Shown piece after piece: positions 1 to 64,000 of a stretch of DNA of 64,000 nt (position 1 is its first letter; each line of letters begins with the position of its first letter). The position numbers and the translations under genes are program-made. The DNA lies in contig NZ_JQMQ01000005.1 in NCBI RefSeq assembly GCF_000744815.1, forward strand, positions 1 to 64,000, read 5' to 3'. The stretch is from Phaeacidiphilus oryzae TH49 (lineage in GTDB: Bacteria > Actinomycetota > Actinomycetes > Streptomycetales > Streptomycetaceae). Below the pieces are notes generated by a model. The model searched no databases, was not told where the DNA came from, and saw nothing but the letters and a program-made list of their open reading frames with translations.

Positions 1-1155
1 GCGCGCGGACCGGGGCGCTGGACGGACGGAAGGCGCGCCCGTGCGCGGGTCGAGCGGCACGCGGAGGAGCTGATCGCACTGTCCGAGCGGCTGCACGCCG
101 ACCCGGAGACCGCCTGGGAGGAGCACGGGCCGCGGCCGCGGTCCCCGAACTCCTCGACCGGCGGCTTCGCGGTGACCGCGCTACCTCGGCCTGGACACGG
201 CCTTCCATGCGCGCTTCGGCCAGGGCCCCCGTCCGCATCGCGCTGTGCGCCGAGTACGACGCGCTGCCGGGCCTCGGGCACGCCTGCGGCACGACCTGAT
301 CGCGGCAAGCGCGGTCGGCGCCGCCCTCGGCCTGGCCGCCGTCGCCGACGAGGCCGGGATCACCGTGGAGGTCTACGGCACCCCGCGGAGGAGGGCGGCG
401 GCGGCAAGATCGAGATGCTCGACCGCGGCGCCTTCACCGGGGCCGACCTGGCCATGATGGTCCACCCGGCGCCGGTGGACGTCGCCGAGGCCCGGCCGTT
501 CGCGGTGAGCCACTCGCGGATCTCCTACACCGGCAGGTCCGCGCACGCCGCCGCCTACCCGGAGGCCGGCGTCAACGCCGCCGACGCGTTCACCGTGGCG
601 CAGGTCGCGATCGGCCTGCTCCGCCAGCAACTGCCGCCCACCACCCGCGTCCACGGCATCGTCACCCACGCGGGCGACGCCCCGAACGCCATCCCGGAGC
701 GGGCCGAGGGCCGCTGGTACGTCCGCGCGGAGACGCTGGCCGAGCTGGAGCGGCTGGAACCACGGGTACTGCGCGCCTTCGAGGCCGGCGCCCTGGCCAC
801 CGGCTGCGAGCTGGACGTCGAACCGGAGAGCAAGCCGTACGCGGAGTTCCGGGCCGACGAGACCGCCCTCGCGGACTACCGGGCGAACGCCGTCGCCCTC
901 GGCCGGCGGTTCGCCCCGGCGGAGACCGCCGCGCGGATGAACCGCGCCTCGACGGACATGGGCAACGTCTCGCAGGTGGTGCCCGCCATCCACCCGTACA
1001 TCGGTATCGGCTCCCTGCCGGCCACCAACCACCAGCGCGAGTTCGCCGCCTTCTGCGTCGGCCAGGCGGCCCGGCGGGCGCTGCTGGACGGGGCGGTGGC
1101 CCTGGCCTGGACGGCGGTGGACCGGGCGGCGCGGGGGCCGTCGGCGAAGCCCTGA
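1..1155 (+). pseudogene. M20-family amidohydrolase/peptidase, multiply frameshifted
   Basis: From about base 400 to the stop at 1155 a single frame encodes the C-terminal two thirds of an M20 metallohydrolase of the AbgB/PM20D2 type. It includes the dimerisation-domain phrase SYTGRSAHAAAYPEAGVNAA and the late motif STDMGNVSQVVPAIHPYIG. Before base 400 the protein can only be read by jumping frames about six times. Fragments such as VERHAEELIALSERLH, IALCAEYDALPGLGHACG and DLIAASAVGAALGLAA lie in different frames. The breaks fall in G/C runs near 126, 170, 180, 227, 291 and 384. The metal-binding phrase GHACGHD lacks one base. The product would be a cytoplasmic zinc or manganese amidohydrolase acting on small amides or dipeptides. 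Either the gene is decayed or this end of the assembly is error-prone; the 5' end may lie outside the window. Confidence 0.8.
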
Positions 1156-1253
1156 ACCGAACACCCACCGACCGGGGCATGTCACATTTCCCGCTGCTGT
1201 GATGTCCTCCCTGGGCAAGGTCAGAACGATCTCCACCTGAGGGAGCGTCACCG

Positions 1254-1760
1254 ATGAAGGCCGTCATCGTCTGCGTCTCGGAATCCCACGGCAACACCAG
1301 GCGGGTCGCCCAGGCCATGGGCGAGGTGCTGGACGCGCCCGTGGTCGACCCCGCCGAGCTCGACCCGGCCGCGCTCGCCGGCTACGACCTGGTGGGGTTC
1401 GGCTCCGGGATCTTCCAGATGAACTTCCACCGGCGGCTGCGGGACTTCGTGGACGCGCTCCCGCACGCGCCGGAGGGCCGGTCGACCCGCGCCTTCCTCC
1501 TGGCCACCAGCGGCCTGCCGGAACCCCGCCCGGTCCGGTACGTGCGGCGGCTGACCCGGAGGGTGGAGGCGAAGGGCCTCCCCGTGCTGGACGCCTTCAC
1601 CTGCCGCGGCTTCGACACCTGGGCCCCCTTCAAGCCGTTCGGCGGCCTCCACAAGGACCGTCCGCACGCCGGGGACCTGGCCGCCGCCCAGGCCTTCGCC
1701 CAGGGGCTGCGGAAACTCCAGGAGCCCCCGGCGCGGGCCGGCCGCCGCACGGCATTCTGA
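1254..1760 (+). CDS. flavodoxin-family protein
   Basis: This 168-residue cytoplasmic protein begins with a flavodoxin beta-strand and FMN-phosphate loop (VIVCVSESHGNTRRVAQAMG, residues 4-23). A second-strand region, DLVGFGSGIF (about residues 45-54), would sit by the flavin ring. It is expected to bind FMN and act as a small electron carrier or a protoporphyrinogen/quinone-type flavodoxin; the partner cannot be told from sequence. A GAGGGAG ribosome site lies 7 bases before the ATG. The gene is 100 bases downstream of the broken M20 gene and is followed by small stress-type genes on the same strand. Confidence 0.85.
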   Translation: MKAVIVCVSESHGNTRRVAQAMGEVLDAPVVDPAELDPAALAGYDLVGFGSGIFQMNFHRRLRDFVDALPHAPEGRSTRAFLLATSGLPEPRPVRYVRRLTRRVEAKGLPVLDAFTCRGFDTWAPFKPFGGLHKDRPHAGDLAAAQAFAQGLRKLQEPPARAGRRTAF

Positions 1761-1916
1761 GCCGCCCCCGCCCCCGGGCCCGCTCCCGCCCCGGGCCGGC
1801 GCCCCGCGTTGCGCTGTTCGGGGCCGCCGCTGATTGAGCGGACGGGGTCCGGGGAGAAGCTGTTCCGGCACGCGGGGAACCCGCGGCCACCGGAGTCCGC
1901 ACAGGAGGAGGCGATC

Positions 1917-2078
1917 GTGTTCAAGGTGCTGCTGGTTCTGCTGTGCCTGGTGCTGCCCTGGCTGGCAGTGCTGATCAAGGAGGGGCCGAGTCTGCGGGTG
2001 CTGTGGGCCTTCCTCCTCCAGCTCTGCGGCCATGTGCCCGGCGTGGTCTACGGGATCTACCGGGTGGTCAACGACTGA
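1917..2078 (+). CDS. YqaE/Pmp3-family small membrane protein
   Basis: This is a 53-residue proteolipid with two hydrophobic segments (residues 2-20 and 27-48). It has the family pattern LPWLAVLIKEGPS, then a second helix containing GHVPGVVYGIY. Pmp3/YqaE proteins sit in the plasma membrane and are linked to cation and stress tolerance. The reading frame is open upstream to an ATG at 1809. I chose the GTG at 1917 because AGGAGGAGG ends directly before it and the upstream residues do not look like protein. CsbD, another stress-type gene, follows on the same strand. Confidence 0.85.
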   Translation: MFKVLLVLLCLVLPWLAVLIKEGPSLRVLWAFLLQLCGHVPGVVYGIYRVVND

Positions 2079-2209
2079 CGGGCGCCGTCCCCCGGCCTGC
2101 CCGCCGAACGGGTGAGCCGCCCCTCTCGACATGCGCGACCCGGCCCGTCCGCCCAGGCTGGACAGCGATCCCGGCGAGGGCCGCCGGGAAACGCACCGAA
2201 AGGGTGGCC

Positions 2210-2434
2210 ATGGGCACCGACGACATGCAGCGCAAGGCGGACGAGGCTCTCGGCAAGGCCAAGGAGAAGGCCGGTGAGCTCAAGGGGGACGAGCGGATGC
2301 GGGGCGAGGGCCAGGGCGACCAGGCCGAGGCGAAGGCGGGCCGGCTCGGCGACAAGGCGCAGGACGCGACCGACCAGGCCAAGGAGAAGGCCGAGGGCCT
2401 CGCGGACCGCGCCAAGGGGATGCTCGACCGCTGA
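2210..2434 (+). CDS. CsbD-family stress protein
   Basis: This is a 74-residue, highly charged, alanine/lysine/glutamate-rich protein containing the CsbD signature (KADEALGKAKEKAGELKGDE, then a second copy-like segment DQAKEKAEGLADRAKG). CsbD proteins are small soluble general-stress proteins of unknown biochemical role, under sigma-B in Bacillus. The ATG is preceded by GAAAGG. The frame is open further upstream, but that part has no protein character. I see no convincing sigma-B-type promoter in the short upstream gap. Confidence 0.85.
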   Translation: MGTDDMQRKADEALGKAKEKAGELKGDERMRGEGQGDQAEAKAGRLGDKAQDATDQAKEKAEGLADRAKGMLDR

Positions 2435-2557
2435 GGGCCCCGCTGAGGCCCCGCCCGGAGCCCCGCCCCGGGACACCCGCGGCGTCGGCCCCCGACCCGC
2501 TCCGCCGGACGGCGTCTCACCGTGCCGGCGGGCGCGTCGGAGGCGAGGCCAGAGGGC

Positions 2558-2947
2558 TCAGTGCCGGCGGTGGAGGATCCCGCGGCGGGTGCCCTTGAGG
2601 GCGTCCTCCCGCCCCTGCGCCTGCGGGCTGGGCTGGGTGCGGCCCACCAGGGCGTCGCGCTCGTCGGCGAGCCGGTCGCGCTCGGCCTCCAGGCGGTCGC
2701 GCTGGCGCCGGTGCTCGGCGGCCCGCCGCGTCTTGCGGCGGGCGGAGCCGACCAGCATCGCCAGTCCCAGCAGGATCGCCGCCCCGACGAGGGCACCGAT
2801 CACGAAGAGGACCCAGCCACTGGTGACCCCCAGACTCTGTCCGAAGATCGTGGGCGCCGGGGAGATCCTCGCGGAACTGTTCTCGATGAGCAGATCGATG
2901 CCGAAGACCGCGGCGGCGGCGATGAGCAGGAGCCCGAGGATGATCAT
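2558..2947 (-). CDS. membrane protein with LapA-like layout and coiled coil
   Basis: This 129-residue protein starts MIILGLLLIAAAAVFGIDLL and has two transmembrane segments (about residues 1-20 and 42-64) joined by a short loop. A basic cluster (ARRKTRR) and a charged heptad-like helix (HRRQRDRLEAERDRLADERD) follow. The two-helix-plus-cytoplasmic-helix layout resembles LapA/DUF1049 proteins, but similarity is by shape only. GGGGAGA lies 7 bases before the ATG at 2947. The frame extends further upstream without protein-like sequence. It is convergent with the csbD-type gene. Confidence 0.7.
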   Translation of the reverse strand: MIILGLLLIAAAAVFGIDLLIENSSARISPAPTIFGQSLGVTSGWVLFVIGALVGAAILLGLAMLVGSARRKTRRAAEHRRQRDRLEAERDRLADERDALVGRTQPSPQAQGREDALKGTRRGILHRRH

Positions 2948-3061
2948 TTCGATCTCCCCTTTCCCATCTCTTCGGCGGCCCGCAGGCAGCCGATCGAGCA
3001 TCCACACGATCGATTATCCGGCGGTGGCCGCGCCCTCGCCGCCCGGGAAGCCCGCTCCCCC

Positions 3062-4705
3062 TCAGGCCGGCGGGAGGCCCAGCGCCCGGCGTGCCAGCCG
3101 GAAGTACTGGTCGCCGCGGACCACCCGGTACCGGGTGTCCAGCGAGCCGGCGATCGTCGCGACGTCGGCCGGCACCAGGTTCCAGGCCAGGGTTCCGATG
3201 GACAGGAAGAGCGGGGCGGATCCGTCCCACCCGGCGGACTCCTGCGCTATCGCGTCCTTCGCCTCCTGCACCGAGCTGGTGAGCCGGCTGACCGACAGCG
3301 GCACCCGGCCCTCCAGCGCGGTGGTCCGGGTGTAGTCGGTCCAGTGCTGGAGGAGCCCCAGCGGCCGGATGTCGGCCAGGTACTGGAGCGCCTTGGCGTC
3401 GGGCAGCGGGACGTCCGCCCCGGAGACCCGGTTGAGGATCACCGCGCTGTCCAGCCCGGTGCGGCGCATATAGCGGGCGGAGAGCTGCGAGTAGACCGGG
3501 AAGCTGTCGTCCGGCCAGGGCGTCGGGTACGCGTAGCCGGCGCCCGAGGGGCCGGCCATCAGGTAGTCCCAGGCGGTGCCGGTGCGCTGGTAGTAGGAGA
3601 GGAAAGCCGGAGCGGCGTCGGCGAGCAGCGGGTTGGTGGTCCAGTTGATCGGCACGCTGCCGCGCGCCGGGTCGTCCCAGATCTTCCGCATCCGGTGCTG
3701 GCCGTACTGGAGGTTGTCGCCCTCGGTCATGGTGAAGGTGACGTAGATCCGGTTCTCCAGGCGCGGGGTCGGCAGGGCGGGCTGCCGTGCCGAGAGCCCG
3801 GCCGGCACTCCCCCGAAGACGGTGAGGTTCTGCGACCAGTCCGCGGCCAGCACCACGAGCCCGTGCTGCGACGTGAGTTCGGTGCCGTCGCTCTCGCCGC
3901 CGACCCCCGCCGGCCACCATCCGAGGTACGGGGAGCCGGGCGCCATCTGCGACATCACCTGGTCGCCCAGCGCCCGGGAGTCCGCCTGGTCGGGGTGGAT
4001 CCAGAGCACCAGGGCTCTGGTGGCCACCGCGTAGTCGCGGAGGTAGGCCCCGATGGTGGGGTCGAGCCCGACCAGCAGGCGGTGGCTGGTCCGCGGCCAC
4101 AGCTCGTCCACCGCCCAGCGGTAGGCGGCCAGTTCGTCGGTGAAGCGGCCACGCAGGTCCTCCAGTACCTCCAGCCGGTAGGGCGCGGCGGTCAGTGCCG
4201 GGAGCTGTTCCGGCGAGACCGCCACCGCGTCGCGCAGCCCGGCCAGGGTGGTGGCCAGGTTGACGGTGGCCGGCTGGGCCGGATCGGTCACGATGAGGCC
4301 GCGGATCTCCGCGCGGTACTTCGCCAGCAGTGACCGTGGGTCGCCGACCGTGCGGCTGGGCACGCCGATGCCGTCCAGCCAGGTGGTCTCCCCCTCGTCG
4401 GCGGGCCGCAGCAGGGCGATCCGGGGCCGAGCGCGGTTCACCACCCCCTGCAGCGTCGCGAACAGCAGCTGATCGGCGGTGCTCGCGGTGGTCAGATCGA
4501 CCACGTCCAGGGCCGCGGGCGCGGCGAACGAGGGCAGCGCCTGGCCCTGCGGCCAGCGCAGTCCGCCGGCCGGCGACGGCGCCGCGGCCGCCGTGGCCGT
4601 GGCCGCGAGCGCCGTACCGGAGAGCCCGGTGCTGAGCGCGGCGCCGGCGCCGGCCGCGCCGAGCAGACCGAGCAGGCGGCGGCGGCTGGGGTGGGAAGGG
4701 GACAT
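3062..4705 (-). CDS. secreted GxGYxYP-domain putative glycoside hydrolase
   Basis: This protein of about 547 residues has a twin-arginine-like export signal (SRRRLLGLLGAAGAGAAL) and the family-defining motif GAGYAYP (about two thirds along). That motif is typical of the GxGYxYP family, predicted to be carbohydrate-active. Conserved-looking aromatic and acidic patches include FTMTEGDNLQYGQHRMRKIW and PWPDDSFPVYSQ. The likely role is extracellular attack on a polysaccharide, with unknown substrate. I chose the ATG at 4705 because GGAGG lies 7 bases upstream; a GTG at 4720 overlaps that site. A palindrome typical of LacI-family operators lies 40 bases upstream, which suggests sugar induction. 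Confidence 0.8.
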   Translation of the reverse strand: MSPSHPSRRRLLGLLGAAGAGAALSTGLSGTALAATATAAAAPSPAGGLRWPQGQALPSFAAPAALDVVDLTTASTADQLLFATLQGVVNRARPRIALLRPADEGETTWLDGIGVPSRTVGDPRSLLAKYRAEIRGLIVTDPAQPATVNLATTLAGLRDAVAVSPEQLPALTAAPYRLEVLEDLRGRFTDELAAYRWAVDELWPRTSHRLLVGLDPTIGAYLRDYAVATRALVLWIHPDQADSRALGDQVMSQMAPGSPYLGWWPAGVGGESDGTELTSQHGLVVLAADWSQNLTVFGGVPAGLSARQPALPTPRLENRIYVTFTMTEGDNLQYGQHRMRKIWDDPARGSVPINWTTNPLLADAAPAFLSYYQRTGTAWDYLMAGPSGAGYAYPTPWPDDSFPVYSQLSARYMRRTGLDSAVILNRVSGADVPLPDAKALQYLADIRPLGLLQHWTDYTRTTALEGRVPLSVSRLTSSVQEAKDAIAQESAGWDGSAPLFLSIGTLAWNLVPADVATIAGSLDTRYRVVRGDQYFRLARRALGLPPA

Positions 4706-4744
4706 GATCGAGACCTCCACGGGAACGGCTGTCCGAACAAGCGG

Positions 4745-4778
4745 GACAACGTTGTCAGGAAGCTCACGGAGGAGTCAA
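4745..4778 (-). promoter_or_regulatory. LacI-type operator plus -35 element upstream of the GxGYxYP gene
   Basis: GACAACGTTGTC (4745-4756) is a perfect 12-base palindrome with a central CG, the layout favoured by LacI-family repressors of sugar genes. On the minus strand a TTGACT hexamer (4773-4778) lies 17 bases before it, so the palindrome would cover the -10 region of the promoter for the gene starting at 4705. No LacI-family gene is present in the window, so the repressor would be encoded elsewhere. Confidence 0.6.
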
Positions 4779-4890
4779 TGCCCCGTCGGACAATCGCCGC
4801 CCCCGGCCAAACACCCGGTTCCGCATGCCCCACGCGGCCCTGGGCAGGTGAGCTGGCGTACCGCCACCGGAAGCCAGGAGGAAGCCAGTC

Positions 4891-5157
4891 ATGGGCTCGT
4901 TCACCGTCACCACCACGACCGAGGTCGACAAGGAGCTGTCCGCCTACAGCGAGGAGCGGCGGCAGGTGCTGCTCGAGGCCCTGGACCGCCTCTCGGACGA
5001 ATCCACGCTCCTGGAGGGCGAACCCGATACCGCCGGCGCGCATGCCGAACTGGCGCCGGGGGTGGTCTTCAACTGGGTGGTCGTGGTCCCGGCCCGGCTG
5101 GTGATCGTCTGGCAGCTGGGCGTCCGCGACCAGGAGCTCTCCACGCTGGGCGGGTGA
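4891..5157 (+). CDS. small hypothetical protein, RelE/ParE-like outline
   Basis: This 88-residue protein has an excellent AGGAGG ribosome site. A helical N-terminal part (VDKELSAYSEERRQVLLEALDRLSDE) is followed by beta-rich sequence (GVVFNWVVVVPARLVIVWQLGV). The order, helices then strands, recalls RelE/ParE-fold proteins, but no diagnostic residues are visible and no antitoxin gene lies beside it. Function is unknown. It stands alone between the GxGYxYP gene and the carotenoid operon. Confidence 0.6.
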   Translation: MGSFTVTTTTEVDKELSAYSEERRQVLLEALDRLSDESTLLEGEPDTAGAHAELAPGVVFNWVVVVPARLVIVWQLGVRDQELSTLGG

Positions 5158-5201
5158 CCGCAGGACTGCCGCGGACCCCCCGGGGCAGTCCGCGCGACTC
5201 C

Positions 5202-6194
5202 TCAGGGCAGCGGGCCGCCACCGGGGAAGCGGCCTTCGGCCCGCAGTTGCCAGCGGCGTTCCGCGTAGGCGAGGTCGTCCCGCCACAGCCGGGCGGCGGT
5301 GGCACGCAGCACGGCCCGCAGCACGGGGGCGGCCCGGCGGGCCGCGGCGAACCCGCGGCGCCCCGAGGACGCGATGACGGCCTCGACCACCGCTGTCCGG
5401 GGGGCGGTGGCCGAGCGGCGGACGGGGACGGCATGGGTCTCCACCACCGAGCCGGTGCCCTCCCCCTCGGTGATCCGCATGACGACGGTGCGCGGTTCGG
5501 GCGCGGTGAACCGGGCCCGGACCGGGACGACGAGCCCCCCGGCCACCTTGAAGGCCACGTCGACGTCCAGGACGTCCCCGTCGCCCGCGGGCGGCCGGAC
5601 GGTGAGGTCGACGAAGGAGTACGGGTGGAACCAGGCCCCGTGCCAGGGGTCGAGCCGGTTGGCGACCACGTCCTCCGGCTCGCAGCGGCCCTCGACGGTG
5701 TAGACCGCGGCCACGCCCTCGCCCGGCGGCGGACGCTCGGGAAGGTACGGAGCCGCCGTCGGTGCCTCTCCCCCGGCGCCGTCCAGGCGGACCCAGAGCA
5801 GAACCCCGTCGTCGTGCGCGGGGAACGGCCGCCATCCGGCGTGCGGCCGGCCGGTGAGACGGAGGCCGTGCCAGTGGCAGAGGAGGGTTCCGCAGGCGGT
5901 GCGGGCGTCCTTGAGGGGGGCGCCCAGGTGGGGGCAGGCGCCGGGCCCGGCCAGCACCGCGCCGTTCGGCCCGCGCCAGGCCACGACCTCCTGGTCGGCG
6001 ATGGTGCGGCCGAGGGGCGGGCCGTCCGGGCGCAGCTCGCGGGAGGGGGCCAGGACGTACCAGTTGCCCGAGGGGCGGGCGGTGCAGCGTTCCAGGGCGC
6101 GGGCGATCAGGGCCCGGGAGGCCTGCCGCCAGGTGGGCGGCTGGTCCTGCCAGCGGGTGCGGCCGCGGCGACGGCTGAGGGGCAGGGACCTCAC
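5202..6194 (-). CDS. Rieske [2Fe-2S] protein of the carotenoid operon (DUF5914-like)
   Basis: This 330-residue protein has a Rieske cluster site: Cys87-Pro-His89 and Cys106-x2-His109 bind a [2Fe-2S] centre. The C-terminal 200 residues contain an aromatic-oxygenase-like region ([20 protein letters not shown]). I recall Rieske proteins of this kind (DUF5914) next to actinomycete crt genes; the recollection needs checking. It is the last gene of crtE-crtI-crtB, and its GTG start overlaps the crtB stop by 4 bases (GTGA), implying translational coupling. It probably modifies the carotenoid or its end group; the reaction is unknown. No crtT or crtV is seen, so it may take the place of an end-tailoring step. 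Confidence 0.8.
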
Positions 6195-7189
6195 GCGGCC
6201 CTCCGGGTGTCCGTGCGGGCCAGGGAGCCCTCGGCCGCCGGACCGCCGGCGCCTCCCCGGTGGCGGAGGCGGGCGGCGGCGAGGTGGCGGAGACCGTCTG
6301 CGGCCACGGCGATCCGGCGCCGGCGCGACACGGCGGACCTGCGGTGGAGGACGTCGTAGCGGTCGGCGGCGATCGCCCGGAGGATGTCGCCGTAGAGGAT
6401 GAACGCGGTCCTGACGCAGGGCCGGGAGACAGGGTCGAGCATCTCGATCCCGGGGGCGGCCAGCCGGTACACCCCCCGGGTCAGATCGGCCCCGGCCGCG
6501 ATCGCGGCCCGGACCCGCCGGTCCCGGGCGCCGGTGCGCCGGCACCACTGCAGGAGCTCGCGGTCCACCCCGTGCGCCCGCAGCAGATCGGCGGGCAGGT
6601 AGACCCGGCCGCGGTCGAGGTCCTCGCCGACGTCCCGGAGGAAGTTGGTGAGCTGGAAGGCCACACCGAGGGCGGCGGCGTGTGGAGCGGCCTCCTCGCG
6701 GGGGGCGACGGTGCCGAGCACCGGGAGCATCTGGAGCCCGATGACGGCCGCCGAGCCATGGATATAGGAGCGCAGCGCGGTGTAGTCCGGATAGTCGGTG
6801 ACGTCCAGGTCGCTGCGCATGGCGGCCAGGAAGTCCGCGAAGTGCCGGGCCGGGATCGCGTAGCGGGCGGCGGTGTCGGCCAGGGCCCGCACCACCGGCT
6901 GGGCGGCGGAACCTCCGCCGAGGGCGGTGTCCACCTCGCGGGCGAGCCGGTCCAGTGCCCTCTCCCGCTGGGTGCGGTCGGCGGTGCTGTGGAGGTCGTC
7001 GACGATCTCGTCGGCCCAGCGGGCGAAGCCGTACAGGGCGTGCACCGCCGGGCGCCGCTCGGTGGTGAGCAGCCGGGTGGCGAGGAAGTAGGTCTTGCCG
7101 TGGCGGGCGTTCAGCCGGCGGCACAGCTCGTAGTCCCGGCGCAGCGCGGCATCGGTGATGCCGGCGGCGTCGAGTTCTCGGCCGGTCAT
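6191..7189 (-). CDS. crtB: phytoene synthase CrtB
   Basis: This 332-residue enzyme of the trans-isoprenyl transferase fold condenses two geranylgeranyl diphosphates into phytoene, the first committed carotenoid step. Both Asp-rich motifs are present: DEIVDD (residues 60-65) and NFLRDVGED (residues 182-190), which bind magnesium and diphosphate. The [11 protein letters not shown] helix is typical. Start and stop overlap the neighbours by 4 bases (ATGA with crtI, GTGA with the Rieske gene). It is cytoplasmic or peripheral at the membrane. Confidence 0.95.
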
Positions 7190-8727
7190 GGGGTGGCCTT
7201 TCCGGTGGGCGGCACGAGGGCGCGGCGGCGGGCACGGGCGGGACGGCCGCCGGCGCCGGTGATCCGGGCGGCGGCGAGCTTGCCGGAGATCAGCACGGTG
7301 GGGACGCCGACGCCGGGGGTGGTGCCGCAGCCGGCCAGGACCGCGTTGGCGGTGCCGCGCACCAGGTTCCGGGGGCGGAAGGGCCCGGTCTGGGCGAAGG
7401 TGTGGGCGGCCGAGAAGGGGGTGCCGGCGGCATGGCCCTGAGCGGCCCAGTCGGCCGGGGTGACCAGCGTCTCGGCCTCCACCGACGCGGCCAGCCCGGA
7501 CAGGCCCCGATGCTCCAGCTCGCGCAGCAGGCTGTCGCGGTAGCGGGGGCCGAGGGACTCCCAGGCCGCGGCCGTCGGGCCGATCTCCGTGTTGGGACAG
7601 GGGGCGAGGACGTAGTGGAGCTCGCGTCCGGGCGGGGCCAGGCCGGGGTCGCTGGCGGTGGGCCGGGTGATCAGCAGCGAGGGGTCGCTCATCAGCTCGC
7701 CGGTACGGGTGAGCTGGTCGAAGGTGCTCCGCCAGGCCCGGCCGAAGGACAGCGTGTGGTGGCCGAGCCCCGGCCAGCTGCGGGTGGTCCCCAGATGGAG
7801 GACGACGGCCGAGGGCGAGTGCCGCAGCGGCAGCGGGCGGCGCGGGCGGCGGCCCAGCAGCCGGTAGGAGAGCGGCAGTTCGGGGGTGAGCACCACCGCG
7901 TCGCAGGCGATCCGGCCCTGGTCGGTGCGGACGGCGGTGACCCGGTCGCCGCTGCGCTCCAGCGCGGTGACGGTGTGGCGGTAGCGCAGATCGGCTCCGG
8001 CGGCCGCGGCGGCCTCGGCCATGGCGGCCGGCAGGGCGTGCATTCCGCCGCGGGGGAAGTAGACGCCGGCCACGGTGTCCATATAGGCGATCACCGCGTA
8101 GGCCGCCAGCGCCCGGGCCGGTGGGACGCCCGCGTACAGGGCCTGGAAGGAGAAGACCCGTTGCAGGCGCTCGTCGGTGAGGAACCGGGCGATCCGCCGG
8201 TCCAGCCGGCCGAAGCCGCCGAGCGCCGCCAACCGGGCCAGGTCGGGGGTGAGGAGCTGGAGCGGCGAGTCGAAGTTGGCGTCGATGAAGCGGCTCTTCT
8301 GGGCCCGGTAGAGGTGTTCCAGCCAGCCGCGCAGCTCGCGGTAGCCGCGCGCCTGGCCGGGGCCGGCGAACCGCTGGACGGCGTCCTCCATGGCCTCCGC
8401 GTCGGTGTGGACGTCCAGCGTGCTGCCGTCCGCGAAGCGGGCGTGGTAGGCGGGGGTGAGCGGGAGGAGTTCGAGGTGCGCCCCCAGGCTGTCGCCGACC
8501 GCGGCGAAGGCCTCCTCGGCCAGGTCGGGCATGGTGAGGACGGTCGGCCCGGTGTCGATCCGGTAGCCGCCGCTCTCCAGCCGCCCGGCCCGCCCTCCGG
8601 GCAGCGCTCCGCGCTCGACGACGGTCACCCGGCGGCCCGCGCCGAGGAGATGGAGGGCGGCGGAGAGGCCGGCCAGTCCGGCGCCGACGACCACCACATG
8701 GTCGCTTCGGTGCAGCGGGTTCCTCAC
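7186..8727 (-). CDS. crtI: phytoene desaturase CrtI
   Basis: This 513-residue FAD-dependent desaturase has an N-terminal dinucleotide fold ([19 protein letters not shown], about residues 8-26) and the C-terminal FAD-contact segment [20 protein letters not shown] typical of CrtI-type enzymes. It converts phytoene to lycopene. I chose the GTG at 8727 because it overlaps the crtE stop codon (GTGA). The open frame extends upstream but reads through crtE in another frame. It is coupled to crtE before it and crtB after it. Confidence 0.95.
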
Positions 8728-9971
8728 GGGCGGGCTCCTTGGACGGTCAGCGCGGGGCGGCGGGCGGGGATGGCGCCCGCCTCGCCGATGCGGGCGCCGG
8801 CGGGGAGGCCGGCGCGGGTCTCGGCGCCCCGGCCGACCGCCCGGTCCAGCAGTGCGGTGAGCCGGGGGCCGGCGACCGGGTCCAGGGCGGCGCGGGAGAG
8901 GTGGAGCCGGCATTCCTCGGACAGGTCGGCGATCTTGGCCTGGACGGCCGAGCGCGCCCCGGTCGACTCCAGGACCTCCTGCACGCGGTGGAGGTCACTC
9001 GGTGTCAGGTCCGGGTCGCCCAGATGGCGTTGGAGTACGGCCCGCGCCGCCGCGGCCCCGTGGGGCCTGGTGCGGGCGAAGGCCAGAGCGGCCAGATAGG
9101 TGGCCTTGCCGGCCCGGATGTCGTCGCCGACCGGCTTGCCGGTCCGCGCAGGATCACCGAAAGCGCCCAGCAGGTCGTCGCGCAGCTGGAAGGCGATACC
9201 GGCGCAGCGCCCGGCCGAGCGCAGCAGCCCCAGCGTGTCCGGGTCCACATCGGTGAGCAGGGCGCCGAGCGCGAGGGGATGCTCCACCGAGTACCGCGCG
9301 GTCTTCAGATAGGCGATCCGGAGGGCCTGCTCGGCGTCCTGCCGGGCGAGCGCCTGGGCGCGCAGGTCCAGATACTGGCCGGCCACCATCTCGCAGCGCA
9401 TCTGCCGCCAGGCGGAGCGCACCCCGGCCCGGACGGGGTGTTCCAGCGCGGCCTCGGCGAAGGCGTCGTCCGCCCAGGCCAGGGCGAGATCACCGGCCAG
9501 TATGGCGGCGGACTGCCGGAACGGCGGGGCTCCCGGCGGGTCCGGACGGGTGACCGGATACTGCCGGCCCAGCGCGCTGTGCAGGGCCGGTGCGCCGCGC
9601 CGCAGTGCGGAGCCGTCCATGACGTCGTCGTGCACCAGTGCGCAGCTCTGCAGCAGTTCCACCGCGCAGGCCACCGTGAGGAGTGCGCGGGCCTGCTCAG
9701 GACCGGGAGTGGCGCCACCGGACCTGGCGGCCCACCACAGCAGGTGGGCCCGCATCCGGCTGCCGCCGACCAGGGTGAAGCGGGCCACCCGGTGGGCGAT
9801 GTCGCGGGCGAACCGCGGGTCTGCGTCGGCGGCGGTGGCCAGCCATTCGTCGAGCATCGGGGCGAGGCGGCGCCGGACGGCGGCCGTCACGTCCTCGTCG
9901 ATGCCGCGGAGCTCGCTCGAGATGCCGACGGCCGGACCGTTCCGGGCGGGGGGTGAGGACTGGCCGCTCAT
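8724..9971 (-). CDS. crtE: geranylgeranyl diphosphate synthase CrtE
   Basis: This 415-residue polyprenyl synthase has a first Asp-rich motif, DDVMD (residues 115-119), and a second, DDLLGAFGD (265-273). It makes the C20 precursor for phytoene. The ATG at 9971 has AAGGAG upstream, and the longer open frame has no matching start signal. It is the first gene of crtE-I-B-Rieske and lies 160 bases downstream of litS in the same direction, so it may be transcribed from a LitS-type promoter in that gap. I could not identify that promoter with confidence. Confidence 0.93.
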
Positions 9972-10131
9972 GGCCGCTCCTTCGGTTCGGGGCTGGGGTC
10001 CATCCAACGGCGCCCGTGGGTCGATTCCGCGGAGGCGGGCAGCGAGTCGCCGCGGCCGAACGGGGGACCGAACGGTGAGCCGGATGCCTCGACGTTCGAC
10101 CGGCGCGGCGTCCGGACGCATCCCGCATCGT

Positions 10132-10779
10132 TTACGCAGCGTTTCTCTCGGCACCCGCCGCGCTTCCGGCGCTCGCCGGGTGCTCCGCGCCGCCCGCCGC
10201 GGCCTCCCGGGCCCGGAACTGCGGGGCCAGGCCGTCCCGCAGCCGCCGCATCGCGCGGCGCGAGTGGCTCTTGACGGTGCCCAGCGGCAGTCCGGTCCGC
10301 TCGGCGATCTGGACGTGGCTCAGGTCGGCGTAGAACGCCAGCTGCAGCACCTGCCGCTGGCGGAAGGGCAGCAGGGCGAGCGCGTCGGTCATCGCCAGGC
10401 GGTCGAGCACCTCCTCCGGCTCGGCCGGCGGCCGGCCCGAGAGCTCCGGGGAGCGCCGGGCCGCCAGGGACAGCGCGGCGCGCCGGCTGCGCGCCTGCAG
10501 GGCGTCGGCGATCTTGCGGCGGGTGATCCCCACCAGCCAGGACCCCAGGGAGCCGCGCTGCGGCCGGTAGCCGGCCCGGCCCCGCCAGGCGGCGACGAAG
10601 ACCTGCTGGGTGACGTCCTCGGCCTCCCCCTCGTCGCCCAGCGAACGGCGGGCGAGCGCCTGCACCAGGGGCTCCCAGCGGCGGAAGAGCGCGTCGAGGC
10701 AGTCCTCGTCACCGCGGCGGAAGGCCTCGGCGAGGGCCGCGTCCGCGCAGCTCCGCTCGGTGGCCGAACGTCCAGCCAT
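10132..10779 (-). CDS. litS: ECF-type sigma factor, LitS-like
   Basis: This 215-residue protein has the two ECF sigma domains. Region 2 contains EAEDVTQQVFVAAW for -10 recognition and core binding. Region 4 contains LPFRQRQVLQLAFYADLSHVQIAERTGLPLGTVKS for -35 recognition. An Ala-rich tail follows. Its place between crtE and a divergent LitR matches the light-response locus of S. coelicolor, where LitS drives the crt genes. The start at 10779 has AGGAGGAG before it. Light control is inferred from the LitR neighbour. Confidence 0.88.
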   Translation of the reverse strand: MAGRSATERSCADAALAEAFRRGDEDCLDALFRRWEPLVQALARRSLGDEGEAEDVTQQVFVAAWRGRAGYRPQRGSLGSWLVGITRRKIADALQARSRRAALSLAARRSPELSGRPPAEPEEVLDRLAMTDALALLPFRQRQVLQLAFYADLSHVQIAERTGLPLGTVKSHSRRAMRRLRDGLAPQFRAREAAAGGAEHPASAGSAAGAERNAA

Positions 10780-10877
10780 GGGCTCCTCCTTCGGATGCGG
10801 GACGCCGGTGATCACGTCCGCCCCCTCAGCATGCGACCACAGGCCCGGGGATTAAACTCGCACTGTTTCTGCACCGA
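10780..10877. promoter_or_regulatory. litS-litR divergent promoter region
   Basis: This 98-base region separates two divergent starts. Its lower-GC core (10848-10872) contains AAAC-N7-GTTT, a weak inverted repeat that a MerR-type dimer could contact. From knowledge of S. coelicolor, LitR represses both promoters in the dark. I could not assign -10 and -35 boxes reliably, so the site itself is a guess. Confidence 0.45.
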
Positions 10878-11930
10878 ATGGAGCCGACAGTGACAGCGGA
10901 CGAGGGAACCGCCGCCGGGCCGGGTCTGACCACCGGCGCGCTGGCACGCCGCCTCGGCGTCTCCCCCGAGACCCTGCGCAGCTGGGACAGGCGGTACGGC
11001 CTGGGCCCCTCGCAGCACCAGGGCGGGCGGCACCGTCGCTGGCTGCCGCCGGACGTGGCCGTGGTCGAGGAGATGTGCCGGCTGACCGCCGAGGGCTATC
11101 CGCCCAGCGAGGCGGCCCGGGTGGCCAGATCCCGGGCCTCCGCACCCTCGACCTCCAAGTCCCCGCCCGCCCCAGCCTCGCCCGCCGCCGCCCTGGCCGC
11201 CGCTGCGCCGGCCGCCGGCCCGGAGCGGCCGCCGCGCCCCGTCGGCCCGGGCGGCGCCCTGCCGGTCGGCGACGCCCGCCAGGAGGCCCGGGGCCTGGCC
11301 CGGGCCGCGGTGCGCCTGGACGGGCCGGCCGTCCAGCGCGCCCTGGAGAGGGTGGTGGCCGGCTGCGGGGTCCTCACCGCCTGGCAGGAGGTGATGATGC
11401 CGGTCCTCCACGCGGTCGGACGGAGATGGGAGTCGTCCGGCGACCGATACGTCGAGGTGGAGCATCTGCTCTCCTGGCACATCTCCTCGACACTGCGGCG
11501 GATGCCGCAGGCCCGCGAGGCGACCGGCCGGGCCCCGGTGATCGCCGCCTGCATGCCCGGCGAGCAGCACACCCTCGCCCTGGAGGCGCTGGTCGCCGCC
11601 CTGGCCGAACGGGCGCTGCCCACCCGGATGTTCGGGGCGGCGGTACCGGCCACGGCCCTGGAGGCCGCGGCGCGGCGGACCGGACCGGCCGCCGTCGTGC
11701 TGTGGGCGCAGACCCGGTCCACCGCCAATCTGCCGCTGGCCCGCCATCTGGCCCAGATGGAGTGGGGGGTCCGGGGCGCCCGGAGCGGAGCGGCGGTGCT
11801 GCTGGCCGGTCCCGGCTGGTCCGGCCGCGCTCTCCCGGGCCTGCGGCGCCCCTCGGGCCTGCCGGAGGCCGTGCTGGCACTGGAGGAGATCTGCGGAGAC
11901 CCTCCCGGCCACCGCGACGAGGGGGTCTGA
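10878..11930 (+). CDS. litR: LitR-type MerR regulator with B12-binding domain (photoreceptor)
   Basis: The protein has 350 residues. The N-terminal MerR winged helix spans about 15-80 (LTTGALARRLGVSPETLRSW). An Ala/Pro linker follows, and then a cobalamin-binding half. That half carries W184 with E195-H196 (the Trp...Glu-His cap motif) and PGEQH with His231 as the candidate cobalt ligand. In LitR/CarH proteins, adenosyl-B12 senses light and releases DNA. It should repress itself and litS in the dark. Spacing from Trp to Glu-His is one residue longer than the CarH pattern as I recall it. The start may be the GTG at 10890, which has GGAG 6 bases upstream; the ATG at 10878 has no clear ribosome site. 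Confidence 0.9.
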   Translation: MEPTVTADEGTAAGPGLTTGALARRLGVSPETLRSWDRRYGLGPSQHQGGRHRRWLPPDVAVVEEMCRLTAEGYPPSEAARVARSRASAPSTSKSPPAPASPAAALAAAAPAAGPERPPRPVGPGGALPVGDARQEARGLARAAVRLDGPAVQRALERVVAGCGVLTAWQEVMMPVLHAVGRRWESSGDRYVEVEHLLSWHISSTLRRMPQAREATGRAPVIAACMPGEQHTLALEALVAALAERALPTRMFGAAVPATALEAAARRTGPAAVVLWAQTRSTANLPLARHLAQMEWGVRGARSGAAVLLAGPGWSGRALPGLRRPSGLPEAVLALEEICGDPPGHRDEGV

Positions 11931-12081
11931 GGCCGGCGCCCGACCGGCAGGACCGCCCATCCCGCCGCTCAACTGCCGGCGTGGGCCCGCCGAAAGCGCG
12001 CCGCCGCCGACCGGAGGTCGACGAGCGGCCAAGCCGGAGGTGAACACCGCGTCGGAGAGGGTCATGACGCGGCTCCTGCCG

Positions 12082-13701
12082 CTAGTGCGGGGACGCTTCA
12101 CCCCCGATTCCGCCGCCGCCCCCGCCGCGGTTGCAGGGCGTCCCGCCCAGGGCGCGCGCCAGGGCGGAGAGCGCCGGAACCCGGCCGCGGTTCGGCACCG
12201 ACCACACGGTCTCCCCTGCCACTCCCCAGCGGTGGAGGAGGGTGTCGGCGGCCAGGAAGCCGGTGGACGCGGCCCGCTCCATCAGCGCCGAGGGGAACGG
12301 GGTGCGGACGATGTCGCCGGCCATCACCAGCGCCGGATCGGGGGTGACGACCTCCGGGCGTCCGTCGAAGCCGCCGACCGGGAAGAGCGGGCAGTCCGCA
12401 TGCCATTCGTGCCGTACGTCCACGACCCGCGCCTGGCGGGTCTCCGGGTAGACCCGATGGAGCTGGGCGAGGAGCCCCGCCTCCACCCTCCCGCGGTCGG
12501 CGTCCGGGGCGACCGCGTAGCCGTGGAGCTCCAGTACGGAGCCGCCGGTGCGACCGGCCCAGCGGCGGGCCTGGCCCTCCCAGCGGTCCAGGACGCTGAT
12601 GTTGTCCAGGCCGCCGAAGGCGCTGGTGCCAAGGAACCCCGGTCGGTCCTCGGCCACCGGGCGGTCCAGCCACAGCCGGGAGACCAGGAAGGGCGGGGCC
12701 GTGCGCAGGGCGCCGATCCGCTCCCGCCAGGCGGCGTCGCCGAGTTCGGGTGACGCTCCGACCAGCGACCGCAGCCCCGCCACGTCCAGGGCCAGCACCA
12801 CGGCGTCGCAGGGGTGCGCCTCGGTGCCGGTGGCCACGGCGAAGCCCCCGCCGCGCCCGCGGCCCACCGACTCGACCCGGGTGGCCGTGCGCACCTCCAC
12901 CCCGTGCGAGGAGAGGTAGCCGCCCAGCGGGTTCCACAGCGCCTGCGGGAAGGGCTCGTCGGGCACGTCGAAGAGGAGGCCCTCGCTCGAACCCAGGAAG
13001 TAGATGTGGAACATGACGGCGAGCTCGGCGGCGGACAGCCGGCCCGGGTCGGCGAAGAAACTCCGGGAGAAGACCTCGAAGGCGAGGTGGTGGGCGGCCT
13101 CGGGGAAGCCGATCCGGTCGAGGAGGTGCCGTGCGCTGATCCCGTCCAGCTCGGCGTAGACCCGGGGGACGGAGACGTCCAGCAGCCGCATCGCCGGGCC
13201 GGGCGACATCCCGAGGAGATCGCGCCAGCGGAAGCTGGGGCTGCGGGCGACGAACCCGAGGGCGTTCCACGGCGGCGTGCGGGGGATCTCGGCGAAGCTG
13301 TCGAGCATTCCCCCGCTGTGCACCAGGGGGTAGTCGGGCAGTGGGCGGAGCATTCCCAGCTCCGGATCCACCCGGCGGAGCAGCGCGCGAAGGTTGTAGT
13401 ACTGGCGGAAGAAGGCGTGGAACCCCCGGCTCATGGTGACCGTGCTGCCGTCCCGCAGCGTCACCGGCCATCCCCGGAGGCGGCCGCCCAGCTCCGTCTC
13501 CCGTTCGAACACGGTCACCCGCGCGCCCGCCTCCGCGAGGACGGTGGCCGCGGCCAGCCCCGCGATGCCGCCGCCGAGCACCGCCACCGAGGGCGGGTCG
13601 TCCTCGAAGCGGGGCGCCCCGGCGGGGCCCGGGAACCTCCAGGCCCGGCGGTCCCGCGGCGGTCCGCTGACGGGCCTCGCGGCAGGGGTGGCCGGCGGCA
13701 T
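12082..13701 (-). CDS. crtU: carotenoid phi-ring synthase/beta-carotene desaturase CrtU
   Basis: This FAD-dependent enzyme of about 539 residues has the dinucleotide motif SVAVLGGGIAGLAAATVLAE near its N-terminus. SRGFHAFFRQYYNLRALLRR and WHADCPLFPVGGFDGRPEVV are typical of the CrtU desaturase/methyltransferase family. It aromatises beta-rings, turning beta-carotene into isorenieratene. The ATG at 13701 has GGAGAGG upstream. A GTG at 13731 overlaps the crtY stop (GTGA) and would add ten residues; either is possible. It forms an operon with crtY. Confidence 0.88.
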   Translation of the reverse strand: MPPATPAARPVSGPPRDRRAWRFPGPAGAPRFEDDPPSVAVLGGGIAGLAAATVLAEAGARVTVFERETELGGRLRGWPVTLRDGSTVTMSRGFHAFFRQYYNLRALLRRVDPELGMLRPLPDYPLVHSGGMLDSFAEIPRTPPWNALGFVARSPSFRWRDLLGMSPGPAMRLLDVSVPRVYAELDGISARHLLDRIGFPEAAHHLAFEVFSRSFFADPGRLSAAELAVMFHIYFLGSSEGLLFDVPDEPFPQALWNPLGGYLSSHGVEVRTATRVESVGRGRGGGFAVATGTEAHPCDAVVLALDVAGLRSLVGASPELGDAAWRERIGALRTAPPFLVSRLWLDRPVAEDRPGFLGTSAFGGLDNISVLDRWEGQARRWAGRTGGSVLELHGYAVAPDADRGRVEAGLLAQLHRVYPETRQARVVDVRHEWHADCPLFPVGGFDGRPEVVTPDPALVMAGDIVRTPFPSALMERAASTGFLAADTLLHRWGVAGETVWSVPNRGRVPALSALARALGGTPCNRGGGGGGIGGEASPH

Positions 13702-13727
13702 CGGGGTCCTCTCCCGGACAGGGCGGT

Positions 13728-15011
13728 TCACGCGTCGGCCCCGTGGGCCGGACGCACGGGCGGCCGACGGCCGGCGGGGCGTTTGGGCAGCAGCGGCAGC
13801 CGGGCCAGAGCGCCGGCCATCGGGCCGATCGGCACCCGGAGGCCGATGGCGAGGTCCTGCCGCCAGCCGGTCTCCCCGTCCAGAAAGCGCAGCAGCCGGG
13901 GGGCCGGCACGGTACGAAACAGGTCGGTGAAGAACCGCGGGCCGTCCAGCCGCCCGCTGTCCAGGGCGTGCAGCATCACCGCGTCCAGCAGCCGTGCCCT
14001 GGCCGGGTACGCGGCCGGCGGCCGGGGCGTCCCGCCGCGCCGGAGCGCCGCGGCGATCGCCCGGGACTGCCGCTGCACCGCGGCGAAGGTGTAGCCGGTC
14101 GAGGGCCGGGTCGCTCCCCCGGCCGTGCCGATCCGGAAGACCCGTGCGCCGGCCTGGCCGGGGAACCGGCCGTCGGTCATCGGGATCACCCCGCTCTCGG
14201 TGCTGCCGATCTCGAAGTCCGTCAGTCCGTACGCGCCTCGCAGGTGGCTGCGGAGGGCACGCCGATACGCCTCCGCGGGCAGCGGATCCGCCGAGAAGAG
14301 GGTGTACTCGACCAGGGCCTCCCGGTCGCTGAGCGGCAGCGCGTAGACGAACGCCAGCCCCCGGGCCGGCTGCGGGCAGTGGAAGTCCATCAGGTCGGCG
14401 GTGGCGGGGTCGAAGACCGGGCGCTCGGAGCGGACGAACCAGCCGCGGAAGTGCTGGAGGAGATGGGTGCGGGCGTCCGGCAGCCGCCGGACCGGACGCG
14501 AGTCGAAGACCCAGCGCGCCCGCAGCGCCAGGCGGCCGCCGTCGGCACGTGCCGCGCGGACCTCGGCCCCGTCGGCGGTGTCCCGGACCTCGTCCACGGC
14601 GGCCTCGAACCGCCGCACCGAGCGTCCGCGGAAACCGTCCGCCACGAACCGCTCGAAGGCGCCGGAACGCAGCATCTTGTACCGGTACGGCCCGAGGTCC
14701 AGGGGGAACGGCGTGCCCTCCCGGTCCTTCACCCGCAGCCGGCTCCAGCGGGCGCTGAGCACCTCGTCGTAACGGCCCGGTCCCTCCTCCCAGAAGCACC
14801 AGGTCCGCTCGGGCGGCCGCAGCGGACCCGGCGGTGCCTCGATCAGGGCGATGTCCGGGGCACCTGCGCCGGCCGCGAGGAGGTGGTGGGCGAGCGAGAG
14901 ACCGGCCGCGCCGGCCCCGATGATGGCGACCTCGGCCTCGGTTCGATCAACCAACGTCCCGTCCGCTCCCTTCGGCCCCGGCCGTCCCGCCGAGGTGACC
15001 GGTGTGCTCAC
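13728..15011 (-). CDS. crtY: lycopene beta-cyclase CrtY
   Basis: The 427-residue flavoprotein has an N-terminal FAD fold (EVAIIGAGAAGLSLAHHLL), the RTWCFWEEGPG region and the cyclase signature GATRPSTGYTFAAVQRQS. It cyclises lycopene ends to beta-carotene, the substrate of CrtU. The start is a GTG at 15011, six bases after the upstream membrane-protein gene, so expression is probably coupled. No strong ribosome site precedes it. Confidence 0.93.
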   Translation of the reverse strand: MSTPVTSAGRPGPKGADGTLVDRTEAEVAIIGAGAAGLSLAHHLLAAGAGAPDIALIEAPPGPLRPPERTWCFWEEGPGRYDEVLSARWSRLRVKDREGTPFPLDLGPYRYKMLRSGAFERFVADGFRGRSVRRFEAAVDEVRDTADGAEVRAARADGGRLALRARWVFDSRPVRRLPDARTHLLQHFRGWFVRSERPVFDPATADLMDFHCPQPARGLAFVYALPLSDREALVEYTLFSADPLPAEAYRRALRSHLRGAYGLTDFEIGSTESGVIPMTDGRFPGQAGARVFRIGTAGGATRPSTGYTFAAVQRQSRAIAAALRRGGTPRPPAAYPARARLLDAVMLHALDSGRLDGPRFFTDLFRTVPAPRLLRFLDGETGWRQDLAIGLRVPIGPMAGALARLPLLPKRPAGRRPPVRPAHGADA

Positions 15012-15016
15012 GGACG

Positions 15017-15418
15017 CTATTCGGCCGGTCCGGGGCGTTCGGATGCACCACGGCGGGGGCGGAGCGCCAGTCCGAGGACGGAGAGCGACCCCCAGCCGAC
15101 CGAGACCGCGACGGCCATCATCCGCCGGCGCCGGCCGGGCAGGGTGGCGCCCAACATGACCGCGTCACCGAGGTCGGCGGCGATCCGCACGGCGCACGCC
15201 GTGGCCAGCGCCGGCCCCGCCGGTGCGAGCACCATGGCGGCGCCGCTGGCCGCGTCCCGCCAGCCGACCGGCCGCAGCGCGACCGAGGTGCCCTCCGGCA
15301 CGCCCCCCGCCTCGTCGGCCAGGCCCGACGGGCGGGCCAGCAGCTCCGGTCTCAGCGCGACCGCGATCCCGTACAGCGACGTGGCGGCGCCGATCGCCCG
15401 CAAGACTCCGATACGCAT
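15017..15418 (-). CDS. small integral membrane protein upstream of crtY
   Basis: This is a 133-residue protein with about four hydrophobic segments (N-terminal GVLRAIGAATSLYGIAVAL, then AASGAAMVLAPAGPALATAC, a short third, and VAVSVGWGSLSVLGLAL). The tail is Arg-rich. I do not recognise a characterised family; the layout recalls DUF4267-like proteins. It lies five bases before crtY and probably shares its promoter. It could scaffold carotenoid enzymes or be unrelated to them. Confidence 0.7.
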   Translation of the reverse strand: MRIGVLRAIGAATSLYGIAVALRPELLARPSGLADEAGGVPEGTSVALRPVGWRDAASGAAMVLAPAGPALATACAVRIAADLGDAVMLGATLPGRRRRMMAVAVSVGWGSLSVLGLALRPRRGASERPGPAE

Positions 15419-15443
15419 CCCCGCATCATCCTCCCTGAGCGGC

Positions 15444-15688
15444 TCACCGGTGGTTCGGCGCGGCGCGTACGGCGGATTGCCGGCGGGTCGGGCGATGGGC
15501 GGGGCAGGGGTCCGGCTCGTCGAACAGTGCCAGGACGCAGTCCGGGCAGTCGCCGAGGATCACCCGCCGCACCCGGGCGGCGTACCGGCGGCACTGCGGG
15601 CAGTCGCCTTCTCCTTCTCCGGCCGGGACGGCGGGGCGCCGGGCAGGGCGTCGGGCAAGGCGCCGGGCGCCGGGTTCGTCGGAGCCAT
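15444..15688 (-). pseudogene. small CxxC (zinc-ribbon-like) protein, apparent single-base frameshift
   Basis: A strong start exists at 15688: GGAAGG, six bases, ATG, giving MAPTNPAPGALPDALPG. That frame stops at 15560. The protein-like end lies one frame over: GDCPQCRRYAARVRRVILGD, then CPDCVLALFDEPDPCPAHR, with paired Cys-x2-Cys motifs like a small zinc ribbon. That frame has no start codon of its own after the neighbouring gene ends at 15724. One missing base between about 15600 and 15660 would join the two into about 80 residues. It is either a real mutation or an assembly indel. Confidence 0.45.
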
Positions 15689-15723
15689 CTGCGGCCTTCC
15701 GTCCAGTGCTGGGTGGGCAGGGT

Positions 15724-17682
15724 TCACCGCGGGCCGCCGGCCGGCGGCAGGGGCGTGATCCACTCCCCCGTGTCGAGCCGGGCGACGAGCCGGTACGGGC
15801 CCGGGGCCGCCGCCCTGAGGGCGACGGCGTGGCCGGCGCCCGGGGCACCGGAGTAGCTGACGGCGCCGCTCAGCTGGAGGGACGCCAGGTGCCGACTGCC
15901 CGCGGCGAGGAGGTAGTGGACGCCCGCGGGCGAGCTCCACCAGGTGGCGGCGACGGTGTACTGCTGGAAGCGGCTGCAGGCGCGCCCCTCCTGCTCGGCC
16001 GCGGTGATCCGGGCGGGGGCGCCGCTGCCCGGCGCCGGGCCCAGGAAGGCCGTCCAGGCGCTGCCGGTGCCGTCCCAGCGGTCCGCCCGGGCGCACACCC
16101 ACTGGGCCTGGCCGGCGTTCTCCGGCAGCTGCTGGCCGGCGAAGTCCCAGGCGTTGACGGCCTTGACCCCACTGCCGCGCAGCGACCGGAGGGAGCAGCC
16201 GAGATGCGACCACAGCTCCAGGGCGTCACTGCCGGTCGCCTCCCGCGGATAGTTCGCCGGGCCGTGCTGCGGCGGCGGCAGATAGGTGAGGTGGGCCGGG
16301 ACCATCCCGCCGAGGTCGGTGAGGAGGAAGGCGTGGTGCTCGGCGATCACCGGCGAGGAGCGCAGCTGCAGGACGGGCAGCGAGCGGCAGCCACCGGTGG
16401 GCGCCGGCAGCGCCGCTGTGAGGCCCTGGTCGGCGGCGACGTCCCGGCTCGGGCTGTCCGGCGCCAGGAGGTCGCGCTGCTGGACGGTGGCGACCCAGGG
16501 CGCGAGGAGGAAGCGATCGCCCGAGGGGCCGCGCGAGAGGATGACGGCGCCGGCGGTGGTGACGTCGGACTGGTCCGCGCGGGCGATCTCCAGCCGCGGT
16601 GTGGCGTCCGCGGTCACGGCGTACCGGACGAGGCGGCTCCCGTCGTACAGGAGGACCAGGCCGGTGCCGTCCACCTCGCCCGCGAAGAGCAGTTGGGGCC
16701 GCTGCTCGGGCGGGCCGGCCCAGGCGCCCGGGTCGATGTCTCGGCGTACCGGCCCCTCGCCCGACCAGGCCCGCAAGGCCCGGTCGATCAGCGCCGCGTC
16801 GCCGGTGCGGTCGCCGCGCGCGGGCCAAGCGCTGAAGTCGATGCGGGCGGTGTGCCGCCACAGGTCCGGGGCGGCCCGCAGGACCGTGGTCGGCACTGCG
16901 GCGTCGCCGGACACGGCGGAGACGGCCGGGCGCCCGGCTCCGGCCCCCAGGCCGAAGGCCAGCAGCGCGGCGGCGACGGCCCCGGCCGCCGCCGGGACCA
17001 TGACAGCGCGCCGGCGACGGGTCGGGATGTCGCTGGAGCGGGCGCGCAGGGTGCAGGGGTCGAACTCGGTCGAGCGCGCGGCGACCTCGGCGGTGGCACT
17101 GACGGCCGGCTCCGCCACCGCTGCCAGGGCGGCCACCACCTCCTCGTGGCCGAGACCCAGCTCGACGAGGACCGCCCCGGCCTCGTCGGCGCCCAGCCCC
17201 TCGACGTGGCGCAGCCCGTAGGCGACCCGGGCCGGGGCGTCCAGCGCGCCCAGCAGCTCCTCCAGGGCCAGTTCGGGTGAGCCGCCCGGCGGCGGGAAGA
17301 CCCGCATCCCCCACACCCTCGGCAGTGACCAGGGGCGGCGGCGCGGCTCGGCCAGCACGGTCAGCAGCGTCCGGCGCCGCAACTCGTGGTAGATCTCCTG
17401 GTGTTCGGCCGCGCGCTCCCCCGCGGTGGCGGGGGGCCGCTCCTTCGACCGCTCCGGCGTCCGGGGGCCCGCGCCCAGCGGCAGGGCGTGCTGCACGGCG
17501 TGGTGCGCCCGCAGGACGCGCCGGTGGCGCTCCATCCCGACCGGCAGCGCGAGATAGGCCAGCCGCGTCAGCCGCGGGTAGCAGGCCAGGAGGACGTCCT
17601 CGGCGGCGGCCCGCTCCACCCGCCGCCGACCGGAGCGCCCGCCGAGCAACGCGGATCCGTGCCGCAGACCGGTGATCCCCAT
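15724..17682 (-). CDS. sigma-factor-like N-terminus fused to membrane-anchored exterior domain
   Basis: The protein has about 652 residues. The first 200 are helical and recall an ECF sigma factor: EDVLLACYPRLTRLAYLALP like region 2, and ELLGALDAPARVAYGLRHVEGL like region 4. A single transmembrane helix follows (MVPAAAGAVAAALLAFGLGAG), and then about 390 residues predicted outside the cell. Function is unknown; the layout suggests a sensor whose cytoplasmic part mimics or binds transcription machinery. The ATG at 17682 is preferred; GGAGGG lies 12 bases upstream, and a GTG three codons earlier would be too close to it. Confidence 0.65.
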   Translation of the reverse strand: MGITGLRHGSALLGGRSGRRRVERAAAEDVLLACYPRLTRLAYLALPVGMERHRRVLRAHHAVQHALPLGAGPRTPERSKERPPATAGERAAEHQEIYHELRRRTLLTVLAEPRRRPWSLPRVWGMRVFPPPGGSPELALEELLGALDAPARVAYGLRHVEGLGADEAGAVLVELGLGHEEVVAALAAVAEPAVSATAEVAARSTEFDPCTLRARSSDIPTRRRRAVMVPAAAGAVAAALLAFGLGAGAGRPAVSAVSGDAAVPTTVLRAAPDLWRHTARIDFSAWPARGDRTGDAALIDRALRAWSGEGPVRRDIDPGAWAGPPEQRPQLLFAGEVDGTGLVLLYDGSRLVRYAVTADATPRLEIARADQSDVTTAGAVILSRGPSGDRFLLAPWVATVQQRDLLAPDSPSRDVAADQGLTAALPAPTGGCRSLPVLQLRSSPVIAEHHAFLLTDLGGMVPAHLTYLPPPQHGPANYPREATGSDALELWSHLGCSLRSLRGSGVKAVNAWDFAGQQLPENAGQAQWVCARADRWDGTGSAWTAFLGPAPGSGAPARITAAEQEGRACSRFQQYTVAATWWSSPAGVHYLLAAGSRHLASLQLSGAVSYSGAPGAGHAVALRAAAPGPYRLVARLDTGEWITPLPPAGGPR

Positions 17683-17834
17683 GACCCCCACTCACCCTCC
17701 GCTGTTCACCCGTTCGGAGCACTTTCACGGGGTCAACGACGGATCGCCGCGATGGTCACTGCCGCGGTGCCGCGGCGCGCGCGAGGGGCGCGGCCTCCGG
17801 GCGGGGGCGCCGGGGGCGGGGTAGGTTCCGCGGC

Positions 17835-18065
17835 ATGGACAAGGATTCGCCGGGAGCCCCGGAGACCACCACCTGCGAGCTGGACCCGGTCACCTGGGAC
17901 GCGCTGGTGTCCGCGATGCAGCGGCATGGCGTGGCCGCCGAGGTGGTCGCCAAGGTCTGCCACGACGCTCTGGAAGAGATCAACACGACGCCGGTCGCCG
18001 AGCGGGACCGGCGGCTCGCCGAGGCCGACGCCTACTTCGCACGGCGGCAGGCCGGGCTGCTCTGA
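17835..18065 (+). CDS. small hypothetical protein
   Basis: This 76-residue acidic, helical protein (VTWDALVSAMQRHGVAAEVV, then CHDALEEINTTPVAERDRRL) has two cysteines and no membrane segment. I do not recognise it. The ribosome site is weak (GGTAGG). Codon bias fits its neighbours, so it is probably a real gene. It faces away from the sigma-like membrane protein gene. Confidence 0.55.
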   Translation: MDKDSPGAPETTTCELDPVTWDALVSAMQRHGVAAEVVAKVCHDALEEINTTPVAERDRRLAEADAYFARRQAGLL

Positions 18066-18123
18066 GCCCGCGGCCGCTCCGACCCGGCGGTCGCTCCGGG
18101 CCCGCGGCCGCCCGGGCCGCCGC

Positions 18124-18501
18124 TCAGGCCAGGAGGGACAGGCCCAGGTACGGCAGCGGGATCAGCAGCATCCCGAGCAGCCACGGGCGGAGCCGCCGGC
18201 CGCGGCCGCGCGGCAGGACGACGTCCACCAGCAGGACCAGCCCGAGCAGCAGACATCCGGTGAGCGCCAGCAGCAGCATCATCGGCCCCGCGTGGTCGAG
18301 GGTGGTGTGGTCGCAGTCGGCCAGACCGGGGCGGACCACGTCACGTGGGCTGCGGCAGTCCATCGGCAGGTACTCGGTGATCAGCCAGCGCGCGGCCCAC
18401 AGCGGCACCACCGCCGGGATCCCGAGCAGCAGGTTGACCGGCACCGGCCCCACCGGCGCCCGCCCATGGGCGGTGCTCCCCCGCCCCTCCTCCGCCACCA
18501 C
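18124..18501 (-). CDS. multi-pass membrane protein, unknown function
   Basis: This 125-residue product has about three hydrophobic segments: PVNLLLGIPAVVPLWAARWL, then GPMMLLLALTGCLLLGLVLLVDVVL, and WLLGMLLIPLPYLGLSLL at the C-terminus. Two Cys residues lie in the outer loop (MDCRSPRD, GLADCDHTTLDH), which may form a disulphide. The start is uncertain: tandem GTG codons at 18498-18501 follow a GGAGGGG run, and the longer open frame upstream lacks protein character. Confidence 0.6.
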   Translation of the reverse strand: MVAEEGRGSTAHGRAPVGPVPVNLLLGIPAVVPLWAARWLITEYLPMDCRSPRDVVRPGLADCDHTTLDHAGPMMLLLALTGCLLLGLVLLVDVVLPRGRGRRLRPWLLGMLLIPLPYLGLSLLA

Positions 18502-18837
18502 GCCTCGCCCCTCCCACACGTCCCGCACGATTCGCGGAGTGGGACGGCCACGACGGGCCGGCGGTTGCGCGACGCAGCGGACCGCCTCGGCGGGCCCCAC
18601 GGGGGAAGGGCACCGGCCGAGGCGGTCACCGATTCAACTACCGGGCCCCGCCGCAGAGTTCCCGGGGGCGGCCGGCGGGCCCGCAGATGACTCTCGCGGC
18701 CGCGGGCCCACCGTTGTGTCCCCACACCCGGACAGGATCGTTCGCCCGCGGGCGCTCCGGCAATGCCGGTCCGGGCGGTTCAGAGGAAACCCTGAGGCAG
18801 GAGGGGCCGTCGGCCGCCGGGAGCCGGCGCGCGGTCA
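18502..18837. other. intergenic region with a 12-base-pair inverted repeat
   Basis: These 336 bases contain no convincing gene. They carry a perfect inverted repeat, GACCGCCTCGGC (18580-18591) and GCCGAGGCGGTC (18616-18627), around a 24-base loop. The repeat lies between two minus-strand genes, so it could end the transcript of the SDR gene. Confidence 0.5.
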
Positions 18838-20391
18838 TCAGCCTGGCCGGTCGCCGTCCCGGCCCCGGGCCCGGCCCCGACGCGGTGCGGGTTCGACGCG
18901 CCCCGCGGCCCTGGCGATGTTGCGGGCCATGCCGCCGAAGACCGCGGAGTGGAAGGGGGCGACGCTCCACCAGTAGGCGTGCCCGAAGAGCCCGCGCGGA
19001 TGGAACACCGCCCGCTGCCGGTAGACCGAGCCGTCCGGGCCTGCGGCCTCGGCGCGCATCTCCAGCCAGGCCAGACCCGGCAGCCGCATCTCGGCGCGCA
19101 GCCGCAGCAGCCGGCCGGGCTCGATCTCCTCGACCCGCCAGAAGTCCAGCGAGTCCCCGACCCGCAGATGCTGCGCGTCGCGGCGTCCCCGGCGCAGCCC
19201 CACCCCGCCGACCAGCCGGTCCAGCCAGCCGCGCACCGCCCAGGCGAGCGGGAAGGAGTACCAGCCGTGCTCTCCGCCGATCCCCTCGATCACCCGCCAC
19301 AGCCGCTCGCCGGGGGCGGCCACCGCCTGCTCCCGGCAGTCGGTGTACAGGCTGCCGCCGGCCCAGTCGGGGTCGGTCGGCAGCGGGTCGCTGGGGGCGC
19401 CCGGGGTCGCCGCCGAGGACCAGCGGGTGGCCACCTGGGCGTCCCGCACCCGCTGCAGCGCCAGCCCGAGCGCCCGATCGAAGCCGAGCGGCCGGTCCGG
19501 ACCGTCGGGCAGGTACCGGGCGATGTCGTGCTCGTCGCAGACCACCTCGTGCCGCAGGGACTCGGTGAGCGGCCGGGCCACGGCCCGGGGCACCGGGGTG
19601 ACCAGCCCCACCCAGTGGCTGGACAGCCGGGGCGTCAGCATCGGGACGGGGAGGATGAGCCGGGGGCGGAGCCCGGCGGAGGCCGCGTACCGCGTCATCA
19701 TCTCCCGGTAGGTGAGGACGTCCGGGCCGCCGACGTCGAAGGCCCGGTTCACCTCCTCGGGGATCCCGGCGCAGCCGACCAGGTAGCGGAGGACGTCCCG
19801 GACGGCGATCGGCTGGATCCGGGTGTGCACCCAGCTGGGGGTGACCATCACGGGGAGCCGCTCGGTGAGGTAGCGGAGCATCTCGAAGGAGGCCGATCCG
19901 GAGCCGATGATGACCGCCGCGCGCAGCACCACGGCGGGCACCGGGCCTGCCAGCAGGATGCGGCCCACCTCCGCGCGGGACCGCAGATGACGGGAGAGCT
20001 CCGCCTCCTCCTCGCCCTTGGGGAGCAGTCCGCCCAGGTAGACGATCCGGCGGAGGCCCGCGGCGGCGGCCTCCTCGGCGAAGGTCCGGGCCGCCTCGCG
20101 GTCTGTCCGCTCGAAGCCGGAACCCGAGGAGAGCGAGTGGACCAGGTAGTAGGCGGTGTCCACGCCGGCGAAGGCGCGGCGGAGTGCCGCCGGGTCGGTG
20201 ACGTCCCCGCCGGCCACCTCGACGCGGTCCGCCCAGGGGTGGTCGCGCAGCTTCCCGGGCGTACGGGCCAGGCAGCGGACCCTGTACCCGGCCGCCAGCA
20301 GCTCGGGAACCAGGCGCCCGCCGATATAGCCGGTGGCGCCGGTCACCAGCGTTGTGCGGCCGTCCGTGCGCTGTTCCTCGGTGGTGGTCAT
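18838..20391 (-). CDS. SDR-family NAD(P)-binding protein with DUF2867 domain
   Basis: This 517-residue protein begins with an atypical SDR Rossmann fold (TTLVTGATGYIGGRLVPELL, about residues 13-32). That half also contains DTAYYLVHSLSSGSGFERTD. The C-terminal 200 residues form a DUF2867-type domain ending HPRGLFGHAYWWSVAPFHSA. Such fusions are annotated as NAD-dependent epimerase/dehydratase-like proteins of unknown substrate. GGGAGG precedes the ATG. It is followed by an Arg-rich tail after FGGMARNIARAAG. Confidence 0.85.
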   Translation of the reverse strand: MTTTEEQRTDGRTTLVTGATGYIGGRLVPELLAAGYRVRCLARTPGKLRDHPWADRVEVAGGDVTDPAALRRAFAGVDTAYYLVHSLSSGSGFERTDREAARTFAEEAAAAGLRRIVYLGGLLPKGEEEAELSRHLRSRAEVGRILLAGPVPAVVLRAAVIIGSGSASFEMLRYLTERLPVMVTPSWVHTRIQPIAVRDVLRYLVGCAGIPEEVNRAFDVGGPDVLTYREMMTRYAASAGLRPRLILPVPMLTPRLSSHWVGLVTPVPRAVARPLTESLRHEVVCDEHDIARYLPDGPDRPLGFDRALGLALQRVRDAQVATRWSSAATPGAPSDPLPTDPDWAGGSLYTDCREQAVAAPGERLWRVIEGIGGEHGWYSFPLAWAVRGWLDRLVGGVGLRRGRRDAQHLRVGDSLDFWRVEEIEPGRLLRLRAEMRLPGLAWLEMRAEAAGPDGSVYRQRAVFHPRGLFGHAYWWSVAPFHSAVFGGMARNIARAAGRVEPAPRRGRARGRDGDRPG

Positions 20392-20539
20392 GGCCCGCCT
20401 CCCGTGCCGTGCCTGCGGTGTCCCCTGGTTGTTTCCGCGGAACCGGGGCCTGCGGATGCGAACGGCGGCCGAAGGGACGGCCCTGTGGGAGACCGCCGGC
20501 CGGCCCAGGCCGGCGCGGGCCGACATGGGTCAGCACGGG

Positions 20540-23197
20540 TCAGGGCGGCCCCGGCCGGTCCGGCGGGGAAGGGCGGAGGGCGAGGAGGGCGATGTCGTCG
20601 TCGCTTTCCGCGCCCAGCCGGATGATCAGTTCGTCGCAGAGCGTGTCGAGGGGCGCTCCGCCCAGTTCGGCGGCGTACGCGCGCAGCCGGGCCAGGCCCC
20701 GGTCGAGGGACTCGCCCCGGCGTTCGATCAGGCCGTCGGTGTAGAGGAGGACGGTGGCGTGGGCGGGCAGCGGGTCGCAGGCGGTGGCCCGCCGGCGTTC
20801 CGGGTCCATGCCGATCAGCAGGCCGGCGCCGTCTTCGAGGTAGCGGGTCTTGCCCTCGGCGGTGATCAGCAGCGGCGGCGGGTGGCCCGCCGAGGCGTGC
20901 TCAAGCCGCCACGGGCCGCCCTCCGGTCCCTTGATCAGGCAGTAGACGCAGGTCGCCGTGGCGTCCGGGGAGAGGGTGCGACTGGCCAGGTCCAGGCGGC
21001 GGAGCACCTCCCCCGGGGGCTCCTGGCGGTCGACGGCGATGCCGCGCAGCATGTTGCGCAGGGTGCTCATGGCGACGGCGGCCTTCAGGTCGTGGCCGGA
21101 GACGTCGCCGATCACCAGGACGGTGTTGCCGTTGGGCAGGACGAACGCGTCGTACCAGTCGCCGCCCACCTTGGCGGTGGTGCTGGAGGGGGCGTAGCGG
21201 GCGACCAGGCGGAGGTGGTCGGGCTGGGGCAGGTCGGGCAGCAGGACGTGCTGGAGCTGCTCGGCGGTGTTGTGGACCTCGGTGTTCAGCCGGGCGTGGT
21301 CCACGCCCAGCGCGATGCCCCGGGCCAGTTCGGTGATCAGCGGCAGGTCCTGCTTGGTGAACGGATGCTCCCCGCTCACCCGGGCCAGCGTCAGCGCGCC
21401 GAGGACCTCCCGGCCGGCCCGCAGCGGGGCCAGCACGGCGCTGTGCGCGCCCAGCCTGTCGAACAGCTCCAGCTGGCGCTGGTTGAGGGCACTGTTGGCC
21501 ACCTCCGGCGGGGGGATGTCGGTGCACAGCAGCGGGCCCGCGCCGCGCAGCACCCGGGGCAGCGGGCCGCGCGCCCCCTCGGACACCGGCGGCAGCGCGC
21601 CGGTGAAGGCGCGTGGATCGAGGGCGGTGGGCTCGCGGTGGACCACGCAGACCCGTTCCACCTGGCCCTGCTCGTCCAGCAGGTCCACCACGCACCAGTC
21701 GGCCAGCTGCTGGGCCAGGATCCGGCACGCCCGGCGCAGTCCCTCCTCCAGGTTGGGGGCGCTGTTCAGGGCGCTCTGGGTGTCGGCAAGCAGCGGCAGC
21801 CGCTCCACCGCCCGCCCACCCGCCGGACCGCCGGTCGGCTCGCCGGCGGCCTGCCGGGCCGTCCCGGGGAGGCTGAGGGCGTGCGGGACGTCGGGCACCC
21901 GCATGGCCGCGTACCGGTGCTCCGCGGGCGGGCTGACCTGGGTGGTGCGGGGCGCGAGTTGGGCGACGAACATGGTGCGGCCGTCGGCCGACTCCTGGGT
22001 CTGGATGTCCAGGCGGACCGGGATGTGCCGGCCGTCGCGGTGGAGCGCGGGCAGCGGGATCGAGCGACCCAGGAGCCGCGGCCGGCCGGTGAGCAGCAGG
22101 GAGGCGAACGCGGCCCGGTGCCGCCGGCGCAGGTGCTCGGGGATCACCACGGTCAGCGGGCGGCCGACGAGCTCCTCCGGCCGCCAGCCCAGCAGCTCCG
22201 CCGCGGGTTCGTTGACCGCGATGATCCGGTTCCAGTCGTCGGCGGCGATCATCGGGACCCGGCTCTCGTGGAGGGCCGCGTCCTCCCACGAGGACAGCTC
22301 GAGCGGCCGGGCCCCGGGCTCGCCGGTCACCAGCGTCCAGGCGGTCGGCGGGCCGCCCGCCAGCTGGTCGGCGAGCTGGTCGAGCAGCCAGCGGCGCAGC
22401 GCCCGGATCTGCGGCAGGGCGGGGAGGGTGAGGAGGGACGCGTGCTGGGCGGCGGCCTCGGCCCGTTCCAGCACCCGGTGGAGGGTGCGGACCTGGACCG
22501 CGGCCTCCACGGGGAAGGTCACCATCAGGGAGAGGGTGTCCGGGGGGCGGGGCTCCCCCTCCAGTGCGGTGGTCATGCAGGCGCCGACCATGTTGCTGGT
22601 GTCGTGGGCGACGGCGACCTCCTCCGGGCCCACACCGAGCCGCTCGCCGACCGACGGGGCCAGGGTGAGCTCACGGATCAGGGCCTCCCAGTGCTGCTGC
22701 GTCGCGACGTACAGCGCGTAGGGCAGGTCGATCAGCGCCACCGTGGCCGTGTCGCCCCGGCAGGACTCGGTGGTCCAGGCGGAGGGCGGCGGCCTGACGG
22801 ACGCCTCGGGGCGCCTCATCTCGCACCACACCGTCTTGCGGTCGCCGTCGGCCTCCACACCGTGGCGAAAGGCCAGCTCCTCCACCACGGCCAGCCCCCA
22901 TTCGGTGGAGGAGTACGGGTGGCGCGCCAGCGGCGGGACCACCGGCCGGTCCGGGCGGTGGTCGGCGACTCGCACCCGCACCGCGTCCCCGTCGGCCTGG
23001 ACCTCCACCTCCAGCTCCGTGCGGGCGTGCAGCGCTCCGTTCGTCACCAGCTCGCTGACCAGCAGCTCCGCGTCGGCCACCGTCTCGGGATCGGCGTCGC
23101 CGAGCACCGACCGCACGAAGCGCCGCGCCAGCCGGACGCTCTCCGGCTGCGGCGGAAACCGCCGGTACCGCGCCCCCGACGCCCTGGAACCGACCAT
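20540..23197 (-). CDS. SpoIIE-type PP2C phosphatase with HATPase, PAS and GAF domains
   Basis: In its 885 residues the order is: an RsbW-like ATPase (about 1-125; AELLVSELVTNGALHART), a linker region (130-330), a PAS domain (about 320-430; WNRIIAVNEPAAELLGWRPEELVGRPL), a GAF domain (about 480-640), and a PP2C/SpoIIE phosphatase (about 650-880; KVGGDWYDAFVLPNGNTVLVIGDVSGHD and VLLYTDGLIERR). Such proteins dephosphorylate anti-anti-sigma factors of the STAS type in partner-switching stress control. A STAS protein is present at 57829, but pairing is speculative. A sigma-B-like promoter lies just upstream. Confidence 0.92.
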   Translation of the reverse strand: MVGSRASGARYRRFPPQPESVRLARRFVRSVLGDADPETVADAELLVSELVTNGALHARTELEVEVQADGDAVRVRVADHRPDRPVVPPLARHPYSSTEWGLAVVEELAFRHGVEADGDRKTVWCEMRRPEASVRPPPSAWTTESCRGDTATVALIDLPYALYVATQQHWEALIRELTLAPSVGERLGVGPEEVAVAHDTSNMVGACMTTALEGEPRPPDTLSLMVTFPVEAAVQVRTLHRVLERAEAAAQHASLLTLPALPQIRALRRWLLDQLADQLAGGPPTAWTLVTGEPGARPLELSSWEDAALHESRVPMIAADDWNRIIAVNEPAAELLGWRPEELVGRPLTVVIPEHLRRRHRAAFASLLLTGRPRLLGRSIPLPALHRDGRHIPVRLDIQTQESADGRTMFVAQLAPRTTQVSPPAEHRYAAMRVPDVPHALSLPGTARQAAGEPTGGPAGGRAVERLPLLADTQSALNSAPNLEEGLRRACRILAQQLADWCVVDLLDEQGQVERVCVVHREPTALDPRAFTGALPPVSEGARGPLPRVLRGAGPLLCTDIPPPEVANSALNQRQLELFDRLGAHSAVLAPLRAGREVLGALTLARVSGEHPFTKQDLPLITELARGIALGVDHARLNTEVHNTAEQLQHVLLPDLPQPDHLRLVARYAPSSTTAKVGGDWYDAFVLPNGNTVLVIGDVSGHDLKAAVAMSTLRNMLRGIAVDRQEPPGEVLRRLDLASRTLSPDATATCVYCLIKGPEGGPWRLEHASAGHPPPLLITAEGKTRYLEDGAGLLIGMDPERRRATACDPLPAHATVLLYTDGLIERRGESLDRGLARLRAYAAELGGAPLDTLCDELIIRLGAESDDDIALLALRPSPPDRPGPP

Positions 23198-23208
23198 GAC
23201 GGGCGTAT

Positions 23209-23231
23209 ATACCCTGGCCGTCCTTCAAAAC
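23209..23231 (-). promoter_or_regulatory. possible sigma-B-like promoter for the SpoIIE-type gene
   Basis: On the minus strand GTTT (23228-23231) and GGGTAT (23209-23214) are separated by 13 bases. This matches sigma-B-type boxes (GTTT...GGGTAY), though the spacer is about one base short. It lies 11 bases before the start codon, which would give a very short leader. The rest of the 348-base gap (23198-23545) shows no gene. Confidence 0.35.
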
Positions 23232-23545
23232 GGGCCGGATCACGGGCGCCGGGCGTGCCGGCGGTGCACCGCCGGGCAGCCGGGGCCCTCGGGGTGCTGG
23301 GCCGGGAAAGCCGGCGCCGGGTTCGTCCGGCGGGGCTTCCTGGTCGCCGCCGGAGCGACCGCGGCCGCCGTCCACCCGGACCTCGACCCGTGCGATGTCA
23401 CGGTGGAGCCGGCCGGCGGCTCACCGCGGTGGCCACCGACCCCGTACTGCTGCTCCCGGTGGGCACCTGACGCCCCGTCGGACTCGTCAGGCAGGCGCCG
23501 CGAAGGTCGGTCGCGGCAGGCCGAAGGCTGTTTATCCTCTTCGGC

Positions 23546-24175
23546 ATGAGCGATGCCGAGCCCGTTCGCAGGAGATCCGCACAGCCGCCGGCCGACCGTC
23601 GGGCCGAAGCCGGGCTCAGGGCCGCCCACGCCGACCGGGAGGCCGTCGCCGAGCGGCTGCGGGAGGCCGCCGGGGACGGGCGGCTGACCATGGAGGAGTT
23701 CGAGGAACGGCTGGAGCGCGCGCTCACCGCGAAGACCTACGGCGAGCTCGAACCGCTGGTCGCGGACCTCCCGGAGACCGCGACCGCACCGCGCCGGCCG
23801 GAGGACCGGCCGCTGGTCCTCCGCACCGGGGCCAGCAACCTGCGGCAGGACGGCTACTGGCGGGTGCCCTCGCGCATCGACGCCACGGTGGGCATGGGCA
23901 ACATCCGGATCGACTTCACCCGCGCCGACTGCCCGCACCGCGAGGTCGTCCTCAAGGTGAAGGTGGGGATGGGCAACATCGTGGTCCTGGTGCCGCGCGG
24001 CTGGGAGGTCCGCAGCGAGGGGACGGTGACCGGGATGGGCAATGTGGTCAACCGGGTGCGCGAGCGGCCCGATCCCGGTGCCCCGGTACTGCGGCTGACC
24101 GGCCGGGTGCTGATGGGCAATGTGAAGGTGCGGCATCCCAGCCGCTTCGAGGTCTGGTGGCAGCGCCACGGTTGA
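23546..24175 (+). CDS. DUF1707 SHOCT-like protein with LiaF/DUF2154-type beta domain
   Basis: The 209-residue protein has an N-terminal DUF1707 domain (about 25-75: ADREAVAERLREAAGDGRLT, then MEEFEERLERALTAKTYGEL). A C-terminal beta-helix-like half carries the recurring phrase GMGNI (ATVGMGNIRIDF, KVGMGNIVVLVP, VTGMGNVVNRV, LMGNVKVRHP). This pairing is common in actinomycetes; the half recalls cell-wall stress-response LiaF C-terminal domains. No signal peptide or membrane segment is visible. The start is well placed after TCGGC at the end of the gap. Confidence 0.85.
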   Translation: MSDAEPVRRRSAQPPADRRAEAGLRAAHADREAVAERLREAAGDGRLTMEEFEERLERALTAKTYGELEPLVADLPETATAPRRPEDRPLVLRTGASNLRQDGYWRVPSRIDATVGMGNIRIDFTRADCPHREVVLKVKVGMGNIVVLVPRGWEVRSEGTVTGMGNVVNRVRERPDPGAPVLRLTGRVLMGNVKVRHPSRFEVWWQRHG

Positions 24176-24265
24176 CCCCGCGGCTGAACCGGCCGGGCCG
24201 ACCGGCCCCTCCCCGCCGTGAGCCGTTCGCGGTGGAATGGCAGAGGGAGGGAACGGAGGCCTGCC

Positions 24266-24589
24266 ATGGCCTGGTTCTTGGTCGTGCTGGCCGGTCTGTT
24301 CGAGACCGGCTTCGCCGTGCTGCTCAAGCAGAGCAACAGCTTCTCCCGGCCGTGGCCCACCGCCGGCTTCGCGGCCTGCGCGCTGATCAGCTTCGGGTTG
24401 CTGACCCTCGCCCTGCGGCATCTGGAGGTCGGTCCGGCGTACGCCGCCTGGACGGGCATCGGGGCGGCCGGGGCCGCGCTGGTCGGCATCTGGCTGCTGG
24501 CGGAGTCCGCCTCGCCGGTCAAGCTCCTCGCGATCGCCCTCATCCTGACCGGGGTCGTCCTCCTCTATCTCGGGGGCGTCACGCCGTGA
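24266..24589 (+). CDS. small multidrug resistance (SMR) transporter, SugE/Gdx-like
   Basis: This 107-residue protein has four transmembrane helices. Glu13 in the first helix (LAGLFETGFAVLLKQ) is the proton- and substrate-coupling residue. Helix 3 carries AYAAWTGIGAAGAALVGI and helix 4 SPVKLLAIALILTGVVLLYL. Features resemble the SugE/Gdx branch (guanidinium exporters), but specificity cannot be fixed. I looked for a guanidine riboswitch in the 90 bases upstream and saw none. It works as an antiparallel dimer in the cytoplasmic membrane. Confidence 0.9.
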   Translation: MAWFLVVLAGLFETGFAVLLKQSNSFSRPWPTAGFAACALISFGLLTLALRHLEVGPAYAAWTGIGAAGAALVGIWLLAESASPVKLLAIALILTGVVLLYLGGVTP

Positions 24590-24731
24590 GCGGACCGACC
24601 GGCCGGGCGTCGGCTCGGCTGTCCGGCTGCCATGCTGCTCGGCGGGTATTGCCCGGAGATCGCTCCGATGTTAGAAAGTGCCGGTGACCAGGATCCCCGA
24701 ACCGCACTGGCAGACCGGGCTGTAGCCGGCC

Positions 24732-24752
24732 CGCTTCCCGCTGAGGGAAGCG
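24732..24752. other. inverted repeat in the gap before the PYROXD2-like gene
   Basis: CGCTTCCC-GCTGA-GGGAAGCG is a perfect 8-base-pair stem with a 5-base loop and no T run. It lies 57 bases before the start of the flavoprotein gene and 140 bases after the SMR gene. It could end SMR transcription or act in the leader. Confidence 0.4.
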
Positions 24753-24809
24753 CGTGCGCCGTTCCCCGTCCGTACCGCCTCGCCGTGCGTCAGATCCCGG
24801 AGATCACCG

Positions 24810-26426
24810 ATGTCCCCGTCCTCCCCCCATGCCCAGCCCGCCCGGCCCTCCCGGCCCTCCCGCGCCTCCTACGACGCGGTGATCGTGGGCGGTGGCCACA
24901 ACGGCCTGGTGGCCGCCGCGTACCTGGCCCGCGCCGGGCGCAGTGTCCTGGTCCTGGAGCGGCAGGACCACACCGGCGGCGCGGCCGTCTCGGCCCAGGC
25001 CTTCGCGGGGCTGGACGCCCGGCTCTCCCGCTACTCGTACCTGGTCAGCCTGCTGCCGGACACCATCGTCGAGGATCTCGGCCTGCGGTTCCGTACGCAG
25101 CGGCGCCGGATCGCCTCGTACACCCCCGCCGTGGTGGACGGCCGGGCGACCGGCCTGCTGGTGGGCGCCGACGAGGCGGGCACCCGTCGGTCCTTCCGCG
25201 AACTCACCGGCTCGGACCGGGAGTTCGACGCCTGGCAGCGCTTCTACGGGATGATCCAGCGGGTCGCCGCCCGGATCGCCCCCACCCTCACCGGACCGCT
25301 GCCGGGGCGGGCCGAGCTGGAGCGGATCGTCGACGACCGGGAGGCCTGGGAGGCGCTCTTCCAGCGACCGCTCGGCGAGGCCGTCGAGGCGCGCTTCTCG
25401 CACGACCTGGTGCGGGGCGTGGTCCTGACCGATGCGCTGATCGGCACCTTCACCCACGCCCACGACGAGTCGCTGCGGCAGAACCGCTGCTTCCTCTACC
25501 ACGTGATCGGCAACGGCACCGGGGAGTGGAACGTCCCGGTCGGCGGGATGGGCGCGCTCACCGGCGCGCTGGCCGAGGCCGCGCGGGCGGCGGGCGCCGA
25601 GATCCTGGTGGGCCACGAGGTGGCGGGGATCGCCACCGACGGCGCCGCCGCCGAGGTGCGCTACCGCGCTCAGGACGGTGACGAGCGGGTGGTGGGCGCG
25701 GCCTCGGTGCTGGCGAACGTCGCCCCGAGCACCCTCGCCCGGCTGCTGGGCGAGGAGCCGCACCCGGACCGGCCGGCTCCGGAGGGGGCGCAGCTGAAGG
25801 TCAACATGCTGCTGCGCCGCCTGCCGCGCCTGCGCGACCGGGCGGTCGACCCCCGGGACGCCTTCGCCGGCACCTTCCATATCGCCGAGTCCTACCAGCA
25901 GTTGGAGGCCGCCTACCGGGAGGCAGCGGCGGGCCGGATCCCGGGGACGGCGCCGTCCGAGATCTACTGCCATTCGCTCACCGATCCGTCGATCCTCGGA
26001 CCGGACCTGGTGGCGAAGGGGTACCACACCCTCACCCTCTTCGGACTGCACATGCCCGCCCGGCTCTTCGCGGGCCGGGAGGGACGGGAGGCCGACTCGG
26101 CGCGCGAGGAGGCGCTGCGCGCCGCCCTGGCCCCGCTGGACGCCTGCCTGGAGGAGCCGATCGCGGACTGCCTGGCGCTGGACGCCGACGGCCGCCCCTG
26201 CATCGAGGCGAAGACCCCGCTGGACCTGGAGGCCGCTCTCGGCCTGCCCGCCGGCCACATCTTCCACCGCGACCTCTCCTTTCCCTACGGCGGCGAGGGG
26301 AGTGGCCGCTGGGGTGTGGAGACCGCCCACCCGAACGTCCTGCTGTGCGGCGCGGGCGCGATCCGGGGCGGCGGGGTGAGCGGCATCCCCGGCCACAACG
26401 CGGCCATGGCACTCCTCGGCCGCTGA
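24810..26426 (+). CDS. PYROXD2-like FAD-dependent oxidoreductase
   Basis: This 538-residue flavoprotein is related to phytoene desaturases. It has an N-terminal FAD fold (YDAVIVGGGHNGLVAAAYLA, residues 21-40) and an FAD C-terminal contact (VLLCGAGAIRGGGVSGIPGH). It lacks CrtI-specific phrases and is closer to the CrtI-like PYROXD2 group of unknown substrate. GGAG lies 8 bases before the ATG. It is not linked to the crt cluster, which is 9 kb away. Confidence 0.85.
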   Translation: MSPSSPHAQPARPSRPSRASYDAVIVGGGHNGLVAAAYLARAGRSVLVLERQDHTGGAAVSAQAFAGLDARLSRYSYLVSLLPDTIVEDLGLRFRTQRRRIASYTPAVVDGRATGLLVGADEAGTRRSFRELTGSDREFDAWQRFYGMIQRVAARIAPTLTGPLPGRAELERIVDDREAWEALFQRPLGEAVEARFSHDLVRGVVLTDALIGTFTHAHDESLRQNRCFLYHVIGNGTGEWNVPVGGMGALTGALAEAARAAGAEILVGHEVAGIATDGAAAEVRYRAQDGDERVVGAASVLANVAPSTLARLLGEEPHPDRPAPEGAQLKVNMLLRRLPRLRDRAVDPRDAFAGTFHIAESYQQLEAAYREAAAGRIPGTAPSEIYCHSLTDPSILGPDLVAKGYHTLTLFGLHMPARLFAGREGREADSAREEALRAALAPLDACLEEPIADCLALDADGRPCIEAKTPLDLEAALGLPAGHIFHRDLSFPYGGEGSGRWGVETAHPNVLLCGAGAIRGGGVSGIPGHNAAMALLGR

Positions 26427-26584
26427 GCGGGCGAGCGTACGGCGTACGGCGCGGGGGGCAGGGCGGGCGGCGCGCGGGCCGCGGTGATTCGAACGGGTGA
26501 CCCTGCGGCGTGGGGAGCTGCGCGCAGGGGCGCCGGGTCGCTTCGATGACGGGGAGCCGTTCCTTCGCCGTCCCGGAGCATCCG

Positions 26585-26941
26585 ATGCAGCGTCAACTCC
26601 GTCCCCGCCCTCGCCTCCGCCCCCGCACCGCCCTGGCGGCGGCCGGCCTGGCCCTGACCGCCTGGATCGTTCTGGCCGCGCAGGCCGCTCCATCGCACGC
26701 GGCCGCGCTGTGCGGGTTCGTGCGCACCTCGCACGCGGCGTACTGGGAGAACTGCACCGGCGGCCCGCAGCATGTGCTCCAGCAGCGCTCCGACGGCAGC
26801 CGGTCTCCCGAGTGCGACGCCGCCGGGGAGACCTGGCTGGGACCCGCCGACGCCGTGTCCGACGCCTCGACGACCGGGCCCTGCGCGCCCGGCGAGCCGG
26901 TCTCCGGCGGGGGCCCTCTGGACTCCTTCGAACAGGGCTGA
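26585..26941 (+). CDS. small secreted Cys-containing protein, DUF6355-like
   Basis: A 118-residue precursor. The signal peptide (basic start, then TALAAAGLALTAWIVLAAQA, cleavage near SHA-AA) is followed by about 75 residues with four Cys (ALCGFVRT, YWENCTGG, SPECDAAG, TTGPCAPG) likely forming two disulphides. The Cys pattern recalls DUF6355 secreted proteins found with natural-product genes; the family call is from memory. The ATG at 26585 is preferred because it puts the basic region directly before the hydrophobic core. Confidence 0.65.
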   Translation: MQRQLRPRPRLRPRTALAAAGLALTAWIVLAAQAAPSHAAALCGFVRTSHAAYWENCTGGPQHVLQQRSDGSRSPECDAAGETWLGPADAVSDASTTGPCAPGEPVSGGGPLDSFEQG

Positions 26942-26964
26942 GCCCCGGCTGCCAGACTGACGCC

Positions 26965-27333
26965 ATGTCAGGAATCGACTTCACCAGCGTCTCCCCCGTC
27001 GTCCCCGTTCGGGACCTCGACGCCGCCCTGGACCGGTACCGGCGGCTGGGCTTCGCGGCCAACGCCTACCAGGGCCCGGAGCGCTACGGCTTCGTCGAGC
27101 GGGACGCGGTCGCGCTCCACCTCACCGAATGGGCGGAGCACGACCCGCTCCGCACCGGCTCGGTGGTCTACCTCTATGTGACCGACGCGGACGCCGTGTA
27201 CGCCGAGTGGACCGCCGCCGGCGTCGACGGGCGTTTCTCCGCACCCGCCGACACCCCCTACGGCCTGCGGGAGTTCGCCTACGTCGACACCGACGGCACG
27301 GCCCATCGGGTCGGTTCGCCCGCACCCGCCTGA
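26965..27333 (+). CDS. VOC-superfamily (glyoxalase/bleomycin-resistance-like) protein
   Basis: The 122-residue product has the paired beta-alpha-beta-beta-beta modules of the vicinal oxygen chelate fold. It begins with SPVVPVRDLDAALDRYRRLG and ends with REFAYVDTDGTAHRVGS. Bleomycin-resistance-type members bind ligands as dimers; metal ligands are not obvious here. It starts 24 bases after the secreted protein gene. Confidence 0.85.
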   Translation: MSGIDFTSVSPVVPVRDLDAALDRYRRLGFAANAYQGPERYGFVERDAVALHLTEWAEHDPLRTGSVVYLYVTDADAVYAEWTAAGVDGRFSAPADTPYGLREFAYVDTDGTAHRVGSPAPA

Positions 27334-27354
27334 GCCGGCCCGGGGCGGCTGCTC

Positions 27355-27705
27355 CTAGCCGGTCTCGGCGGACAGGCCCCGGGTCGCGTCCCTGGCCGAC
27401 TCGAGGGCCTCGGCCATCATCTGGGCCAGGGCGCTGGCCTCGCCCAGGGCGTGGCTGGAGGTGACGACCAACTCGGTGGGGTGCCCCTCTGCGGCCGTCA
27501 ACTGGCCGGCCTGGTCGAAGGAGAGCAGGAAGGCGTTCACCAGGTGGAGGGCGTGCGGCAGGCGCTGGGCCATCTCCGTCAGCGAGCACAGCACCGCGTA
27601 GGCGTGCTCGGGCCGGGACCAGTCTCCGGTGCCGTCGATGGCCCGATAGCTCAGCCGCCGGATCGCCTCACTCGCGGCGTCCGCCGCCTCCTGCGGTTCG
27701 CGCAC
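27355..27705 (-). CDS. hypothetical helical protein
   Basis: This 116-residue product is mainly helical (ADAASEAIRRLSYRAIDG, YAVLCSLTEMAQRLPHALHL, LGEASALAQMMAEALES). I do not recognise a characterised family, though the composition is like conserved Streptomyces hypothetical proteins. The GTG at 27705 has AGGAG seven bases upstream and is chosen over the much longer open frame. It diverges from the TetR gene and may share its control region. Confidence 0.65.
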   Translation of the reverse strand: MREPQEAADAASEAIRRLSYRAIDGTGDWSRPEHAYAVLCSLTEMAQRLPHALHLVNAFLLSFDQAGQLTAAEGHPTELVVTSSHALGEASALAQMMAEALESARDATRGLSAETG

Positions 27706-27804
27706 CGGCGGTCTCCTGACGTGTTCGTGGCTCAACCGTTTTGTATGTTCCCGGATCTGTGGTCCAGTCCAACAGCGTCTCCGCAGATCATTGACGAGGT
27801 GTTG

Positions 27805-27833
27805 GCGGAAACTTTTAGAAGCTCGGTTTTCGC
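27805..27833. promoter_or_regulatory. imperfect dyad upstream of the TetR gene
   Basis: GCGGAAAC-N13-GTTTTCGC is an inverted repeat with one mismatch, 40 bases before the TetR start. It sits in an AT-richer stretch that probably holds the promoter. Autorepression by the TetR protein is the simplest reading. The 167-base divergent gap holds no gene. Confidence 0.4.
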
Positions 27834-27873
27834 TGGCCGCCAGCACCCCGCCCGGCGCTCTAGGGTGTGGCGC

Positions 27874-28479
27874 ATGCCAGCACGCGGGCCCTACCGGAAG
27901 GGCGAAGCCAAGCGAGCCGAAATCCTTCGAACAGCGCTTGAGGTGTTCGCCAACGAGGGCTACCCCGGCACCTCGCTGAGCAAGGTGGCCGCCCGCTGCA
28001 ACCTGAGCCTGCCGGGCCTGCTCCACTACTTCGCCTCCAAGGAGGACCTCCTCACCGAGGTGCTCAGAGCCAGCGACCGGGCCGCGCTCGCCCGCTTCCC
28101 CGACCACTGGATCACCGAGCACGCGGTCGAGGCGATGCGCGCCGACGGCGGTACGCCCGGCCTGGTCGCGCTGTTCCTCGCGATGGCCGCGAGCGCGGGC
28201 GACCCCGACCACCCCGCCCACTCCTTCTTCCCGCCGCGCTACGAGCGGCTGCGCGAGGCGGCCCGCCGCCATCTGCGGGCCGGCCAGGAGGCGGGCGAGG
28301 TCCGCTCCGACCTCTCGGCCGAGCAGTTGGCGACGCTGATGATCGCGGTGGCGGACGGCTCACAGCTGCAGTGGCTCGCCGACCCCTCCCTCGACAGGGG
28401 CGAGATCCTCGCCGCGTTCGTCCGCCTCGTCCGCCTCGACCGCCGCCCCGCCGACGAGAGCGCGGGGTGCGGGCCCTAG
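27874..28479 (+). CDS. TetR-family regulator
   Basis: The 201-residue protein carries a canonical TetR DNA-binding head (KRAEILRTALEVFANEGYPG, then TSLSKVAARCNLSLPGLLHYFASKEDLL, about residues 13-60). The C-terminal ligand domain is unspecific. It is divergent from a hypothetical gene and convergent with the baeRF gene eight bases away. The effector is unknown. Confidence 0.9.
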   Translation: MPARGPYRKGEAKRAEILRTALEVFANEGYPGTSLSKVAARCNLSLPGLLHYFASKEDLLTEVLRASDRAALARFPDHWITEHAVEAMRADGGTPGLVALFLAMAASAGDPDHPAHSFFPPRYERLREAARRHLRAGQEAGEVRSDLSAEQLATLMIAVADGSQLQWLADPSLDRGEILAAFVRLVRLDRRPADESAGCGP

Positions 28480-28486
28480 CGGGTGG

Positions 28487-29608
28487 TCAGCCGGCGTACC
28501 GGAGGATGGCCGCACAGCCGTCCTGGGCCACAGCGGCGGCGCCGTCAGCGGCGTCCGGCAGGAGTTCGCCGAAGGTGGCACCGGTGAGCACCGCGGCCCG
28601 CAGCAGGAGATCGGCGGCGGGCGCGGTGAAGGCGTCCTCGGCGTGCTCCCCCAGCGCCTCGCGGGCGGTGCCCACCATCCGCGGGTCCGCGAAGGTGCCC
28701 CACAGCAGCGGGTCCAGGTCGCGATCCGCGCTGAGCATCAGCGCGCTCACCCCGCCCCGCGCGAAGGCCTCGCAGACCTGGGTGATGCCCTGAACGGCCA
28801 GCCCCTGCCCGAGCGCCTGGCGGTACTCGTCCATCGCGCGCAGATGGCTCGCCCGGGACTCCTCGGCCAGCGCCCGGTCCACCGACGCCCGCAGCGAGGA
28901 CTCGGCGTCGCCGCCGCCCCGCCCGCCGGCCACCTCCACCATCCGCACCGGGAGGGAGACCCGCTCGAAGGCGAGGCGGAGGACGCCCACGGCCTTGGGG
29001 TCGCCGCCGACGAGGACCAGTCGCGCGCCGACCTCCTCCGCCGCCTCGGCGATCTCGGCCGCGACACCGGCCGCGTTCTCGCTCCAGACGTTCTTGGCCC
29101 GGCGGTGGTAGGAGGCCATCGAGTTGCCCCCGGCCCGCACCCGGGTGAGATGCAGGGTGCTCCCGTCGTAGGTACGGCTGGTGGCCGGGTCGAAGGCGCC
29201 CGCCGGATAGGCGTCGATGTCCCCGCCCGCGCGGTCCAGCGCCACCACGACGTAGGGCTCCTGGTGGTCGAGGTCGAGGACGGTGTCCAGCGGGTCCGCC
29301 ACCGCGCCGAGGGCGACCCGGCTGGCGGCCGGCGGGACGGAGAGGGTGAACGCGCCCAGCAGCCTGCCCTCGGCGGCGAACAGCGACTCGCCCTGCGGCC
29401 CCACCACGTGCGGGGAGCCGCCGACCGCCTCGTCGAGGACGGCCAGCGTCTCCGCGTCCACCCCCTTCTCCCCCAGGACACCGCGCAGCTCACGCCAGGT
29501 CACCTCCAGGCGCTTGTCGGCGTCCTGGTCCTCCCGACTGGTGTCCAGATGCACCGATGCCACCGTGGCCTCCCCGGCGTACAGCGGCCGCAGCAGGTCG
29601 AGTTCCAT
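28487..29608 (-). CDS. baeRF2-type (Vms1/Rv2629-like) archaeo-eukaryotic release-factor-fold protein
   Basis: The 373-residue protein has the N-terminal domain typical of Rv2629/Vms1-type proteins (ASVHLDTSREDQDADKRLEVTWRELR), a middle domain (YVVVALDRAGGDIDAYP) and a C-terminal L7Ae-like region (GVSALMLSADRDLDPLLWGTF). Members relate to eRF1/Pelota. The Rv2629 relatives include the Balon hibernation factors, which bind the ribosomal A site. It may act in ribosome rescue or dormancy. There is no GGQ loop; GGNSMASYHRRAKN occupies that region. Confidence 0.75.
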   Translation of the reverse strand: MELDLLRPLYAGEATVASVHLDTSREDQDADKRLEVTWRELRGVLGEKGVDAETLAVLDEAVGGSPHVVGPQGESLFAAEGRLLGAFTLSVPPAASRVALGAVADPLDTVLDLDHQEPYVVVALDRAGGDIDAYPAGAFDPATSRTYDGSTLHLTRVRAGGNSMASYHRRAKNVWSENAAGVAAEIAEAAEEVGARLVLVGGDPKAVGVLRLAFERVSLPVRMVEVAGGRGGGDAESSLRASVDRALAEESRASHLRAMDEYRQALGQGLAVQGITQVCEAFARGGVSALMLSADRDLDPLLWGTFADPRMVGTAREALGEHAEDAFTAPAADLLLRAAVLTGATFGELLPDAADGAAAVAQDGCAAILRYAG

Positions 29609-29707
29609 GGGTGCCTCCAGAGGCCTTCGGGGACTGGCCCGTCCACGTTAGGCAGGGGGACGGGCGAAGTGCCTCGCCCGGCTACTCCCCCGGGGCCGCT
29701 TCGGCCC

Positions 29708-32700
29708 TCATGTCCTTCGCCTCCGGGCGGCGGTGGCGCTGACGACGCCCGCGGCCGCGAGCACGGCGCCGGCCTCGGCGGCCAGGACGACCCAGGCGCC
29801 GGCGCCGGAGCCGGTGGCGGCCAGCGCGCCGGTGTGCGGCCGGGCCGCGGCTCCCGGGACGGCGACCTCCGCGGTGGACCGGGCCGCGGTGCCCGGGCGG
29901 GCACCGGGCGGAACGGTCCCGGTGGCCGTCGCGATGTTCTCGAAGCCGCCGCTCCGGATGTCCTCCGCGGTGACCGTGTAGACCGCAGTGCAGCTGACGG
30001 CCTCTCCTGGGGCCAGCCGCTCGGCACCGGCCGGGCAGGAGATCCCCGAGAGGGTGCCGGTACCGCCGAAGTGGAGCTCCTCCGGTCGGACGTCGGTGAC
30101 CGTGACGTTGCCGGTGTTGGTGATGGTGAAGTGGTAGACCACCCGCTGCCCGGCCGCCGAGACCGTGGAAGGCTCCACGGTCTTGTCCAGCGCGAGCCGC
30201 CACAGCTGCGGGATCACCACCTGCGCCGAGGAGGGCCCGGACGCGGTGCCGGTGCCGTCCGGCGCGGTGCCGACCGCCTCGGCCGTGTTGTCGACGGCTC
30301 CGCGGTCGACGTCCGCCTGGGTCGCCGTGTACCGCGCCGTGCAGGTCAGGCTCTCCCCCGGGTCCAGGGTGCGGTGGGGGCAGTCGACGGTGGGCGGCGG
30401 ACCGCCGGAGAAGGCGGTCTCCCGCACGGCCACCGAGTCCAGCGGTACGGCGCCGGTGTTGGTCACCCGGAAGGTGTACTCGACCTGCTCCCCGGCCGCC
30501 GTCAGCCGCGTCGGGCTCGCGCTCTTCGCCAGTTCCAGCGTGGCCGGCTCGGAGCCGGCCAGGGCCTCGGCGGAGGCGCTCGGCACCGGGGCGCCCTGCG
30601 GATCGGTCCCCTCGGCGGTGATCGTGTCATGGATGGTCCGCCGGTCCAGGTCGCCCTGCTGGACGCGGTAGGTCCCGGTGCAGGTGATCTCCGCGCCGGG
30701 GGCCAGCGCGGAGGTGTCGCCGACGCAGTGGACGGCGGGGGCGCCGCCGGAGGCGGTGGTGTCGTCGCTGATCCGCACACCGTGGACGGTGGTGTTGCCG
30801 GTGTTGACCACGTGGAAGGTGTACCGCAGGAGACCGCCCACCGCGCTGTACATGGTCGGGGCGACGATCTTGGTGGCGGTCAGCTCGGGCGTGCGCATCG
30901 CCTCGACGACCGCCGAGTCCGGGGCGCTGGCGACCGGCCCGGAGTCGAAGTCGCCGGTGGCCTCGGCGGTGTTGTGGACCGCCCCCGAGTCGATGTCGGC
31001 CTGGGTCACCGTGTAGCTCGCGGTGCAGTCCACCGCCTGCCCCGGCGCCAGGGTGGTCTCCGGACAGTGGACGACCGGTGCGGTGCCGGAGCCCGTGAAG
31101 GCGGTCTCCGCGACCGCGACGCCGGTGACGGTGACGTTGCCGGTGTTGGTGACCCGGTAGGTGTACTCGACGGTGTCGCCGTGGCGCTCCACGGCGTCCG
31201 GATCGGGGGACTTGTCGAGTCGCAGCGCCGGGTCCGGGGTGACGTCCGTGGAGGTGCTGTCCACCGCGGTGACCGGTCCGCGGCTGGGCGCCGTCCCGGA
31301 GGCGGTGGCGGTGTTGGTGACCCCGCCGGCGTCGACGTCGGCCTGGGTGAGGGTGTAGGTCGCCCGGCAGAGCATCTGCTCGCCGGGCGCCAGCGAAGCG
31401 GTCACGGGGCAGTCGACGGCCGGGGGCGTGCCGGTGCCGCTGAAGGCGAGGTCCTGGACGGTGACATCGGTCAGCGGCACATTGCCGGTGTTGGTCACCA
31501 CGAAGGTGTAGTCGACGGTGGCGCCGGCGTGCTGGCCGTCCGGCTCGCTGGCGGTCTTCACCAGCGTCAGGTCGGGCACGGGGGTGCCGGTGTTCGTCAC
31601 CGTGCACACCAGGTCCTCGCCGGCGTCCGGGGGGATCGACACCGTCCACACCTGGCCCCTGGCCCCCACTCTGTGCACCGTCACTCCCCCCGTACAGCTC
31701 AGCGAGGTCGGGTAGGCGCCCGCGGCGGAGGGAGAGCCGGCGGCGAGGTTGTCGGTGATCCCGTAGCTCCCGCCCGGGGTGACGGGCCAGCGCTGGGTGC
31801 TGGCGGTGGTCTCGCTGCCGGTGGTGGTGGCCGAGGTGATCGGCGTGCCGTCCGCGTGGTTCAGGCCGACGGTGAACTGGTCATCGGGCTGCAGGCGTTC
31901 TCCCGTGAGCTGCTTGACCACCCGCAGCGTGACGGTCCGGTCGTCGTAGCAGCGGGCGCCGTCGGTGTAGGCGGCGGTGGACGTGGTGGAGAGGAGGTCC
32001 GCCCGCATGGTCTGCGGGTCGATCCGGTACACCCGGCCGGTCGCGGAGTCCGCGACGAACAGGAAGCCGCTGGCGTCGGACCAGGAGGCGCCGTAGGTGC
32101 CCACCGGCAGCCCGCTGACCGTGCCCATGTTGGACAGCACCGTCGTGGCCCCGAAGTCGAAGCGGACCAGTGTCTGACCGGTTCCGTTGCTGAGCGGCGC
32201 CACCCCGAACATGCCGGTGCCGACGCCCGGTTGGGAGAGGTAGGACCAGTCGCCGGGGTAGACCGAGGTACCCAGCGCCGGGCTGACCTGGCCGGTGCGT
32301 AGCAGTGTCGCGGTGGGCGCGCTGCCCCCGGAGAAGGCGAGCTCGATCCACCGGCCCTCGGTCGACATCTGCCAGAGATGGCCGGACTGGTCGAAGTCGC
32401 CGACCCGGTAGTTGTCGTTCGGCATGCCGGGCGGGCGGGAGATGTGGTTGAGCGAGAGGTCGCCGTTGAGCCGCACCAGCGCACTCGTCGTGCGGCTCCA
32501 GCCGTACACGTAGTCGTCCTGGGTGTTGTAGCCCAGGCCGTCCAGCGAGCCGGCAGCGGGGCCGGCCGCCCAGGTCTGTCCGGTCGCCTTGTCCAGGTGC
32601 TCCACCGCGGTGTTGGTGCCGTCGCTGCGGAACAGCAAGCTCGCCTGCTGGCAGCTCCACGGCGGTTCGGCCCGCGGCGCCGGTGCCGCGGCGGCGCCCG

Positions 32701-32827
32701 GAGCGGCCATCGAGGGCAGCAGCACGGCGGCGAGGAGAGCGACCAGGACGGTCAGGCTCCCCCAGAGGAGCCGCCCGCCCGCTCGCTGCTGGGACCCGGA
32801 TCCGAACGCACGAGTTCCTTGATGCAC
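29708..32827 (-). CDS. large surface protein with DUF11-type repeats and LAATG sorting signal
   Basis: The precursor of about 1040 residues has a signal region (LLWGSLTVLVALLAAVLLPS), a beta-propeller-like domain (about 60-330), then five DUF11-type repeats of about 115-125 residues. The repeats recur as YTFxVTNTGNVPL...VxDxxF and CTxxYTxTQADVD. The end LAATGSG, hydrophobic helix and RRRR match a sortase signal recognised by class E (LAxTG) sortases. It should be anchored to peptidoglycan as an elongated surface stalk. Start choice among GTG codons at 32825-32830 is uncertain; an ATG at 32914 is upstream. Confidence 0.8.
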   Translation of the reverse strand: MHQGTRAFGSGSQQRAGGRLLWGSLTVLVALLAAVLLPSMAAPGAAAAPAPRAEPPWSCQQASLLFRSDGTNTAVEHLDKATGQTWAAGPAAGSLDGLGYNTQDDYVYGWSRTTSALVRLNGDLSLNHISRPPGMPNDNYRVGDFDQSGHLWQMSTEGRWIELAFSGGSAPTATLLRTGQVSPALGTSVYPGDWSYLSQPGVGTGMFGVAPLSNGTGQTLVRFDFGATTVLSNMGTVSGLPVGTYGASWSDASGFLFVADSATGRVYRIDPQTMRADLLSTTSTAAYTDGARCYDDRTVTLRVVKQLTGERLQPDDQFTVGLNHADGTPITSATTTGSETTASTQRWPVTPGGSYGITDNLAAGSPSAAGAYPTSLSCTGGVTVHRVGARGQVWTVSIPPDAGEDLVCTVTNTGTPVPDLTLVKTASEPDGQHAGATVDYTFVVTNTGNVPLTDVTVQDLAFSGTGTPPAVDCPVTASLAPGEQMLCRATYTLTQADVDAGGVTNTATASGTAPSRGPVTAVDSTSTDVTPDPALRLDKSPDPDAVERHGDTVEYTYRVTNTGNVTVTGVAVAETAFTGSGTAPVVHCPETTLAPGQAVDCTASYTVTQADIDSGAVHNTAEATGDFDSGPVASAPDSAVVEAMRTPELTATKIVAPTMYSAVGGLLRYTFHVVNTGNTTVHGVRISDDTTASGGAPAVHCVGDTSALAPGAEITCTGTYRVQQGDLDRRTIHDTITAEGTDPQGAPVPSASAEALAGSEPATLELAKSASPTRLTAAGEQVEYTFRVTNTGAVPLDSVAVRETAFSGGPPPTVDCPHRTLDPGESLTCTARYTATQADVDRGAVDNTAEAVGTAPDGTGTASGPSSAQVVIPQLWRLALDKTVEPSTVSAAGQRVVYHFTITNTGNVTVTDVRPEELHFGGTGTLSGISCPAGAERLAPGEAVSCTAVYTVTAEDIRSGGFENIATATGTVPPGARPGTAARSTAEVAVPGAAARPHTGALAATGSGAGAWVVLAAEAGAVLAAAGVVSATAARRRRT

Positions 32828-33022
32828 CACTCTCCCGGGGGTTGCCGCCGCCCCTCGGTACCGGGGCTCTTCCTCGGCTTCCGACAGTAGGGAGGACATC
32901 CACCGATACGTCATATTGTGTCCGCGTGTCGCGGCCGCGGACCCGGAATGCCCGTCCGGCCGTCACCCGTCCGGACCGAGCCGCCAGGACGGGAGCGGCG
33001 AGCGCGAGAAGGATCGCAGCAT

Positions 33023-33045
33023 GCCGGTTCTGAACCAGAACCGGC
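33023..33045. promoter_or_regulatory. perfect 10-base-pair dyad upstream of the Rho-N-like gene
   Basis: GCCGGTTCTG-AAC-CAGAACCGGC lies 20 bases before the preferred start at 33066 and just before its AAAGGAG ribosome site. A three-base centre is tight for an RNA hairpin, so it fits a protein operator better, but a leader structure is possible. Confidence 0.6.
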
Positions 33046-33065
33046 GAACACAAAGGAGTGACACC

Positions 33066-33326
33066 GTGCAGAAGCGTTCCGGCCCGATACGGCCGCACAA
33101 GTCCCGCACCGGCGCGAAGACGAGGACCACGGCCCGCCCGAGTGGGCGCCGCACCTCGACGGCGGCACCCCGGGCTGCACACAGGAGCCCGTCCCGCCCC
33201 GCGCAGCGCACCACCACCCGCAGCGCGATGACCTTCGACCAGCTCTACGCCGAAGCGCAGCGCCGCCGGGTGCCGGGGCGCTCCTCCATGCGCAAGGCCG
33301 AGCTGATCCGCGCCCTCAGCCGCTGA
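33066..33326 (+). CDS. small basic protein with Rho-N/SAP-like C-terminal motif
   Basis: The 86-residue product has a long, very basic Arg/Lys/Thr/Ser-rich N-terminal tail (residues 1-52). The compact end MTFDQLYAEAQRRRVPGRSS, then MRKAELIRAL, matches Rho-N/SAP-like nucleic-acid-binding helices. It probably binds DNA or RNA. The GTG at 33066 is chosen because AAAGGAG lies seven bases before it; the open frame starts earlier at an ATG at 33021 with a weaker AAGGAT site. It is convergent with the next surface protein. Confidence 0.75.
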   Translation: MQKRSGPIRPHKSRTGAKTRTTARPSGRRTSTAAPRAAHRSPSRPAQRTTTRSAMTFDQLYAEAQRRRVPGRSSMRKAELIRALSR

Positions 33327-33352
33327 GGCTGAGTTCCGCCCCGTGGGGGCGG
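33315..33352 (+). terminator. hairpin pair at the end of the Rho-N-like gene
   Basis: CTCAGCC-GCTGA-GGCTGAG (33315-33333) has the gene's TGA stop in its loop. A second hairpin, CCGCCCC-GTG-GGGGCGG (33336-33352), follows at once. Neither has a T run, as is common in actinomycetes. Confidence 0.65.
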
Positions 33353-33376
33353 CCCGTCGACAGGGCGGGCGCCATC

Positions 33377-33414
33377 GACGCCGGGAACACCGCTCACTCG
33401 GTGTTCCCGGCGTC
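33377..33414 (-). terminator. 16-base-pair hairpin with the stop codon in its loop
   Basis: GACGCCGGGAACACCG-CTCACT-CGGTGTTCCCGGCGTC is a perfect 16-base-pair stem. The loop holds the stop of the minus-strand gene that ends at 33394. It lies between convergent genes and can work in both directions. Confidence 0.75.
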
Positions 33415-35433
33415 GCCGTGCCTGCGGGTCCTGCGGCGGCGCGCCCTGAGGGTGAGGGCCGCCGCCCCCGCCGCGCAGAGCGCCGCCGCGGCGCCGGTGA
33501 CCGGGCCGGGGTCGAAGCCGGTGGCGGCCAGCGGACGGCCGCCGGGGCCGGTGGGGCGGGCAGCGCCGGCGGGCCGGAACGGGCTCGCGGAGGGGCGGGC
33601 GCCGGGCGCACGGCTCGGCGAGGGCTTCGCGGCGGGCGAGGAGGGCTGGGTCGGGGTGGGCGTCGGGACGGGATGGGCGACCCGGATTGTGGCTGAGTCG
33701 GGCGGGGAGAGGACGTTGGCGCCGCCGTCCCCGGTTCCCCTGGCGTGGGCGTTGTTGGTGGTCGAGCCGGCTTCGGCGTCCGCGGCGGTGACGGTGTAGG
33801 TGCCTGTGCACCGGGTGGCCGCGCCGGGGGTGTTCACCGGGGTGAGGGTGGTGGACTCGCAGGTCACATCGGTCAGATGGTCGTCCAGGACGGTCAGGTC
33901 GTGGATGGTCTGGTCGGTGGTGTTGGCCACGTCGAAGGTGTACCGGGCCGACTCGCCCGCGTGGTAGGTGCGGGAGTCGTCGACCTCCTTGGTCAGCCGC
34001 AGGCCGAAGACGCGGTCGAGCGGCAACTGGACCTTGGACTCCGGGGAGGCGACCTCCGTGCCGCCGCTCCTGCCCTTGGCGGTGGCGGCGTTGTCCACAT
34101 AGCCGCGCAGCAGGTCCTGCTCGGTGATGGTGTGGCTGCCGGTGCAGGTGGTGGTCTCCCCCACGGCGAGGGTGCTGACCGGGCAGCTGACCCGGCCGAC
34201 CACCGGGTCGTCGACGGCCAGGTCCGCGATCGGGGTACTGCCGCCGTTGGTGGCCACGAACTCGTACCGGACGACGGTGCCGACGGTGACCGGGTCGGGC
34301 AGCGGGGTGGTCTGGTCGATCTGCTTGACCAGGTTCAGCGCCGGCAGCGGCTGGTCGCTGGTGGCGACGACATGGCGTAGCAGGTGGACGTCGGTGAAGT
34401 AGCCGGTGGAGGAGCCGAAGCCGAACTTGTAGGTGGCGGGCTCCGGTTGCGGCGCCGGGGTGCTGAGCACCTGCTGCGGCCCCTGCCCGTCGTGGAAGTC
34501 CACGGTCACCGTCACCACCGGGTCCGGCACGGGGGTGACGCGCACCCGGATCGTCCGGCGGGAGGCCTCCAGCTGGCTCTCCGCGGTGACCGGATCGCTC
34601 GACACGGCGGAGGTCGGGCCCTGCAACTGCCCGCGCAGGGTGCTGGGCCACGGGCGGGCGCTGGTGAAGTTGGTGGTGGAGGCGGTCAGGAAGCAGTAGC
34701 CCTCGGTGCCGTCCCCGGGGCCGCGCAGGGTGACCATGTTGCCCGCGTCCGGCGCCGACCAGGTGGTGCTGCCGGCCGGCGAGTGGGTGGCGCAGCCGTA
34801 GCCGCGGCGCTCGTAGTCGCCGAAGTAGTTGCCGAGGGTGTCCAGGCCGACGCCGAGGTAGCCCTTGGCCACTCCGGGGATGAAGGTCTGCGCGGGGTCG
34901 TTGTCCGGGAGCTTCTGGGCGTAGCCGAGGCTGCCGCCGAAGGCTCCGGGGCGCTCCAGGTCGGCGGCGCCGTCGACGAGGAAGAAGGAGATCCCGTCCG
35001 CCGGGTAGCTGGTGCCGCCGTACTGCCACTGGTCGAAGGAGACGTCCACCCCCTCGTTGGCCGGCAGTGGGGAGTTGTAGAGGACCGAGGCCGTACGGTC
35101 GTTGCCCGCGTCGGTGAGGCGGAGGTAGCCGTGCGGGGCCGCGTTGTTCGGCGGCACCGGGCCGGTGCCGATCGGGCAGCCGGTCAGGGTCCGGTCGTCC
35201 GGCTCGGGATTGGGGTCGGTGGGGGCTCCGGTGAGGCAGGCGGTGCCGAGCGCGTGGAAGCGGGCGTCGGCCGTCGCACCGGTGAAGTCCTCGTTCACCA
35301 GGACGGTGCTGGAGGTGGTGGCCGCCCGCACCGGCGCCGTACCGGCCAGCGCGCTGCCGGCCAGGCCGGCGGCCCCCAGCAGGACCCACGTCCGAGCTCT
35401 GCCCGACCGTCTGCGACTCGTGCCAGTGCCCAT
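33394..35433 (-). CDS. surface protein with L-type lectin-like domain, DUF11-type repeats and LAATG signal
   Basis: The 679-residue precursor starts with a signal region (TWVLLGAAGLAGSALAGTA). An L-type-lectin-like domain follows (about 45-260; VDVSFDQWQYGGTSYPADGI and SFFLVDGA), then two DUF11-type repeats and a Pro/Ser linker. The end is RPLAATGFDPG, a hydrophobic helix and RRRRTRR. The LAATG signal predicts class E sortase anchoring. It is probably a carbohydrate-binding wall protein, paired with the DUF11-type protein next to it. Confidence 0.8.
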   Translation of the reverse strand: MGTGTSRRRSGRARTWVLLGAAGLAGSALAGTAPVRAATTSSTVLVNEDFTGATADARFHALGTACLTGAPTDPNPEPDDRTLTGCPIGTGPVPPNNAAPHGYLRLTDAGNDRTASVLYNSPLPANEGVDVSFDQWQYGGTSYPADGISFFLVDGAADLERPGAFGGSLGYAQKLPDNDPAQTFIPGVAKGYLGVGLDTLGNYFGDYERRGYGCATHSPAGSTTWSAPDAGNMVTLRGPGDGTEGYCFLTASTTNFTSARPWPSTLRGQLQGPTSAVSSDPVTAESQLEASRRTIRVRVTPVPDPVVTVTVDFHDGQGPQQVLSTPAPQPEPATYKFGFGSSTGYFTDVHLLRHVVATSDQPLPALNLVKQIDQTTPLPDPVTVGTVVRYEFVATNGGSTPIADLAVDDPVVGRVSCPVSTLAVGETTTCTGSHTITEQDLLRGYVDNAATAKGRSGGTEVASPESKVQLPLDRVFGLRLTKEVDDSRTYHAGESARYTFDVANTTDQTIHDLTVLDDHLTDVTCESTTLTPVNTPGAATRCTGTYTVTAADAEAGSTTNNAHARGTGDGGANVLSPPDSATIRVAHPVPTPTPTQPSSPAAKPSPSRAPGARPSASPFRPAGAARPTGPGGRPLAATGFDPGPVTGAAAALCAAGAAALTLRARRRRTRRHGDAGNTE

Positions 35434-35691
35434 CCCTACCTCACGACCCCTCTGCCCAGGAGTGAATATGACAACAACACCGACAACCTAGAAGCCGCCG
35501 GGCCGCCCGGCCGCCACGGTCCGTCGCGACACACCTGCCGCCACCCGAACGGCAGGGTGTTCCGGGGGCCCGGCGATCCGCTCGTACGGCCGGGCCTCGC
35601 AGTGGCGGGCAGGACGACTCGCGCCAGTGGCCCGCCGGCGCCCGGTCGGGGCGGCGGCGGGCCACTGGGGGCGACCTCGGTCAGCCGAGGG

Positions 35692-36234
35692 TCAGCACCA
35701 CGGCGGGACCTGGCCGATGTTGGCGATGTAGCGCGCCGAGGCCCAGGCGTAGGTGCCGTTGGAGAGCTTGTACCAGCGCGGGTTGCCGGCCACGACCTGG
35801 CCCTTCACCTTGCAGCTGATGCCCACCTTCTGGTGGTACCGCAGCGAGCCGATGACCTGCGCCTTGGTGGTGGGGCCGTTGCGCACCAGCAGGCCGAGGC
35901 GGGAGATCACCAGGCCCTGGTACGGGGCCTTGGCGGTCACCGGCGCGAGCACCGGCGCCATCACCGCCTCCTCCTCCAGCGTGAACGCCCCCTGCGGCTT
36001 CACCGCCGGAGCCTGAGCCGAGGCCGGAGCCGCCGGGTGGGCAGGGGTGAGAGCCGAGGCCGGGGCGGGCACCGCCGGGTGCGCCGGGACGGGCGCCGAC
36101 GCCGGGACCGGAGTCGCCGGGCGCACCGGGGCCGGCACCGCGGCGGCCTGGGCCGGGAGCACACCGGCCGCGGCGGCGACCGCGCCGGACACGGCCACCA
36201 GGGCCGACCTGCGCAGCCAAGTCTTGAACATCAT
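35692..36234 (-). CDS. secreted SH3b-domain protein
   Basis: The 180-residue precursor has a signal peptide (MMFKTWLRRSALVAVSGAVA, cleavage near AQA-AA) and a Pro/Ala-rich linker. The bacterial SH3 (SH3b) domain (about 105-178) reads QGLVISRLGLLVRNGPTTKA, then GNPRWYKLSNGTYAWASARYI. It likely binds peptidoglycan outside the cell. GGAGG lies seven bases before the first ATG. It is divergent from the amidase gene across 306 bases. Confidence 0.85.
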   Translation of the reverse strand: MMFKTWLRRSALVAVSGAVAAAAGVLPAQAAAVPAPVRPATPVPASAPVPAHPAVPAPASALTPAHPAAPASAQAPAVKPQGAFTLEEEAVMAPVLAPVTAKAPYQGLVISRLGLLVRNGPTTKAQVIGSLRYHQKVGISCKVKGQVVAGNPRWYKLSNGTYAWASARYIANIGQVPPWC

Positions 36235-36540
36235 CGAGTTGCCTCCATATCCGCAAGGGCTTGGGACGGTCGCTAGATGTATGGCCGCGTTGCGGACGGC
36301 CGCCCCGAACGGGCCCCGGGTTCACCCGACCGGCCCCGCCGGATACCTCCCACCGGCGCAACACCCGAGCGGCGGTCGGGTTCGGTGAGGATTCCGTGAT
36401 CTTCTGCGCCAGCTGAGCCGAAACGCGGCTTCCGGGGTGCGAGTGCTGCTTAGCGTGCCCTCGGGGGGCACGGTGAGACCTGCCCCGGCCTCCGGCGGCA
36501 CCGTCGCCGAGTCAACGGTTTCGAGAGGTGTAGATACATC
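36235..36540. other. divergent gap between SH3b and amidase genes
   Basis: The gap holds no gene. A short hairpin, GTGCCC-TCGGG-GGGCAC (36455-36471), lies 70 bases before the amidase start. I searched for the c-di-AMP (ydaO) riboswitch often found before actinomycete wall hydrolases and did not see its conserved core. Confidence 0.4.
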
Positions 36541-38445
36541 GTGCACAGGCGCAAGTCACGGCGCTCAGTGATCGCAATGGCGGCCGGGGGCGCACTCGCC
36601 GTCGGCTGCCTGGCGCTGGTCCCGGCGGTCAGCCAGGCCGCGTGGGGCGGGTCCTCGGGGGACGGAGCGAACGCGGAGCAGTCCCAGTTCGCCGACGCCG
36701 CCTCGGAGTTCCACGTCCCCGAGGCCGTTCTGATGGCGGTCGCCTACCAGGAGTCGGCGTGGGAGGCGCATCCCGGGCAGTACAACACCTCCGGCGGGTA
36801 CGGGCCGATGAACCTCACGGACGTCACCTCGCGGATGCTGGACGGCGGTGAGGTGGGCGCGGCCGGCCGGCACGACCTCTCACCGCTGCTGAGCTCTCCC
36901 TCCCTCCACACCCTGACCACCGCCGCCCGGCTCACCGGCGCGAGCGCCGATCAGCTGCGCCAGGACACCGCGCAGAACATCCGCGGCGGCGCGGCCCTCC
37001 TCGCCTCCTACGAGAAGCGGCTCACCGGCTCGACCCCGAGCGACCCGGCCGCCTGGTACGGCGCGGTGGCGCGGTACAGCCAGGCCTCGGACCGGAAGTC
37101 GGCCGGCCTCTTCGCCGACCGGGTCTTCAGCACCCTGAAGTCGGGGGCCAGCCGCACCACCCAGCAGGACGCCAAGCTGCGGCTGGACGCCCTCCCCTCG
37201 CTGAAGCCCCTGATCGACCAGCTGGCCAAGCTGGGCCTGAAGGCCGGCGACAGCGGCGGCGCCGAGTGCCCGCCGGACGTGGACTGCTCGGTGCTGGCCG
37301 CGAACGCGGCCGACCTGCAGGTCGCGAACCGCCCCTCGGACGGCGTGGCCATCAGGTACATCGTCCTCCACGACACCGAGTCCTCGTACGACGCGGCGAT
37401 CAAGACCTTCCAGCAGCCGGGCGGCGACGCCGCGCAGTACGTCATGCGCTCCTCGGACGGCGCGGTGACCCAGATGGTGCCGAACGAGGACATCGCCTTC
37501 CACGCCGGCAACTACTGGTTCAACATGCACTCGATCGGCATCGAGCACGAGGGCTTCGCCGCGCAGGGCGCCACCTGGTACTCGCAGACCCAGTACGAGG
37601 CCACCGCCGACCTGGTGCGCTACCTCGCCCTCCGGTACGGGATCCCGCTGGACCGCCAGCACATCATCGGCCACGACGACGTCCCCGGTCCCGCGGACAG
37701 CTATGTCGCCGGGATGCACTGGGACCCGGGCCCGTACTGGGACTGGAACAGGTTCATGGAGCTGGTGGGCGCGCCCACCGACGCCGGACCGCACGGCGTC
37801 GGCCCGGTCGGCACCGCGGTGACCATCTCACCGGACTTCCCGGCCAACAGCCAGACCGTCAAGGTCTGCCCCGCGGACGACCCCAGCGGGAACACCCCCG
37901 CCTGCACCGAGCGCACCGAGAACGCCAACTTCCTCCCGGTCCGCACCGCTCCGAGCGCCGACGCGCCGCTCTTCGGCGACCAGGCCGTCCACCCCAAGGG
38001 CGGCAGCGGCACCGACGAGATCAGCGACTGGGGCAGCACGGTCCAGGCGGGCCAGCAGTTCGTGGTCGCCGGGCGCAGCGGCGACTGGACGGCGATCTGG
38101 TTCAGCGGCGCCAAGGTGTGGTTCTACAACCCGGGCGGCGGGAACACCACCCTCAGCCTCGGCGCCCGGGTGCTGCACACCACCGGCGGCCCGGCCCAGC
38201 TGTACGGCTCCGGCTACCCGCAGGCGGACGAGTACCCGGCAGGGCTGAAGGCCTCCACCCAGTCCCCGTACACGGTCTACTCGTTCCCGGCCGGCCAGGC
38301 GTACGTGGCCACCCGGGCGGCCGTCCCCGCGGACGACTTCTTCACCGACGGCGACAAGCACGTCAGCGGCAGCGAGAGGTACTACACCATCCAGTTCAAC
38401 CACCGCCTGGCGCTGGTGAACTCGGCTGCGGTGACGGCCGGCTGA
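36541..38445 (+). CDS. secreted N-acetylmuramoyl-L-alanine amidase (Ami_2) with lysozyme-like N-domain
   Basis: The 634-residue precursor has a basic signal peptide (residues 1-34). A transglycosylase-like helical domain (about 45-200) contains AVLMAVAYQESAWEA. A zinc amidase domain (about 265-415) contains IVLHDTES (His277), FHAGNYWFNMHSIGIEHEGF and GHDDVPGPADSYVAGMHWDP; these carry the expected zinc ligands. A C-terminal region with SH3-like features follows. It should cleave the sugar-peptide bond in peptidoglycan. The GTG start has only a distant GAGAGG. Confidence 0.88.
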   Translation: MHRRKSRRSVIAMAAGGALAVGCLALVPAVSQAAWGGSSGDGANAEQSQFADAASEFHVPEAVLMAVAYQESAWEAHPGQYNTSGGYGPMNLTDVTSRMLDGGEVGAAGRHDLSPLLSSPSLHTLTTAARLTGASADQLRQDTAQNIRGGAALLASYEKRLTGSTPSDPAAWYGAVARYSQASDRKSAGLFADRVFSTLKSGASRTTQQDAKLRLDALPSLKPLIDQLAKLGLKAGDSGGAECPPDVDCSVLAANAADLQVANRPSDGVAIRYIVLHDTESSYDAAIKTFQQPGGDAAQYVMRSSDGAVTQMVPNEDIAFHAGNYWFNMHSIGIEHEGFAAQGATWYSQTQYEATADLVRYLALRYGIPLDRQHIIGHDDVPGPADSYVAGMHWDPGPYWDWNRFMELVGAPTDAGPHGVGPVGTAVTISPDFPANSQTVKVCPADDPSGNTPACTERTENANFLPVRTAPSADAPLFGDQAVHPKGGSGTDEISDWGSTVQAGQQFVVAGRSGDWTAIWFSGAKVWFYNPGGGNTTLSLGARVLHTTGGPAQLYGSGYPQADEYPAGLKASTQSPYTVYSFPAGQAYVATRAAVPADDFFTDGDKHVSGSERYYTIQFNHRLALVNSAAVTAG

Positions 38446-38541
38446 CGCCGTGTCGACCCGCGTGGCCCGGGGGCAGCCAAGGGCCGCGCGGGGGCCCGCC
38501 TCCGCAACGGGCGCCCGCGGTCGTCCGGCTCGTCGACGAGC

Positions 38542-39072
38542 TCAGGGACGGCGTTCGGTCTCCGCCGGAAGGGCGTAGAGGCCGGGCAGGTTGACCACGA
38601 TCGCCTCCTGGGTGCTGCGGGCGATGACGACCACGGCCTCGTCCTCGGGGTCCGGATTCTCCTCGCGATGCGGGACGTACGGGGGAACGAAGATGTAGTC
38701 CCCGGGGCCGGTGCGGAGGCGGATCTCCCGGCGCTCGCCGTCCCGCTCCTCCAGGAAGACGAACTCCGGGTGCCCGCTGACGATGTAGATCCCGGTCTCC
38801 GACTCGCCGTGGTGGTGGTCGGCGGAGGCGGTGGCCGGGGCCACGTGGGTCTGCCCCATCCACATCCGCTCGGAGCCCACCCGGTCGCCGCTGATCGCCG
38901 CGAACCGGCGCATGCCGCCGCTCTGCGCGGTCGAGCCGTCCAGGGAGCCGGCGGGGACGTGGTGGACCCGCGTCGCCGTCTCGGGGAGCGGGCCCGCCGG
39001 GCCGCCGGTGCCGAGATCGGGGTGGAAACCGTCGCGGGGCGACTCTGAGGCGGGGGGCGGCTGTGCGGTCAT
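38542..39072 (-). CDS. cupin-domain protein
   Basis: The 176-residue protein contains a cupin beta-barrel: ASADHHHGESETGIYIVSG gives the His-His-Glu metal motif, and GDYIFVPPYVPHREENPD gives the second histidine motif. It likely binds a metal; the reaction or ligand is unknown. Its ribosome site is weak. It is convergent with the amidase gene. Confidence 0.85.
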   Translation of the reverse strand: MTAQPPPASESPRDGFHPDLGTGGPAGPLPETATRVHHVPAGSLDGSTAQSGGMRRFAAISGDRVGSERMWMGQTHVAPATASADHHHGESETGIYIVSGHPEFVFLEERDGERREIRLRTGPGDYIFVPPYVPHREENPDPEDEAVVVIARSTQEAIVVNLPGLYALPAETERRP

Positions 39073-39290
39073 GAGGTGTCTGGTCCCGATCGTGCGAGGG
39101 AGGGCGGCGGCGGGGGAACCGATCGCTCGGACGAGGGGACGATAAGAGCCTCCGAGGAGGGTGTCAAAGGGCGGCGGAGCCGGGGCCTCCACCGACGATC
39201 CGCCGCTGGAGGCCCCGGCGGCAGGCAGTGCGACGCTGGGCGCGGGCTGCGCGCAAGACCGCACTGCCTGGTGCCGGGTGCCGGGCTCCC

Positions 39291-39320
39291 GGGCCGCCGG
39301 GCCGCCGGGCCGCCGGGCCG
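39291..39320. repeat. short GGGCCGCC tandem repeat
   Basis: An 8-base unit (GGGCCGCC) is repeated about three and a half times just beyond the stop codon of the Gln-rich gene. It may serve as a weak terminator or be simple slippage sequence. The rest of 39073-39323 shows no gene. Confidence 0.5.
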
Positions 39321-39323
39321 GAA

Positions 39324-39695
39324 CTACTGCCAGCCGTCCTGCTGCTGGCCACTCTGGTAGCCGTTGTCCTGCTGGCCCTGGTAGCCCCCGTTGTCCTGGG
39401 CACCGTAGCCGTTGTCCTGCTGCCGGTCCTGGGAAGCGTTGTCCTGGTAGCCGTTCTCCTGGGAGCCGTAGCCCTCGGACCGGTCGCCGCCGTCCTGCCG
39501 GCCCTGCTGCTCCTGGCCGTCGCCGGTGAAGCGGTTGGCGAGCTGGTCGGCGCCCGCACTGATCTGGTCGTCGAAGCGGTGTCCGGTCTGGTCCTGTGCG
39601 AAGGCCTCCGCCCGGTCGATGCCCTTGCGCGCGATCTCCGGGTTGTCCTCGGCCCACTCCTCCGCCTTGCGCGCGAAGTCGCCCAGTCCACTCAT
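39324..39695 (-). CDS. MT0933-type antitoxin-like protein with Gln/Gly/Asn-rich tail
   Basis: The 123-residue product begins with an MT0933-like antitoxin segment (MSGLGDFARKAEEWAEDNPE, then HRFDDQISAGADQLANRF, about 1-55). The last 60 residues are low complexity, rich in Gln, Gly, Asn, Asp and Tyr, with repeats such as QQDNGYGAQDNGGYQGQQDN. No toxin gene is next to it. GGGAGA precedes the ATG. The tail may drive self-association. Function is uncertain. Confidence 0.7.
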   Translation of the reverse strand: MSGLGDFARKAEEWAEDNPEIARKGIDRAEAFAQDQTGHRFDDQISAGADQLANRFTGDGQEQQGRQDGGDRSEGYGSQENGYQDNASQDRQQDNGYGAQDNGGYQGQQDNGYQSGQQQDGWQ

Positions 39696-39718
39696 GGTTC
39701 TCTCCCTCTCGGATTGCG

Positions 39719-39744
39719 GCACGGCATCCCCGTGTATGCCGTGC
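39719..39744. promoter_or_regulatory. inverted repeat in the leader of the Gln-rich gene
   Basis: GCACGGCAT-N8-ATGCCGTGC is a perfect 9-base-pair repeat 24 bases before the start at 39695. It may be an operator or a leader hairpin. The rest of the gap (39745-39972) shows nothing clear. Confidence 0.5.
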
Positions 39745-39972
39745 CCACAGACGGTCGTGCGCCCGTTCTGTGCAATTGCCACCTTTTGCGGTGCTTTGCG
39801 TCGCCGAATATAGCCCCGTCGAGTGAACGGAAGGCCCCGTCCTGCATGACGTCACAAACCGCTCACAGGAACCGCCGGGCCCGACCTCAAGGCCGGTCGG
39901 CGACGCACTGGAGAGACTCCGCGGACCCCCCTGCCCTTACGCGACTTCTCGGAGGAATTCATGTGACCTGGG

Positions 39973-41829
39973 TCACACTCGACCGGCCCCGGTCCCGCCC
40001 ATCGCCCTGGCGCGCGCGAGGTTGACGCCGCTGGAGATGACCCCGATATGACTGAAGGCCTGCGGGAAGTTCCCGATGAAGGCGCCCGTCGACGGGTCGA
40101 TCTGCTCCGGCAGCAGTCCCAGCGGCCCGGCCCGGCCGCACAGCGACTCGTACAGCTCCTCCGCCTCGTCCAGCCGCCCCTGCTTCACCAGGTTGTCCAC
40201 CAGCCAGAAGCTGCACAGCAGGAAGGCGCCCTCGTCACCCGGGAGCCCGTCCGGGGTGTCCTGGTGGAGGTAGCGGTAGAGCAACCCGCCGCCCGCGGAG
40301 AGCCGTTCGGCGATCGCCCGGGTCGTGGCGGCCATCCGCGGGTGGTCCGCCGGCAGGACGCCGCGCAGCGGTAGCGCGAGGAGGCTGGCGTCGAGCAGTC
40401 CCCCGCCGTCCAGGTGGGCGCTGAGGGTCTGGGCCGACTCGTCCCAGGCCTCCTCCAGGATTCGCCGGCGAAGTCCCTCCGCCTCCGTCCGCCACTTCGC
40501 GGTGCGGCCCGGCAGCCCGTGGCGCTCGCTGATCCGCGCCGCCCGGTCGAGGGCGACCTGGCACATCGCCGCCGAGTAGGTGAAGATCCGCCCCGCGCTG
40601 CGTACCTCCCAGATCCCCTGGTCCGGCTCGCGCCAGGCGGTGCCGGCGGTGTCCGCGAGGCCGGCCAGCTGGGCCCAGAGGCCCTCCGGCACCGAGCCGC
40701 CGGATTCCAGCCACTGGTACGCGCAGTCCAGCACCTCGCCGTAGACGTCGTGCTGGAGCTGGTCGGCGGCGCCGTTGCCCCAGCGGACCGGGGCGGAGCC
40801 GCGGTAGCCGGCCAGTTCGGGATCCTCCACCTCGTCCGGGATCGGCCCGCCGTCCAGGGCGTACATGATGCGCGCGCTGCCGCTCCGCTCGAAGGCGTCC
40901 AGCACCCAGCCGAGGAAGGCGCCGGCCTCGTGGTCGTAGCCGAGCCGGCGCAGGGCGAACACGGCGTAGGCGGCGTCGCGGACCCAGGTGTAGCGGTAGT
41001 CCCAGTTCCGCACCCCGCCGACGGGGGCGGGCAGGGAGGAGGTGGGGGCGGCGACCAGGGAGCCGTTCACCCAGTGATCGCACAGTTTCAGCGTGACGGC
41101 GGAGCGGCGCACCAGCTCCCGCTGCGGGCCCCGGTAGTCGCAGGTGCCCAGCCAGCGCCGCCAGGCCTCGGCGGTGTCCGCGAGGAGGGCCGGCGCGTCC
41201 AGCCGGTGGTGGCGGTGGACGCGGCACCAGCCGAGGACCACGTCGAGCCGGTCTCCCGCCGCCAGTTCGTGGACGGTGCGCAGCCCTTGCAGCGGCCGGT
41301 CGGCGCGGAGGTGGAGGCGCGGGCCGCCGCGGCCCGGGACCCGCACCTCCAGGCCGTCGCTGAGCGGGCGGGCCTGCGCGCCTCCGCGCGGGGCCAGTTC
41401 CAGCCGCAGGCGCAGCCGCCCGGACAGCACCTGGGCCGAGCGCACCAGTTCGCAGCGGTCGGCGGGGGCGTCGTCGGTGAGGTCGGCGCCGGGCCGCAGG
41501 GCCAGGGCGTCGGTGATCCGCACCAGGCCGGCGGCCGTGCGGATCTCCGTCACCAGCACGGCGGTGTCCGGCTGGTAGTACTGCCGGGCCTGCGGCGACT
41601 CGTCCGGCTCGGTCTCGGGGGCGAGGGTGAAGTGCCCGCCGCGGGCGTGGTCGAGGAGGCCGCACAGCAGCGGAGCGTCGTCGAACCGCGGCAGGCACAG
41701 CCACCGGATCGACCCGTCCAGACCGACCAGGCCCGCCGTGGCACCGTCACCGATCAGCCCGAGGTCCTCCAGCGGCGGATACCCGCCCTCGCTGCGGACG
41801 GGCCGGAACGGCGGATCGGGATCGAGCAT
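39973..41829 (-). CDS. glycoside hydrolase family 15 (glucoamylase/trehalase-like)
   Basis: The 618-residue enzyme has an N-terminal beta domain (about 1-215) and an alpha/alpha-barrel. The barrel includes the substrate-site phrase GGVRNWDYRYTWVRDAAYAV, typical of GH15 glucoamylases and trehalases. Catalytic glutamates are likely in the GPIPDEVEDPELAGYRGSAP and LPEQIDPSTGAFIGNFPQAF regions. It has no signal peptide, so it is probably cytoplasmic and may act on trehalose or maltooligosaccharides. GGGAGG precedes the ATG. Confidence 0.9.
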   Translation of the reverse strand: MLDPDPPFRPVRSEGGYPPLEDLGLIGDGATAGLVGLDGSIRWLCLPRFDDAPLLCGLLDHARGGHFTLAPETEPDESPQARQYYQPDTAVLVTEIRTAAGLVRITDALALRPGADLTDDAPADRCELVRSAQVLSGRLRLRLELAPRGGAQARPLSDGLEVRVPGRGGPRLHLRADRPLQGLRTVHELAAGDRLDVVLGWCRVHRHHRLDAPALLADTAEAWRRWLGTCDYRGPQRELVRRSAVTLKLCDHWVNGSLVAAPTSSLPAPVGGVRNWDYRYTWVRDAAYAVFALRRLGYDHEAGAFLGWVLDAFERSGSARIMYALDGGPIPDEVEDPELAGYRGSAPVRWGNGAADQLQHDVYGEVLDCAYQWLESGGSVPEGLWAQLAGLADTAGTAWREPDQGIWEVRSAGRIFTYSAAMCQVALDRAARISERHGLPGRTAKWRTEAEGLRRRILEEAWDESAQTLSAHLDGGGLLDASLLALPLRGVLPADHPRMAATTRAIAERLSAGGGLLYRYLHQDTPDGLPGDEGAFLLCSFWLVDNLVKQGRLDEAEELYESLCGRAGPLGLLPEQIDPSTGAFIGNFPQAFSHIGVISSGVNLARARAMGGTGAGRV

Positions 41830-42045
41830 CGAGGCAGGCCTCCCAGTGGCGACGGTCGCACCCTTCCACGGTGGCGGTCCCCGGCCCGCGCGGCGACATG
41901 GGGCGGCCCCGGCACGGCCCGGCGGGTGACGTCGGAGCGAACGGACGACCGGCGACGGCCGAGTGCGGACCGCTTGCGCTGACACTCCATCAGGTGATCT
42001 GATCCACAGCTGTTCGACACGGAATCCACCGAGGGAAGTCACAAC

Positions 42046-43068
42046 ATGAGACCTTCGCGCTTGCCGACCGGGTCGCGGACGGTCGCGACCGCCGCCGTCA
42101 CCGCGGCCACCGTCTCCGCGGTTCTCGGGCTCGCCGTCGCCCCGGCGCAGGCCACCGGCCCGGCGCAGGGCGCCGCCACGGCACAGGCAGCGGGCCCGGC
42201 CGTGGCGACGCTGGCGACGCCCACCACTGCTCCGGCCGCGAAGGGCGATACGCCGGCCCCCACGCCCACCCCCTCCAGCACGGCGGGCAGTGCCCGGGCC
42301 GCGGCCTCGCCGACCGCCACCGACCAAGTCGACGACGTCGCCGCGGTCGGCGGCCAGGACGTGACGATCGAGCCGGGGAGCAAGCCCGAGCTCACGGTCG
42401 GGATCGAGAACCGCGGCACCGCCCCCACCAAGGCGATACCCGCCGCCCCGCCGGGCACGACGGCGGTACTGGTGGTCTACCTCCCCGGCGACGGCCCCGG
42501 GGTCGGCACCGCCCCCGCGGCCTGCAAGCCGATGCAGGTCTGGGACGACGCCACCGACTACATGGACTACATCTACCAGGGGCTGCGGCAGGACTCGGGG
42601 GCGTTCGCCGGGCAGATGAGCGGCCTGGGGATGCCCTTCGTCTGCGGCGTCGATCATGTGCTCCAGCCCGGCCAGCGCGCCGAGTTCACCTTCGGCCTGA
42701 CCGCCGCCGCGGCCTACGACGGGCGCACCCGCGGGGCCGTCGCGATGAGCTCGCCGGACGAGACCAAGACCGCCGACAACGCCGTGACCTTCAAGGTCAG
42801 CACCGGCAGTGGTCCGACCCCCACCGCCCCCGCGGGCGGCGGCCCCAGCGCTTCGGCCACGGCGACGGCCACCCCGACGGCCACCCCGACCGTCGGCGCC
42901 GCGTCCGGCACCCCGGCGCCGTCCGCGAGCCCGACCGCGCAGAGCGGCGCGCTCGCCGACACCGGCGGCGGCGAGGACACCCTGCCACTGCTCGGCGCGG
43001 GCGCCGCTGCCGTCCTCCTCGGCGCCGGAGCGGTGGGACTGGCCCGCCGCCGGGGTCGTCCCGAGTGA
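42046..43068 (+). CDS. surface protein with LADTG sorting signal
   Basis: The 340-residue precursor has a signal peptide (TAAVTAATVSAVLGLAVAPA), an Ala/Pro/Thr-rich stalk, a globular middle of about 150 residues with two Cys (APAACKPMQ, MPFVCGVDH), and a Thr/Ser/Pro linker. The C-terminus is SGALADTGGGEDTLPLLG, a hydrophobic helix and ARRRGRPE. LADTG is a class E sortase signal. The function of the globular domain is unknown. GAGGGAAG precedes the ATG. It is divergent from the GH15 gene. Confidence 0.8.
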   Translation: MRPSRLPTGSRTVATAAVTAATVSAVLGLAVAPAQATGPAQGAATAQAAGPAVATLATPTTAPAAKGDTPAPTPTPSSTAGSARAAASPTATDQVDDVAAVGGQDVTIEPGSKPELTVGIENRGTAPTKAIPAAPPGTTAVLVVYLPGDGPGVGTAPAACKPMQVWDDATDYMDYIYQGLRQDSGAFAGQMSGLGMPFVCGVDHVLQPGQRAEFTFGLTAAAAYDGRTRGAVAMSSPDETKTADNAVTFKVSTGSGPTPTAPAGGGPSASATATATPTATPTVGAASGTPAPSASPTAQSGALADTGGGEDTLPLLGAGAAAVLLGAGAVGLARRRGRPE

Positions 43069-43080
43069 ACAGTGAACCCG

Positions 43081-43114
43081 GAGGGCACGTGCCCTCGCGC
43101 ACCCGCGCGAGGGC
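43081..43114. terminator. overlapping hairpins after the LADTG gene
   Basis: GAGGGCACGTGCCCTC (43081-43096) is a perfect palindrome, and GCCCTCGCGC-ACCC-GCGCGAGGGC (43091-43114) is a perfect 10-base-pair hairpin. They share six bases and cannot form together. The second is a good terminator. The remaining gap to 43450 shows no further feature I can support. Confidence 0.65.
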
Positions 43115-43450
43115 GTCCGGGTCTGCGCCGATCCTGGACACGTACATGAACACCGATCAGCTTGCTGAACCGTGACGGGGCAAAACGCTAAGGCTGACGA
43201 AGCATCAGGTCAACCCCGCCACACAGCCGCATGTTGAGAACTGGTGTCTTGTCATGAACCTTGACCGCAAAAGCCACTCAACAGCACACTGTTCCCCAAG
43301 GCACCCTCGTTGGGTGCCGGGCACCTCCGCGTACCGGCAGGCACGGCCGCGTACCGGAGAGCGCCCGTCCCCGGTCGTACCGGCTGCTCCGTGACGAGCG
43401 GCGGAGCACTGCCCGGCTCCGCCGCGCCGCTACGAGACGTAGGAGCCCCC

Positions 43451-45994
43451 ATGACCGGTCTCAACCGTCGCGACTTCCTCAAGGCCGCCGGCGTCGGCTC
43501 GGCCGCCCTCGCACTGCCCCTCGCCGGAGCGGCCGGCCGGGCCAGTGCCGGCACGCTGCCGCCCGGGCCGATGCGGGCGACGGTCAGTCCCTCGGGTGCC
43601 TGGCGGGTCACCGTCGACGGCCTCGGCTGGAGTTTCAGCGGATGGGTCGGCTCGGCGGCCACCGGCATCTCCACCCATACCGGAAGGGACGCCGTCGGCC
43701 CGTTCACCGAGACCGTCTTCGACCACCACGCGGGCGCGCGGAAGGGCGGCATCCGGGTCTACCCCGCCACCGCCTCGGTCGTCTTCACCGACACCTACGT
43801 CCAGGCCGGGGCGAACGGCAGCCCCTTCCCGACCTTCACCGGCTATCCGGGGCTCCCCCACCACCTCAGCCACAGCGACTGCTTCGCCCGCTTCCAGTTC
43901 AACACCTTCGCCGGCGCCTCGGACAGCCCGTGGGTGTTCTTCGACGACCACGGCGACACCTTCATCCTGTCCGCGGCGGACCGCTTCCAGGAGGCGCAGA
44001 CCTCACAGGCCGCGGACGGCTCGATCGCCGCGGGCGTGCTGGACTCGATCGGCACCCTGCCGGCCGGCTACACCCGGCGGACCATCGTCACCGCCCGGCC
44101 CGGGATCGCCGCCGCCCACCGCGCCTGGGGCAGCACCCTCACCCGGCTCGCCGGCAAGCCGCTGCCGCCCAACGACCGCGGAGTCATCCTCAACACCCTC
44201 GGCTACTGGACCGACAACGGCGCCGACTACTACTACAAGTTCGACCAGAGCAAGGGCTACACCGGCACCCTGCTGGCCGTCCGCGACGAGTGGGCCGCCC
44301 ACCGGCTCCCGATGGGCTACCTGCAACTCGACAGCTGGTGGTATCCGAAGGGTCCGAACGCCGACTGGAACGACCTGCCCGACGGCACCTACCTCTACGA
44401 GGCGGACAAGGACCTCTTCCCCGACGGCCTCCCCGCCTTCCAGAAGCAGCTGGACAAGCCGCTGATCACCCACGCCCGCTGGATGGACGGGTCCAGCCCG
44501 TACCACGGGCAGTACTCCTTCTCCGACAACGTGATCACCGACCCGGCGTTCTGGCAGAAGACCATGGACTACCTCAAGGAGGCCGGGGTCGTCGTCTACG
44601 AGCAGGACTGGCTCTGCAGCCACGCCCAGCCCGCCGAGAACCTCACCGACGCCGACGCCTTCTTCGACTCGATGGCCCGGTCCGCGGCCGGCGACGGCCT
44701 CGACCTCCAGTACTGCATGGCGCTGCCGCGCGACTACCTGCAGAGCGTCCACTACCCCAACCTCACCACGATCCGGGTCAGCGACGACCGCTTCGACCGC
44801 CCGAAGTGGGACATGTTCCTCTACGACTCCCAGTTCGCCGGCGCGCTCGGCGTGTGGCCGTGGGTGGACGTCTTCATGAGCGGCGAGATCGACAACCTCC
44901 TGCTGGCCAACCTGTCCGCGGGCCCGGTCGGCGTGGGGGACGCGCTGGGGAAGGTCGACGCCGGCCACCTGTTCCAGGCGGTCCGCTCGGACGGCGTCAT
45001 CGTCAAGCCAGACGTGCCGATCGTGCCCACCGACGCCACCTACATCGCCGAGGCGGGGGCGGCGGCCGGGAGCCCGCCGCCGATGGTCGCCGCCACCCAC
45101 GTCGCCCACGAGGGCCTGACCTACCGTTACGTCTTCGCCTACGCCCGGAGCTTCGCCACCCCGCAGCAGCTCTACCAGGCGGAGGACGCCCGGCTCTCGG
45201 GCGCGGTCGTCGGGACCGGCGAAGCCGGCTACACCGGCAGCGGCTACGCGGACTACCAGCACGACAGCGGCGACTACGTCGAGTGGACGGTGGAGGCGCC
45301 CGCCGCCGGCACCTACACCCTGCAGTTCCGCTACGCCAACGCCTCGTTCACCGACCGCCCGCTGGCGGTCTCGGTCAACGGCGGCGAGGCACGGACCCTG
45401 TCCTTCCCCTCCACCGGCTGGTGGACCACCTGGAGCGTGGTGGGGCTGACCGCCGAGCTCACCGCGGGCGCCAACACCGTACGCGCGACGGCGACCGGCG
45501 CCGGCGGCGGCAACATCGACTGGCTCGGCGTGACCCGGGGCTCCGTCCCCACCGGCATGGTCCAGCAGGCCTCCTTCGCCCCGGCCGAGCTCGGCCTGAC
45601 CGGTCCCGCCTACGCCTACGACTACTTCGCCGGGACCGGCGCCCTGGTCGGGCCCGGCGGCCGGGTCAGCGCGAGGGTCACCGGCGGGACGTACTGGATC
45701 GTGGCCCCGGTGGGCCCGTCCGGCATCGCCTTCCTCGGCGACGCCGGGAAGTTCGTGGCGCACGGCGCCAAGCGCATCGAGCGCCTGAGCGACGACGGGG
45801 TGGTGCACGCCACGGTCGCCTTCGCCGCCGGAGAGGGCCCCGTCACCCTCCACGGCTACGCCCCGCGCAAGCCCACCGCCACCGCCGGCACGGGCGGCGT
45901 GGGCCCCGTCTCCTACGACGCCGCGACCAGGCGGTTCAGCGTCACCGTCCACGCCGGGGCGGGTGATCGCGCGGTCATCGCCGTCAAGCCCTGA
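43451..45994 (+). CDS. Tat-exported glycoside hydrolase with CBM35/CBM6-like module
   Basis: The 847-residue protein has a twin-arginine signal (NRRDFLKAAGVGSAALALPL). A catalytic region (about 200-560) contains YLQLDSWWYPKG and VVVYEQDWLCSH, whose Asp residues recall retaining alpha-galactosidase-type barrels. A carbohydrate-binding module follows (about 575-700): QLYQAEDARLSGAVVGTGEA, then GSGYADYQHDSGDYVEWTVE. A beta domain ends the protein. The substrate is unknown. The ATG at 43451 has AGGAG upstream; the open frame extends before it without protein character. Confidence 0.82.
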   Translation: MTGLNRRDFLKAAGVGSAALALPLAGAAGRASAGTLPPGPMRATVSPSGAWRVTVDGLGWSFSGWVGSAATGISTHTGRDAVGPFTETVFDHHAGARKGGIRVYPATASVVFTDTYVQAGANGSPFPTFTGYPGLPHHLSHSDCFARFQFNTFAGASDSPWVFFDDHGDTFILSAADRFQEAQTSQAADGSIAAGVLDSIGTLPAGYTRRTIVTARPGIAAAHRAWGSTLTRLAGKPLPPNDRGVILNTLGYWTDNGADYYYKFDQSKGYTGTLLAVRDEWAAHRLPMGYLQLDSWWYPKGPNADWNDLPDGTYLYEADKDLFPDGLPAFQKQLDKPLITHARWMDGSSPYHGQYSFSDNVITDPAFWQKTMDYLKEAGVVVYEQDWLCSHAQPAENLTDADAFFDSMARSAAGDGLDLQYCMALPRDYLQSVHYPNLTTIRVSDDRFDRPKWDMFLYDSQFAGALGVWPWVDVFMSGEIDNLLLANLSAGPVGVGDALGKVDAGHLFQAVRSDGVIVKPDVPIVPTDATYIAEAGAAAGSPPPMVAATHVAHEGLTYRYVFAYARSFATPQQLYQAEDARLSGAVVGTGEAGYTGSGYADYQHDSGDYVEWTVEAPAAGTYTLQFRYANASFTDRPLAVSVNGGEARTLSFPSTGWWTTWSVVGLTAELTAGANTVRATATGAGGGNIDWLGVTRGSVPTGMVQQASFAPAELGLTGPAYAYDYFAGTGALVGPGGRVSARVTGGTYWIVAPVGPSGIAFLGDAGKFVAHGAKRIERLSDDGVVHATVAFAAGEGPVTLHGYAPRKPTATAGTGGVGPVSYDAATRRFSVTVHAGAGDRAVIAVKP

Positions 45995-46069
45995 CCCCCG
46001 CCCGGCGCACCCGCGCCGCCGGGTACAGTCCTGGGCGGGAACAGATCAACCGTGCGAGAGGTACCCGCC

Positions 46070-46861
46070 TTGTTGAGCTTCGGCAGCTACTACGAACCGG
46101 CGGGCGAGAACCGCTACAAGCCCACCTCGCACGCCGGGGGCGCCTGGGACCCGGAGGAGCTGCACTTCAGCCCGCTCGGCGGACTCGTCGTCCACGCGAT
46201 CGAGCGGTACCGGGCGGCGGAGCGGCCGGGCAGCCCGCTGGTGCTGGGCCGGATCAGCTACGACATCCTCGGGCGCCTGGCGCTCGAGGAGTGCGAGATC
46301 GCGGTCGAGACGCTGCGGCCGGGGCGCACCATCGAGCTGGTGGAGGCCGTGGTGCTGATCGGCGGCCGGGCCGCAGTCCGGGCCCGGGCCTGGTACCTCA
46401 GCACGGAGGACACGGAGGCGGTGGCCGGCGGCGCCGAGCCCCGGCTGCCCGCTCCGGAAACGCTGGAGAGCTGGGACCTGGGAGCGGTCTGGCCCGGCGG
46501 CTACATCGCCTCGCTGGACGTCCGGCCGGTCGGGCCGCCGCGGCCCGGCCGGACCACGGCGTGGGTGCGCAGCGGTCTCGACCTGGTCGCCGGGGAGCCC
46601 TGCAGCCCGCTGGCCTCCTTCGTGACGCTGATCGACACCGCCAACGGCATCGCCGTCCGCGAGTCGCCGACCGAGTGGATGTTCCCGAACCTCGACCTCA
46701 CCGTCCACCTCCACCGCTCCCCGGAGGGCGGGTGGACGGGACTGGAGACCACGGTGGCCTTCGGCCCCACCGGCCAGGGCATCACCAGCACGGTGCTCCA
46801 CGACGTCTCCGGCCCGGTCGGCCGCGCCGAGCAGATCCTCACCGTCCGCCCCGCGAACTGA
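46070..46861 (+). CDS. thioesterase-family (TesB-like double hot-dog) protein
   Basis: The product of about 263 residues reads as a hot-dog-fold acyl-CoA thioesterase, with two halves. The first contains HFSPLGGLVVHAIERYRAAE, and the second contains PLASFVTLIDTANGIA and WMFPNLDLTVHLHRSPEG. The acyl substrate is unknown. Start choice: TTG at 46070 has GAGAGG eight bases upstream; the GTG at 46052 lies before that site. Two hairpins follow the gene. Confidence 0.78.
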   Translation: MLSFGSYYEPAGENRYKPTSHAGGAWDPEELHFSPLGGLVVHAIERYRAAERPGSPLVLGRISYDILGRLALEECEIAVETLRPGRTIELVEAVVLIGGRAAVRARAWYLSTEDTEAVAGGAEPRLPAPETLESWDLGAVWPGGYIASLDVRPVGPPRPGRTTAWVRSGLDLVAGEPCSPLASFVTLIDTANGIAVRESPTEWMFPNLDLTVHLHRSPEGGWTGLETTVAFGPTGQGITSTVLHDVSGPVGRAEQILTVRPAN

Positions 46862-46901
46862 ACCGATCCGACCCCCTCCGCCCCGCACAGCTTCGCCGAA
46901 G

Positions 46902-46999
46902 CGCACCCGGGCGGGGCTCGGGTGCGGGCGGGACATGGCGGGCCTCGCCCGCACCCCAATGGAGCGGTCTGCGAGAAGCGACCGGTCCCCACCGGTCGC
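46902..46999. terminator. two hairpins between convergent genes
   Basis: CGCACCCG-N9-CGGGTGCG (46902-46926) and GCGACCGGT-CCCC-ACCGGTCGC (46978-46999) lie between the thioesterase gene and the minus-strand TetR gene. They probably end transcription from both sides. Confidence 0.6.
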
Positions 47000-47037
47000 A
47001 CGCTCTTCCTCCCCGCATTGCGCACATGTTTTCACGG

Positions 47038-47655
47038 CTAGAACACATTTGAGGAGGGGCGTGCAGCGCCGCGCCCACCTCGTCCAGGGGACGGCACGGC
47101 ACCTCGGACCAGCGCCCGGGCCAGTTCGGCGGTGTCCGAGAGGGTGTCGATCCGAAGCGGCCGGGTGGCGAGAACGCCCTCGTGGAGGACGAGAAGCCGG
47201 GTGGCGAGGGCGCCCGATTCCGGGCAGCCCGCCGCGTCCGCGAGCCCCCGGAACAGATCGCGCAGCCACAGCTTCTGGTCGACCGCGATCCGGTGGCCGG
47301 GATGGGCCGGATCCGGAAGCTCCGCGAGGGCGTTGACGAACGCGCAGCCCCGCCCGCTCCCCTCACCCCACTCCCGCAGCACCTCGAACGGCGCGGTGAC
47401 GGCCTCGACGGGATCCGCACAGCCCTCGACGGCGGCGCGGACCAGCGACCGCCACCGCTCGTCCCGCTCCGCGAGGTACGCCGCGACCAGCCGATCCTTG
47501 GAGCCGAACCGGTTGTACAGGGTCCGCTTCGTCACCCCCGACCGCTCGGCGATCAGGTCCACCCCCACCGCCGTGATCCCGCGTTCGTAGAACAGCTCCT
47601 CGGCGGCGAGCAGGATGCGTCGGCCGGCCGCCGACACGGGCCGTGACTCCGGCAT
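47038..47655 (-). CDS. TetR-family regulator of the divergent oxidoreductase
   Basis: The 205-residue protein has a TetR head (ILLAAEELFYERGITAVGVD, then LIAERSGVTKRTLYNRFGSK, about 13-57). It is divergent from a quinone-oxidoreductase-like gene, with a perfect palindrome between them. It likely represses both. The ligand could be an electrophile or quinone, by analogy with similar pairs. Confidence 0.88.
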   Translation of the reverse strand: MPESRPVSAAGRRILLAAEELFYERGITAVGVDLIAERSGVTKRTLYNRFGSKDRLVAAYLAERDERWRSLVRAAVEGCADPVEAVTAPFEVLREWGEGSGRGCAFVNALAELPDPAHPGHRIAVDQKLWLRDLFRGLADAAGCPESGALATRLLVLHEGVLATRPLRIDTLSDTAELARALVRGAVPSPGRGGRGAARPSSNVF

Positions 47656-47668
47656 CGGACACCCCCTT

Positions 47669-47709
47669 CACCGATCGGTGTAGCATGGCCAGAAGTTCAC
47701 AGATCAGTA
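47669..47709. promoter_or_regulatory. TetR operator pair
   Basis: CACCGATCGGTG (47669-47680) is a perfect 12-base palindrome. A second, degenerate copy, CACAGATCAGTA (47698-47709), matches 9 of 12 bases with centres 29 bases apart. Both lie in the 75-base gap between the TetR and oxidoreductase starts. Confidence 0.7.
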
Positions 47710-47730
47710 TACCTACCGGAGGTGCGGACG

Positions 47731-48780
47731 ATGACCACCGTCGAGACCATGCGCGCGATGCGGATCACCAGGCACGGAGGGCCGGAGGTCCTGGAGGCGG
47801 CGACGGTGCCCGTGCCCGCCCCCCAGGCCGGTGAGGTGCTGGTCCGGGTCGCCGCCGTGGCGCTCAACAACACCGACCTGTGGACCCGGGAGGGCGCCTA
47901 CGGAAACCCGGAGGACCCGCAGGCGCTGTCCGGCTGGCGCGGTCCGATCGACTTCCCCCGCGTCCAGGGCGCGGACGTCTCTGGCCGCGTCGCGGCGGTC
48001 GGCCCCGGCGTGGACGGGGACCTCGTCGGCCGCCGGGTGGTGGTCGACCCGGCGATCTACGACTCCGGCGGACCGGACGCCAACCCGGTGGGCCTGATGG
48101 GCAGCGAGCGTGACGGCGGCTACGCGGAGTATGTGACGGCGCCGGCCGAGCTCGTCCACGACATGACGGACTCCCCGCTGACGTTCGATCAACTCGCCGC
48201 GCTGCCCACCGCCTACGGCACCGCGCTGGGCATGATCGAGCGGGGACGTCTCCAGGATGGCGAGACCGCCCTGGTGACCGGCGCCTCCGGCGGGGTGGGT
48301 CTCGCACTGATCCAGATCGCCCGGGCCCGCGGCGCCCGGGTGATCGCCGTCAGCAGCGCGGCCAAGATCGAGGCGGTGCGCGAGGCGGGGGCGCACGAGG
48401 TCCTCGACCGCGCCCGGGACCTCGCGGGGCAGATCCGCGCGGCCGCACCGGAGGGCGTGGACGTCGCCCTCGACGTGGTCGCCGGCGACCTCCTCGCCGA
48501 CGGGCTGCCGCTGCTGCGCGAGGGCGGCCGATGGGTCGTCGCCGGCGCCCTCGGCGGCTACGGCGCGGCCTTCGACGTCCGCCGCCTCTACCTCCACAAC
48601 GCCCAGGTGATCGGCTCCGCGATGCACACCCCCCGGCACTTCGGACTGCTGATGGACCTCGCCAGGCGAGCCGCGATCCGGCCCGTCGTCTCCGCCGGCC
48701 TCCCTCTGGAGCGGGCCGCGGAGGCGCAGGAGGAGCTCGCCCGCAGGCGGCATGTGGGCAAGCTGGTCCTCCATCCGTGA
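47731..48780 (+). CDS. zinc-type alcohol dehydrogenase-like/quinone oxidoreductase
   Basis: The 349-residue MDR-family protein has a GroES-like N-domain (VRVAAVALNNTDLWTREGAY) and a Rossmann domain with TALVTGASGGVGLALIQIAR. No catalytic zinc cysteines are visible, so it is closer to quinone reductases using NADPH. GGAGG lies 8 bases before the ATG at 47731; the GTG at 47722 overlaps that site. It is controlled by the divergent TetR gene. Confidence 0.87.
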   Translation: MTTVETMRAMRITRHGGPEVLEAATVPVPAPQAGEVLVRVAAVALNNTDLWTREGAYGNPEDPQALSGWRGPIDFPRVQGADVSGRVAAVGPGVDGDLVGRRVVVDPAIYDSGGPDANPVGLMGSERDGGYAEYVTAPAELVHDMTDSPLTFDQLAALPTAYGTALGMIERGRLQDGETALVTGASGGVGLALIQIARARGARVIAVSSAAKIEAVREAGAHEVLDRARDLAGQIRAAAPEGVDVALDVVAGDLLADGLPLLREGGRWVVAGALGGYGAAFDVRRLYLHNAQVIGSAMHTPRHFGLLMDLARRAAIRPVVSAGLPLERAAEAQEELARRRHVGKLVLHP

Positions 48781-48823
48781 GGCCCCGCTCCGGTGAGGGT
48801 TGAGGCCCCGCTCCGGTGAGGGC
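48778..48823. repeat. 23-base tandem duplication over a stop codon
   Basis: A 23-base unit that begins with the oxidoreductase stop codon (TGAGGCCCCGCTCC...) is repeated once, with one base changed at the end. It carries the stop into the duplicate and fills the gap before the mycothione reductase. Confidence 0.7.
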
Positions 48824-48849
48824 CGGGTGTGGGCGGTGATACTGCTGGC

Positions 48850-50280
48850 ATGGAGCAGCATTTCGATCTCGTCGTGATCGGCTCGGGCTCGGGCAACTCG
48901 ATCGTCGACCACCGGTTCGCCGGACTGCGGGTGGCCCTCGTCGAGAAGGGGGTCGGCTCGCAGGACAGCTTCGGCGGCACCTGCCTGAACGTCGGGTGCA
49001 TCCCGACCAAGATGTTCGTCCACACCGCGGACGTGGCCCGCGGCGCGGAGCACGGCGCCCGGCTGGGCGTGGACCTGGAGCTGCGCGGCGTGGACTGGCC
49101 GGCCGTCCGGGACCGGATCTTCGGGCGCATCGACCCGATCGCCGAGGGCGGCGAGCGCTACCGCGCGGAGGGCAGCCGGCACGTCACCCTGTACCGGGGA
49201 ACCGCCTCGTTCATCGGCGAACGCCGGCTGCTGGTGCGGACGGCGGAGGGCGAGACCGTCCTCACCGCCGACCAGATCGTGGTCGCCGCGGGCAGCCGCC
49301 CGGTCCTGCCGGAGGTCCCCGGCCTGGACGAGTCGCTCGGCTTCCACACCAGCGACAGCATCATGCGGCTGGAGCGTCTGCCGCGCCGCCTGGCGGTCCT
49401 CGGCTCCGGCTTCGTCGGCGTCGAACTCGCCCACGTCTTCGCCTCGTTCGGCGTCGAGGTGACCGTGATCGCCCGCAGCGGCCTGCTGCTGCGGCACGAG
49501 GACACGGACATCGCCGAGCGGTTCACCGAGACGGCCCGGCGGCACTGGGACGTCCGGCTGGACCGCAAACTGGTCCGCGCCCGGCGGCAGGGCGAGACCG
49601 TCCTCCTCGACCTGGAGGGCCCGGCGGGCCAGGAGACGCTGGAGGCCGACACGCTGCTGGTCGCGGTCGGGCGCAGGCCCAACTCGGACCTGGTGGACGC
49701 GGTGGCCGGAGGCCTCGCCCTGCACCCCGACGGCCGGATCATGGTCGACGAGCGGCAGGCCACCTCGGTGCCCGGGGTGTGGGCACTCGGCGACATCTCC
49801 TCTCCCTGGCAGCTCAAGCACGTCGCCAACCTGGAGGCCCGGACCGTCGCCCACAACCTCCTCCACCCGGACGACCAGCGGACCTCCGACCACCGCTTCG
49901 TTCCCCACGCGGTCTTCACCGACCCCCGGATCGCCTCCGTCGGCCTGACCGAGCAGCAGGCCCGGGCCGACGGCGTACGGTACGTGGCGGCCACCCGCAG
50001 ATACGCCGACATCGCCTACGGCTGGGCGATGGAGGACACCACCGGCTTCGCCAAGGTGCTCGCCGACCCGGCCACCGGGCGACTGCTCGGCGCCCACATC
50101 ATCGGCCCCGAAGCGCCCACCCTGATCCAGCCGCTGGTGCAGGCGATGTCCTTCGGCCTGGACGCCCGCGCGATGGCCAGGGGCCAGTACTGGATCCACC
50201 CGGCGATGCCCGAACTCATCGAGAACGCCCTTCTCGGCCTGGAACTCGACCCCGACCCCGCCGATCCCGTCCGCGACTGA
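48850..50280 (+). CDS. mtr: mycothione reductase
   Basis: The 476-residue FAD/NADPH disulphide reductase has an N-terminal FAD fold (FDLVVIGSGSGNSIVDHRFA). Its redox pair is Cys45 and Cys50 (GGTCLNVGCIPTKM). An NADPH fold follows (LAVLGSGFVGVELAHVF), and the dimer-interface His lies in WIHPAMPELIENALLGL. It reduces mycothione, the oxidised form of the actinomycete thiol mycothiol. It is cytosolic, and no linked mycothiol biosynthesis gene is seen. Confidence 0.93.
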   Translation: MEQHFDLVVIGSGSGNSIVDHRFAGLRVALVEKGVGSQDSFGGTCLNVGCIPTKMFVHTADVARGAEHGARLGVDLELRGVDWPAVRDRIFGRIDPIAEGGERYRAEGSRHVTLYRGTASFIGERRLLVRTAEGETVLTADQIVVAAGSRPVLPEVPGLDESLGFHTSDSIMRLERLPRRLAVLGSGFVGVELAHVFASFGVEVTVIARSGLLLRHEDTDIAERFTETARRHWDVRLDRKLVRARRQGETVLLDLEGPAGQETLEADTLLVAVGRRPNSDLVDAVAGGLALHPDGRIMVDERQATSVPGVWALGDISSPWQLKHVANLEARTVAHNLLHPDDQRTSDHRFVPHAVFTDPRIASVGLTEQQARADGVRYVAATRRYADIAYGWAMEDTTGFAKVLADPATGRLLGAHIIGPEAPTLIQPLVQAMSFGLDARAMARGQYWIHPAMPELIENALLGLELDPDPADPVRD

Positions 50281-50303
50281 CCCCGGCCGCGACTGACCCC
50301 GTC
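50272..50303. repeat. 16-base tandem duplication over the mtr stop codon
   Basis: CGCGACTGACCCCGGC is followed by CGCGACTGACCCCGTC. The unit contains the mtr stop, so the stop is duplicated. The following stretch to 50473 shows no gene. Confidence 0.65.
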
Positions 50304-50473
50304 TGCGATCCCCGGGGCCCGGAGCAGGCAGCAGCGGGCAGCAGGGGGCGGGTGGGCGGCGCCGGACCGCCGGCCGGGGTGCCGGTGCGCCCCGCCTCCG
50401 GGCTCTCCGGCGGCGGGGCGCACCCGGCGCGCCTCGGCGGTGCGCCCGTGGTCGCGGGGGCCAGGCGCGGTGG

Positions 50474-50905
50474 TCAGACGCGGGCGGCCGGGCGGCGGCG
50501 GCCCAGGGCCAGTGCGGTGCCGATGCCGCCGAGGGCCAGCAGGGCGACGCCGCCGGCGACGTCGGCCGAGTCGACGCCCCGGGTGGCCCCGCCGACACCG
50601 GTGTGGACGGCGCCGCTGGGGGTGACCGGGCAGTCCCTGGCGGCGTCCGAGGTCGCCAGGTTGGCCGCGTTCTCCAGCATCGACAGGTTCTGCTGCTCCG
50701 CCGTCCCCGGGTGGCCGCCGGCGGCGACCTGCTGCTTGTAGGAGGCGAGCGCGGCCTGGTAGGCGGCCTCCGCCTTCTGCTCCATGGCGAGGGCGCGGGA
50801 GCAGCCCGCGCTGACGGCCGGAGCGGTCGCCGCCTGGGCGGGCACCGCGAACAGCACGCTGGCACCGATGACGGCGGAGCCGACGAGTACACGGACAGAA
50901 CGCAT
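50474..50905 (-). CDS. small surface protein beside a class F sortase
   Basis: The 143-residue precursor has a signal peptide (MRSVRVLVGSAVIGASVLFA, cleavage near AQA-AT), a helical Cys-bearing middle, then GAVHTGVGGATRG, a C-terminal hydrophobic segment (VAGGVALLALGGIGTALAL) and GRRRPAARV. The end has the layout of a sorting signal, with HTGVGG in place of LPxTG. AAAGGAA precedes the ATG. It is likely anchored or processed by the neighbouring sortase. Confidence 0.75.
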   Translation of the reverse strand: MRSVRVLVGSAVIGASVLFAVPAQAATAPAVSAGCSRALAMEQKAEAAYQAALASYKQQVAAGGHPGTAEQQNLSMLENAANLATSDAARDCPVTPSGAVHTGVGGATRGVDSADVAGGVALLALGGIGTALALGRRRPAARV

Positions 50906-51081
50906 GTCGTTCCTTTCAACGGCAGGAGGGCGGCGGTCGCGCCGCGGGAACTCCTGCACACCGCGCGGAACACTCCCCTCCGGGCTCGCGCCCGGCACCC
51001 GGCGGGCGGGCGGAACAGCGCGCCCCACCCCGTGTGCCCGGACGTTTCCGCAGCTCACCCGGGGCAAACGGGCGTTCGGGT

Positions 51082-51755
51082 TCATTGCCGGGAAATCACC
51101 CTTGCGGCCGTGAGGTGGGCGTAGACGACCACGTTGCCGAGGTAGCCGCTGGTCCGCGAGAAGCCGCCGCCGCAGGTGATCAGCCTCAACTCCGGCCGCG
51201 TGGCGGCGCCGTAGACCTTCGCCGAGGGGAACGCCGTCTTGGCATAGACCTCCACGGCGTCGACGGTGAAGACCGCCGTACGGCCGTCGGCGCGGGCGAC
51301 GTCGATGTGATCCCCCTTGTGGAGGGCCCCGAGGCCGTAGAAGACCGCCGGGCCGCGCTCGGTGTCGACGTGGCCGGCGATGACGGCGGTGCCGACCGAA
51401 CCGGGAGCCGTTCCGGCCGCGTACCAGCCCGCCAGGTTGCGGTCGCCGACCGGCGGCGCGGCCAGCGTCCGGTCCCGGTTCAGGGCGAGGCGGACGAGCG
51501 GCGCGGAGACGTGCAGCACGGGGATGACGATCCGTCTGGGCACAGACGGCGGCAAGGCGCCCGGACTGCTGGGCGCGGCAGGGGCCGGCGCGGCAGGCGC
51601 CGGCGAGGCGGGGCCGGGCTCGCCGCGCTGAACGCGTCCGCGCGGTCGGGCTGCGGCGGCGCATGGGTGGCCAGCCCCTCGTGGAGCAGCCACGCGCCGC
51701 TCAGCAGCGCCAGCGCCGGCAGCACGCCGGCCTTCGTCTTCGGGGCGATCGGCAC
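51082..51755 (-). pseudogene. class F sortase with frameshift after its membrane anchor
   Basis: A start at 51755 gives a membrane-anchor N-terminus: VLPALALLSGAWLLHEGL. About 45 codons in, near 51600-51640, the frame must change to continue into the sortase domain. That domain holds the catalytic residues His (AVIAGHVDTERG), Cys (LITCGGGFSR) and Arg (FSRTSGYLGN), and ends at 51082. A GTG at 51693 could start the domain without an anchor, which a sortase would not use. One missing base explains it. It is either a pseudogene or an assembly indel in a GC-rich tract. Confidence 0.75.
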
Positions 51756-51827
51756 AGCTGCGACTGATCCCCGCGGCGCCGCTGCGGCGAACCCTCCCGG
51801 CGCCGGTCTCCCGCTATCGGCCCACGG

Positions 51828-52499
51828 CTATCGCCCGGCCGTGATCCCGGCGAGGATGAGGTCGATCCCGGCGAGGAACTCCGCCCGGTCGTCGTGCCCG
51901 GGCAGTCGGTCGGCGATGCCCCGGACGAACGCGTACCGCCCGGGGTCGAGCTCCGCCCACTCGGCCGCGACCGCGCCGAGGAACGCACTGCGGTCGGTGC
52001 CGGGCTCCACCGCCCGGGCGTTCACCGCGTTCTGGCCGGCCACGCCGAGGATGTAGTTGAGCAGCGCGGAGGCCGCGGTGAACCGGGCGTGCTCGGGCAC
52101 GCCTAGCGCCTCCACCTGCCGTCCCAGGTGCTCGAAGACGCGCAGCAACGGCGGCTTCCAGGAGGCGCGGGCCAGTTGCGCGCCGGCCCAGGGGTGGGCG
52201 TCCAGGGCGTCGAAGACGCCGAGGGCGAGGGCGCGGACTGCCTCCGACGGGGCCGGGTCGGCGTCCTCCGCGGGGAGGGCGGCGAGCACCACGGACTCGG
52301 TGGCGGCCGCGAGGAGCTCCGCCTTGCCGGTGAGGTGCCAGTAGATCGCCCCCGGCCCGGTCGCGAGGCGCTCGGCCAGGGCGCGGAAGGTGAGTCCGCC
52401 CTCCCCCACCGTGTCGAGGAGTTCGACGGCGGCGCTGACGATCCGCTCCCGGGAGAGGGACCCCTGCCGTCGTTCCGGTCGGCGCGTGCTGCTTGGCAT
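51828..52499 (-). CDS. TetR-family regulator of the FAD monooxygenase
   Basis: The 223-residue protein has a TetR head (RERIVSAAVELLDTVGEGGL, then LAERLATGPGAIYWHLTGKA, about 17-62) and a C-terminal domain of the TetR_C type. It is divergent from an FAD monooxygenase gene. Three copies of a strong dyad fill the gap between them, so it almost certainly controls both genes. Confidence 0.9.
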   Translation of the reverse strand: MPSSTRRPERRQGSLSRERIVSAAVELLDTVGEGGLTFRALAERLATGPGAIYWHLTGKAELLAAATESVVLAALPAEDADPAPSEAVRALALGVFDALDAHPWAGAQLARASWKPPLLRVFEHLGRQVEALGVPEHARFTAASALLNYILGVAGQNAVNARAVEPGTDRSAFLGAVAAEWAELDPGRYAFVRGIADRLPGHDDRAEFLAGIDLILAGITAGR

Positions 52500-52518
52500 A
52501 CCCCCAGACTAGCAGCCA

Positions 52519-52592
52519 TGGAACATTGTTCCAGCTTGACAAGCCATGGAACGACGTTCCACTCTGGAGGCTCTGGAACGGCGTTCCAGAGC
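52519..52592. promoter_or_regulatory. triple TetR operator TGGAAC-N3-GTTCCA
   Basis: TGGAACATTGTTCCA (52519-52533), TGGAACGACGTTCCA (52547-52561) and TGGAACGGCGTTCCA (52574-52588) all have perfect 6-base arms. The third extends to 10-base arms (52570-52592). Centres are 28 and 27 bases apart. They fill the 110-base gap between the TetR and monooxygenase genes. Confidence 0.9.
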
Positions 52593-52609
52593 TATGAGAG
52601 GAGACCGCC

Positions 52610-53746
52610 ATGACCACCGACCCCACCCCCGTCACGATCATCGGCGCAGGCCTCGGCGGGCTGACCCTGGCCCGCGTCCTGCACGTCCATGGAATCCCGG
52701 CCGCCGTCTACGAGGCCGAGCCCTCCCCCGCCTCCCGCGCCCAGGGCGGGATGCTCGACATCCACCAGCGGACCGGCCAACGCGCCCTGGCCGCGGCCGG
52801 CCTGACCGAGGAGTTCCGCGCGCTCATCCTGGAGGGCCACGAGGCGACGCGGATCATGGACCGGGGCGGAACCGTCCTGCTGGACGAACCGGACGACGGC
52901 TCCCACCGGCGCCCCGAGGTCCAGCGCGGCGAACTGCGGCGGCTGCTGCTGGAATCCCTGCCGCCCGGCACCGTCCACTGGGGGCGCAAGGCCACCGGCG
53001 TCCGCCCGCTCGGCGCCGGCCGCCACGAGGTGGCCTTCGCCGACGGCGGCACCGTCGAGACCGGCCTGCTGGTCGGCGCAGACGGCGCCTGGTCGCGGGT
53101 CAGGCCGCTGCTCTCCGACGCGAGGCCCGGGTACCTCGGCCGGTCCTACGTCGAGTGCTACCTCTTCGACTCCGACAGCCGGCACCCGGCCGCCGCGAAG
53201 GCCGTCGGCGCCGGCTCGCTGACGGCCCTCGCCCCCGGCAAGGGCATCCAGGCGCACCGGGAGGCCGACGGGCGGCTGCACACCTATGTGGCGCTCTCCC
53301 GCGACCTGGACTGGTTCGCCGGCGTCGACTTCACCGACCCGGCCGCGGCCACCGCCCGGATCGTGCGCGAATTCGACGGCTGGGCGCCGGAGTTGACGGC
53401 ACTGATCACCGAGGCCGACACCGCACCCGTGCTGCGCCCGCTGCACGCCCTGCCGACCGGCCACCGGTGGGAGCGGGTGCCGGGCGTGACGCTGATCGGC
53501 GACGCCGCCCATCTCTCGGCCCCGAACGGCGAGGGCGCCAACCTCGCCATGTACGACGGCGCGGAGCTCGCCGAGGCCCTCGCCGCCCACTCCGACGCCC
53601 CCGAGCGCGCCCTCGCCGAGTACGAACGGGCCATGTTCCCCCGCAGCGCGAAGGCCGCGGCCGACGGCACCGAACTCCACGACCTGATGTTCGGCTCCGC
53701 CGCGCCCGAGAGCCTGGTCGCCATGTTCACCGGTCAGGCCGGCTGA
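52610..53746 (+). CDS. FAD-dependent monooxygenase, TetX/aromatic hydroxylase-like
   Basis: The 378-residue flavoprotein has the FAD motif PVTIIGAGLGGLTLARVLHV (residues 7-26), an NADPH/FAD-linked phrase (LLVGADGAWSRVRPLL), and VTLIGDAAHLSAPNGEGANL near the C-terminus. These are the three motifs of group A hydroxylases. Similar enzymes include tetracycline-modifying TetX. The substrate is unknown and is probably linked to the TetR effector. AGAGGAG precedes the ATG. Confidence 0.88.
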   Translation: MTTDPTPVTIIGAGLGGLTLARVLHVHGIPAAVYEAEPSPASRAQGGMLDIHQRTGQRALAAAGLTEEFRALILEGHEATRIMDRGGTVLLDEPDDGSHRRPEVQRGELRRLLLESLPPGTVHWGRKATGVRPLGAGRHEVAFADGGTVETGLLVGADGAWSRVRPLLSDARPGYLGRSYVECYLFDSDSRHPAAAKAVGAGSLTALAPGKGIQAHREADGRLHTYVALSRDLDWFAGVDFTDPAAATARIVREFDGWAPELTALITEADTAPVLRPLHALPTGHRWERVPGVTLIGDAAHLSAPNGEGANLAMYDGAELAEALAAHSDAPERALAEYERAMFPRSAKAAADGTELHDLMFGSAAPESLVAMFTGQAG

Positions 53747-53774
53747 CCGGCCCGACCGCCGCGGGGCCTCCGCC

Positions 53775-53981
53775 TCACTCCGCCGGCGTCCGCCCCGGCG
53801 ACCGGCGGGCGGCGAGGAGGGCGCAGGCCGCCAGCGGGATCCGCAGCGGCAGGCGGCCGTAGGCGAGCGCCCGGTGGGCGGAGGAGCGGTGCCGCCAGTC
53901 TCAGGCCGTCTGCACATTGGCCGGGAAGACCGCGGCGATCAGCGCGGCGCCGCTGGCATAGGTGTACGCACGGGCCGGCGT
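53775..53981 (-). pseudogene. DoxX-like membrane-protein relic
   Basis: The minus strand reads TPARAYTYASGAALIAAVFP, then ANVQTA, stop (53901-53903), and in the same frame DWRHRSSAHRALAYGRLPLR, then IPLAACALLAARRSPG. VFPANVQ followed by a DWR-type loop and YGRLPLRIP is typical of DoxX-like proteins. The N-terminal half is missing, about 35 residues between SGAA and LIAAVF are absent, and the TGA is premature. It is a decayed gene. Confidence 0.7.
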
Positions 53982-54024
53982 ACTTACCGATGGGTAGCCA
54001 TGCGAAGCGCAGGCGGAGAGTGCA

Positions 54025-54071
54025 GGCCCCGGGCTTCCGCGTCGAGGGGGGCGAGCGGAAGGCCCGGGGCC
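54025..54071. other. long GC-rich inverted repeat
   Basis: GGCCCCGGGCTTCCGC (54025-54040) pairs with GCGGAAGGCCCGGGGCC (54055-54071), with one bulged base and a 14-base loop. It lies in the 300-base gap between the DoxX relic and the next gene. It could be a terminator or a relic of a mobile end. The rest of the gap shows nothing. Confidence 0.5.
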
Positions 54072-54282
54072 TGGCGGGCCGTATGGGAGACGGCCTCGGC
54101 TCTCGCCTGTCCGGGGATACCGCGGCCAAACCCCGACCCCCCTTGACGGAGGGGGCAGTTGGGGCGCGGCGCCCGAACGGGTGAGTGTGCCGTACGGTGC
54201 CGCGGGCAGGCGGGGCACTGACCGGAAGGGCCGGCGGAGACCGTGCGGTCCACCGACGCAAGGAGACAGGGAGGCACCTGGC

Positions 54283-54567
54283 ATGCTCCTCGACAGCGAG
54301 CAGCAGGCGATCACCATGACCATCAAGGACCGCAGTTCCGCCTTCGTGGACGACCACGCGGACGTCTGGGTGACCGGGGAGGACGGCGGTGTGCTGGTCC
54401 TCGCCGCGGACGACTGCTCCCTGCTGTTCGACGCCGCCGCGGACTGGCTGCGCGAGGAACCGGAGCTGCACGTCATCGATGCGCAGTGGCAGCTCGGCCC
54501 GGTCCCGCCGCGCCATCTGATGCGCCTGCGGCTGCGGCCCAAGCCGGCGGCGGACTCCGTCGGCTGA
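54283..54567 (+). CDS. small acidic hypothetical protein
   Basis: The 94-residue protein starts MLLDSEQQAITMTIKDRSSA. It is rich in Asp/Glu and reads as alternating beta and helix. I do not recognise it. GGGAGG precedes the ATG at a good distance, and codon bias supports it. It is convergent with the polymerase gene. Confidence 0.6.
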   Translation: MLLDSEQQAITMTIKDRSSAFVDDHADVWVTGEDGGVLVLAADDCSLLFDAAADWLREEPELHVIDAQWQLGPVPPRHLMRLRLRPKPAADSVG

Positions 54568-54576
54568 GTCCTGCGG

Positions 54577-54632
54577 CCGGGCCGGCGGGGCCGGCGGGGC
54601 CGGCGACCGGGCCGGCGGGTGGACCGGCGACC
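54577..54632. repeat. 9-base GC repeat between convergent genes
   Basis: CCGGCGGGG and close variants recur with a period near 9 bases. The tract sits between the acidic protein gene and the polymerase gene, and may aid transcription ending. Confidence 0.45.
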
Positions 54633-54654
54633 GGGTCCGGCGCCGCGGCCCGGT

Positions 54655-56415
54655 TCAGACCGCGCCCTCCTCGGCCTCCTCTACGGGCCCGGCCGACTCC
54701 GCCTCCTTGGCATCGGCGTAGGAGTCGACCGGCACGGCGTCCATCGGGAAGGGGACCGGGCAGGAGGGGCCGAAGAGGAGGGCCCCGGCCTCCTCCGCGG
54801 AGGCCGCGATCGCCGCCAGCACCCCGGGCACCAGCGGCTCCGCGGCATGCACCACCACCTCGTCGTGCTGGAAGAAGACCAGTCGCGGCGGGTCGCCCCC
54901 GGCCGCGCCGCCGAGTTCGGCGAGTCGGCGGCGCAGGGAGACCAGCAGCACCAGGGCCCATTCCGCGGCGGTGGCCTGGATCACGAAGTTCCGGGTGAAC
55001 CGGCCCCAGGCGCGGGCGGAGCCGCTGACCGGGACCGGATCGCCGTCCTCGCCGAACTCCCGGGCGCCCTCCCCGTCTCCGAGCACCGGGGAGACCCGGC
55101 CGAGGAGCGAGCGCACCGAGCCGCCGGACTCCCCCGTGCGGGCGGCGGCCTCCACCAGCTCCATGGCGCGCGGGAAGCGGTGCCGCAGCACGTTCACCAG
55201 CTGGCCGCCCTCGCCGCCGGTCTGCCCGTACATCGCGGCGAGGAGGGCGATCTTGGCCCGGGCCCGGTCGCCGCCGAAGGCCTCGGCGGCCAGCCCGGCG
55301 TAGAGGTCGCCACGGGCCGCCGCCCGGGCCAGCCCGGGATCGCGGGACATCGCCGCGAGGATCCGCGGCTCCAGCTGACCGGCGTCCGCCACCACCAGCC
55401 GGTGCCCCGGGTCGGCCACCACCGCCCCGCGCAGCACCCGGGGGATCTGCAGCGCCCCGCCGCCGCGCGAGGCCCAGCGGCCGGAGACCACGCCGCCGAC
55501 CACATACTCGGGGCGGAACCGGCCGTCGCGCACCCAGCGGTCCTGCCAGGCCCAGCCGTGGGCGGTGTGGATCCTGGCCAGCTCGCGATAGCGGACCACC
55601 AGCGGCGCGGCCGGATGGTCCAGAGCCCGCAGCTGGTGCATCCGCAGCGAGGGCAGGCTGATCCCCTGCTCGGCGAAGGCCCGCAGCAGCTGGGCCGGCG
55701 AGTCGGGGTTGAGCCGCGGGCTGCGCAGGGCGCGCTGGATCTCCTGGCCGAGGGCGGCCAGCGCGGGCGGCAGCGCCCCACCGGAGGCCGCGGAGGCACG
55801 GGGGCGCGGGCCGAGGAGCTCGACCAGCAGGCGGTCGTGCAGCTCGGTGCGCCAGGGCAGCCCGTCGAAGCCCAGCTCGGCGGCGGCCAGCGCGCCGGCG
55901 GACTCGGCGGCGGCGAGGAGGGTGAGCTCGCGGCCGGCGGCCCGCAGCCGGCGCAACTGGTCGGCGTGCACCTCGACCAGCGCGGCCAGCGGGTCGACGC
56001 CTGGCGGCAGGTTGCTGCGATCGGCGACCACGCTGAACAGGGCGTCCTGGTCCTCGTGCGCGGCGTGGTGGGGTTCCGCGTCGGGCGGCTCGGGGTGGCC
56101 GTGCAGCCGGGCCCAGGCGGCGCCGAGCGACCGGGGGCGGCCCAGCGCGCCCTCGGAGCCCAGCAGCAGCCGTTCGGTCAGGGCGACGTCATGGCAGCGG
56201 CCGAGCCGGGCGCGGCGACCGGTCAGCTGCGGCAGCAGCCTCGGATAGAGCTCGTCGGTGTCGGCCCAGACCCAGCGGGGATGCCCCTCCCGCTCCACCT
56301 CGGCCACGGCGACGGCGAGGTCGGGCACTCGGCGCGGTGCCCCCAGGGCGCGCCCGTCGTCCGCGAGCCACTGGAGCACTCCCCCGGCGCCGTCCAGGTC
56401 CGCCACCAGCGCCAT
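54655..56415 (-). CDS. DNA polymerase I-like protein (family A, possible 3'-5' exonuclease fold)
   Basis: In this 586-residue protein the C-terminal half has family A motifs: motif A (LVVADAGQLEPRILAAMS), motif B (RARAKIALLAAMYGQTGG, with the Arg, Lys and Tyr of the O-helix) and motif C (VFFQHDEVVVH). The N-terminal 200 residues resemble a 3'-5' exonuclease domain that has lost clear Asp-Glu-Asp ligands. No 5' nuclease domain is present. It probably repairs short gaps. The ATG at 56415 has AGGGG upstream; a longer frame begins at 56469. Confidence 0.85.
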   Translation of the reverse strand: MALVADLDGAGGVLQWLADDGRALGAPRRVPDLAVAVAEVEREGHPRWVWADTDELYPRLLPQLTGRRARLGRCHDVALTERLLLGSEGALGRPRSLGAAWARLHGHPEPPDAEPHHAAHEDQDALFSVVADRSNLPPGVDPLAALVEVHADQLRRLRAAGRELTLLAAAESAGALAAAELGFDGLPWRTELHDRLLVELLGPRPRASAASGGALPPALAALGQEIQRALRSPRLNPDSPAQLLRAFAEQGISLPSLRMHQLRALDHPAAPLVVRYRELARIHTAHGWAWQDRWVRDGRFRPEYVVGGVVSGRWASRGGGALQIPRVLRGAVVADPGHRLVVADAGQLEPRILAAMSRDPGLARAAARGDLYAGLAAEAFGGDRARAKIALLAAMYGQTGGEGGQLVNVLRHRFPRAMELVEAAARTGESGGSVRSLLGRVSPVLGDGEGAREFGEDGDPVPVSGSARAWGRFTRNFVIQATAAEWALVLLVSLRRRLAELGGAAGGDPPRLVFFQHDEVVVHAAEPLVPGVLAAIAASAEEAGALLFGPSCPVPFPMDAVPVDSYADAKEAESAGPVEEAEEGAV

Positions 56416-56990
56416 TCGCGCCCCTGCCACCACTCCCACCCGGCCGAAGCTATCACCAGGGTCCGACAACGCCGGGCCGACCGGCGGCGCCGCCCCGTCC
56501 GCGGGGCCCGGAGGGCGGAAGGCGTGAATCCGACTCCCAAGGACTCCGTAATGCGCCCGTGATTGTGAGCTGGATCGCCCGTATTGTTTTTGCCTCTTTT
56601 GCCGGGTTGCGGTAGCCGCGGCCGGGTGGCGGAGTGCGCCAGGTCACTTTCCGGAGCCATTTCCGGGGCCTTGGAGGTGAGGCCGCCCACAGGGCCGCGG
56701 GGAACACGAATCGGGATAGTCGAAGGCGCAGGCCCCAGCAGGCCTGGGGAGCGAAGCCGATCGGGTCTGACTACGGAGCTCTCCGTAGATGGGGCATTTG
56801 GGCCGGTCCGGGTTCTCTGGCTATCAATGACTCATCGCAATCGCCGCGGTGGAAACGAACCGCGGTCCTGTTCCGCAGGGCACCGATCCCACGGTGTGCC
56901 CCGGCGCCCGGAAATCCGATGGCCGCCGACGAAGCGGCCGCCGGCAGAAAAACTTCCGGCGCCCCGACTACCGATTGAGGTTTCGCCCGT
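56416..56990. other. long leader/gap with palindrome before the transglycosylase gene
   Basis: The 575-base gap is less GC-rich than its surroundings and holds no gene I can support. It contains the palindrome CTACGGAG-CT-CTCCGTAG (56771-56788), 200 bases before the start at 56991. I looked for a c-di-AMP riboswitch and did not find its conserved core. A long structured leader is plausible. Confidence 0.5.
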
Positions 56991-57623
56991 ATGTCTCGTT
57001 CCACCCGCACCACCGCCCGTCTCCGTCTTCCCGCCGCGATCGTCGCCGGCGCCGCCGGCCTCACCGCCCTCGGCGGGCTGACCTCGGTCGCCAGCGCCGC
57101 GACCCCGGGGCAGGCGAGTGCGCAGGTGTCCGCGCACCAGCAGCACGTCGCACACCAGGCCCACCTGAACCACCTGAACCGCTCGGTCGCAGGCACCTCC
57201 ACCGGCGCCTCCGCCCACCAGGCTCACCTGAACCACCTCGCCCACAGCAGCCACGCCGCTGCCGCCGCCGCGCCGGCCGCGACCGCGTCCACCGGTGTGA
57301 GCACCCGGGCCGTGAGCGCCACCACCTCGGCCCCCTCCGGCTCCCCGCAGCAGATCGCCGCGCAGTTGGTGCCGGCCGACCAGCTGGCCTCCTTCGAGCA
57401 GATCATCTCCCACGAGAGCGGCTGGAACGTCCACGCCACCAACGCCTCCTCCGGCGCCTACGGCCTGGGCCAGGCCCTGCCCGGCTCCAAGATGGCCTCC
57501 GCCGGCGCCGACTGGCAGAACAGCGCCGCCACCCAGATCAAGTGGGCCCTGTCCTACATGAACGACCGCTACGGCTCCCCCAACGCCGCCTGGGCCTCCT
57601 GGCAGGCCAACGGCTGGTACTAA
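56991..57623 (+). CDS. secreted transglycosylase-like protein with His/Gln-rich region
   Basis: The 210-residue precursor has a signal peptide (AAIVAGAAGLTALGGLTSVA, cleavage near ASA-AT). A His/Gln/Ala repeat region (about 42-90) contains two copies of AHQAHLNHL. The C-terminal domain (about 120-210) begins ADQLASFEQIISHESGWNVH and ends with AWASWQANGWY. This is the lysozyme/transglycosylase-like module of actinomycete resuscitation-type proteins, with the likely catalytic Glu in SHESGW. It should remodel peptidoglycan. Confidence 0.85.
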   Translation: MSRSTRTTARLRLPAAIVAGAAGLTALGGLTSVASAATPGQASAQVSAHQQHVAHQAHLNHLNRSVAGTSTGASAHQAHLNHLAHSSHAAAAAAPAATASTGVSTRAVSATTSAPSGSPQQIAAQLVPADQLASFEQIISHESGWNVHATNASSGAYGLGQALPGSKMASAGADWQNSAATQIKWALSYMNDRYGSPNAAWASWQANGWY

Positions 57624-57646
57624 AACCCCAGCCAACCCCGGCACAC

Positions 57647-57687
57647 GGCCCGCCACCGACCCCCACCAGGGGGATCGGCGGCGGGCC
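57647..57687 (+). terminator. strong hairpin after the transglycosylase gene
   Basis: GGCCCGCC...CCGA...CCCC pairs with GGGG...TCGG...GGCGGGCC around an ACCA loop, with mismatched single bases in the stem. It starts 23 bases after the stop codon. No T run follows. Confidence 0.75.
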
Positions 57688-57828
57688 GCCGGCATTCCCG
57701 GCCGTCGGCGGTTCCCAGGCTTTTTTCACGGATAACCGCTGGGATCTACCCGCGTCGCCATGGCACCGTAAGAGGCAGCCACTCTCCCTGATCGGGGAGG
57801 CCCCGCTCCGGCACCCTGCGAGGGCATC

Positions 57829-58236
57829 ATGACGCTCCATCTCGCCCCCTCGAAGCAGTCCCCCTGGCCCTACGGCGACCCCACCATCCACGTCCGCCGA
57901 CTGGATTCCGACGCCGTCGCGGTGCTGCTCTCCGGAGAGATCGACATCGCCTGCGCCAACCGCGTCCGCGAAGCGCTCGGCCGGATCGCGAGCGTCACCC
58001 GGGACACCGTGGTCGACCTGAGCGCGGCCACCTTCCTCGACGCCACCGGGCTCGGCCTCCTCTGCCACGCCCGCAACGCGGCCCGGGCGCACGCCGGACG
58101 GCTGGCCACGGTCTGCCCGGCCGGCCAGCCGCTGCGGGTCCTGCGCACCGCCGACATGGCACGGACGCTCCTGGTCAGGCCGACCCTCGCGGAGGCCCTG
58201 GCGGCGATCCGGGGCCTCCCCGGCCTCGCCGCATAG
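57829..58236 (+). CDS. STAS-domain anti-anti-sigma factor
   Basis: The 135-residue protein has a STAS fold. VAVLLSGEIDIACANRVREA opens it, and VVDLSAATFLDATGLGLLCH holds the phospho-switch site, which has Asp-Ala-Thr rather than the usual Asp-Ser. Such factors bind anti-sigma kinases and are reset by SpoIIE-type phosphatases; one is encoded at 20540, but pairing is not shown. The start is unambiguous in context. Confidence 0.85.
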   Translation: MTLHLAPSKQSPWPYGDPTIHVRRLDSDAVAVLLSGEIDIACANRVREALGRIASVTRDTVVDLSAATFLDATGLGLLCHARNAARAHAGRLATVCPAGQPLRVLRTADMARTLLVRPTLAEALAAIRGLPGLAA

Positions 58237-58289
58237 GGCCCCCACCGGCTCGCGGCCGCGGGTCCGGCGGCCGGCACGCGCCCCCGGGT

Positions 58290-58991
58290 TCAGTGCCCGT
58301 CGCCGAAGTCCACGGTGACGTCGGTGTAGCCCAGGGAGTGCAGGAGACCCTGGAGCATCCCGCGGGTGTTCTGCTCGGCCCGCCCGGTCAGGCCGGACGA
58401 GGCGGCGGCCTGCTGGATCTTCTGCGCGGCCAGCTCCTGCACCTGCTGCTGGGTGGTGTCGGGCGACGAGGAGAACAGCGAGCCCAGCGCGCTGAAGACA
58501 CCGCGCTCCTGCGCGAAGACATAGGAGTGCTTGGGGTCCAGCACCGTTCCGCCGAGACGGGCGTGCGGCAGCAGCACCGTCACGGTGTGCGGGCCCGAGA
58601 CCTTGACGTCGCCGCGGCCGATCCCGCCCAGGTCCACATACGCGTCCACGCTGCCCGCGCCCACGTACAGCGTGCGCGTGCCGACCAGGGCCGACGGCAG
58701 GTAGCGGGCCTCCTTGGCCAGGTCCACCACCACCTGGTAGCCGCCCTCCGCCGCGTCGTAGCGGCTCATGTCCTGGATCGAGCGGAGCACAGCGGGACCC
58801 GAGCGGTCCACCGTGTGCTCCGCGAAGGGGTTCACCAGTGCGGGCACCCAGCGCAGCGCAGCCGCGCCGAGGAAGAGCGCGGCCGCCAGTGGGACGGCCA
58901 CCATGACACCCAGCCACCACCTCGGCCGGCGCACGACCCTGAGCCTGCGCCCGTCCTCGTCCACGACTGAGGTAACTCGCCTTGTCTCCAT
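58290..58991 (-). CDS. DUF4230-domain membrane-anchored protein
   Basis: The 233-residue protein has a short basic cytoplasmic start, a transmembrane helix (WWLGVMVAVPLAAALFLGAA) and an outer DUF4230 domain. That domain contains VVDLAKEARYLPSALVGTRT, VGAGSVDAYVDLGGI and VTVLLPHARLGGTVLDPKHS. Function is unknown in any system. The ATG at 58991 has only weak upstream Gs; the longer open frame from 59153 lacks protein character. Confidence 0.8.
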   Translation of the reverse strand: METRRVTSVVDEDGRRLRVVRRPRWWLGVMVAVPLAAALFLGAAALRWVPALVNPFAEHTVDRSGPAVLRSIQDMSRYDAAEGGYQVVVDLAKEARYLPSALVGTRTLYVGAGSVDAYVDLGGIGRGDVKVSGPHTVTVLLPHARLGGTVLDPKHSYVFAQERGVFSALGSLFSSSPDTTQQQVQELAAQKIQQAAASSGLTGRAEQNTRGMLQGLLHSLGYTDVTVDFGDGH

Positions 58992-59071
58992 GCCAGAAGA
59001 CCCCCGATCCGGTCGTCTTCCCTCACCCCCCGTCTTCCCCCGCCGGGCGGTGAACATGGCATGGCGGACCG

Positions 59072-59653
59072 TCAGGCGGCGAATCCGATGCCGGAGCAGT
59101 ACTCGTAGCCGCCCCAGTCCGAGCCGAGGTCTTCCAGGACGGCGTCCTGCCACTCCGCCGCGAGTTCCGCCTCGTCGCCCTCGGCCCAGGACTCGACGAT
59201 GCCCTCCCAGTGCCGGACGTTGACGCTGCGGTGGGTGGTGACGTTGCCGCGCCGGCGCGCGCCCTGGACCTGGGACTGGTCGTGGGGATGGATCTCCACC
59301 CTGGTGCCGCGGCCCCGGTTGTTCAGCCGGCGGATCAGGTATTCGGCGACGTTGCGGCGGCGGAGGGCGAGGTAGGCGGCGTCCACCCGGTCCCGGTTGG
59401 CGCGGCTGGGGCCGGCTTTGCCCGTCTGCCAGCGCCTGAGGGTGCGTGCGGTGACGGTGACGCCGGCCGCGCGCAGCGCCTGGTCGCCGCCCTTGTGCCG
59501 GGCGAGGTAGTTCAGGCGGGCGGTCAGGCCGCGCCGGGAGGTGACGGGTGAGGCGATGCCGTGGGCGATCTCGTCCAGCCGCCGCCCGGCCAGGCGCCAG
59601 CCGGGCTCGCCGCGCATGCCGTACAGGTGGGGCTGGAGGTTGTTGTACGGCAT
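59072..59653 (-). CDS. Tpg-like terminal protein candidate
   Basis: The 193-residue basic protein has a helix-turn-helix (about 38-95): SRRGLTARLNYLARHKGGDQ, then TARTLRRWQTGKAG. The C-terminal half ends with VLEDLGSDWGGYEYCSGIGF, beta and acidic. Size, HTH place and a strand-like acidic end match the Tpg terminal proteins that cap linear Streptomyces DNA, though residue identity seems low. It starts four bases after the tap-like gene, in the same gene order as tap-tpg. If right, it would be joined covalently to the 5' ends of the replicon; the linking residue cannot be named. Confidence 0.6.
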   Translation of the reverse strand: MPYNNLQPHLYGMRGEPGWRLAGRRLDEIAHGIASPVTSRRGLTARLNYLARHKGGDQALRAAGVTVTARTLRRWQTGKAGPSRANRDRVDAAYLALRRRNVAEYLIRRLNNRGRGTRVEIHPHDQSQVQGARRRGNVTTHRSVNVRHWEGIVESWAEGDEAELAAEWQDAVLEDLGSDWGGYEYCSGIGFAA

Positions 59654-59657
59654 CGGC

Positions 59658-61310
59658 TCAGCCCCTGCCCTCGATCAGGTACTCGTCCTTGACCTTCACC
59701 TCGGCCACCCCGCGGCCCTCGGTGAACACCTGCCGCCAGTCTCCGCCGGTGAGGTGGAGCTCGTCGGTGCCCGTCATCCGTACCACGGTCAGGCCGTGGC
59801 CGTGCGCCTTGTGGGCCTTCACCCACAGGTTGGCGAAGGCCTGGGAGCGGATGATGTGCATCCAGTCCGGGCGGTGGATCTCCCGGTTGTAGGTCGATTC
59901 GCCCATGGTGGAGACGAACTTGGCGTACATCGACTTCACGTACTCCAGCGTCAGGTCGTCCCCGTCGGCGATCGCCCTGTCGCGGGCGTCGCGCAGGGTG
60001 GCGCGGAAGCGCTCCAGGATGTTCTCCGAGGAGACCGCGGTCCAGGACTCCAGGATCTGCGGCGGCTCGCACAGCGCGCCGTAGCGCTCGGTGGCGCAGC
60101 GCTCCAGCAGGCGCAGGGTGGGGTCGGTGATCCACAGCGGGCCGGGCTCCTCCCGCGCCCCCAGCGGGTTGGGCAGGTCCTCGCAGGTCCACTCCGGCGG
60201 GTCGACCAGGTAGATGCCGGAGCGGCGGCGCTTGCGGCCACCGGGGCCGTCCCGGTCGTCCAGCACGTCGCCGGCGCGGTGCTCCAGGGGGCCGATCGGC
60301 AGGTGGGCCTTGAGGGCGGAGAGGTAGGCCGCGTTCATGTCCAGCGCCACCACCTCGTGGGTGCCCTTCCCCAGGGCGCGGTTGCGCCACTTCGGGCGGG
60401 CCTCCCACACCTCGTCGGCGTCCTGCTTGGAGCGCTTGCGCAGCAGGTCCGGCAGCGGCGGGAAGAAGGTGTTGTCATAGCGGGCGCCGGTGCGGGAGGC
60501 CTTGAACAGGGCCATCGCGTCCGGGATGGCCCGCCGGTCCAGCGCGGTGGCGGCCGCCTCGACGTCGCCCTCGGCGGTGGCCAGCTCCTCCGCCACCGCC
60601 TGCGGGATCATCTCCTCCAGCTCCATGCCGGGCTGGACCAGCCGGGCGTCCGCGCGGGCGCCGCCAGGACGGCCGGCGGGGGCGGGCGCCGCGTCGGCGG
60701 GCCGGGGCGGGCGTTCTGATGCCGTGGCGGGCTCGGCGGCGGGCTCGGGCTTGGTCGCGGGCCCCGGGGCGGCGGCAGGCGGCCGGCCTGCGGATGCGGG
60801 CGCCGGTGCCGGTACGGGTACGGGTGCGGACGCGGACGGCGGGTTCGGGGCCGCGGGTCGGCAGAAGTTGCCCAGGTGGCGCGGGCGTCCCGCCGACCGG
60901 TACGGAGTGGGCTGCCCGCAGACCAGGCAGGGCCCCGGCGGACCGGTGACCAGTTCGCCGGCGGCGTCCCGGTCCATCGCCGGCAGTGCGTCCGGGCCCT
61001 CATGCGGATCGGGCCGCGGGCCCGGCTCGGCGTCCGCCGGCGGCGGCGAGGCGGCGGCGAGGCGCTCGGCCAGCCCCTCCAGCAACCGAAGGTACGCGGC
61101 CCGCTTGGCGGTCGGCGGCTCGGTGCGCCCGGCCTCCCAGCCGGCCAGCGTGCTGGGGTGGATCCCCAGGGCGCCCGCGACCTGGGGGCGGCTCAGTCCG
61201 GCGTCCTCGCGCAGTTGCCGGCGCACTGCCGGGGGCGGCAGCTCCACCGGCGGCGCGACGCCGGCCAGCAGCGCGTCCACCGCGGCGAAGGGGTCATCGG
61301 CCATCGCCAT
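59658..61310 (-). CDS. Tap-like telomere-associated protein with family B polymerase-like motifs
   Basis: This is a 550-residue protein. The XRE-type HTH spans about 24-80 (RRQLREDAGLSRPQVAGALG, then HPSTLAGWEAGRTEPP). Next come Cys128, Cys131 and Cys150 (zinc-like), then a Pro/Ala linker (155-215). The C-terminal region shows motif A-like VALDMNAAYLSAL (Asp324), motif B-like YVKSMYAKF (Lys464) and motif C-like TGTDELHL (Asp516). The N-terminus and layout match streptomycete Tap, which is known to bind telomere DNA and recruit Tpg. GAGGAG precedes the ATG; the padR stop overlaps its start by 17 bases. It may prime or copy chromosome ends. Confidence 0.65.
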   Translation of the reverse strand: MAMADDPFAAVDALLAGVAPPVELPPPAVRRQLREDAGLSRPQVAGALGIHPSTLAGWEAGRTEPPTAKRAAYLRLLEGLAERLAAASPPPADAEPGPRPDPHEGPDALPAMDRDAAGELVTGPPGPCLVCGQPTPYRSAGRPRHLGNFCRPAAPNPPSASAPVPVPAPAPASAGRPPAAAPGPATKPEPAAEPATASERPPRPADAAPAPAGRPGGARADARLVQPGMELEEMIPQAVAEELATAEGDVEAAATALDRRAIPDAMALFKASRTGARYDNTFFPPLPDLLRKRSKQDADEVWEARPKWRNRALGKGTHEVVALDMNAAYLSALKAHLPIGPLEHRAGDVLDDRDGPGGRKRRRSGIYLVDPPEWTCEDLPNPLGAREEPGPLWITDPTLRLLERCATERYGALCEPPQILESWTAVSSENILERFRATLRDARDRAIADGDDLTLEYVKSMYAKFVSTMGESTYNREIHRPDWMHIIRSQAFANLWVKAHKAHGHGLTVVRMTGTDELHLTGGDWRQVFTEGRGVAEVKVKDEYLIEGRG

Positions 61311-61656
61311 CGTCCTTGCTCCTCGGCGCCTTCGGCCCGGTCGGCCCGGTCGGGTCGCTGGGGTCGCTGGGGTCGCTGGGCGACCAGTACACGGCGGCGG
61401 CCGCCGCCAGGGCGCGCGGCGCCGCGTCGGCGCCGCGCGGGGTGAGGGTGTAGTAGCTGCGCACGGGGCGGCCCGCGGCCGAGGGGTCGACGTCCTCGCG
61501 CTGACGCGCCAGCCACCCGGCGCCCGCCAGCCGCGCCAGGATCGGGTAGAGCGAGCCCGAGCGCAGGCCCGTCAGCTCCATCAGCTCCATGCCGTACCGG
61601 GGCGTGCCCGGCTGGGCGAGCAGGGCGTTGAGCACCCGGGCCGTGGCCGGCGTCAT
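61294..61656 (-). CDS. PadR-family regulator of the tap-like operon
   Basis: The 120-residue PadR protein has a winged helix (MTPATARVLNALLAQPGTPR, then YGMELMELTGLRSGSLYPIL) and a wing (RPVRSYYTLTPRG). The end is a short tandem-repeat tail (SDPSDPSDPTGPTGP). GGAGG precedes the ATG at 61656. It is the first gene of the operon, and its own promoter carries a PadR-type dyad. Confidence 0.85.
   Translation of the reverse strand: MTPATARVLNALLAQPGTPRYGMELMELTGLRSGSLYPILARLAGAGWLARQREDVDPSAAGRPVRSYYTLTPRGADAAPRALAAAAAVYWSPSDPSDPSDPTGPTGPKAPRSKDDGDGR
61332..61378. repeat. 9-base tandem repeats in the padR 3' end
   Basis: Two TCGGCCCGG units (61332-61349) and three GGGTCGCTG units (61352-61378) encode the Ser-Asp-Pro and Thr-Gly-Pro repeat tail. 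The 9-base period keeps the reading frame. Confidence 0.75.
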
Positions 61657-61676
61657 CCGCACCTCCGCACCCCCTA

Positions 61677-61692
61677 TGTACTGGACTCTACA
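61677..61692. promoter_or_regulatory. PadR-type dyad
   Basis: TGTA-CTGGACTC-TACA lies 20 bases before the padR start. PadR proteins commonly bind inverted repeats of this kind. It is also in the divergent gap before the leucine-rich-repeat gene, so both could be controlled. Confidence 0.6.
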
Positions 61693-61774
61693 GAGGGAGA
61701 ACCTATCAGGATCCGGACCCGGGAGGTGGCCCGGCGCGGGGTTGTCGACGGCCCGATCGCCGGAAATCCGAGAA

Positions 61775-62494
61775 ATGCGACCGACACTCGACCTCTGGCG
61801 CGCGCACCTCGGCGAAGTGCCCGAATGGGTTTGGCTGCGCACCGAACTCCAGGTGCTGATCCTGGCGGAGAACGACCTCACCGACCTCTCACCCCGGATC
61901 TCCCGGCTGAGCCGGCTCACCACCCTGGACCTCGGCCACAACCGGCTCACCTCGCTGCCCCCGGCTTTGGGCGAGCTGACCGGCCTGAGCGACTTCCTCT
62001 ATCTCCACGACAACGCGCTGTCCCGGCTCCCCGGGGAGATCGGCGGGCTGACCCGGCTGCGCTATCTCAACATCGGGGAGAATCCGCTGACCGCCCTGCC
62101 CGAGAGCATCGGCCGGATGGCCGGACTGATCGAGCTGCGGGCCCGGCACCTGCGGCTCACCGCGCTGCCCTCCGGCATCGGCGGGCTCCGCGCACTTCGC
62201 GAGCTCCGGCTTCGGGGGAACCGGCTCGCATTCCTGCCCGGGTCGCTCTCCGGTCTGCGCGAATTGCGCCACCTCGAACTGCGGGAAAACCTCTTCGCAG
62301 AGGTTCCGGATATAGTGGCCGGACTCCCCCGGCTGCGCAGCCTCGACCTGCGCGCCAATCGCATCGGCCGCATTCCCGATTGGGTCGCGGGCATGCCCGC
62401 GCTGGAGAAACTGGATCTCCGCTGGAATCCCTGCGAACCCGCGCCGTCTCTGCTCGCGGCGCTGGACCGGCGGGGCTGCGCGGTACTGCTGTGA
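61775..62494 (+). CDS. leucine-rich-repeat protein
   Basis: The 239-residue protein is made of about nine 23-residue leucine-rich repeats, from LQVLILAENDLTDLSPRISR to LEKLDLRWNP, with the core LxxLxLxxNxLxxLPxxIxxL. It has no signal peptide or membrane segment. It is probably a cytoplasmic protein-binding solenoid. It is divergent from the padR-tap-tpg-like operon; function is unknown. GAGAA precedes the ATG. Confidence 0.85.
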   Translation: MRPTLDLWRAHLGEVPEWVWLRTELQVLILAENDLTDLSPRISRLSRLTTLDLGHNRLTSLPPALGELTGLSDFLYLHDNALSRLPGEIGGLTRLRYLNIGENPLTALPESIGRMAGLIELRARHLRLTALPSGIGGLRALRELRLRGNRLAFLPGSLSGLRELRHLELRENLFAEVPDIVAGLPRLRSLDLRANRIGRIPDWVAGMPALEKLDLRWNPCEPAPSLLAALDRRGCAVLL

Positions 62495-62567
62495 CGTCCC
62501 TCCCAACGCGGGGAGAAACCGGGGCTGCGGGCGCTCGGCCCTTGCCGACCCCGTACGATCGGTGACT

Positions 62568-62960
62568 ATGCGAGTTTCGACCCAATTCGCGGACACCGAC
62601 GCAGTCCGCGACTACGCGACAGGCCTCACCTTCCAGCAGCTGCAGTGCCGGGACTTCGGCCACAACTGGCGCCCGCACACCGCGATGCGCCGCGACGACG
62701 GCGGTTTCGACCGCACCCTGGTGTGCAAGTGCAAGGCCCGCCGCGTGCAGGTCCTGGACTCCTACGGGCGCATCGTCGCCACCCACTACGAATACCCCGA
62801 CGGCTACCAGATGCCCAAGGGCTCCGGCCGGATCAGCAGCGACGACAAGGGCATCCTCCGGATTGCCAGCATCGAGCAGGACGTCGCCAACCGCGAGGAG
62901 CGTTCGGCCGCCCGCCGCAAGGCCCCCAGCAAGACCGCCACCCGCAGGCGCAGCCGCTGA
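62568..62960 (+). CDS. zinc-ribbon-like hypothetical protein
   Basis: The 130-residue basic protein has potential metal ligands: QLQCRDFGHNWRPH and TLVCKCKARRVQVL. The tail is Arg/Lys-rich (SAARRKAPSKTATRRRSR). I have the impression of relatives in actinophages and plasmids, but no firm family. It may bind nucleic acid. The ATG at 62568 or the GTG at 62562 could be the start. Confidence 0.6.
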   Translation: MRVSTQFADTDAVRDYATGLTFQQLQCRDFGHNWRPHTAMRRDDGGFDRTLVCKCKARRVQVLDSYGRIVATHYEYPDGYQMPKGSGRISSDDKGILRIASIEQDVANREERSAARRKAPSKTATRRRSR

Positions 62961-63036
62961 CACCGTCAGACCGTCCCCCCAGTGGTCCTTGGCCCCGGTC
63001 GGAGAGTTCTCCGGCCGGGGCCACTGTCATGTCGGT

Positions 63037-63261
63037 TCACACAGAGCTGCCCGCCCGCATCGCCTCGGCCAGCGCCGAGAAGCAGGAGAGGCAGTAGCGG
63101 TCATCGTCGGTACGGCAGTCGAGCTCAGCGGGCGGCTCGACCGCGACCAGAGACGACGACAGCGTGCGTCCGCACAGGGATTGCCCGTTCCCTTCATCCA
63201 GCACATGCCACAACTGGTCGGTGTCGACTCGCATATGACGCATATGACGCCCGTTCTCCAT
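63037..63261 (-). CDS. small Cys-rich (zinc-ribbon-like) protein
   Basis: The 74-residue product holds LWHVLDEGNGQSLCGRTLSS, then ELDCRTDDDRYCLSCFSALA, with four Cys and a His as likely metal ligands. Such short proteins are common on actinomycete arms and plasmids. The start could be any of several nearby ATGs (63234-63261); the region has a CATATGACG repeat. Confidence 0.55.
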   Translation of the reverse strand: MENGRHMRHMRVDTDQLWHVLDEGNGQSLCGRTLSSSLVAVEPPAELDCRTDDDRYCLSCFSALAEAMRAGSSV

Positions 63262-63398
63262 GACGATCCGGTCTCGCCCGATCCTTGCCGGACATCGGAC
63301 CGGCCGCATCCCGGCCGTCACCCGAGTGGCAGAAGCCGGGGCCGCGGCCAGGCATTCCGCCCGGGTCGCGGCGGGGCGGCTCGGATAGGGTCGAGACC

Positions 63399-64000
63399 AT
63401 GGCCAGCCTGGGGATGCGGTTGATGAGCCGGCGGTTGCGTGCGCACATGGCTCGCGGCGAACGGCTGCTGGAGCACGACGTCGGCGCCCTGCCGGACGGC
63501 ACCACGGCGGCCCTGCTGGCCAGTGACCGCGCGCTCTACGTCTGCACCACCCGGGGGCGGCAGTTCGAGGCCAGCCGGATCTCGCTGGCCGCGATCGGCT
63601 CGCTCCTCGACGCGGGCGCCCTCGACCTGGCCACCAGCGACGAGCGGCGGATGACGGTGGCCGCCGGCGGGGGCACCACGGGGGCGGTGCGGGAGGCGGC
63701 CCGGCGGCGGCTGCTGGCGATGCCCGGCTACCGGCGGGACTCGGTCGTCGACGACAGCACGTTCACCGTCAGCTACCGCCCCTGGCGGCCCGGCGCCCGC
63801 GCGAGCTGGATCGTGGAGGCGCCGCCCGGCTCCGCCGGCCATGAGGAGGAGGCCGCGGAGCTGGTGGAGTCGGCCGAGCGGGAGGTGGAGGCGCTGGCCG
63901 CGGACCCCGCCGGTCCTGCGCCGGACGGGGTGGTGCTGACCCCGCTGTCCGCGGAGGCCGTGGTCGCCGACGCACGGGCGGCCTGGGCCCACGAGCTGGG
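63399..64000 (+). CDS. hypothetical protein, runs off the window
   Basis: The frame opens MASLGMRLMSRRLRAHMARG and stays open for 200 residues to the end of the window. It contains PDGTTAALLASDRALYVCTT, YRRDSVVDDSTFTVSYRPWR and a helical Glu-rich part. It resembles uncharacterised Streptomyces proteins in composition only. The 3' end is missing. Confidence 0.65.
   Translation, partial: MASLGMRLMSRRLRAHMARGERLLEHDVGALPDGTTAALLASDRALYVCTTRGRQFEASRISLAAIGSLLDAGALDLATSDERRMTVAAGGGTTGAVREAARRRLLAMPGYRRDSVVDDSTFTVSYRPWRPGARASWIVEAPPGSAGHEEEAAELVESAEREVEALAADPAGPAPDGVVLTPLSAEAVVADARAAWAHEL

Follow-up and report, generated by a model that had tools for sequence, protein, structure and literature searches.

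Gene organization of the locus

The stretch of DNA analysed here (the window, 64,000 nucleotides) comes from Phaeacidiphilus oryzae TH49, whose 7.8-Mb genome is available in six contigs; it occupies the first 64 kb of one of these, 6.86 Mb long. Near the right end of the window three genes are packed on the reverse strand. The first, at 61294-61656 (-), starts with ATG and encodes a PadR-like protein of 120 aa (Pfam PadR PF03551, E 5.5e-9, above cut-off). It overlaps by 17 bases (61294-61310) a gene at 59658-61310 (-) for a 550-aa protein with an XRE-type helix-turn-helix (HTH), which we term Tap-like from its matches to HTH_31 and NF047542 and the profile match of its core to Tap. A gap of four bases (59654-59657) separates this from the last gene, at 59072-59653 (-), encoding a 193-aa protein with an HTH in its N-terminal half, termed terminal-protein-like from its profile match to the Tpg family and its AlphaFold2 (AF2) model. 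When the ORFs were re-read, all three genes, their common direction, the overlap and the gap were as a sequence-only reading of this DNA had placed them. The tap-like/terminal-protein (TP) pair occurs once in the P. oryzae TH49 genome, a profile search included. Promoter, terminator and Rfam scans were empty.

Two neighbours complete the picture. The operon is followed after about 2.6 kb by a gene at 54655-56469 (-) whose product is a bifunctional 3'-5' exonuclease/DNA polymerase of family A (NF011538, E 3e-199), probably an ordinary one. Divergent from the PadR gene, at 61589-62494 (+), is a gene for a leucine-rich-repeat protein that matched LRR effector-type models below cut-off.

The sequence-only reading had taken all three genes as one PadR-tap-tpg module. 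The tap-like/TP gene order recurs in genome and plasmid relatives and so is not a chance arrangement of ORFs, but the PadR gene, although real and in place, is a local feature: the slot upstream of the tap-like gene in relatives is usually occupied by a small XRE-HTH gene (95-110 aa, with a 4-nt overlap), and no PadR gene was found in the ~107 relative loci examined. We therefore reject PadR as a part of the module; it is probably a local regulator of the operon.

A divergent Tap/terminal-protein pair

The 550-aa protein consists of an N-terminal XRE HTH and CCHC motif, a Pro/Ala-rich linker and a C-terminal core resembling family-B DNA polymerases (PolBs). The HTH covers residues 31-80 (61071..61220 (-); Pfam HTH_31, E 4.7e-9). 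The motif, read from the sequence, is CxxC-x13-H-x4-C (C128, C131, H145 and C150; 60861..60929 (-)); it is a possible zinc knuckle that may bind metal, and a similar CxxC...H...C motif is found in most of the HTH-type plasmid relatives. The NCBIfam model telomere_Tap (NF047542) hits residues 8-192 only, with E 1.5e-21 and 76.8 bits, below its curated cut-off of 600 bits. The core was matched by hhalign to the archetypal/Rhodococcus-type Tap profile, with E 7e-15 over 225 columns that extend through polymerase motif C.

The 193-aa protein matched no Pfam, NCBIfam or PHROG family, including the Tpg model NF047541, to which a control Tpg scored 293.8 bits. With hhalign it did match the Tpg family (E 8e-8, probability 94.5, 19% identity), the HTH included. 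Its AF2 model has pLDDT 88.9 and pTM 0.82, and a fold search with that model found no PDB match at E < 1. Residue S127, in a loop comparable to that of the Tpg T114 priming site, is shared by 58 of 61 sequences, though not by all of the DnaB-fused relatives described below; that S127 is the priming residue is a weak guess.

These profile matches, together with scores under the curated cut-offs, identify the two proteins as remote homologues of Tap and Tpg rather than members of the curated families. The sequence-only reading had proposed a divergent tap-tpg-like module and suggested comparing both proteins with Tap and Tpg; both matched in the hhalign comparison, which bears the proposal out, and by sequence comparison the two form a divergent pair of Tap and terminal protein. 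They share with archetypal Tap-Tpg the gene order and sizes, the N-terminal HTH, a core and a TP that are homologous by profile, and the pattern of polymerase motifs A, B and C, whereas the middle region of Tap (~150-200 aa) is missing from the 550-aa protein, which has the CCHC motif instead.

The N-terminal part varies among relatives, being an XRE-HTH with CxxC...H...C, a DnaB-type helicase, or neither. The closest cores to that of the 550-aa protein are in Embleya proteins (74-76%), several of which are helicase-fused, indicating that N-terminal modules have been swapped within the family. Of known systems, the helicase-bearing types to compare are the pRL2 Tap-like/helicase pair and the DnaB-fused relatives. 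Five of the latter (L019, L020, L022 at 3408-5912, L023 at 2210-4978, and L025) share the polymerase core and an adjoining TP gene, and differ from the 550-aa protein in having an N-terminal DnaB-type helicase in place of the HTH. In L023 a complete DnaB is fused to the core. These are apparently natural helicase/protein-primed-polymerase fusions.

The C-terminal core resembles the palm of phi29 DNA polymerase

The conserved core, about residues 230-550 (59661..60623 (-)), is predicted by AF2 and Foldseek to be a phi29-like PolB palm/fingers region without an exonuclease domain. The AF2 model, made from 81 sequences, has pLDDT 79.4 and pTM 0.75. When it was compared by Foldseek with 350,542 PDB chains, ranks 1-8 were all phi29 DNA polymerase (E 2e-7 to 2e-5), including the complex with terminal protein (2ex3); these eight are every match with E < 1e-3, and other PolBs rank after them. 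Protein-primed viral polymerases were likewise on top in the Foldseek viral library.

Profile comparison gave the same answer. The core family matched a set of six phage protein-primed polymerases by hhalign with E 1.7e-4 and a score of 41.3, over 239 colinear columns spanning from upstream of motif A through motif C; the best of 200 column-shuffled profiles scored 26.6 and the reversed profile 17.4. The hhalign probabilities for core against PolB are moderate (49-65%). A merged Tap-superfamily profile matched PolB with E 6e-5, with no shuffle near, and the Tap-only core matched precisely on motif A, scoring 28.1 against a shuffle maximum of 22.7. A profile from a narrower alignment of 81 sequences (A3) missed the PolB match, which we attribute to its low diversity. 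HMMER searches with the core found no polymerase match in PDB, Pfam or PHROGs, so that seeing the link takes profile-profile or structure comparison. No exonuclease domain was found with Pfam; the core starts just before the palm, and what precedes it is HTH and linker. The core also has no recognisable thumb. From fold model and profiles, then, the Tap-like core looks like a phi29-like family-B polymerase palm, a point that the sequence-only reading did not raise, and for archetypal Tap the profiles suggest the same relationship.

All three PolB motifs have counterparts. The motif A-like segment VVALDMNAAYLS (60318..60353 (-); D324, N326, Y329), followed by LPIG, aligns to phi29 DVNSxYP...LPYG. 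The motif B-like segment LEYVKSMYAKFVSTMG (59901..59948 (-)), with the invariant K459, was placed by merged-profile alignment, in which the first motif-B Lys of Tap pairs with phi29 K383; the register of motif B is ambiguous, with a four-residue shift in the hhalign alignment of the core with phage PolBs. The motif C-like segment MTGTDELHLTGG (59742..59777 (-)) aligns to phi29 CDTDSIHLTG, with Gly in place of the first Asp of DTD (G-T-D) and the second present as D516. Residues D324, N326, Y329, K459, K464 and D516 are invariant in all 81 sequences.

Thus the likeness to phi29-type PolB extends to the palm/fingers fold, motifs A, B and C, a similar spacing from motif A to motif B, and a partner terminal protein. 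Unlike those enzymes, the 550-aa protein lacks the exonuclease domain and a recognisable thumb, has a single Asp in motif C, has its core fused to HTH/CCHC, and is cellular or plasmid-borne rather than phage-encoded.

Family distribution and association with linear replicon ends

A tblastn search of plasmids at E <= 1e-3 yielded ~148 records, nearly all from Streptomyces, Kitasatospora or Embleya, and every Streptomycetaceae plasmid record that we opened was listed as linear. Among genomes, a first scan with the single 550-aa protein as query found nothing, and an alignment query succeeded: this profile scan detected 307 relatives, of which the best 80 were analysed. The family is widespread in Streptomycetaceae and shows ~50% identity between species. 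A TP-like gene stands beside the tap-like gene at 61 of the 80 loci by tblastn, with a spacing mostly of -1 to 0 nt. The other 19 of the best 80 (for example L104, L115, L091 and L106), several of them chromosomal, had no adjoining TP gene by tblastn. On plasmids, the TP gene adjoins every locus whose flanking genes were readable. No relatives were found in viral contigs, and phage records gave HTH matches only.

The plasmid members are biased towards replicon ends: 26 of 54 lie in the outer fifth (KS p 1.9e-5, from rows that are not fully independent). Only some of the relatives' records look complete at their ends, with apparent truncation of the Kitasatospora indigofera end and of one end in NBC_01304. 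A 339-kb plasmid of S. cellulosae has a copy of the module in each terminal repeat, next to DEAD-box/helicase-associated genes of ttrA type. At a plasmid end of Streptomyces sp. NBC_01304, 1.1 kb from the module, palindromes and hairpins with 3-nt loops are packed together (z -3.9), and the S. avidinii end gave z -3.4; 3-nt-loop palindromes are the kind described for Streptomyces telomeres (PMC8743542). An archetypal Tap over cut-off is missing from eight of 12 genomes with the module; SirexAA-E has both.

Two further observations concern individual plasmids. The linear plasmid pRLB1-9.2 of Streptomyces sp. RLB1-9 carries the tap-like/TP pair (L018:3923-6135); a published analysis states that the RLB1-9 plasmid (written pRLB1-9.1 there) is without a homologue of Tap or Tpg (PMC7205883). 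Tap-core relatives also occur on plasmids of Microbacterium and Mycobacterium intracellulare whose records give them as circular (L125, L127), either through mislabelling or because the genes have a different role on these plasmids.

The P. oryzae TH49 replicon

We considered the contig starts as telomeres and rejected them: the contig ends are assembly breaks. Window positions 1-1960 are the tail of contig C6 (26,031 bp), running directly into the C6 head at 1961-4702 (100% identical), after which the sequences diverge; contigs C2 and C3 repeat parts of C6 almost identically. This suggests that the window starts in a tandemly amplified unit or integrated circular element beside the chromosome arm, and such a 26-kb tandem or circular element would account for no telomere being visible at the contig start. 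The dnaA gene is at 3.57 Mb, a central position if the contigs join in the order C6-C5-C4 across an rRNA operon; that order, if right, would place the tap-like/TP operon near one chromosome end. The P. oryzae TH49 genome has no archetypal Tap over cut-off. A search of it for the helicase-associated (HA) domain found no match, with the control silent too.

Discussion

We consider it highly probable that the two downstream genes form an end-replication machine for linear DNA, with a reduced phi29-type PolB core. Replication would leave a 3' overhang at the DNA end. The HTH/CCHC N-terminus of the Tap-like protein would bind the folded overhang and hold the small terminal protein, and the C-terminal PolB core would join the first nucleotides to a terminal-protein hydroxyl. 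The terminal protein would remain on the 5' end as a cap, and another polymerase would finish. The catalysis, the overhang binding, the priming residue and the activity on the P. oryzae chromosome are steps that we infer. A core with neither exonuclease nor recognisable thumb fits a primer-maker of low processivity, in line with the 13 nt measured for Tap (PMC4513846).

A fairly likely possibility, and one compatible with this explanation, is that the module belongs to the GtpB-GtpA class of S. griseus, which is already genetically characterised, in which case no new telomere class is at hand. Judged by its published description (PMC7205883), GtpB-GtpA is an atypical Tap/TP operon with similar identity levels: GtpA is reported to be 18% identical to Tpg, against the 19% found here for the TP, and GtpB-GtpA is a chromosomal two-gene operon with ~50% identity between species, the level also found for the family here. 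The sequence-only reading had suggested a distinct telomere class on this replicon; this is no more than a possibility, as the contig start is not a telomere and GtpB-GtpA may already stand for such a class. Tac-Tpc of SCP1, also compared by description, has an analogous role, Tac polymerising on Tpc (PMC4513846), and differs in that Tpc is 259 aa and reported to be unrelated to Tpg (PMC3572947).

A possible objection is that the module has no part in maintaining the chromosome ends, being a relic left by the integration of a linear plasmid into a chromosome arm. The abundance of the family on linear plasmids is in keeping with this, as are the lone copies evidenced by the 19 TP-less loci among the best 80 of 307 and the coexistence of the module with an archetypal Tap in SirexAA-E. 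However, both genes are intact and tightly spaced and are the sole such pair in a genome where no archetypal Tap exceeds the cut-off, and dnaA would be roughly central in the contig order given above; we thus regard a relic as unlikely.

We give somewhat less credence still to a second objection, namely that the core keeps the PolB fold with catalysis lost, so that the Tap-like protein only recruits the TP, leaving nucleotide addition to DinB, Pol I or another enzyme. The Gly at the first motif C Asp and the lack of exonuclease and recognisable thumb are compatible with lost catalysis, and earlier models gave Tap a tethering role only (reviewed in PMC4513846). Yet every one of the 81 sequences keeps the motif A Asp, motif B Lys and second motif C Asp, which is not what a decaying active site would show; in vitro, Tap and Tac polymerise with no polymerase added (PMC4513846); and primer-independent PolBs (piPolBs) miss the same motif C Asp and are active (PMC7544198). 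Finally, an ordinary cluster of HTH transcription regulators, as might be read from the DNA-binding HTH or winged-helix regions in all three proteins and from database annotations that are mostly 'helix-turn-helix' or 'transcriptional regulator', is very improbable in view of the phi29-polymerase fold, the Tap/Tpg homology, the bias to linear-replicon ends and the fusion of the core to DnaB-type helicases.

Returning to the end-replication machine, Yang et al. (2015) showed that short DNA is made on the TP by Tap together with Tpg (13 nt) and by Tac together with Tpc, and stated that Tap and Tac have no DNA polymerase motif and that Streptomyces has no B-family polymerase (PMC4513846). Our comparisons suggest that the motif is present but diverged. 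The main text of a 2020 survey of B-family polymerases mentions neither Streptomyces nor linear plasmid, and we found no Tap-PolB link in the open literature, a search that leaves subscription papers and preprints outside its scope. We think it probable that the whole Tap superfamily (here archetypal Tap, the Rhodococcus/Microbacterium/Mycobacterium relatives, the HTH-type family and the DnaB-fused types) makes up a so far unrecognised lineage of protein-primed family-B polymerases that lack an exonuclease, some members being natural helicase-polymerase fusions.

Which enzyme starts DNA synthesis on the terminal proteins of actinobacterial telomeres has so far been unclear, with Tap and Tac acting in vitro (PMC4513846). 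If the proposal is true, the PolB core of the superfamily would be the source of the polymerase activity measured for Tap, so far assigned to no motif. A phi29-like palm in the Tap-like proteins would provide exact residues to mutate and would tie the bacterial telomere to phage protein-primed replication, and the family may offer candidate proteins for those replicons whose telomere proteins are unidentified (PMC8743542).

What the first reader, a model, noticed from the sequence alone, without database searches (positions are those of the whole stretch)
59658..60360. Family B polymerase-like palm motifs in the Tap-like protein
In order, VALDMNAAYLSAL resembles motif A (DxxSLYPS), YVKSMYAKF resembles motif B (KxxxNSxYGK), and TGTDELHL resembles motif C (DTDS), keeping the second, metal-binding Asp. 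An IRSQAFANLWVKAH helix lies between B and C, as in those polymerases. A telomere protein with a polymerase palm, next to a terminal protein, would make a self-contained protein-primed end-replication pair.
Basis: inference. Interest (0 to 1): 0.8.

Follow-up and report, generated by a model that had tools for sequence, protein, structure and literature searches.

The report
Hidden polymerase in bacterial telomere protein
A protein that Streptomyces-type bacteria appear to use to finish the ends of their linear DNA carries, unrecognised by domain databases, a stripped-down DNA polymerase core most like that of phage phi29, which would explain how these telomere proteins can make DNA although no polymerase motif had been found in them.

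Summary
Gene 59658-61310(-) encodes 550 aa: an HTH like that of the telomere protein Tap, a linker, and a ~305-residue domain with motifs A (Asp324), B and C (Asp516) in order. The two Asp are invariant in the aligned relatives. An AlphaFold2 model of this domain (pLDDT 77, pTM 0.77) matches phi29 DNA polymerase best (Z 14.2 over 274 residues; top entry is the polymerase-terminal protein complex), then other family B polymerases (Z 8 or less). Independently of the model, a family profile aligns over 185 columns, A to C, with a diverse profile of protein-primed phage polymerases (score 45.7; best of 100 shuffles 23.4). Canonical Tap C-termini match the family too (50.8; best of 200 shuffles 26.4). 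The gene is followed at once by a 193-aa Tpg-like terminal-protein gene, a pairing kept in most relatives, often near plasmid ends; within one sampled genus such genomes mostly lack canonical Tap. Exonuclease and thumb are missing and TPR2 is shortened. Best reading: a minimal, divergent protein-primed family B polymerase that starts telomere end-patching. Tap and Tac were shown biochemically to polymerise, yet reported to have no polymerase motif (PMC4513846). Catalysis by this protein is inferred.

The parts
59658..61310 (-). Tap-like telomere protein gene, 550 aa: N-terminal HTH, linker, C-terminal minimal family B polymerase core
   Evidence: ORF; HTH_31 E 4.7e-9; NF047542 Tap matches aa 8-192 only, 76.8 bits versus cut-off 600
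61071..61220 (-). HTH domain, residues 31-80, shared with canonical Tap
   Evidence: Pfam HTH_31/HTH_3; blastp to canonical Tap N-termini, 38-60% identity
59661..60581 (-). Polymerase core, residues 244-550, aligned to phi29 DNA polymerase 169-496
   Evidence: AF2 model meaff08b64d37; VIA Z 14.2 over 274 residues; Foldseek E 2e-4, prob 1.00; profile match to protein-primed PolBs
60312..60353 (-). Motif A, residues 320-333 (VVALDMNAAYLSAL), catalytic Asp324, equivalent to phi29 Asp249
   Evidence: invariant Asp; aligned to the DxNSxYP motif of phage polymerases
60021..60314 (-). Region equivalent to TPR1 (residues 333-430), putative terminal-protein contact
   Evidence: profile alignment of GPLWITDPTLRLLER...ESWTA to phi29 ADLWLSNVDLELMKE...GLKFK; assignment inferred
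59907..60020 (-). Two-helix fingers, residues 431-468, with motif B at 455-465 (LEYVKSMYAKF)
   Evidence: helices 210-228 and 231-247 of the model; SMYAKFVS aligned to SLYGKFAS
59745..59786 (-). Motif C, residues 509-522 (VVRMTGTDELHLTG), catalytic Asp516, equivalent to phi29 Asp458
   Evidence: invariant Asp and Glu; aligned to YCDTDSIHLTG
59072..59653 (-). Putative terminal protein, 193 aa, starts 4 nt after the stop of the polymerase gene
   Evidence: HTH shared with Tpg (hhalign 38.3 versus best of 100 shuffles 28.6); directly follows the polymerase gene in 39 of 46 examined loci; AF2 pLDDT 85.6

Best explanation
The protein is the telomere-associated polymerase of a non-archetypal Streptomyces-type end-patching system. 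Its HTH region binds telomere DNA and/or a partner. Its C-terminal domain is a divergent, minimal protein-primed family B polymerase (palm, two-helix fingers, TPR1-like region; no exonuclease, no thumb, reduced TPR2). It pairs with the terminal protein encoded 4 nt downstream, uses a hydroxyl of that protein as primer, and adds the first dNMPs opposite the 3' overhang with two metal ions held by Asp324 and Asp516. With no thumb and little TPR2 it should be distributive, make a short oligomer and hand over to a host polymerase. Canonical Tap carries a homologous core. Shown by computation: motifs, fold match, homology, operon, end-proximity, near-exclusion with Tap. Inferred: DNA binding, metal catalysis, priming residue, short product.
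For: Fold: phi29 polymerase Z 14.2 over 274 residues, five phi29 entries at 13.2-14.2, next PolBs 8.0 or less; Foldseek's top seven are phi29 polymerase; viral-library top hits are DNA polymerases. Sequence profiles: PolB 45.7 versus shuffle maximum 23.4; merged family 54.9 to the polymerisation half, 8.9 to the exonuclease half. Canonical Tap: 50.8 versus shuffle maximum 26.4, motif A aligned and A, B, C-like segments conserved. Helicase-fused relatives: 146. Operon with a Tpg-like gene. On linear plasmids over 100 kb, 24 of 42 lie in the outer 10% at either end, 8.4 expected. In one genus, canonical Tap in 1 of 10 genomes with this core and 14 of 17 without, p 8e-4. Sole such pair found in its genome. 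Tap and Tac polymerise on their terminal proteins in vitro with no polymerase motif recognised (PMC4513846).
Against: No biochemical data for this protein. Motif B lacks the usual Lys at the phi29 383 position and Asn387; a Lys sits four residues on (459), but it is absent in the most divergent relatives. First Asp of motif C is Gly. No thumb. Canonical Tap does not match PolB profiles directly (18.4), only through this family. The terminal protein's fold beyond the HTH has no clear PDB match and its priming residue is unknown. No telomere could be read: the window's first bases are coding, not a visible replicon end.
Confidence: 0.83

Rival explanations
1. The domain has a family B polymerase fold but is catalytically dead and serves only as a terminal-protein docking scaffold; a host polymerase does the priming.
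For: Motif B is degenerate and thumb and exonuclease are absent; host polymerases were proposed earlier for end patching (PMC4513846).
Against: Both catalytic Asp are invariant across relatives down to ~45% identity; Tap, whose core is homologous, was reported to polymerise without added polymerase (PMC4513846).
Confidence: 0.1
2. It is a general gap-filling or repair polymerase of linear plasmids, not a protein-primed one.
For: The core is often found on plasmids together with other replication genes.
Against: Near-constant pairing with a Tpg-like gene, end-proximity, near-exclusion with canonical Tap.
Confidence: 0.04
3. It is an HTH transcription regulator, as databases label it, and the polymerase resemblance is chance.
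For: Annotated as an HTH regulator in most records.
Against: Fold match to phi29 polymerase and profile significance; the core also occurs without the HTH, fused to a DnaB-type helicase.
Confidence: 0.02

Closest known systems
phi29 DNA polymerase (protein-primed family B)
   Same: Palm with motifs A, B, C in order, both catalytic Asp, two-helix fingers, TPR1-like segment, neighbouring terminal-protein gene
   Different: No exonuclease (phi29 1-189), alignment stops at phi29 496 so no thumb, TPR2 region about 15 residues shorter, motif B Lys/Asn changed, first Asp of motif C is Gly, HTH added at the N-terminus
Streptomyces Tap (with Tpg)
   Same: N-terminal HTH; C-terminal core homologous by profile; tap-tpg-like operon; Tap is known to work on telomeres
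   Different: NF047542 score 76.8 versus cut-off 600; core only ~20% identical; mostly in genomes without canonical Tap
Helicase-fused relatives on linear plasmids (DnaB_C plus core; L019, L020, L023)
   Same: Same core (hhalign 146 for the L019/L020 group), followed by a ~190-210 aa gene
   Different: N-terminal DnaB-like helicase in place of the HTH
GtpB-GtpA of Streptomyces griseus and Tac-Tpc of SCP1 (non-archetypal telomere pairs, PMC7205883, PMC8743542)
   Same: Described as non-archetypal pairs of a telomere-associated and a terminal protein
   Different: Their sequences could not be obtained here, so identity with this family is untested

Membership tests
Protein-primed family B DNA polymerase | Family B palm fold | tested here: met
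   Z 14.2 to phi29 polymerase over 274 residues; Foldseek prob 1.00
Protein-primed family B DNA polymerase | Two catalytic Asp: motif A and second Asp of motif C | tested here: met
   Asp324 and Asp516 invariant and aligned to the Asp249 and Asp458 positions
Protein-primed family B DNA polymerase | Motif C written YxDTDS | tested here: not met
   GTDE here. Annotated phage polymerases also vary: ETDA (Badulia), ATDG (RickRoss), NTDG (BD811P3), so this alone does not exclude it
Protein-primed family B DNA polymerase | Motif B KxxxNSxYGK | tested here: inconclusive
   SMYAKF aligns with SLYGKF; the Lys383 position is Leu, the Asn387 position is Lys
Protein-primed family B DNA polymerase | TPR1 insertion | tested here: inconclusive
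   Similar length and profile alignment between motifs A and B; no coordinates to superpose
Protein-primed family B DNA polymerase | TPR2 insertion | tested here: inconclusive
   Segment between fingers and the pre-C helix is about 15 residues shorter than in phi29, with low pLDDT
Protein-primed family B DNA polymerase | N-terminal exonuclease and C-terminal thumb | tested here: not met
   Core starts at phi29 ~169 and ends at ~496; no match to the exonuclease half. So it is filed as a divergent variant, not an ordinary member
Protein-primed family B DNA polymerase | Uses a terminal protein as primer | not testable with these tools
   Only the neighbouring Tpg-like gene is seen
Canonical Tap (NF047542) | Curated score over 600 bits | tested here: not met
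   76.8 bits, N-terminal part only
Canonical Tap (NF047542) | HTH plus homologous C-terminal core | tested here: met
   blastp of HTH; hhalign 50.8, none of 200 shuffles reach it
GtpB (S. griseus) | Sequence similarity to GtpB | not tested
   S. griseus GtpB was not identified in the collections at hand

The most novel reading that the evidence does not exclude
The telomere-associated proteins sampled from Streptomyces-type linear replicons, canonical Tap included, share one exonuclease-less, thumb-less protein-primed family B polymerase core that has been swapped onto different N-terminal modules (HTH, DnaB-type helicase, an unknown ~700-aa region). [quoted passage not shown]
Probability: 0.75. 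Interest if true: 0.88.

Novelty: new variant of a known kind. Interest (0 to 1): 0.8.

Why it matters
[quoted passage not shown] This work names a likely active site in the non-archetypal family and, by homology, in canonical Tap (GIDVN and SDC motifs), so single-residue mutants can settle it. It would link bacterial chromosome end replication to the phi29/adenovirus type of protein priming instead of independent invention, suggest why the product is short, and give a search profile for telomere systems of replicons with no known Tap/Tpg, a gap stated in PMC8743542.

Tried and rejected
Direct Pfam, NCBIfam, PHROG and PDB sequence searches with the core gave no polymerase. Comparison with phi29-like polymerases alone was not significant, which is why a diverse polymerase set was built. 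Tap C-terminus versus PolB profile directly: not significant, so Tap's membership rests on the chain through this family. The viral-contig scans found no relative of the core or of Tap. Canonical Tap could not be folded: no permitted source held it. The terminal-protein model matched only HTH proteins, weakly; no claim is made on the rest. The SCP1 record, S. griseus GtpB and the 2017 Tap paper (gkx189) were not held. An idea that a published plasmid said to lack Tap/Tpg carries this pair was dropped: the record is pRLB1-9.2, not pRLB1-9.1. Upstream PadR gene: no similar gene found in the related loci. Window start checked for a telomere: coding sequence. The first genome-search runs failed.

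Full report
What is there. The finding lies in the C-terminal part of ORF 59658..61310 on the minus strand, 550 aa. Pfam sees only an HTH at residues 31-80; NCBIfam's Tap model NF047542 matches residues 8-192 with 76.8 bits against a cut-off of 600. The next gene, 59072..59653, starts 4 nt after the stop and encodes 193 aa with no database family. The window is the start of a large contig (G000:C5) of a Streptomycetaceae-family genome of 7.8 Mb.

The motifs are real and conserved. The core is encoded by 145 plasmid records, nearly all Streptomyces, with Kitasatospora, Embleya and Streptantibioticus, and by 339 stretches of the genome collection, of which the best 80 were fetched. In an alignment of 47 sequences, and in a wider set of 14 down to 45% identity, Asp324, Asn326, Asp516, Glu517 and His519 are invariant.

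The fold is a family B polymerase. AlphaFold2 on residues 222-550 with 46 relatives gave pLDDT 77.3 and pTM 0.77. Foldseek's first seven PDB matches are phi29 DNA polymerase (E 2e-4, probability 1.00). VIA-align places five phi29 entries at Z 13.2-14.2, model 23-329 on phi29 169-496, with 2ex3, the polymerase bound to its terminal protein, at the top; other PolBs follow at 8.0 or less. The top viral matches are DNA polymerases. Secondary structure follows the family order: motif A strand, then about 100 residues, two helices in a row with motif B in the second, a long helix, then two short strands flanking motif C.

Sequence agrees without the model. A profile of the family against 22 protein-primed phage polymerases gives 45.7 over 185 columns; 100 column shuffles reach at most 23.4. 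The match is to the polymerisation half (45.9) and not to the exonuclease half (9.9); the two terminal-protein families, used as unrelated controls, score 12.6 and 17.2. Aligned pairs include DMNAAY with DVNSLY, SMYAKFVS with SLYGKFAS, and GTDELHLTG with DTDSIHLTG. Loss of the first motif C Asp is also seen in annotated phage polymerases of actinobacteria (ETDA, ATDG, NTDG).

Canonical Tap shares the core. The family profile scores 50.8 against 24 canonical Taps, with 200 shuffles at most 26.4; the match is to Tap's C-terminal half only (49.7 versus 14.9). In 13 Taps the Asp of G[ILV]D[VIL]N, a KxTxKGxxGKL segment and SDC are conserved or nearly so; they resemble motifs A, B and C. A set of plasmid proteins with a DnaB-type helicase domain in front of the core is closer still (146). 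A merged profile of all three scores 54.9 against the polymerase half. Tap alone does not reach significance against PolB, so this step is by transitivity.

Context says telomere. In 39 of 46 loci a 189-193 aa gene follows at once. It shares the HTH of Tpg (38.3 versus shuffle maximum 28.6). On linear plasmids longer than 100 kb the core lies in the outer 10% at either end in 24 of 42 listed records, 8.4 expected; these records were spread down the ranking but are not all independent, and a few are helicase-fused relatives. In one genus sampled in two searches, canonical Tap passes its cut-off in 1 of 10 genomes with this core and 14 of 17 without (Fisher p 8e-4, not corrected for phylogeny). 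In the window's genome no canonical Tap core was found and the pair is unique.

Mechanism. The literature reports that Tap and Tac add deoxynucleotides to Tpg and Tpc without added polymerase, Tap stopping at 13 nt, with DNA polymerase I extending, and that there is no polymerase motif in them (PMC4513846). In phi29, TPR1 binds the terminal protein, TPR2 gives processivity and strand displacement, and Asp249 and Asp458 are the catalytic carboxylates (PMC4974454, PMC6921018). A core with a TPR1-like segment but without thumb and exonuclease and with a reduced TPR2 fits a priming enzyme with a short product. The gene pair here is therefore read as an end-patching primer and polymerase. The steps from fold to catalysis are inference.

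Novelty. No paper found in the library assigns a PolB core to Tap or its relatives, but the 2017 paper naming Tap a primase was not held, so prior recognition cannot be excluded.

Noticed in passing
window 54655-56469 (-): A family A DNA polymerase gene (PF00476, E 1.1e-16) lies about 3 kb from the telomere pair; DNA polymerase I is reported to extend the Tap-made oligomer. Probably a common actinobacterial gene, link untested.
   Followed up: partly
window 61294-61659 (-): A PadR-like regulator gene overlaps the start of the Tap-like gene, as if in one operon; no similar gene found in the related loci.
   Followed up: partly
L021 10852-14040; L022 9978-13199: In 15-17 kb linear plasmids the core ends a 1062-1073 aa protein that matches no Pfam family, followed by the terminal-protein gene.
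   Followed up: no
L019 3186-5720; L023 3210-5981: The core is fused to a DnaB-type helicase domain, in L019 with a Phd-type antitoxin domain in front: helicase and priming polymerase in one chain.
   Followed up: partly
L206 3012-4454 (S. albidoflavus plasmid, 1.3 kb from the end): The core protein is annotated 'acyltransferase', evidently a misannotation; several plasmid records share it.
   Followed up: no
L176, L177 (Microbacterium and Streptomyces tectiviruses): Phage polymerases with ETDA/ATDG in place of DTDS in motif C, a possible link between phage and telomere polymerases.
   Followed up: no
window 60861-60935 (-), residues ~126-150: A CxxC...H...C stretch between HTH and core could be a small zinc-binding motif.
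   Followed up: no
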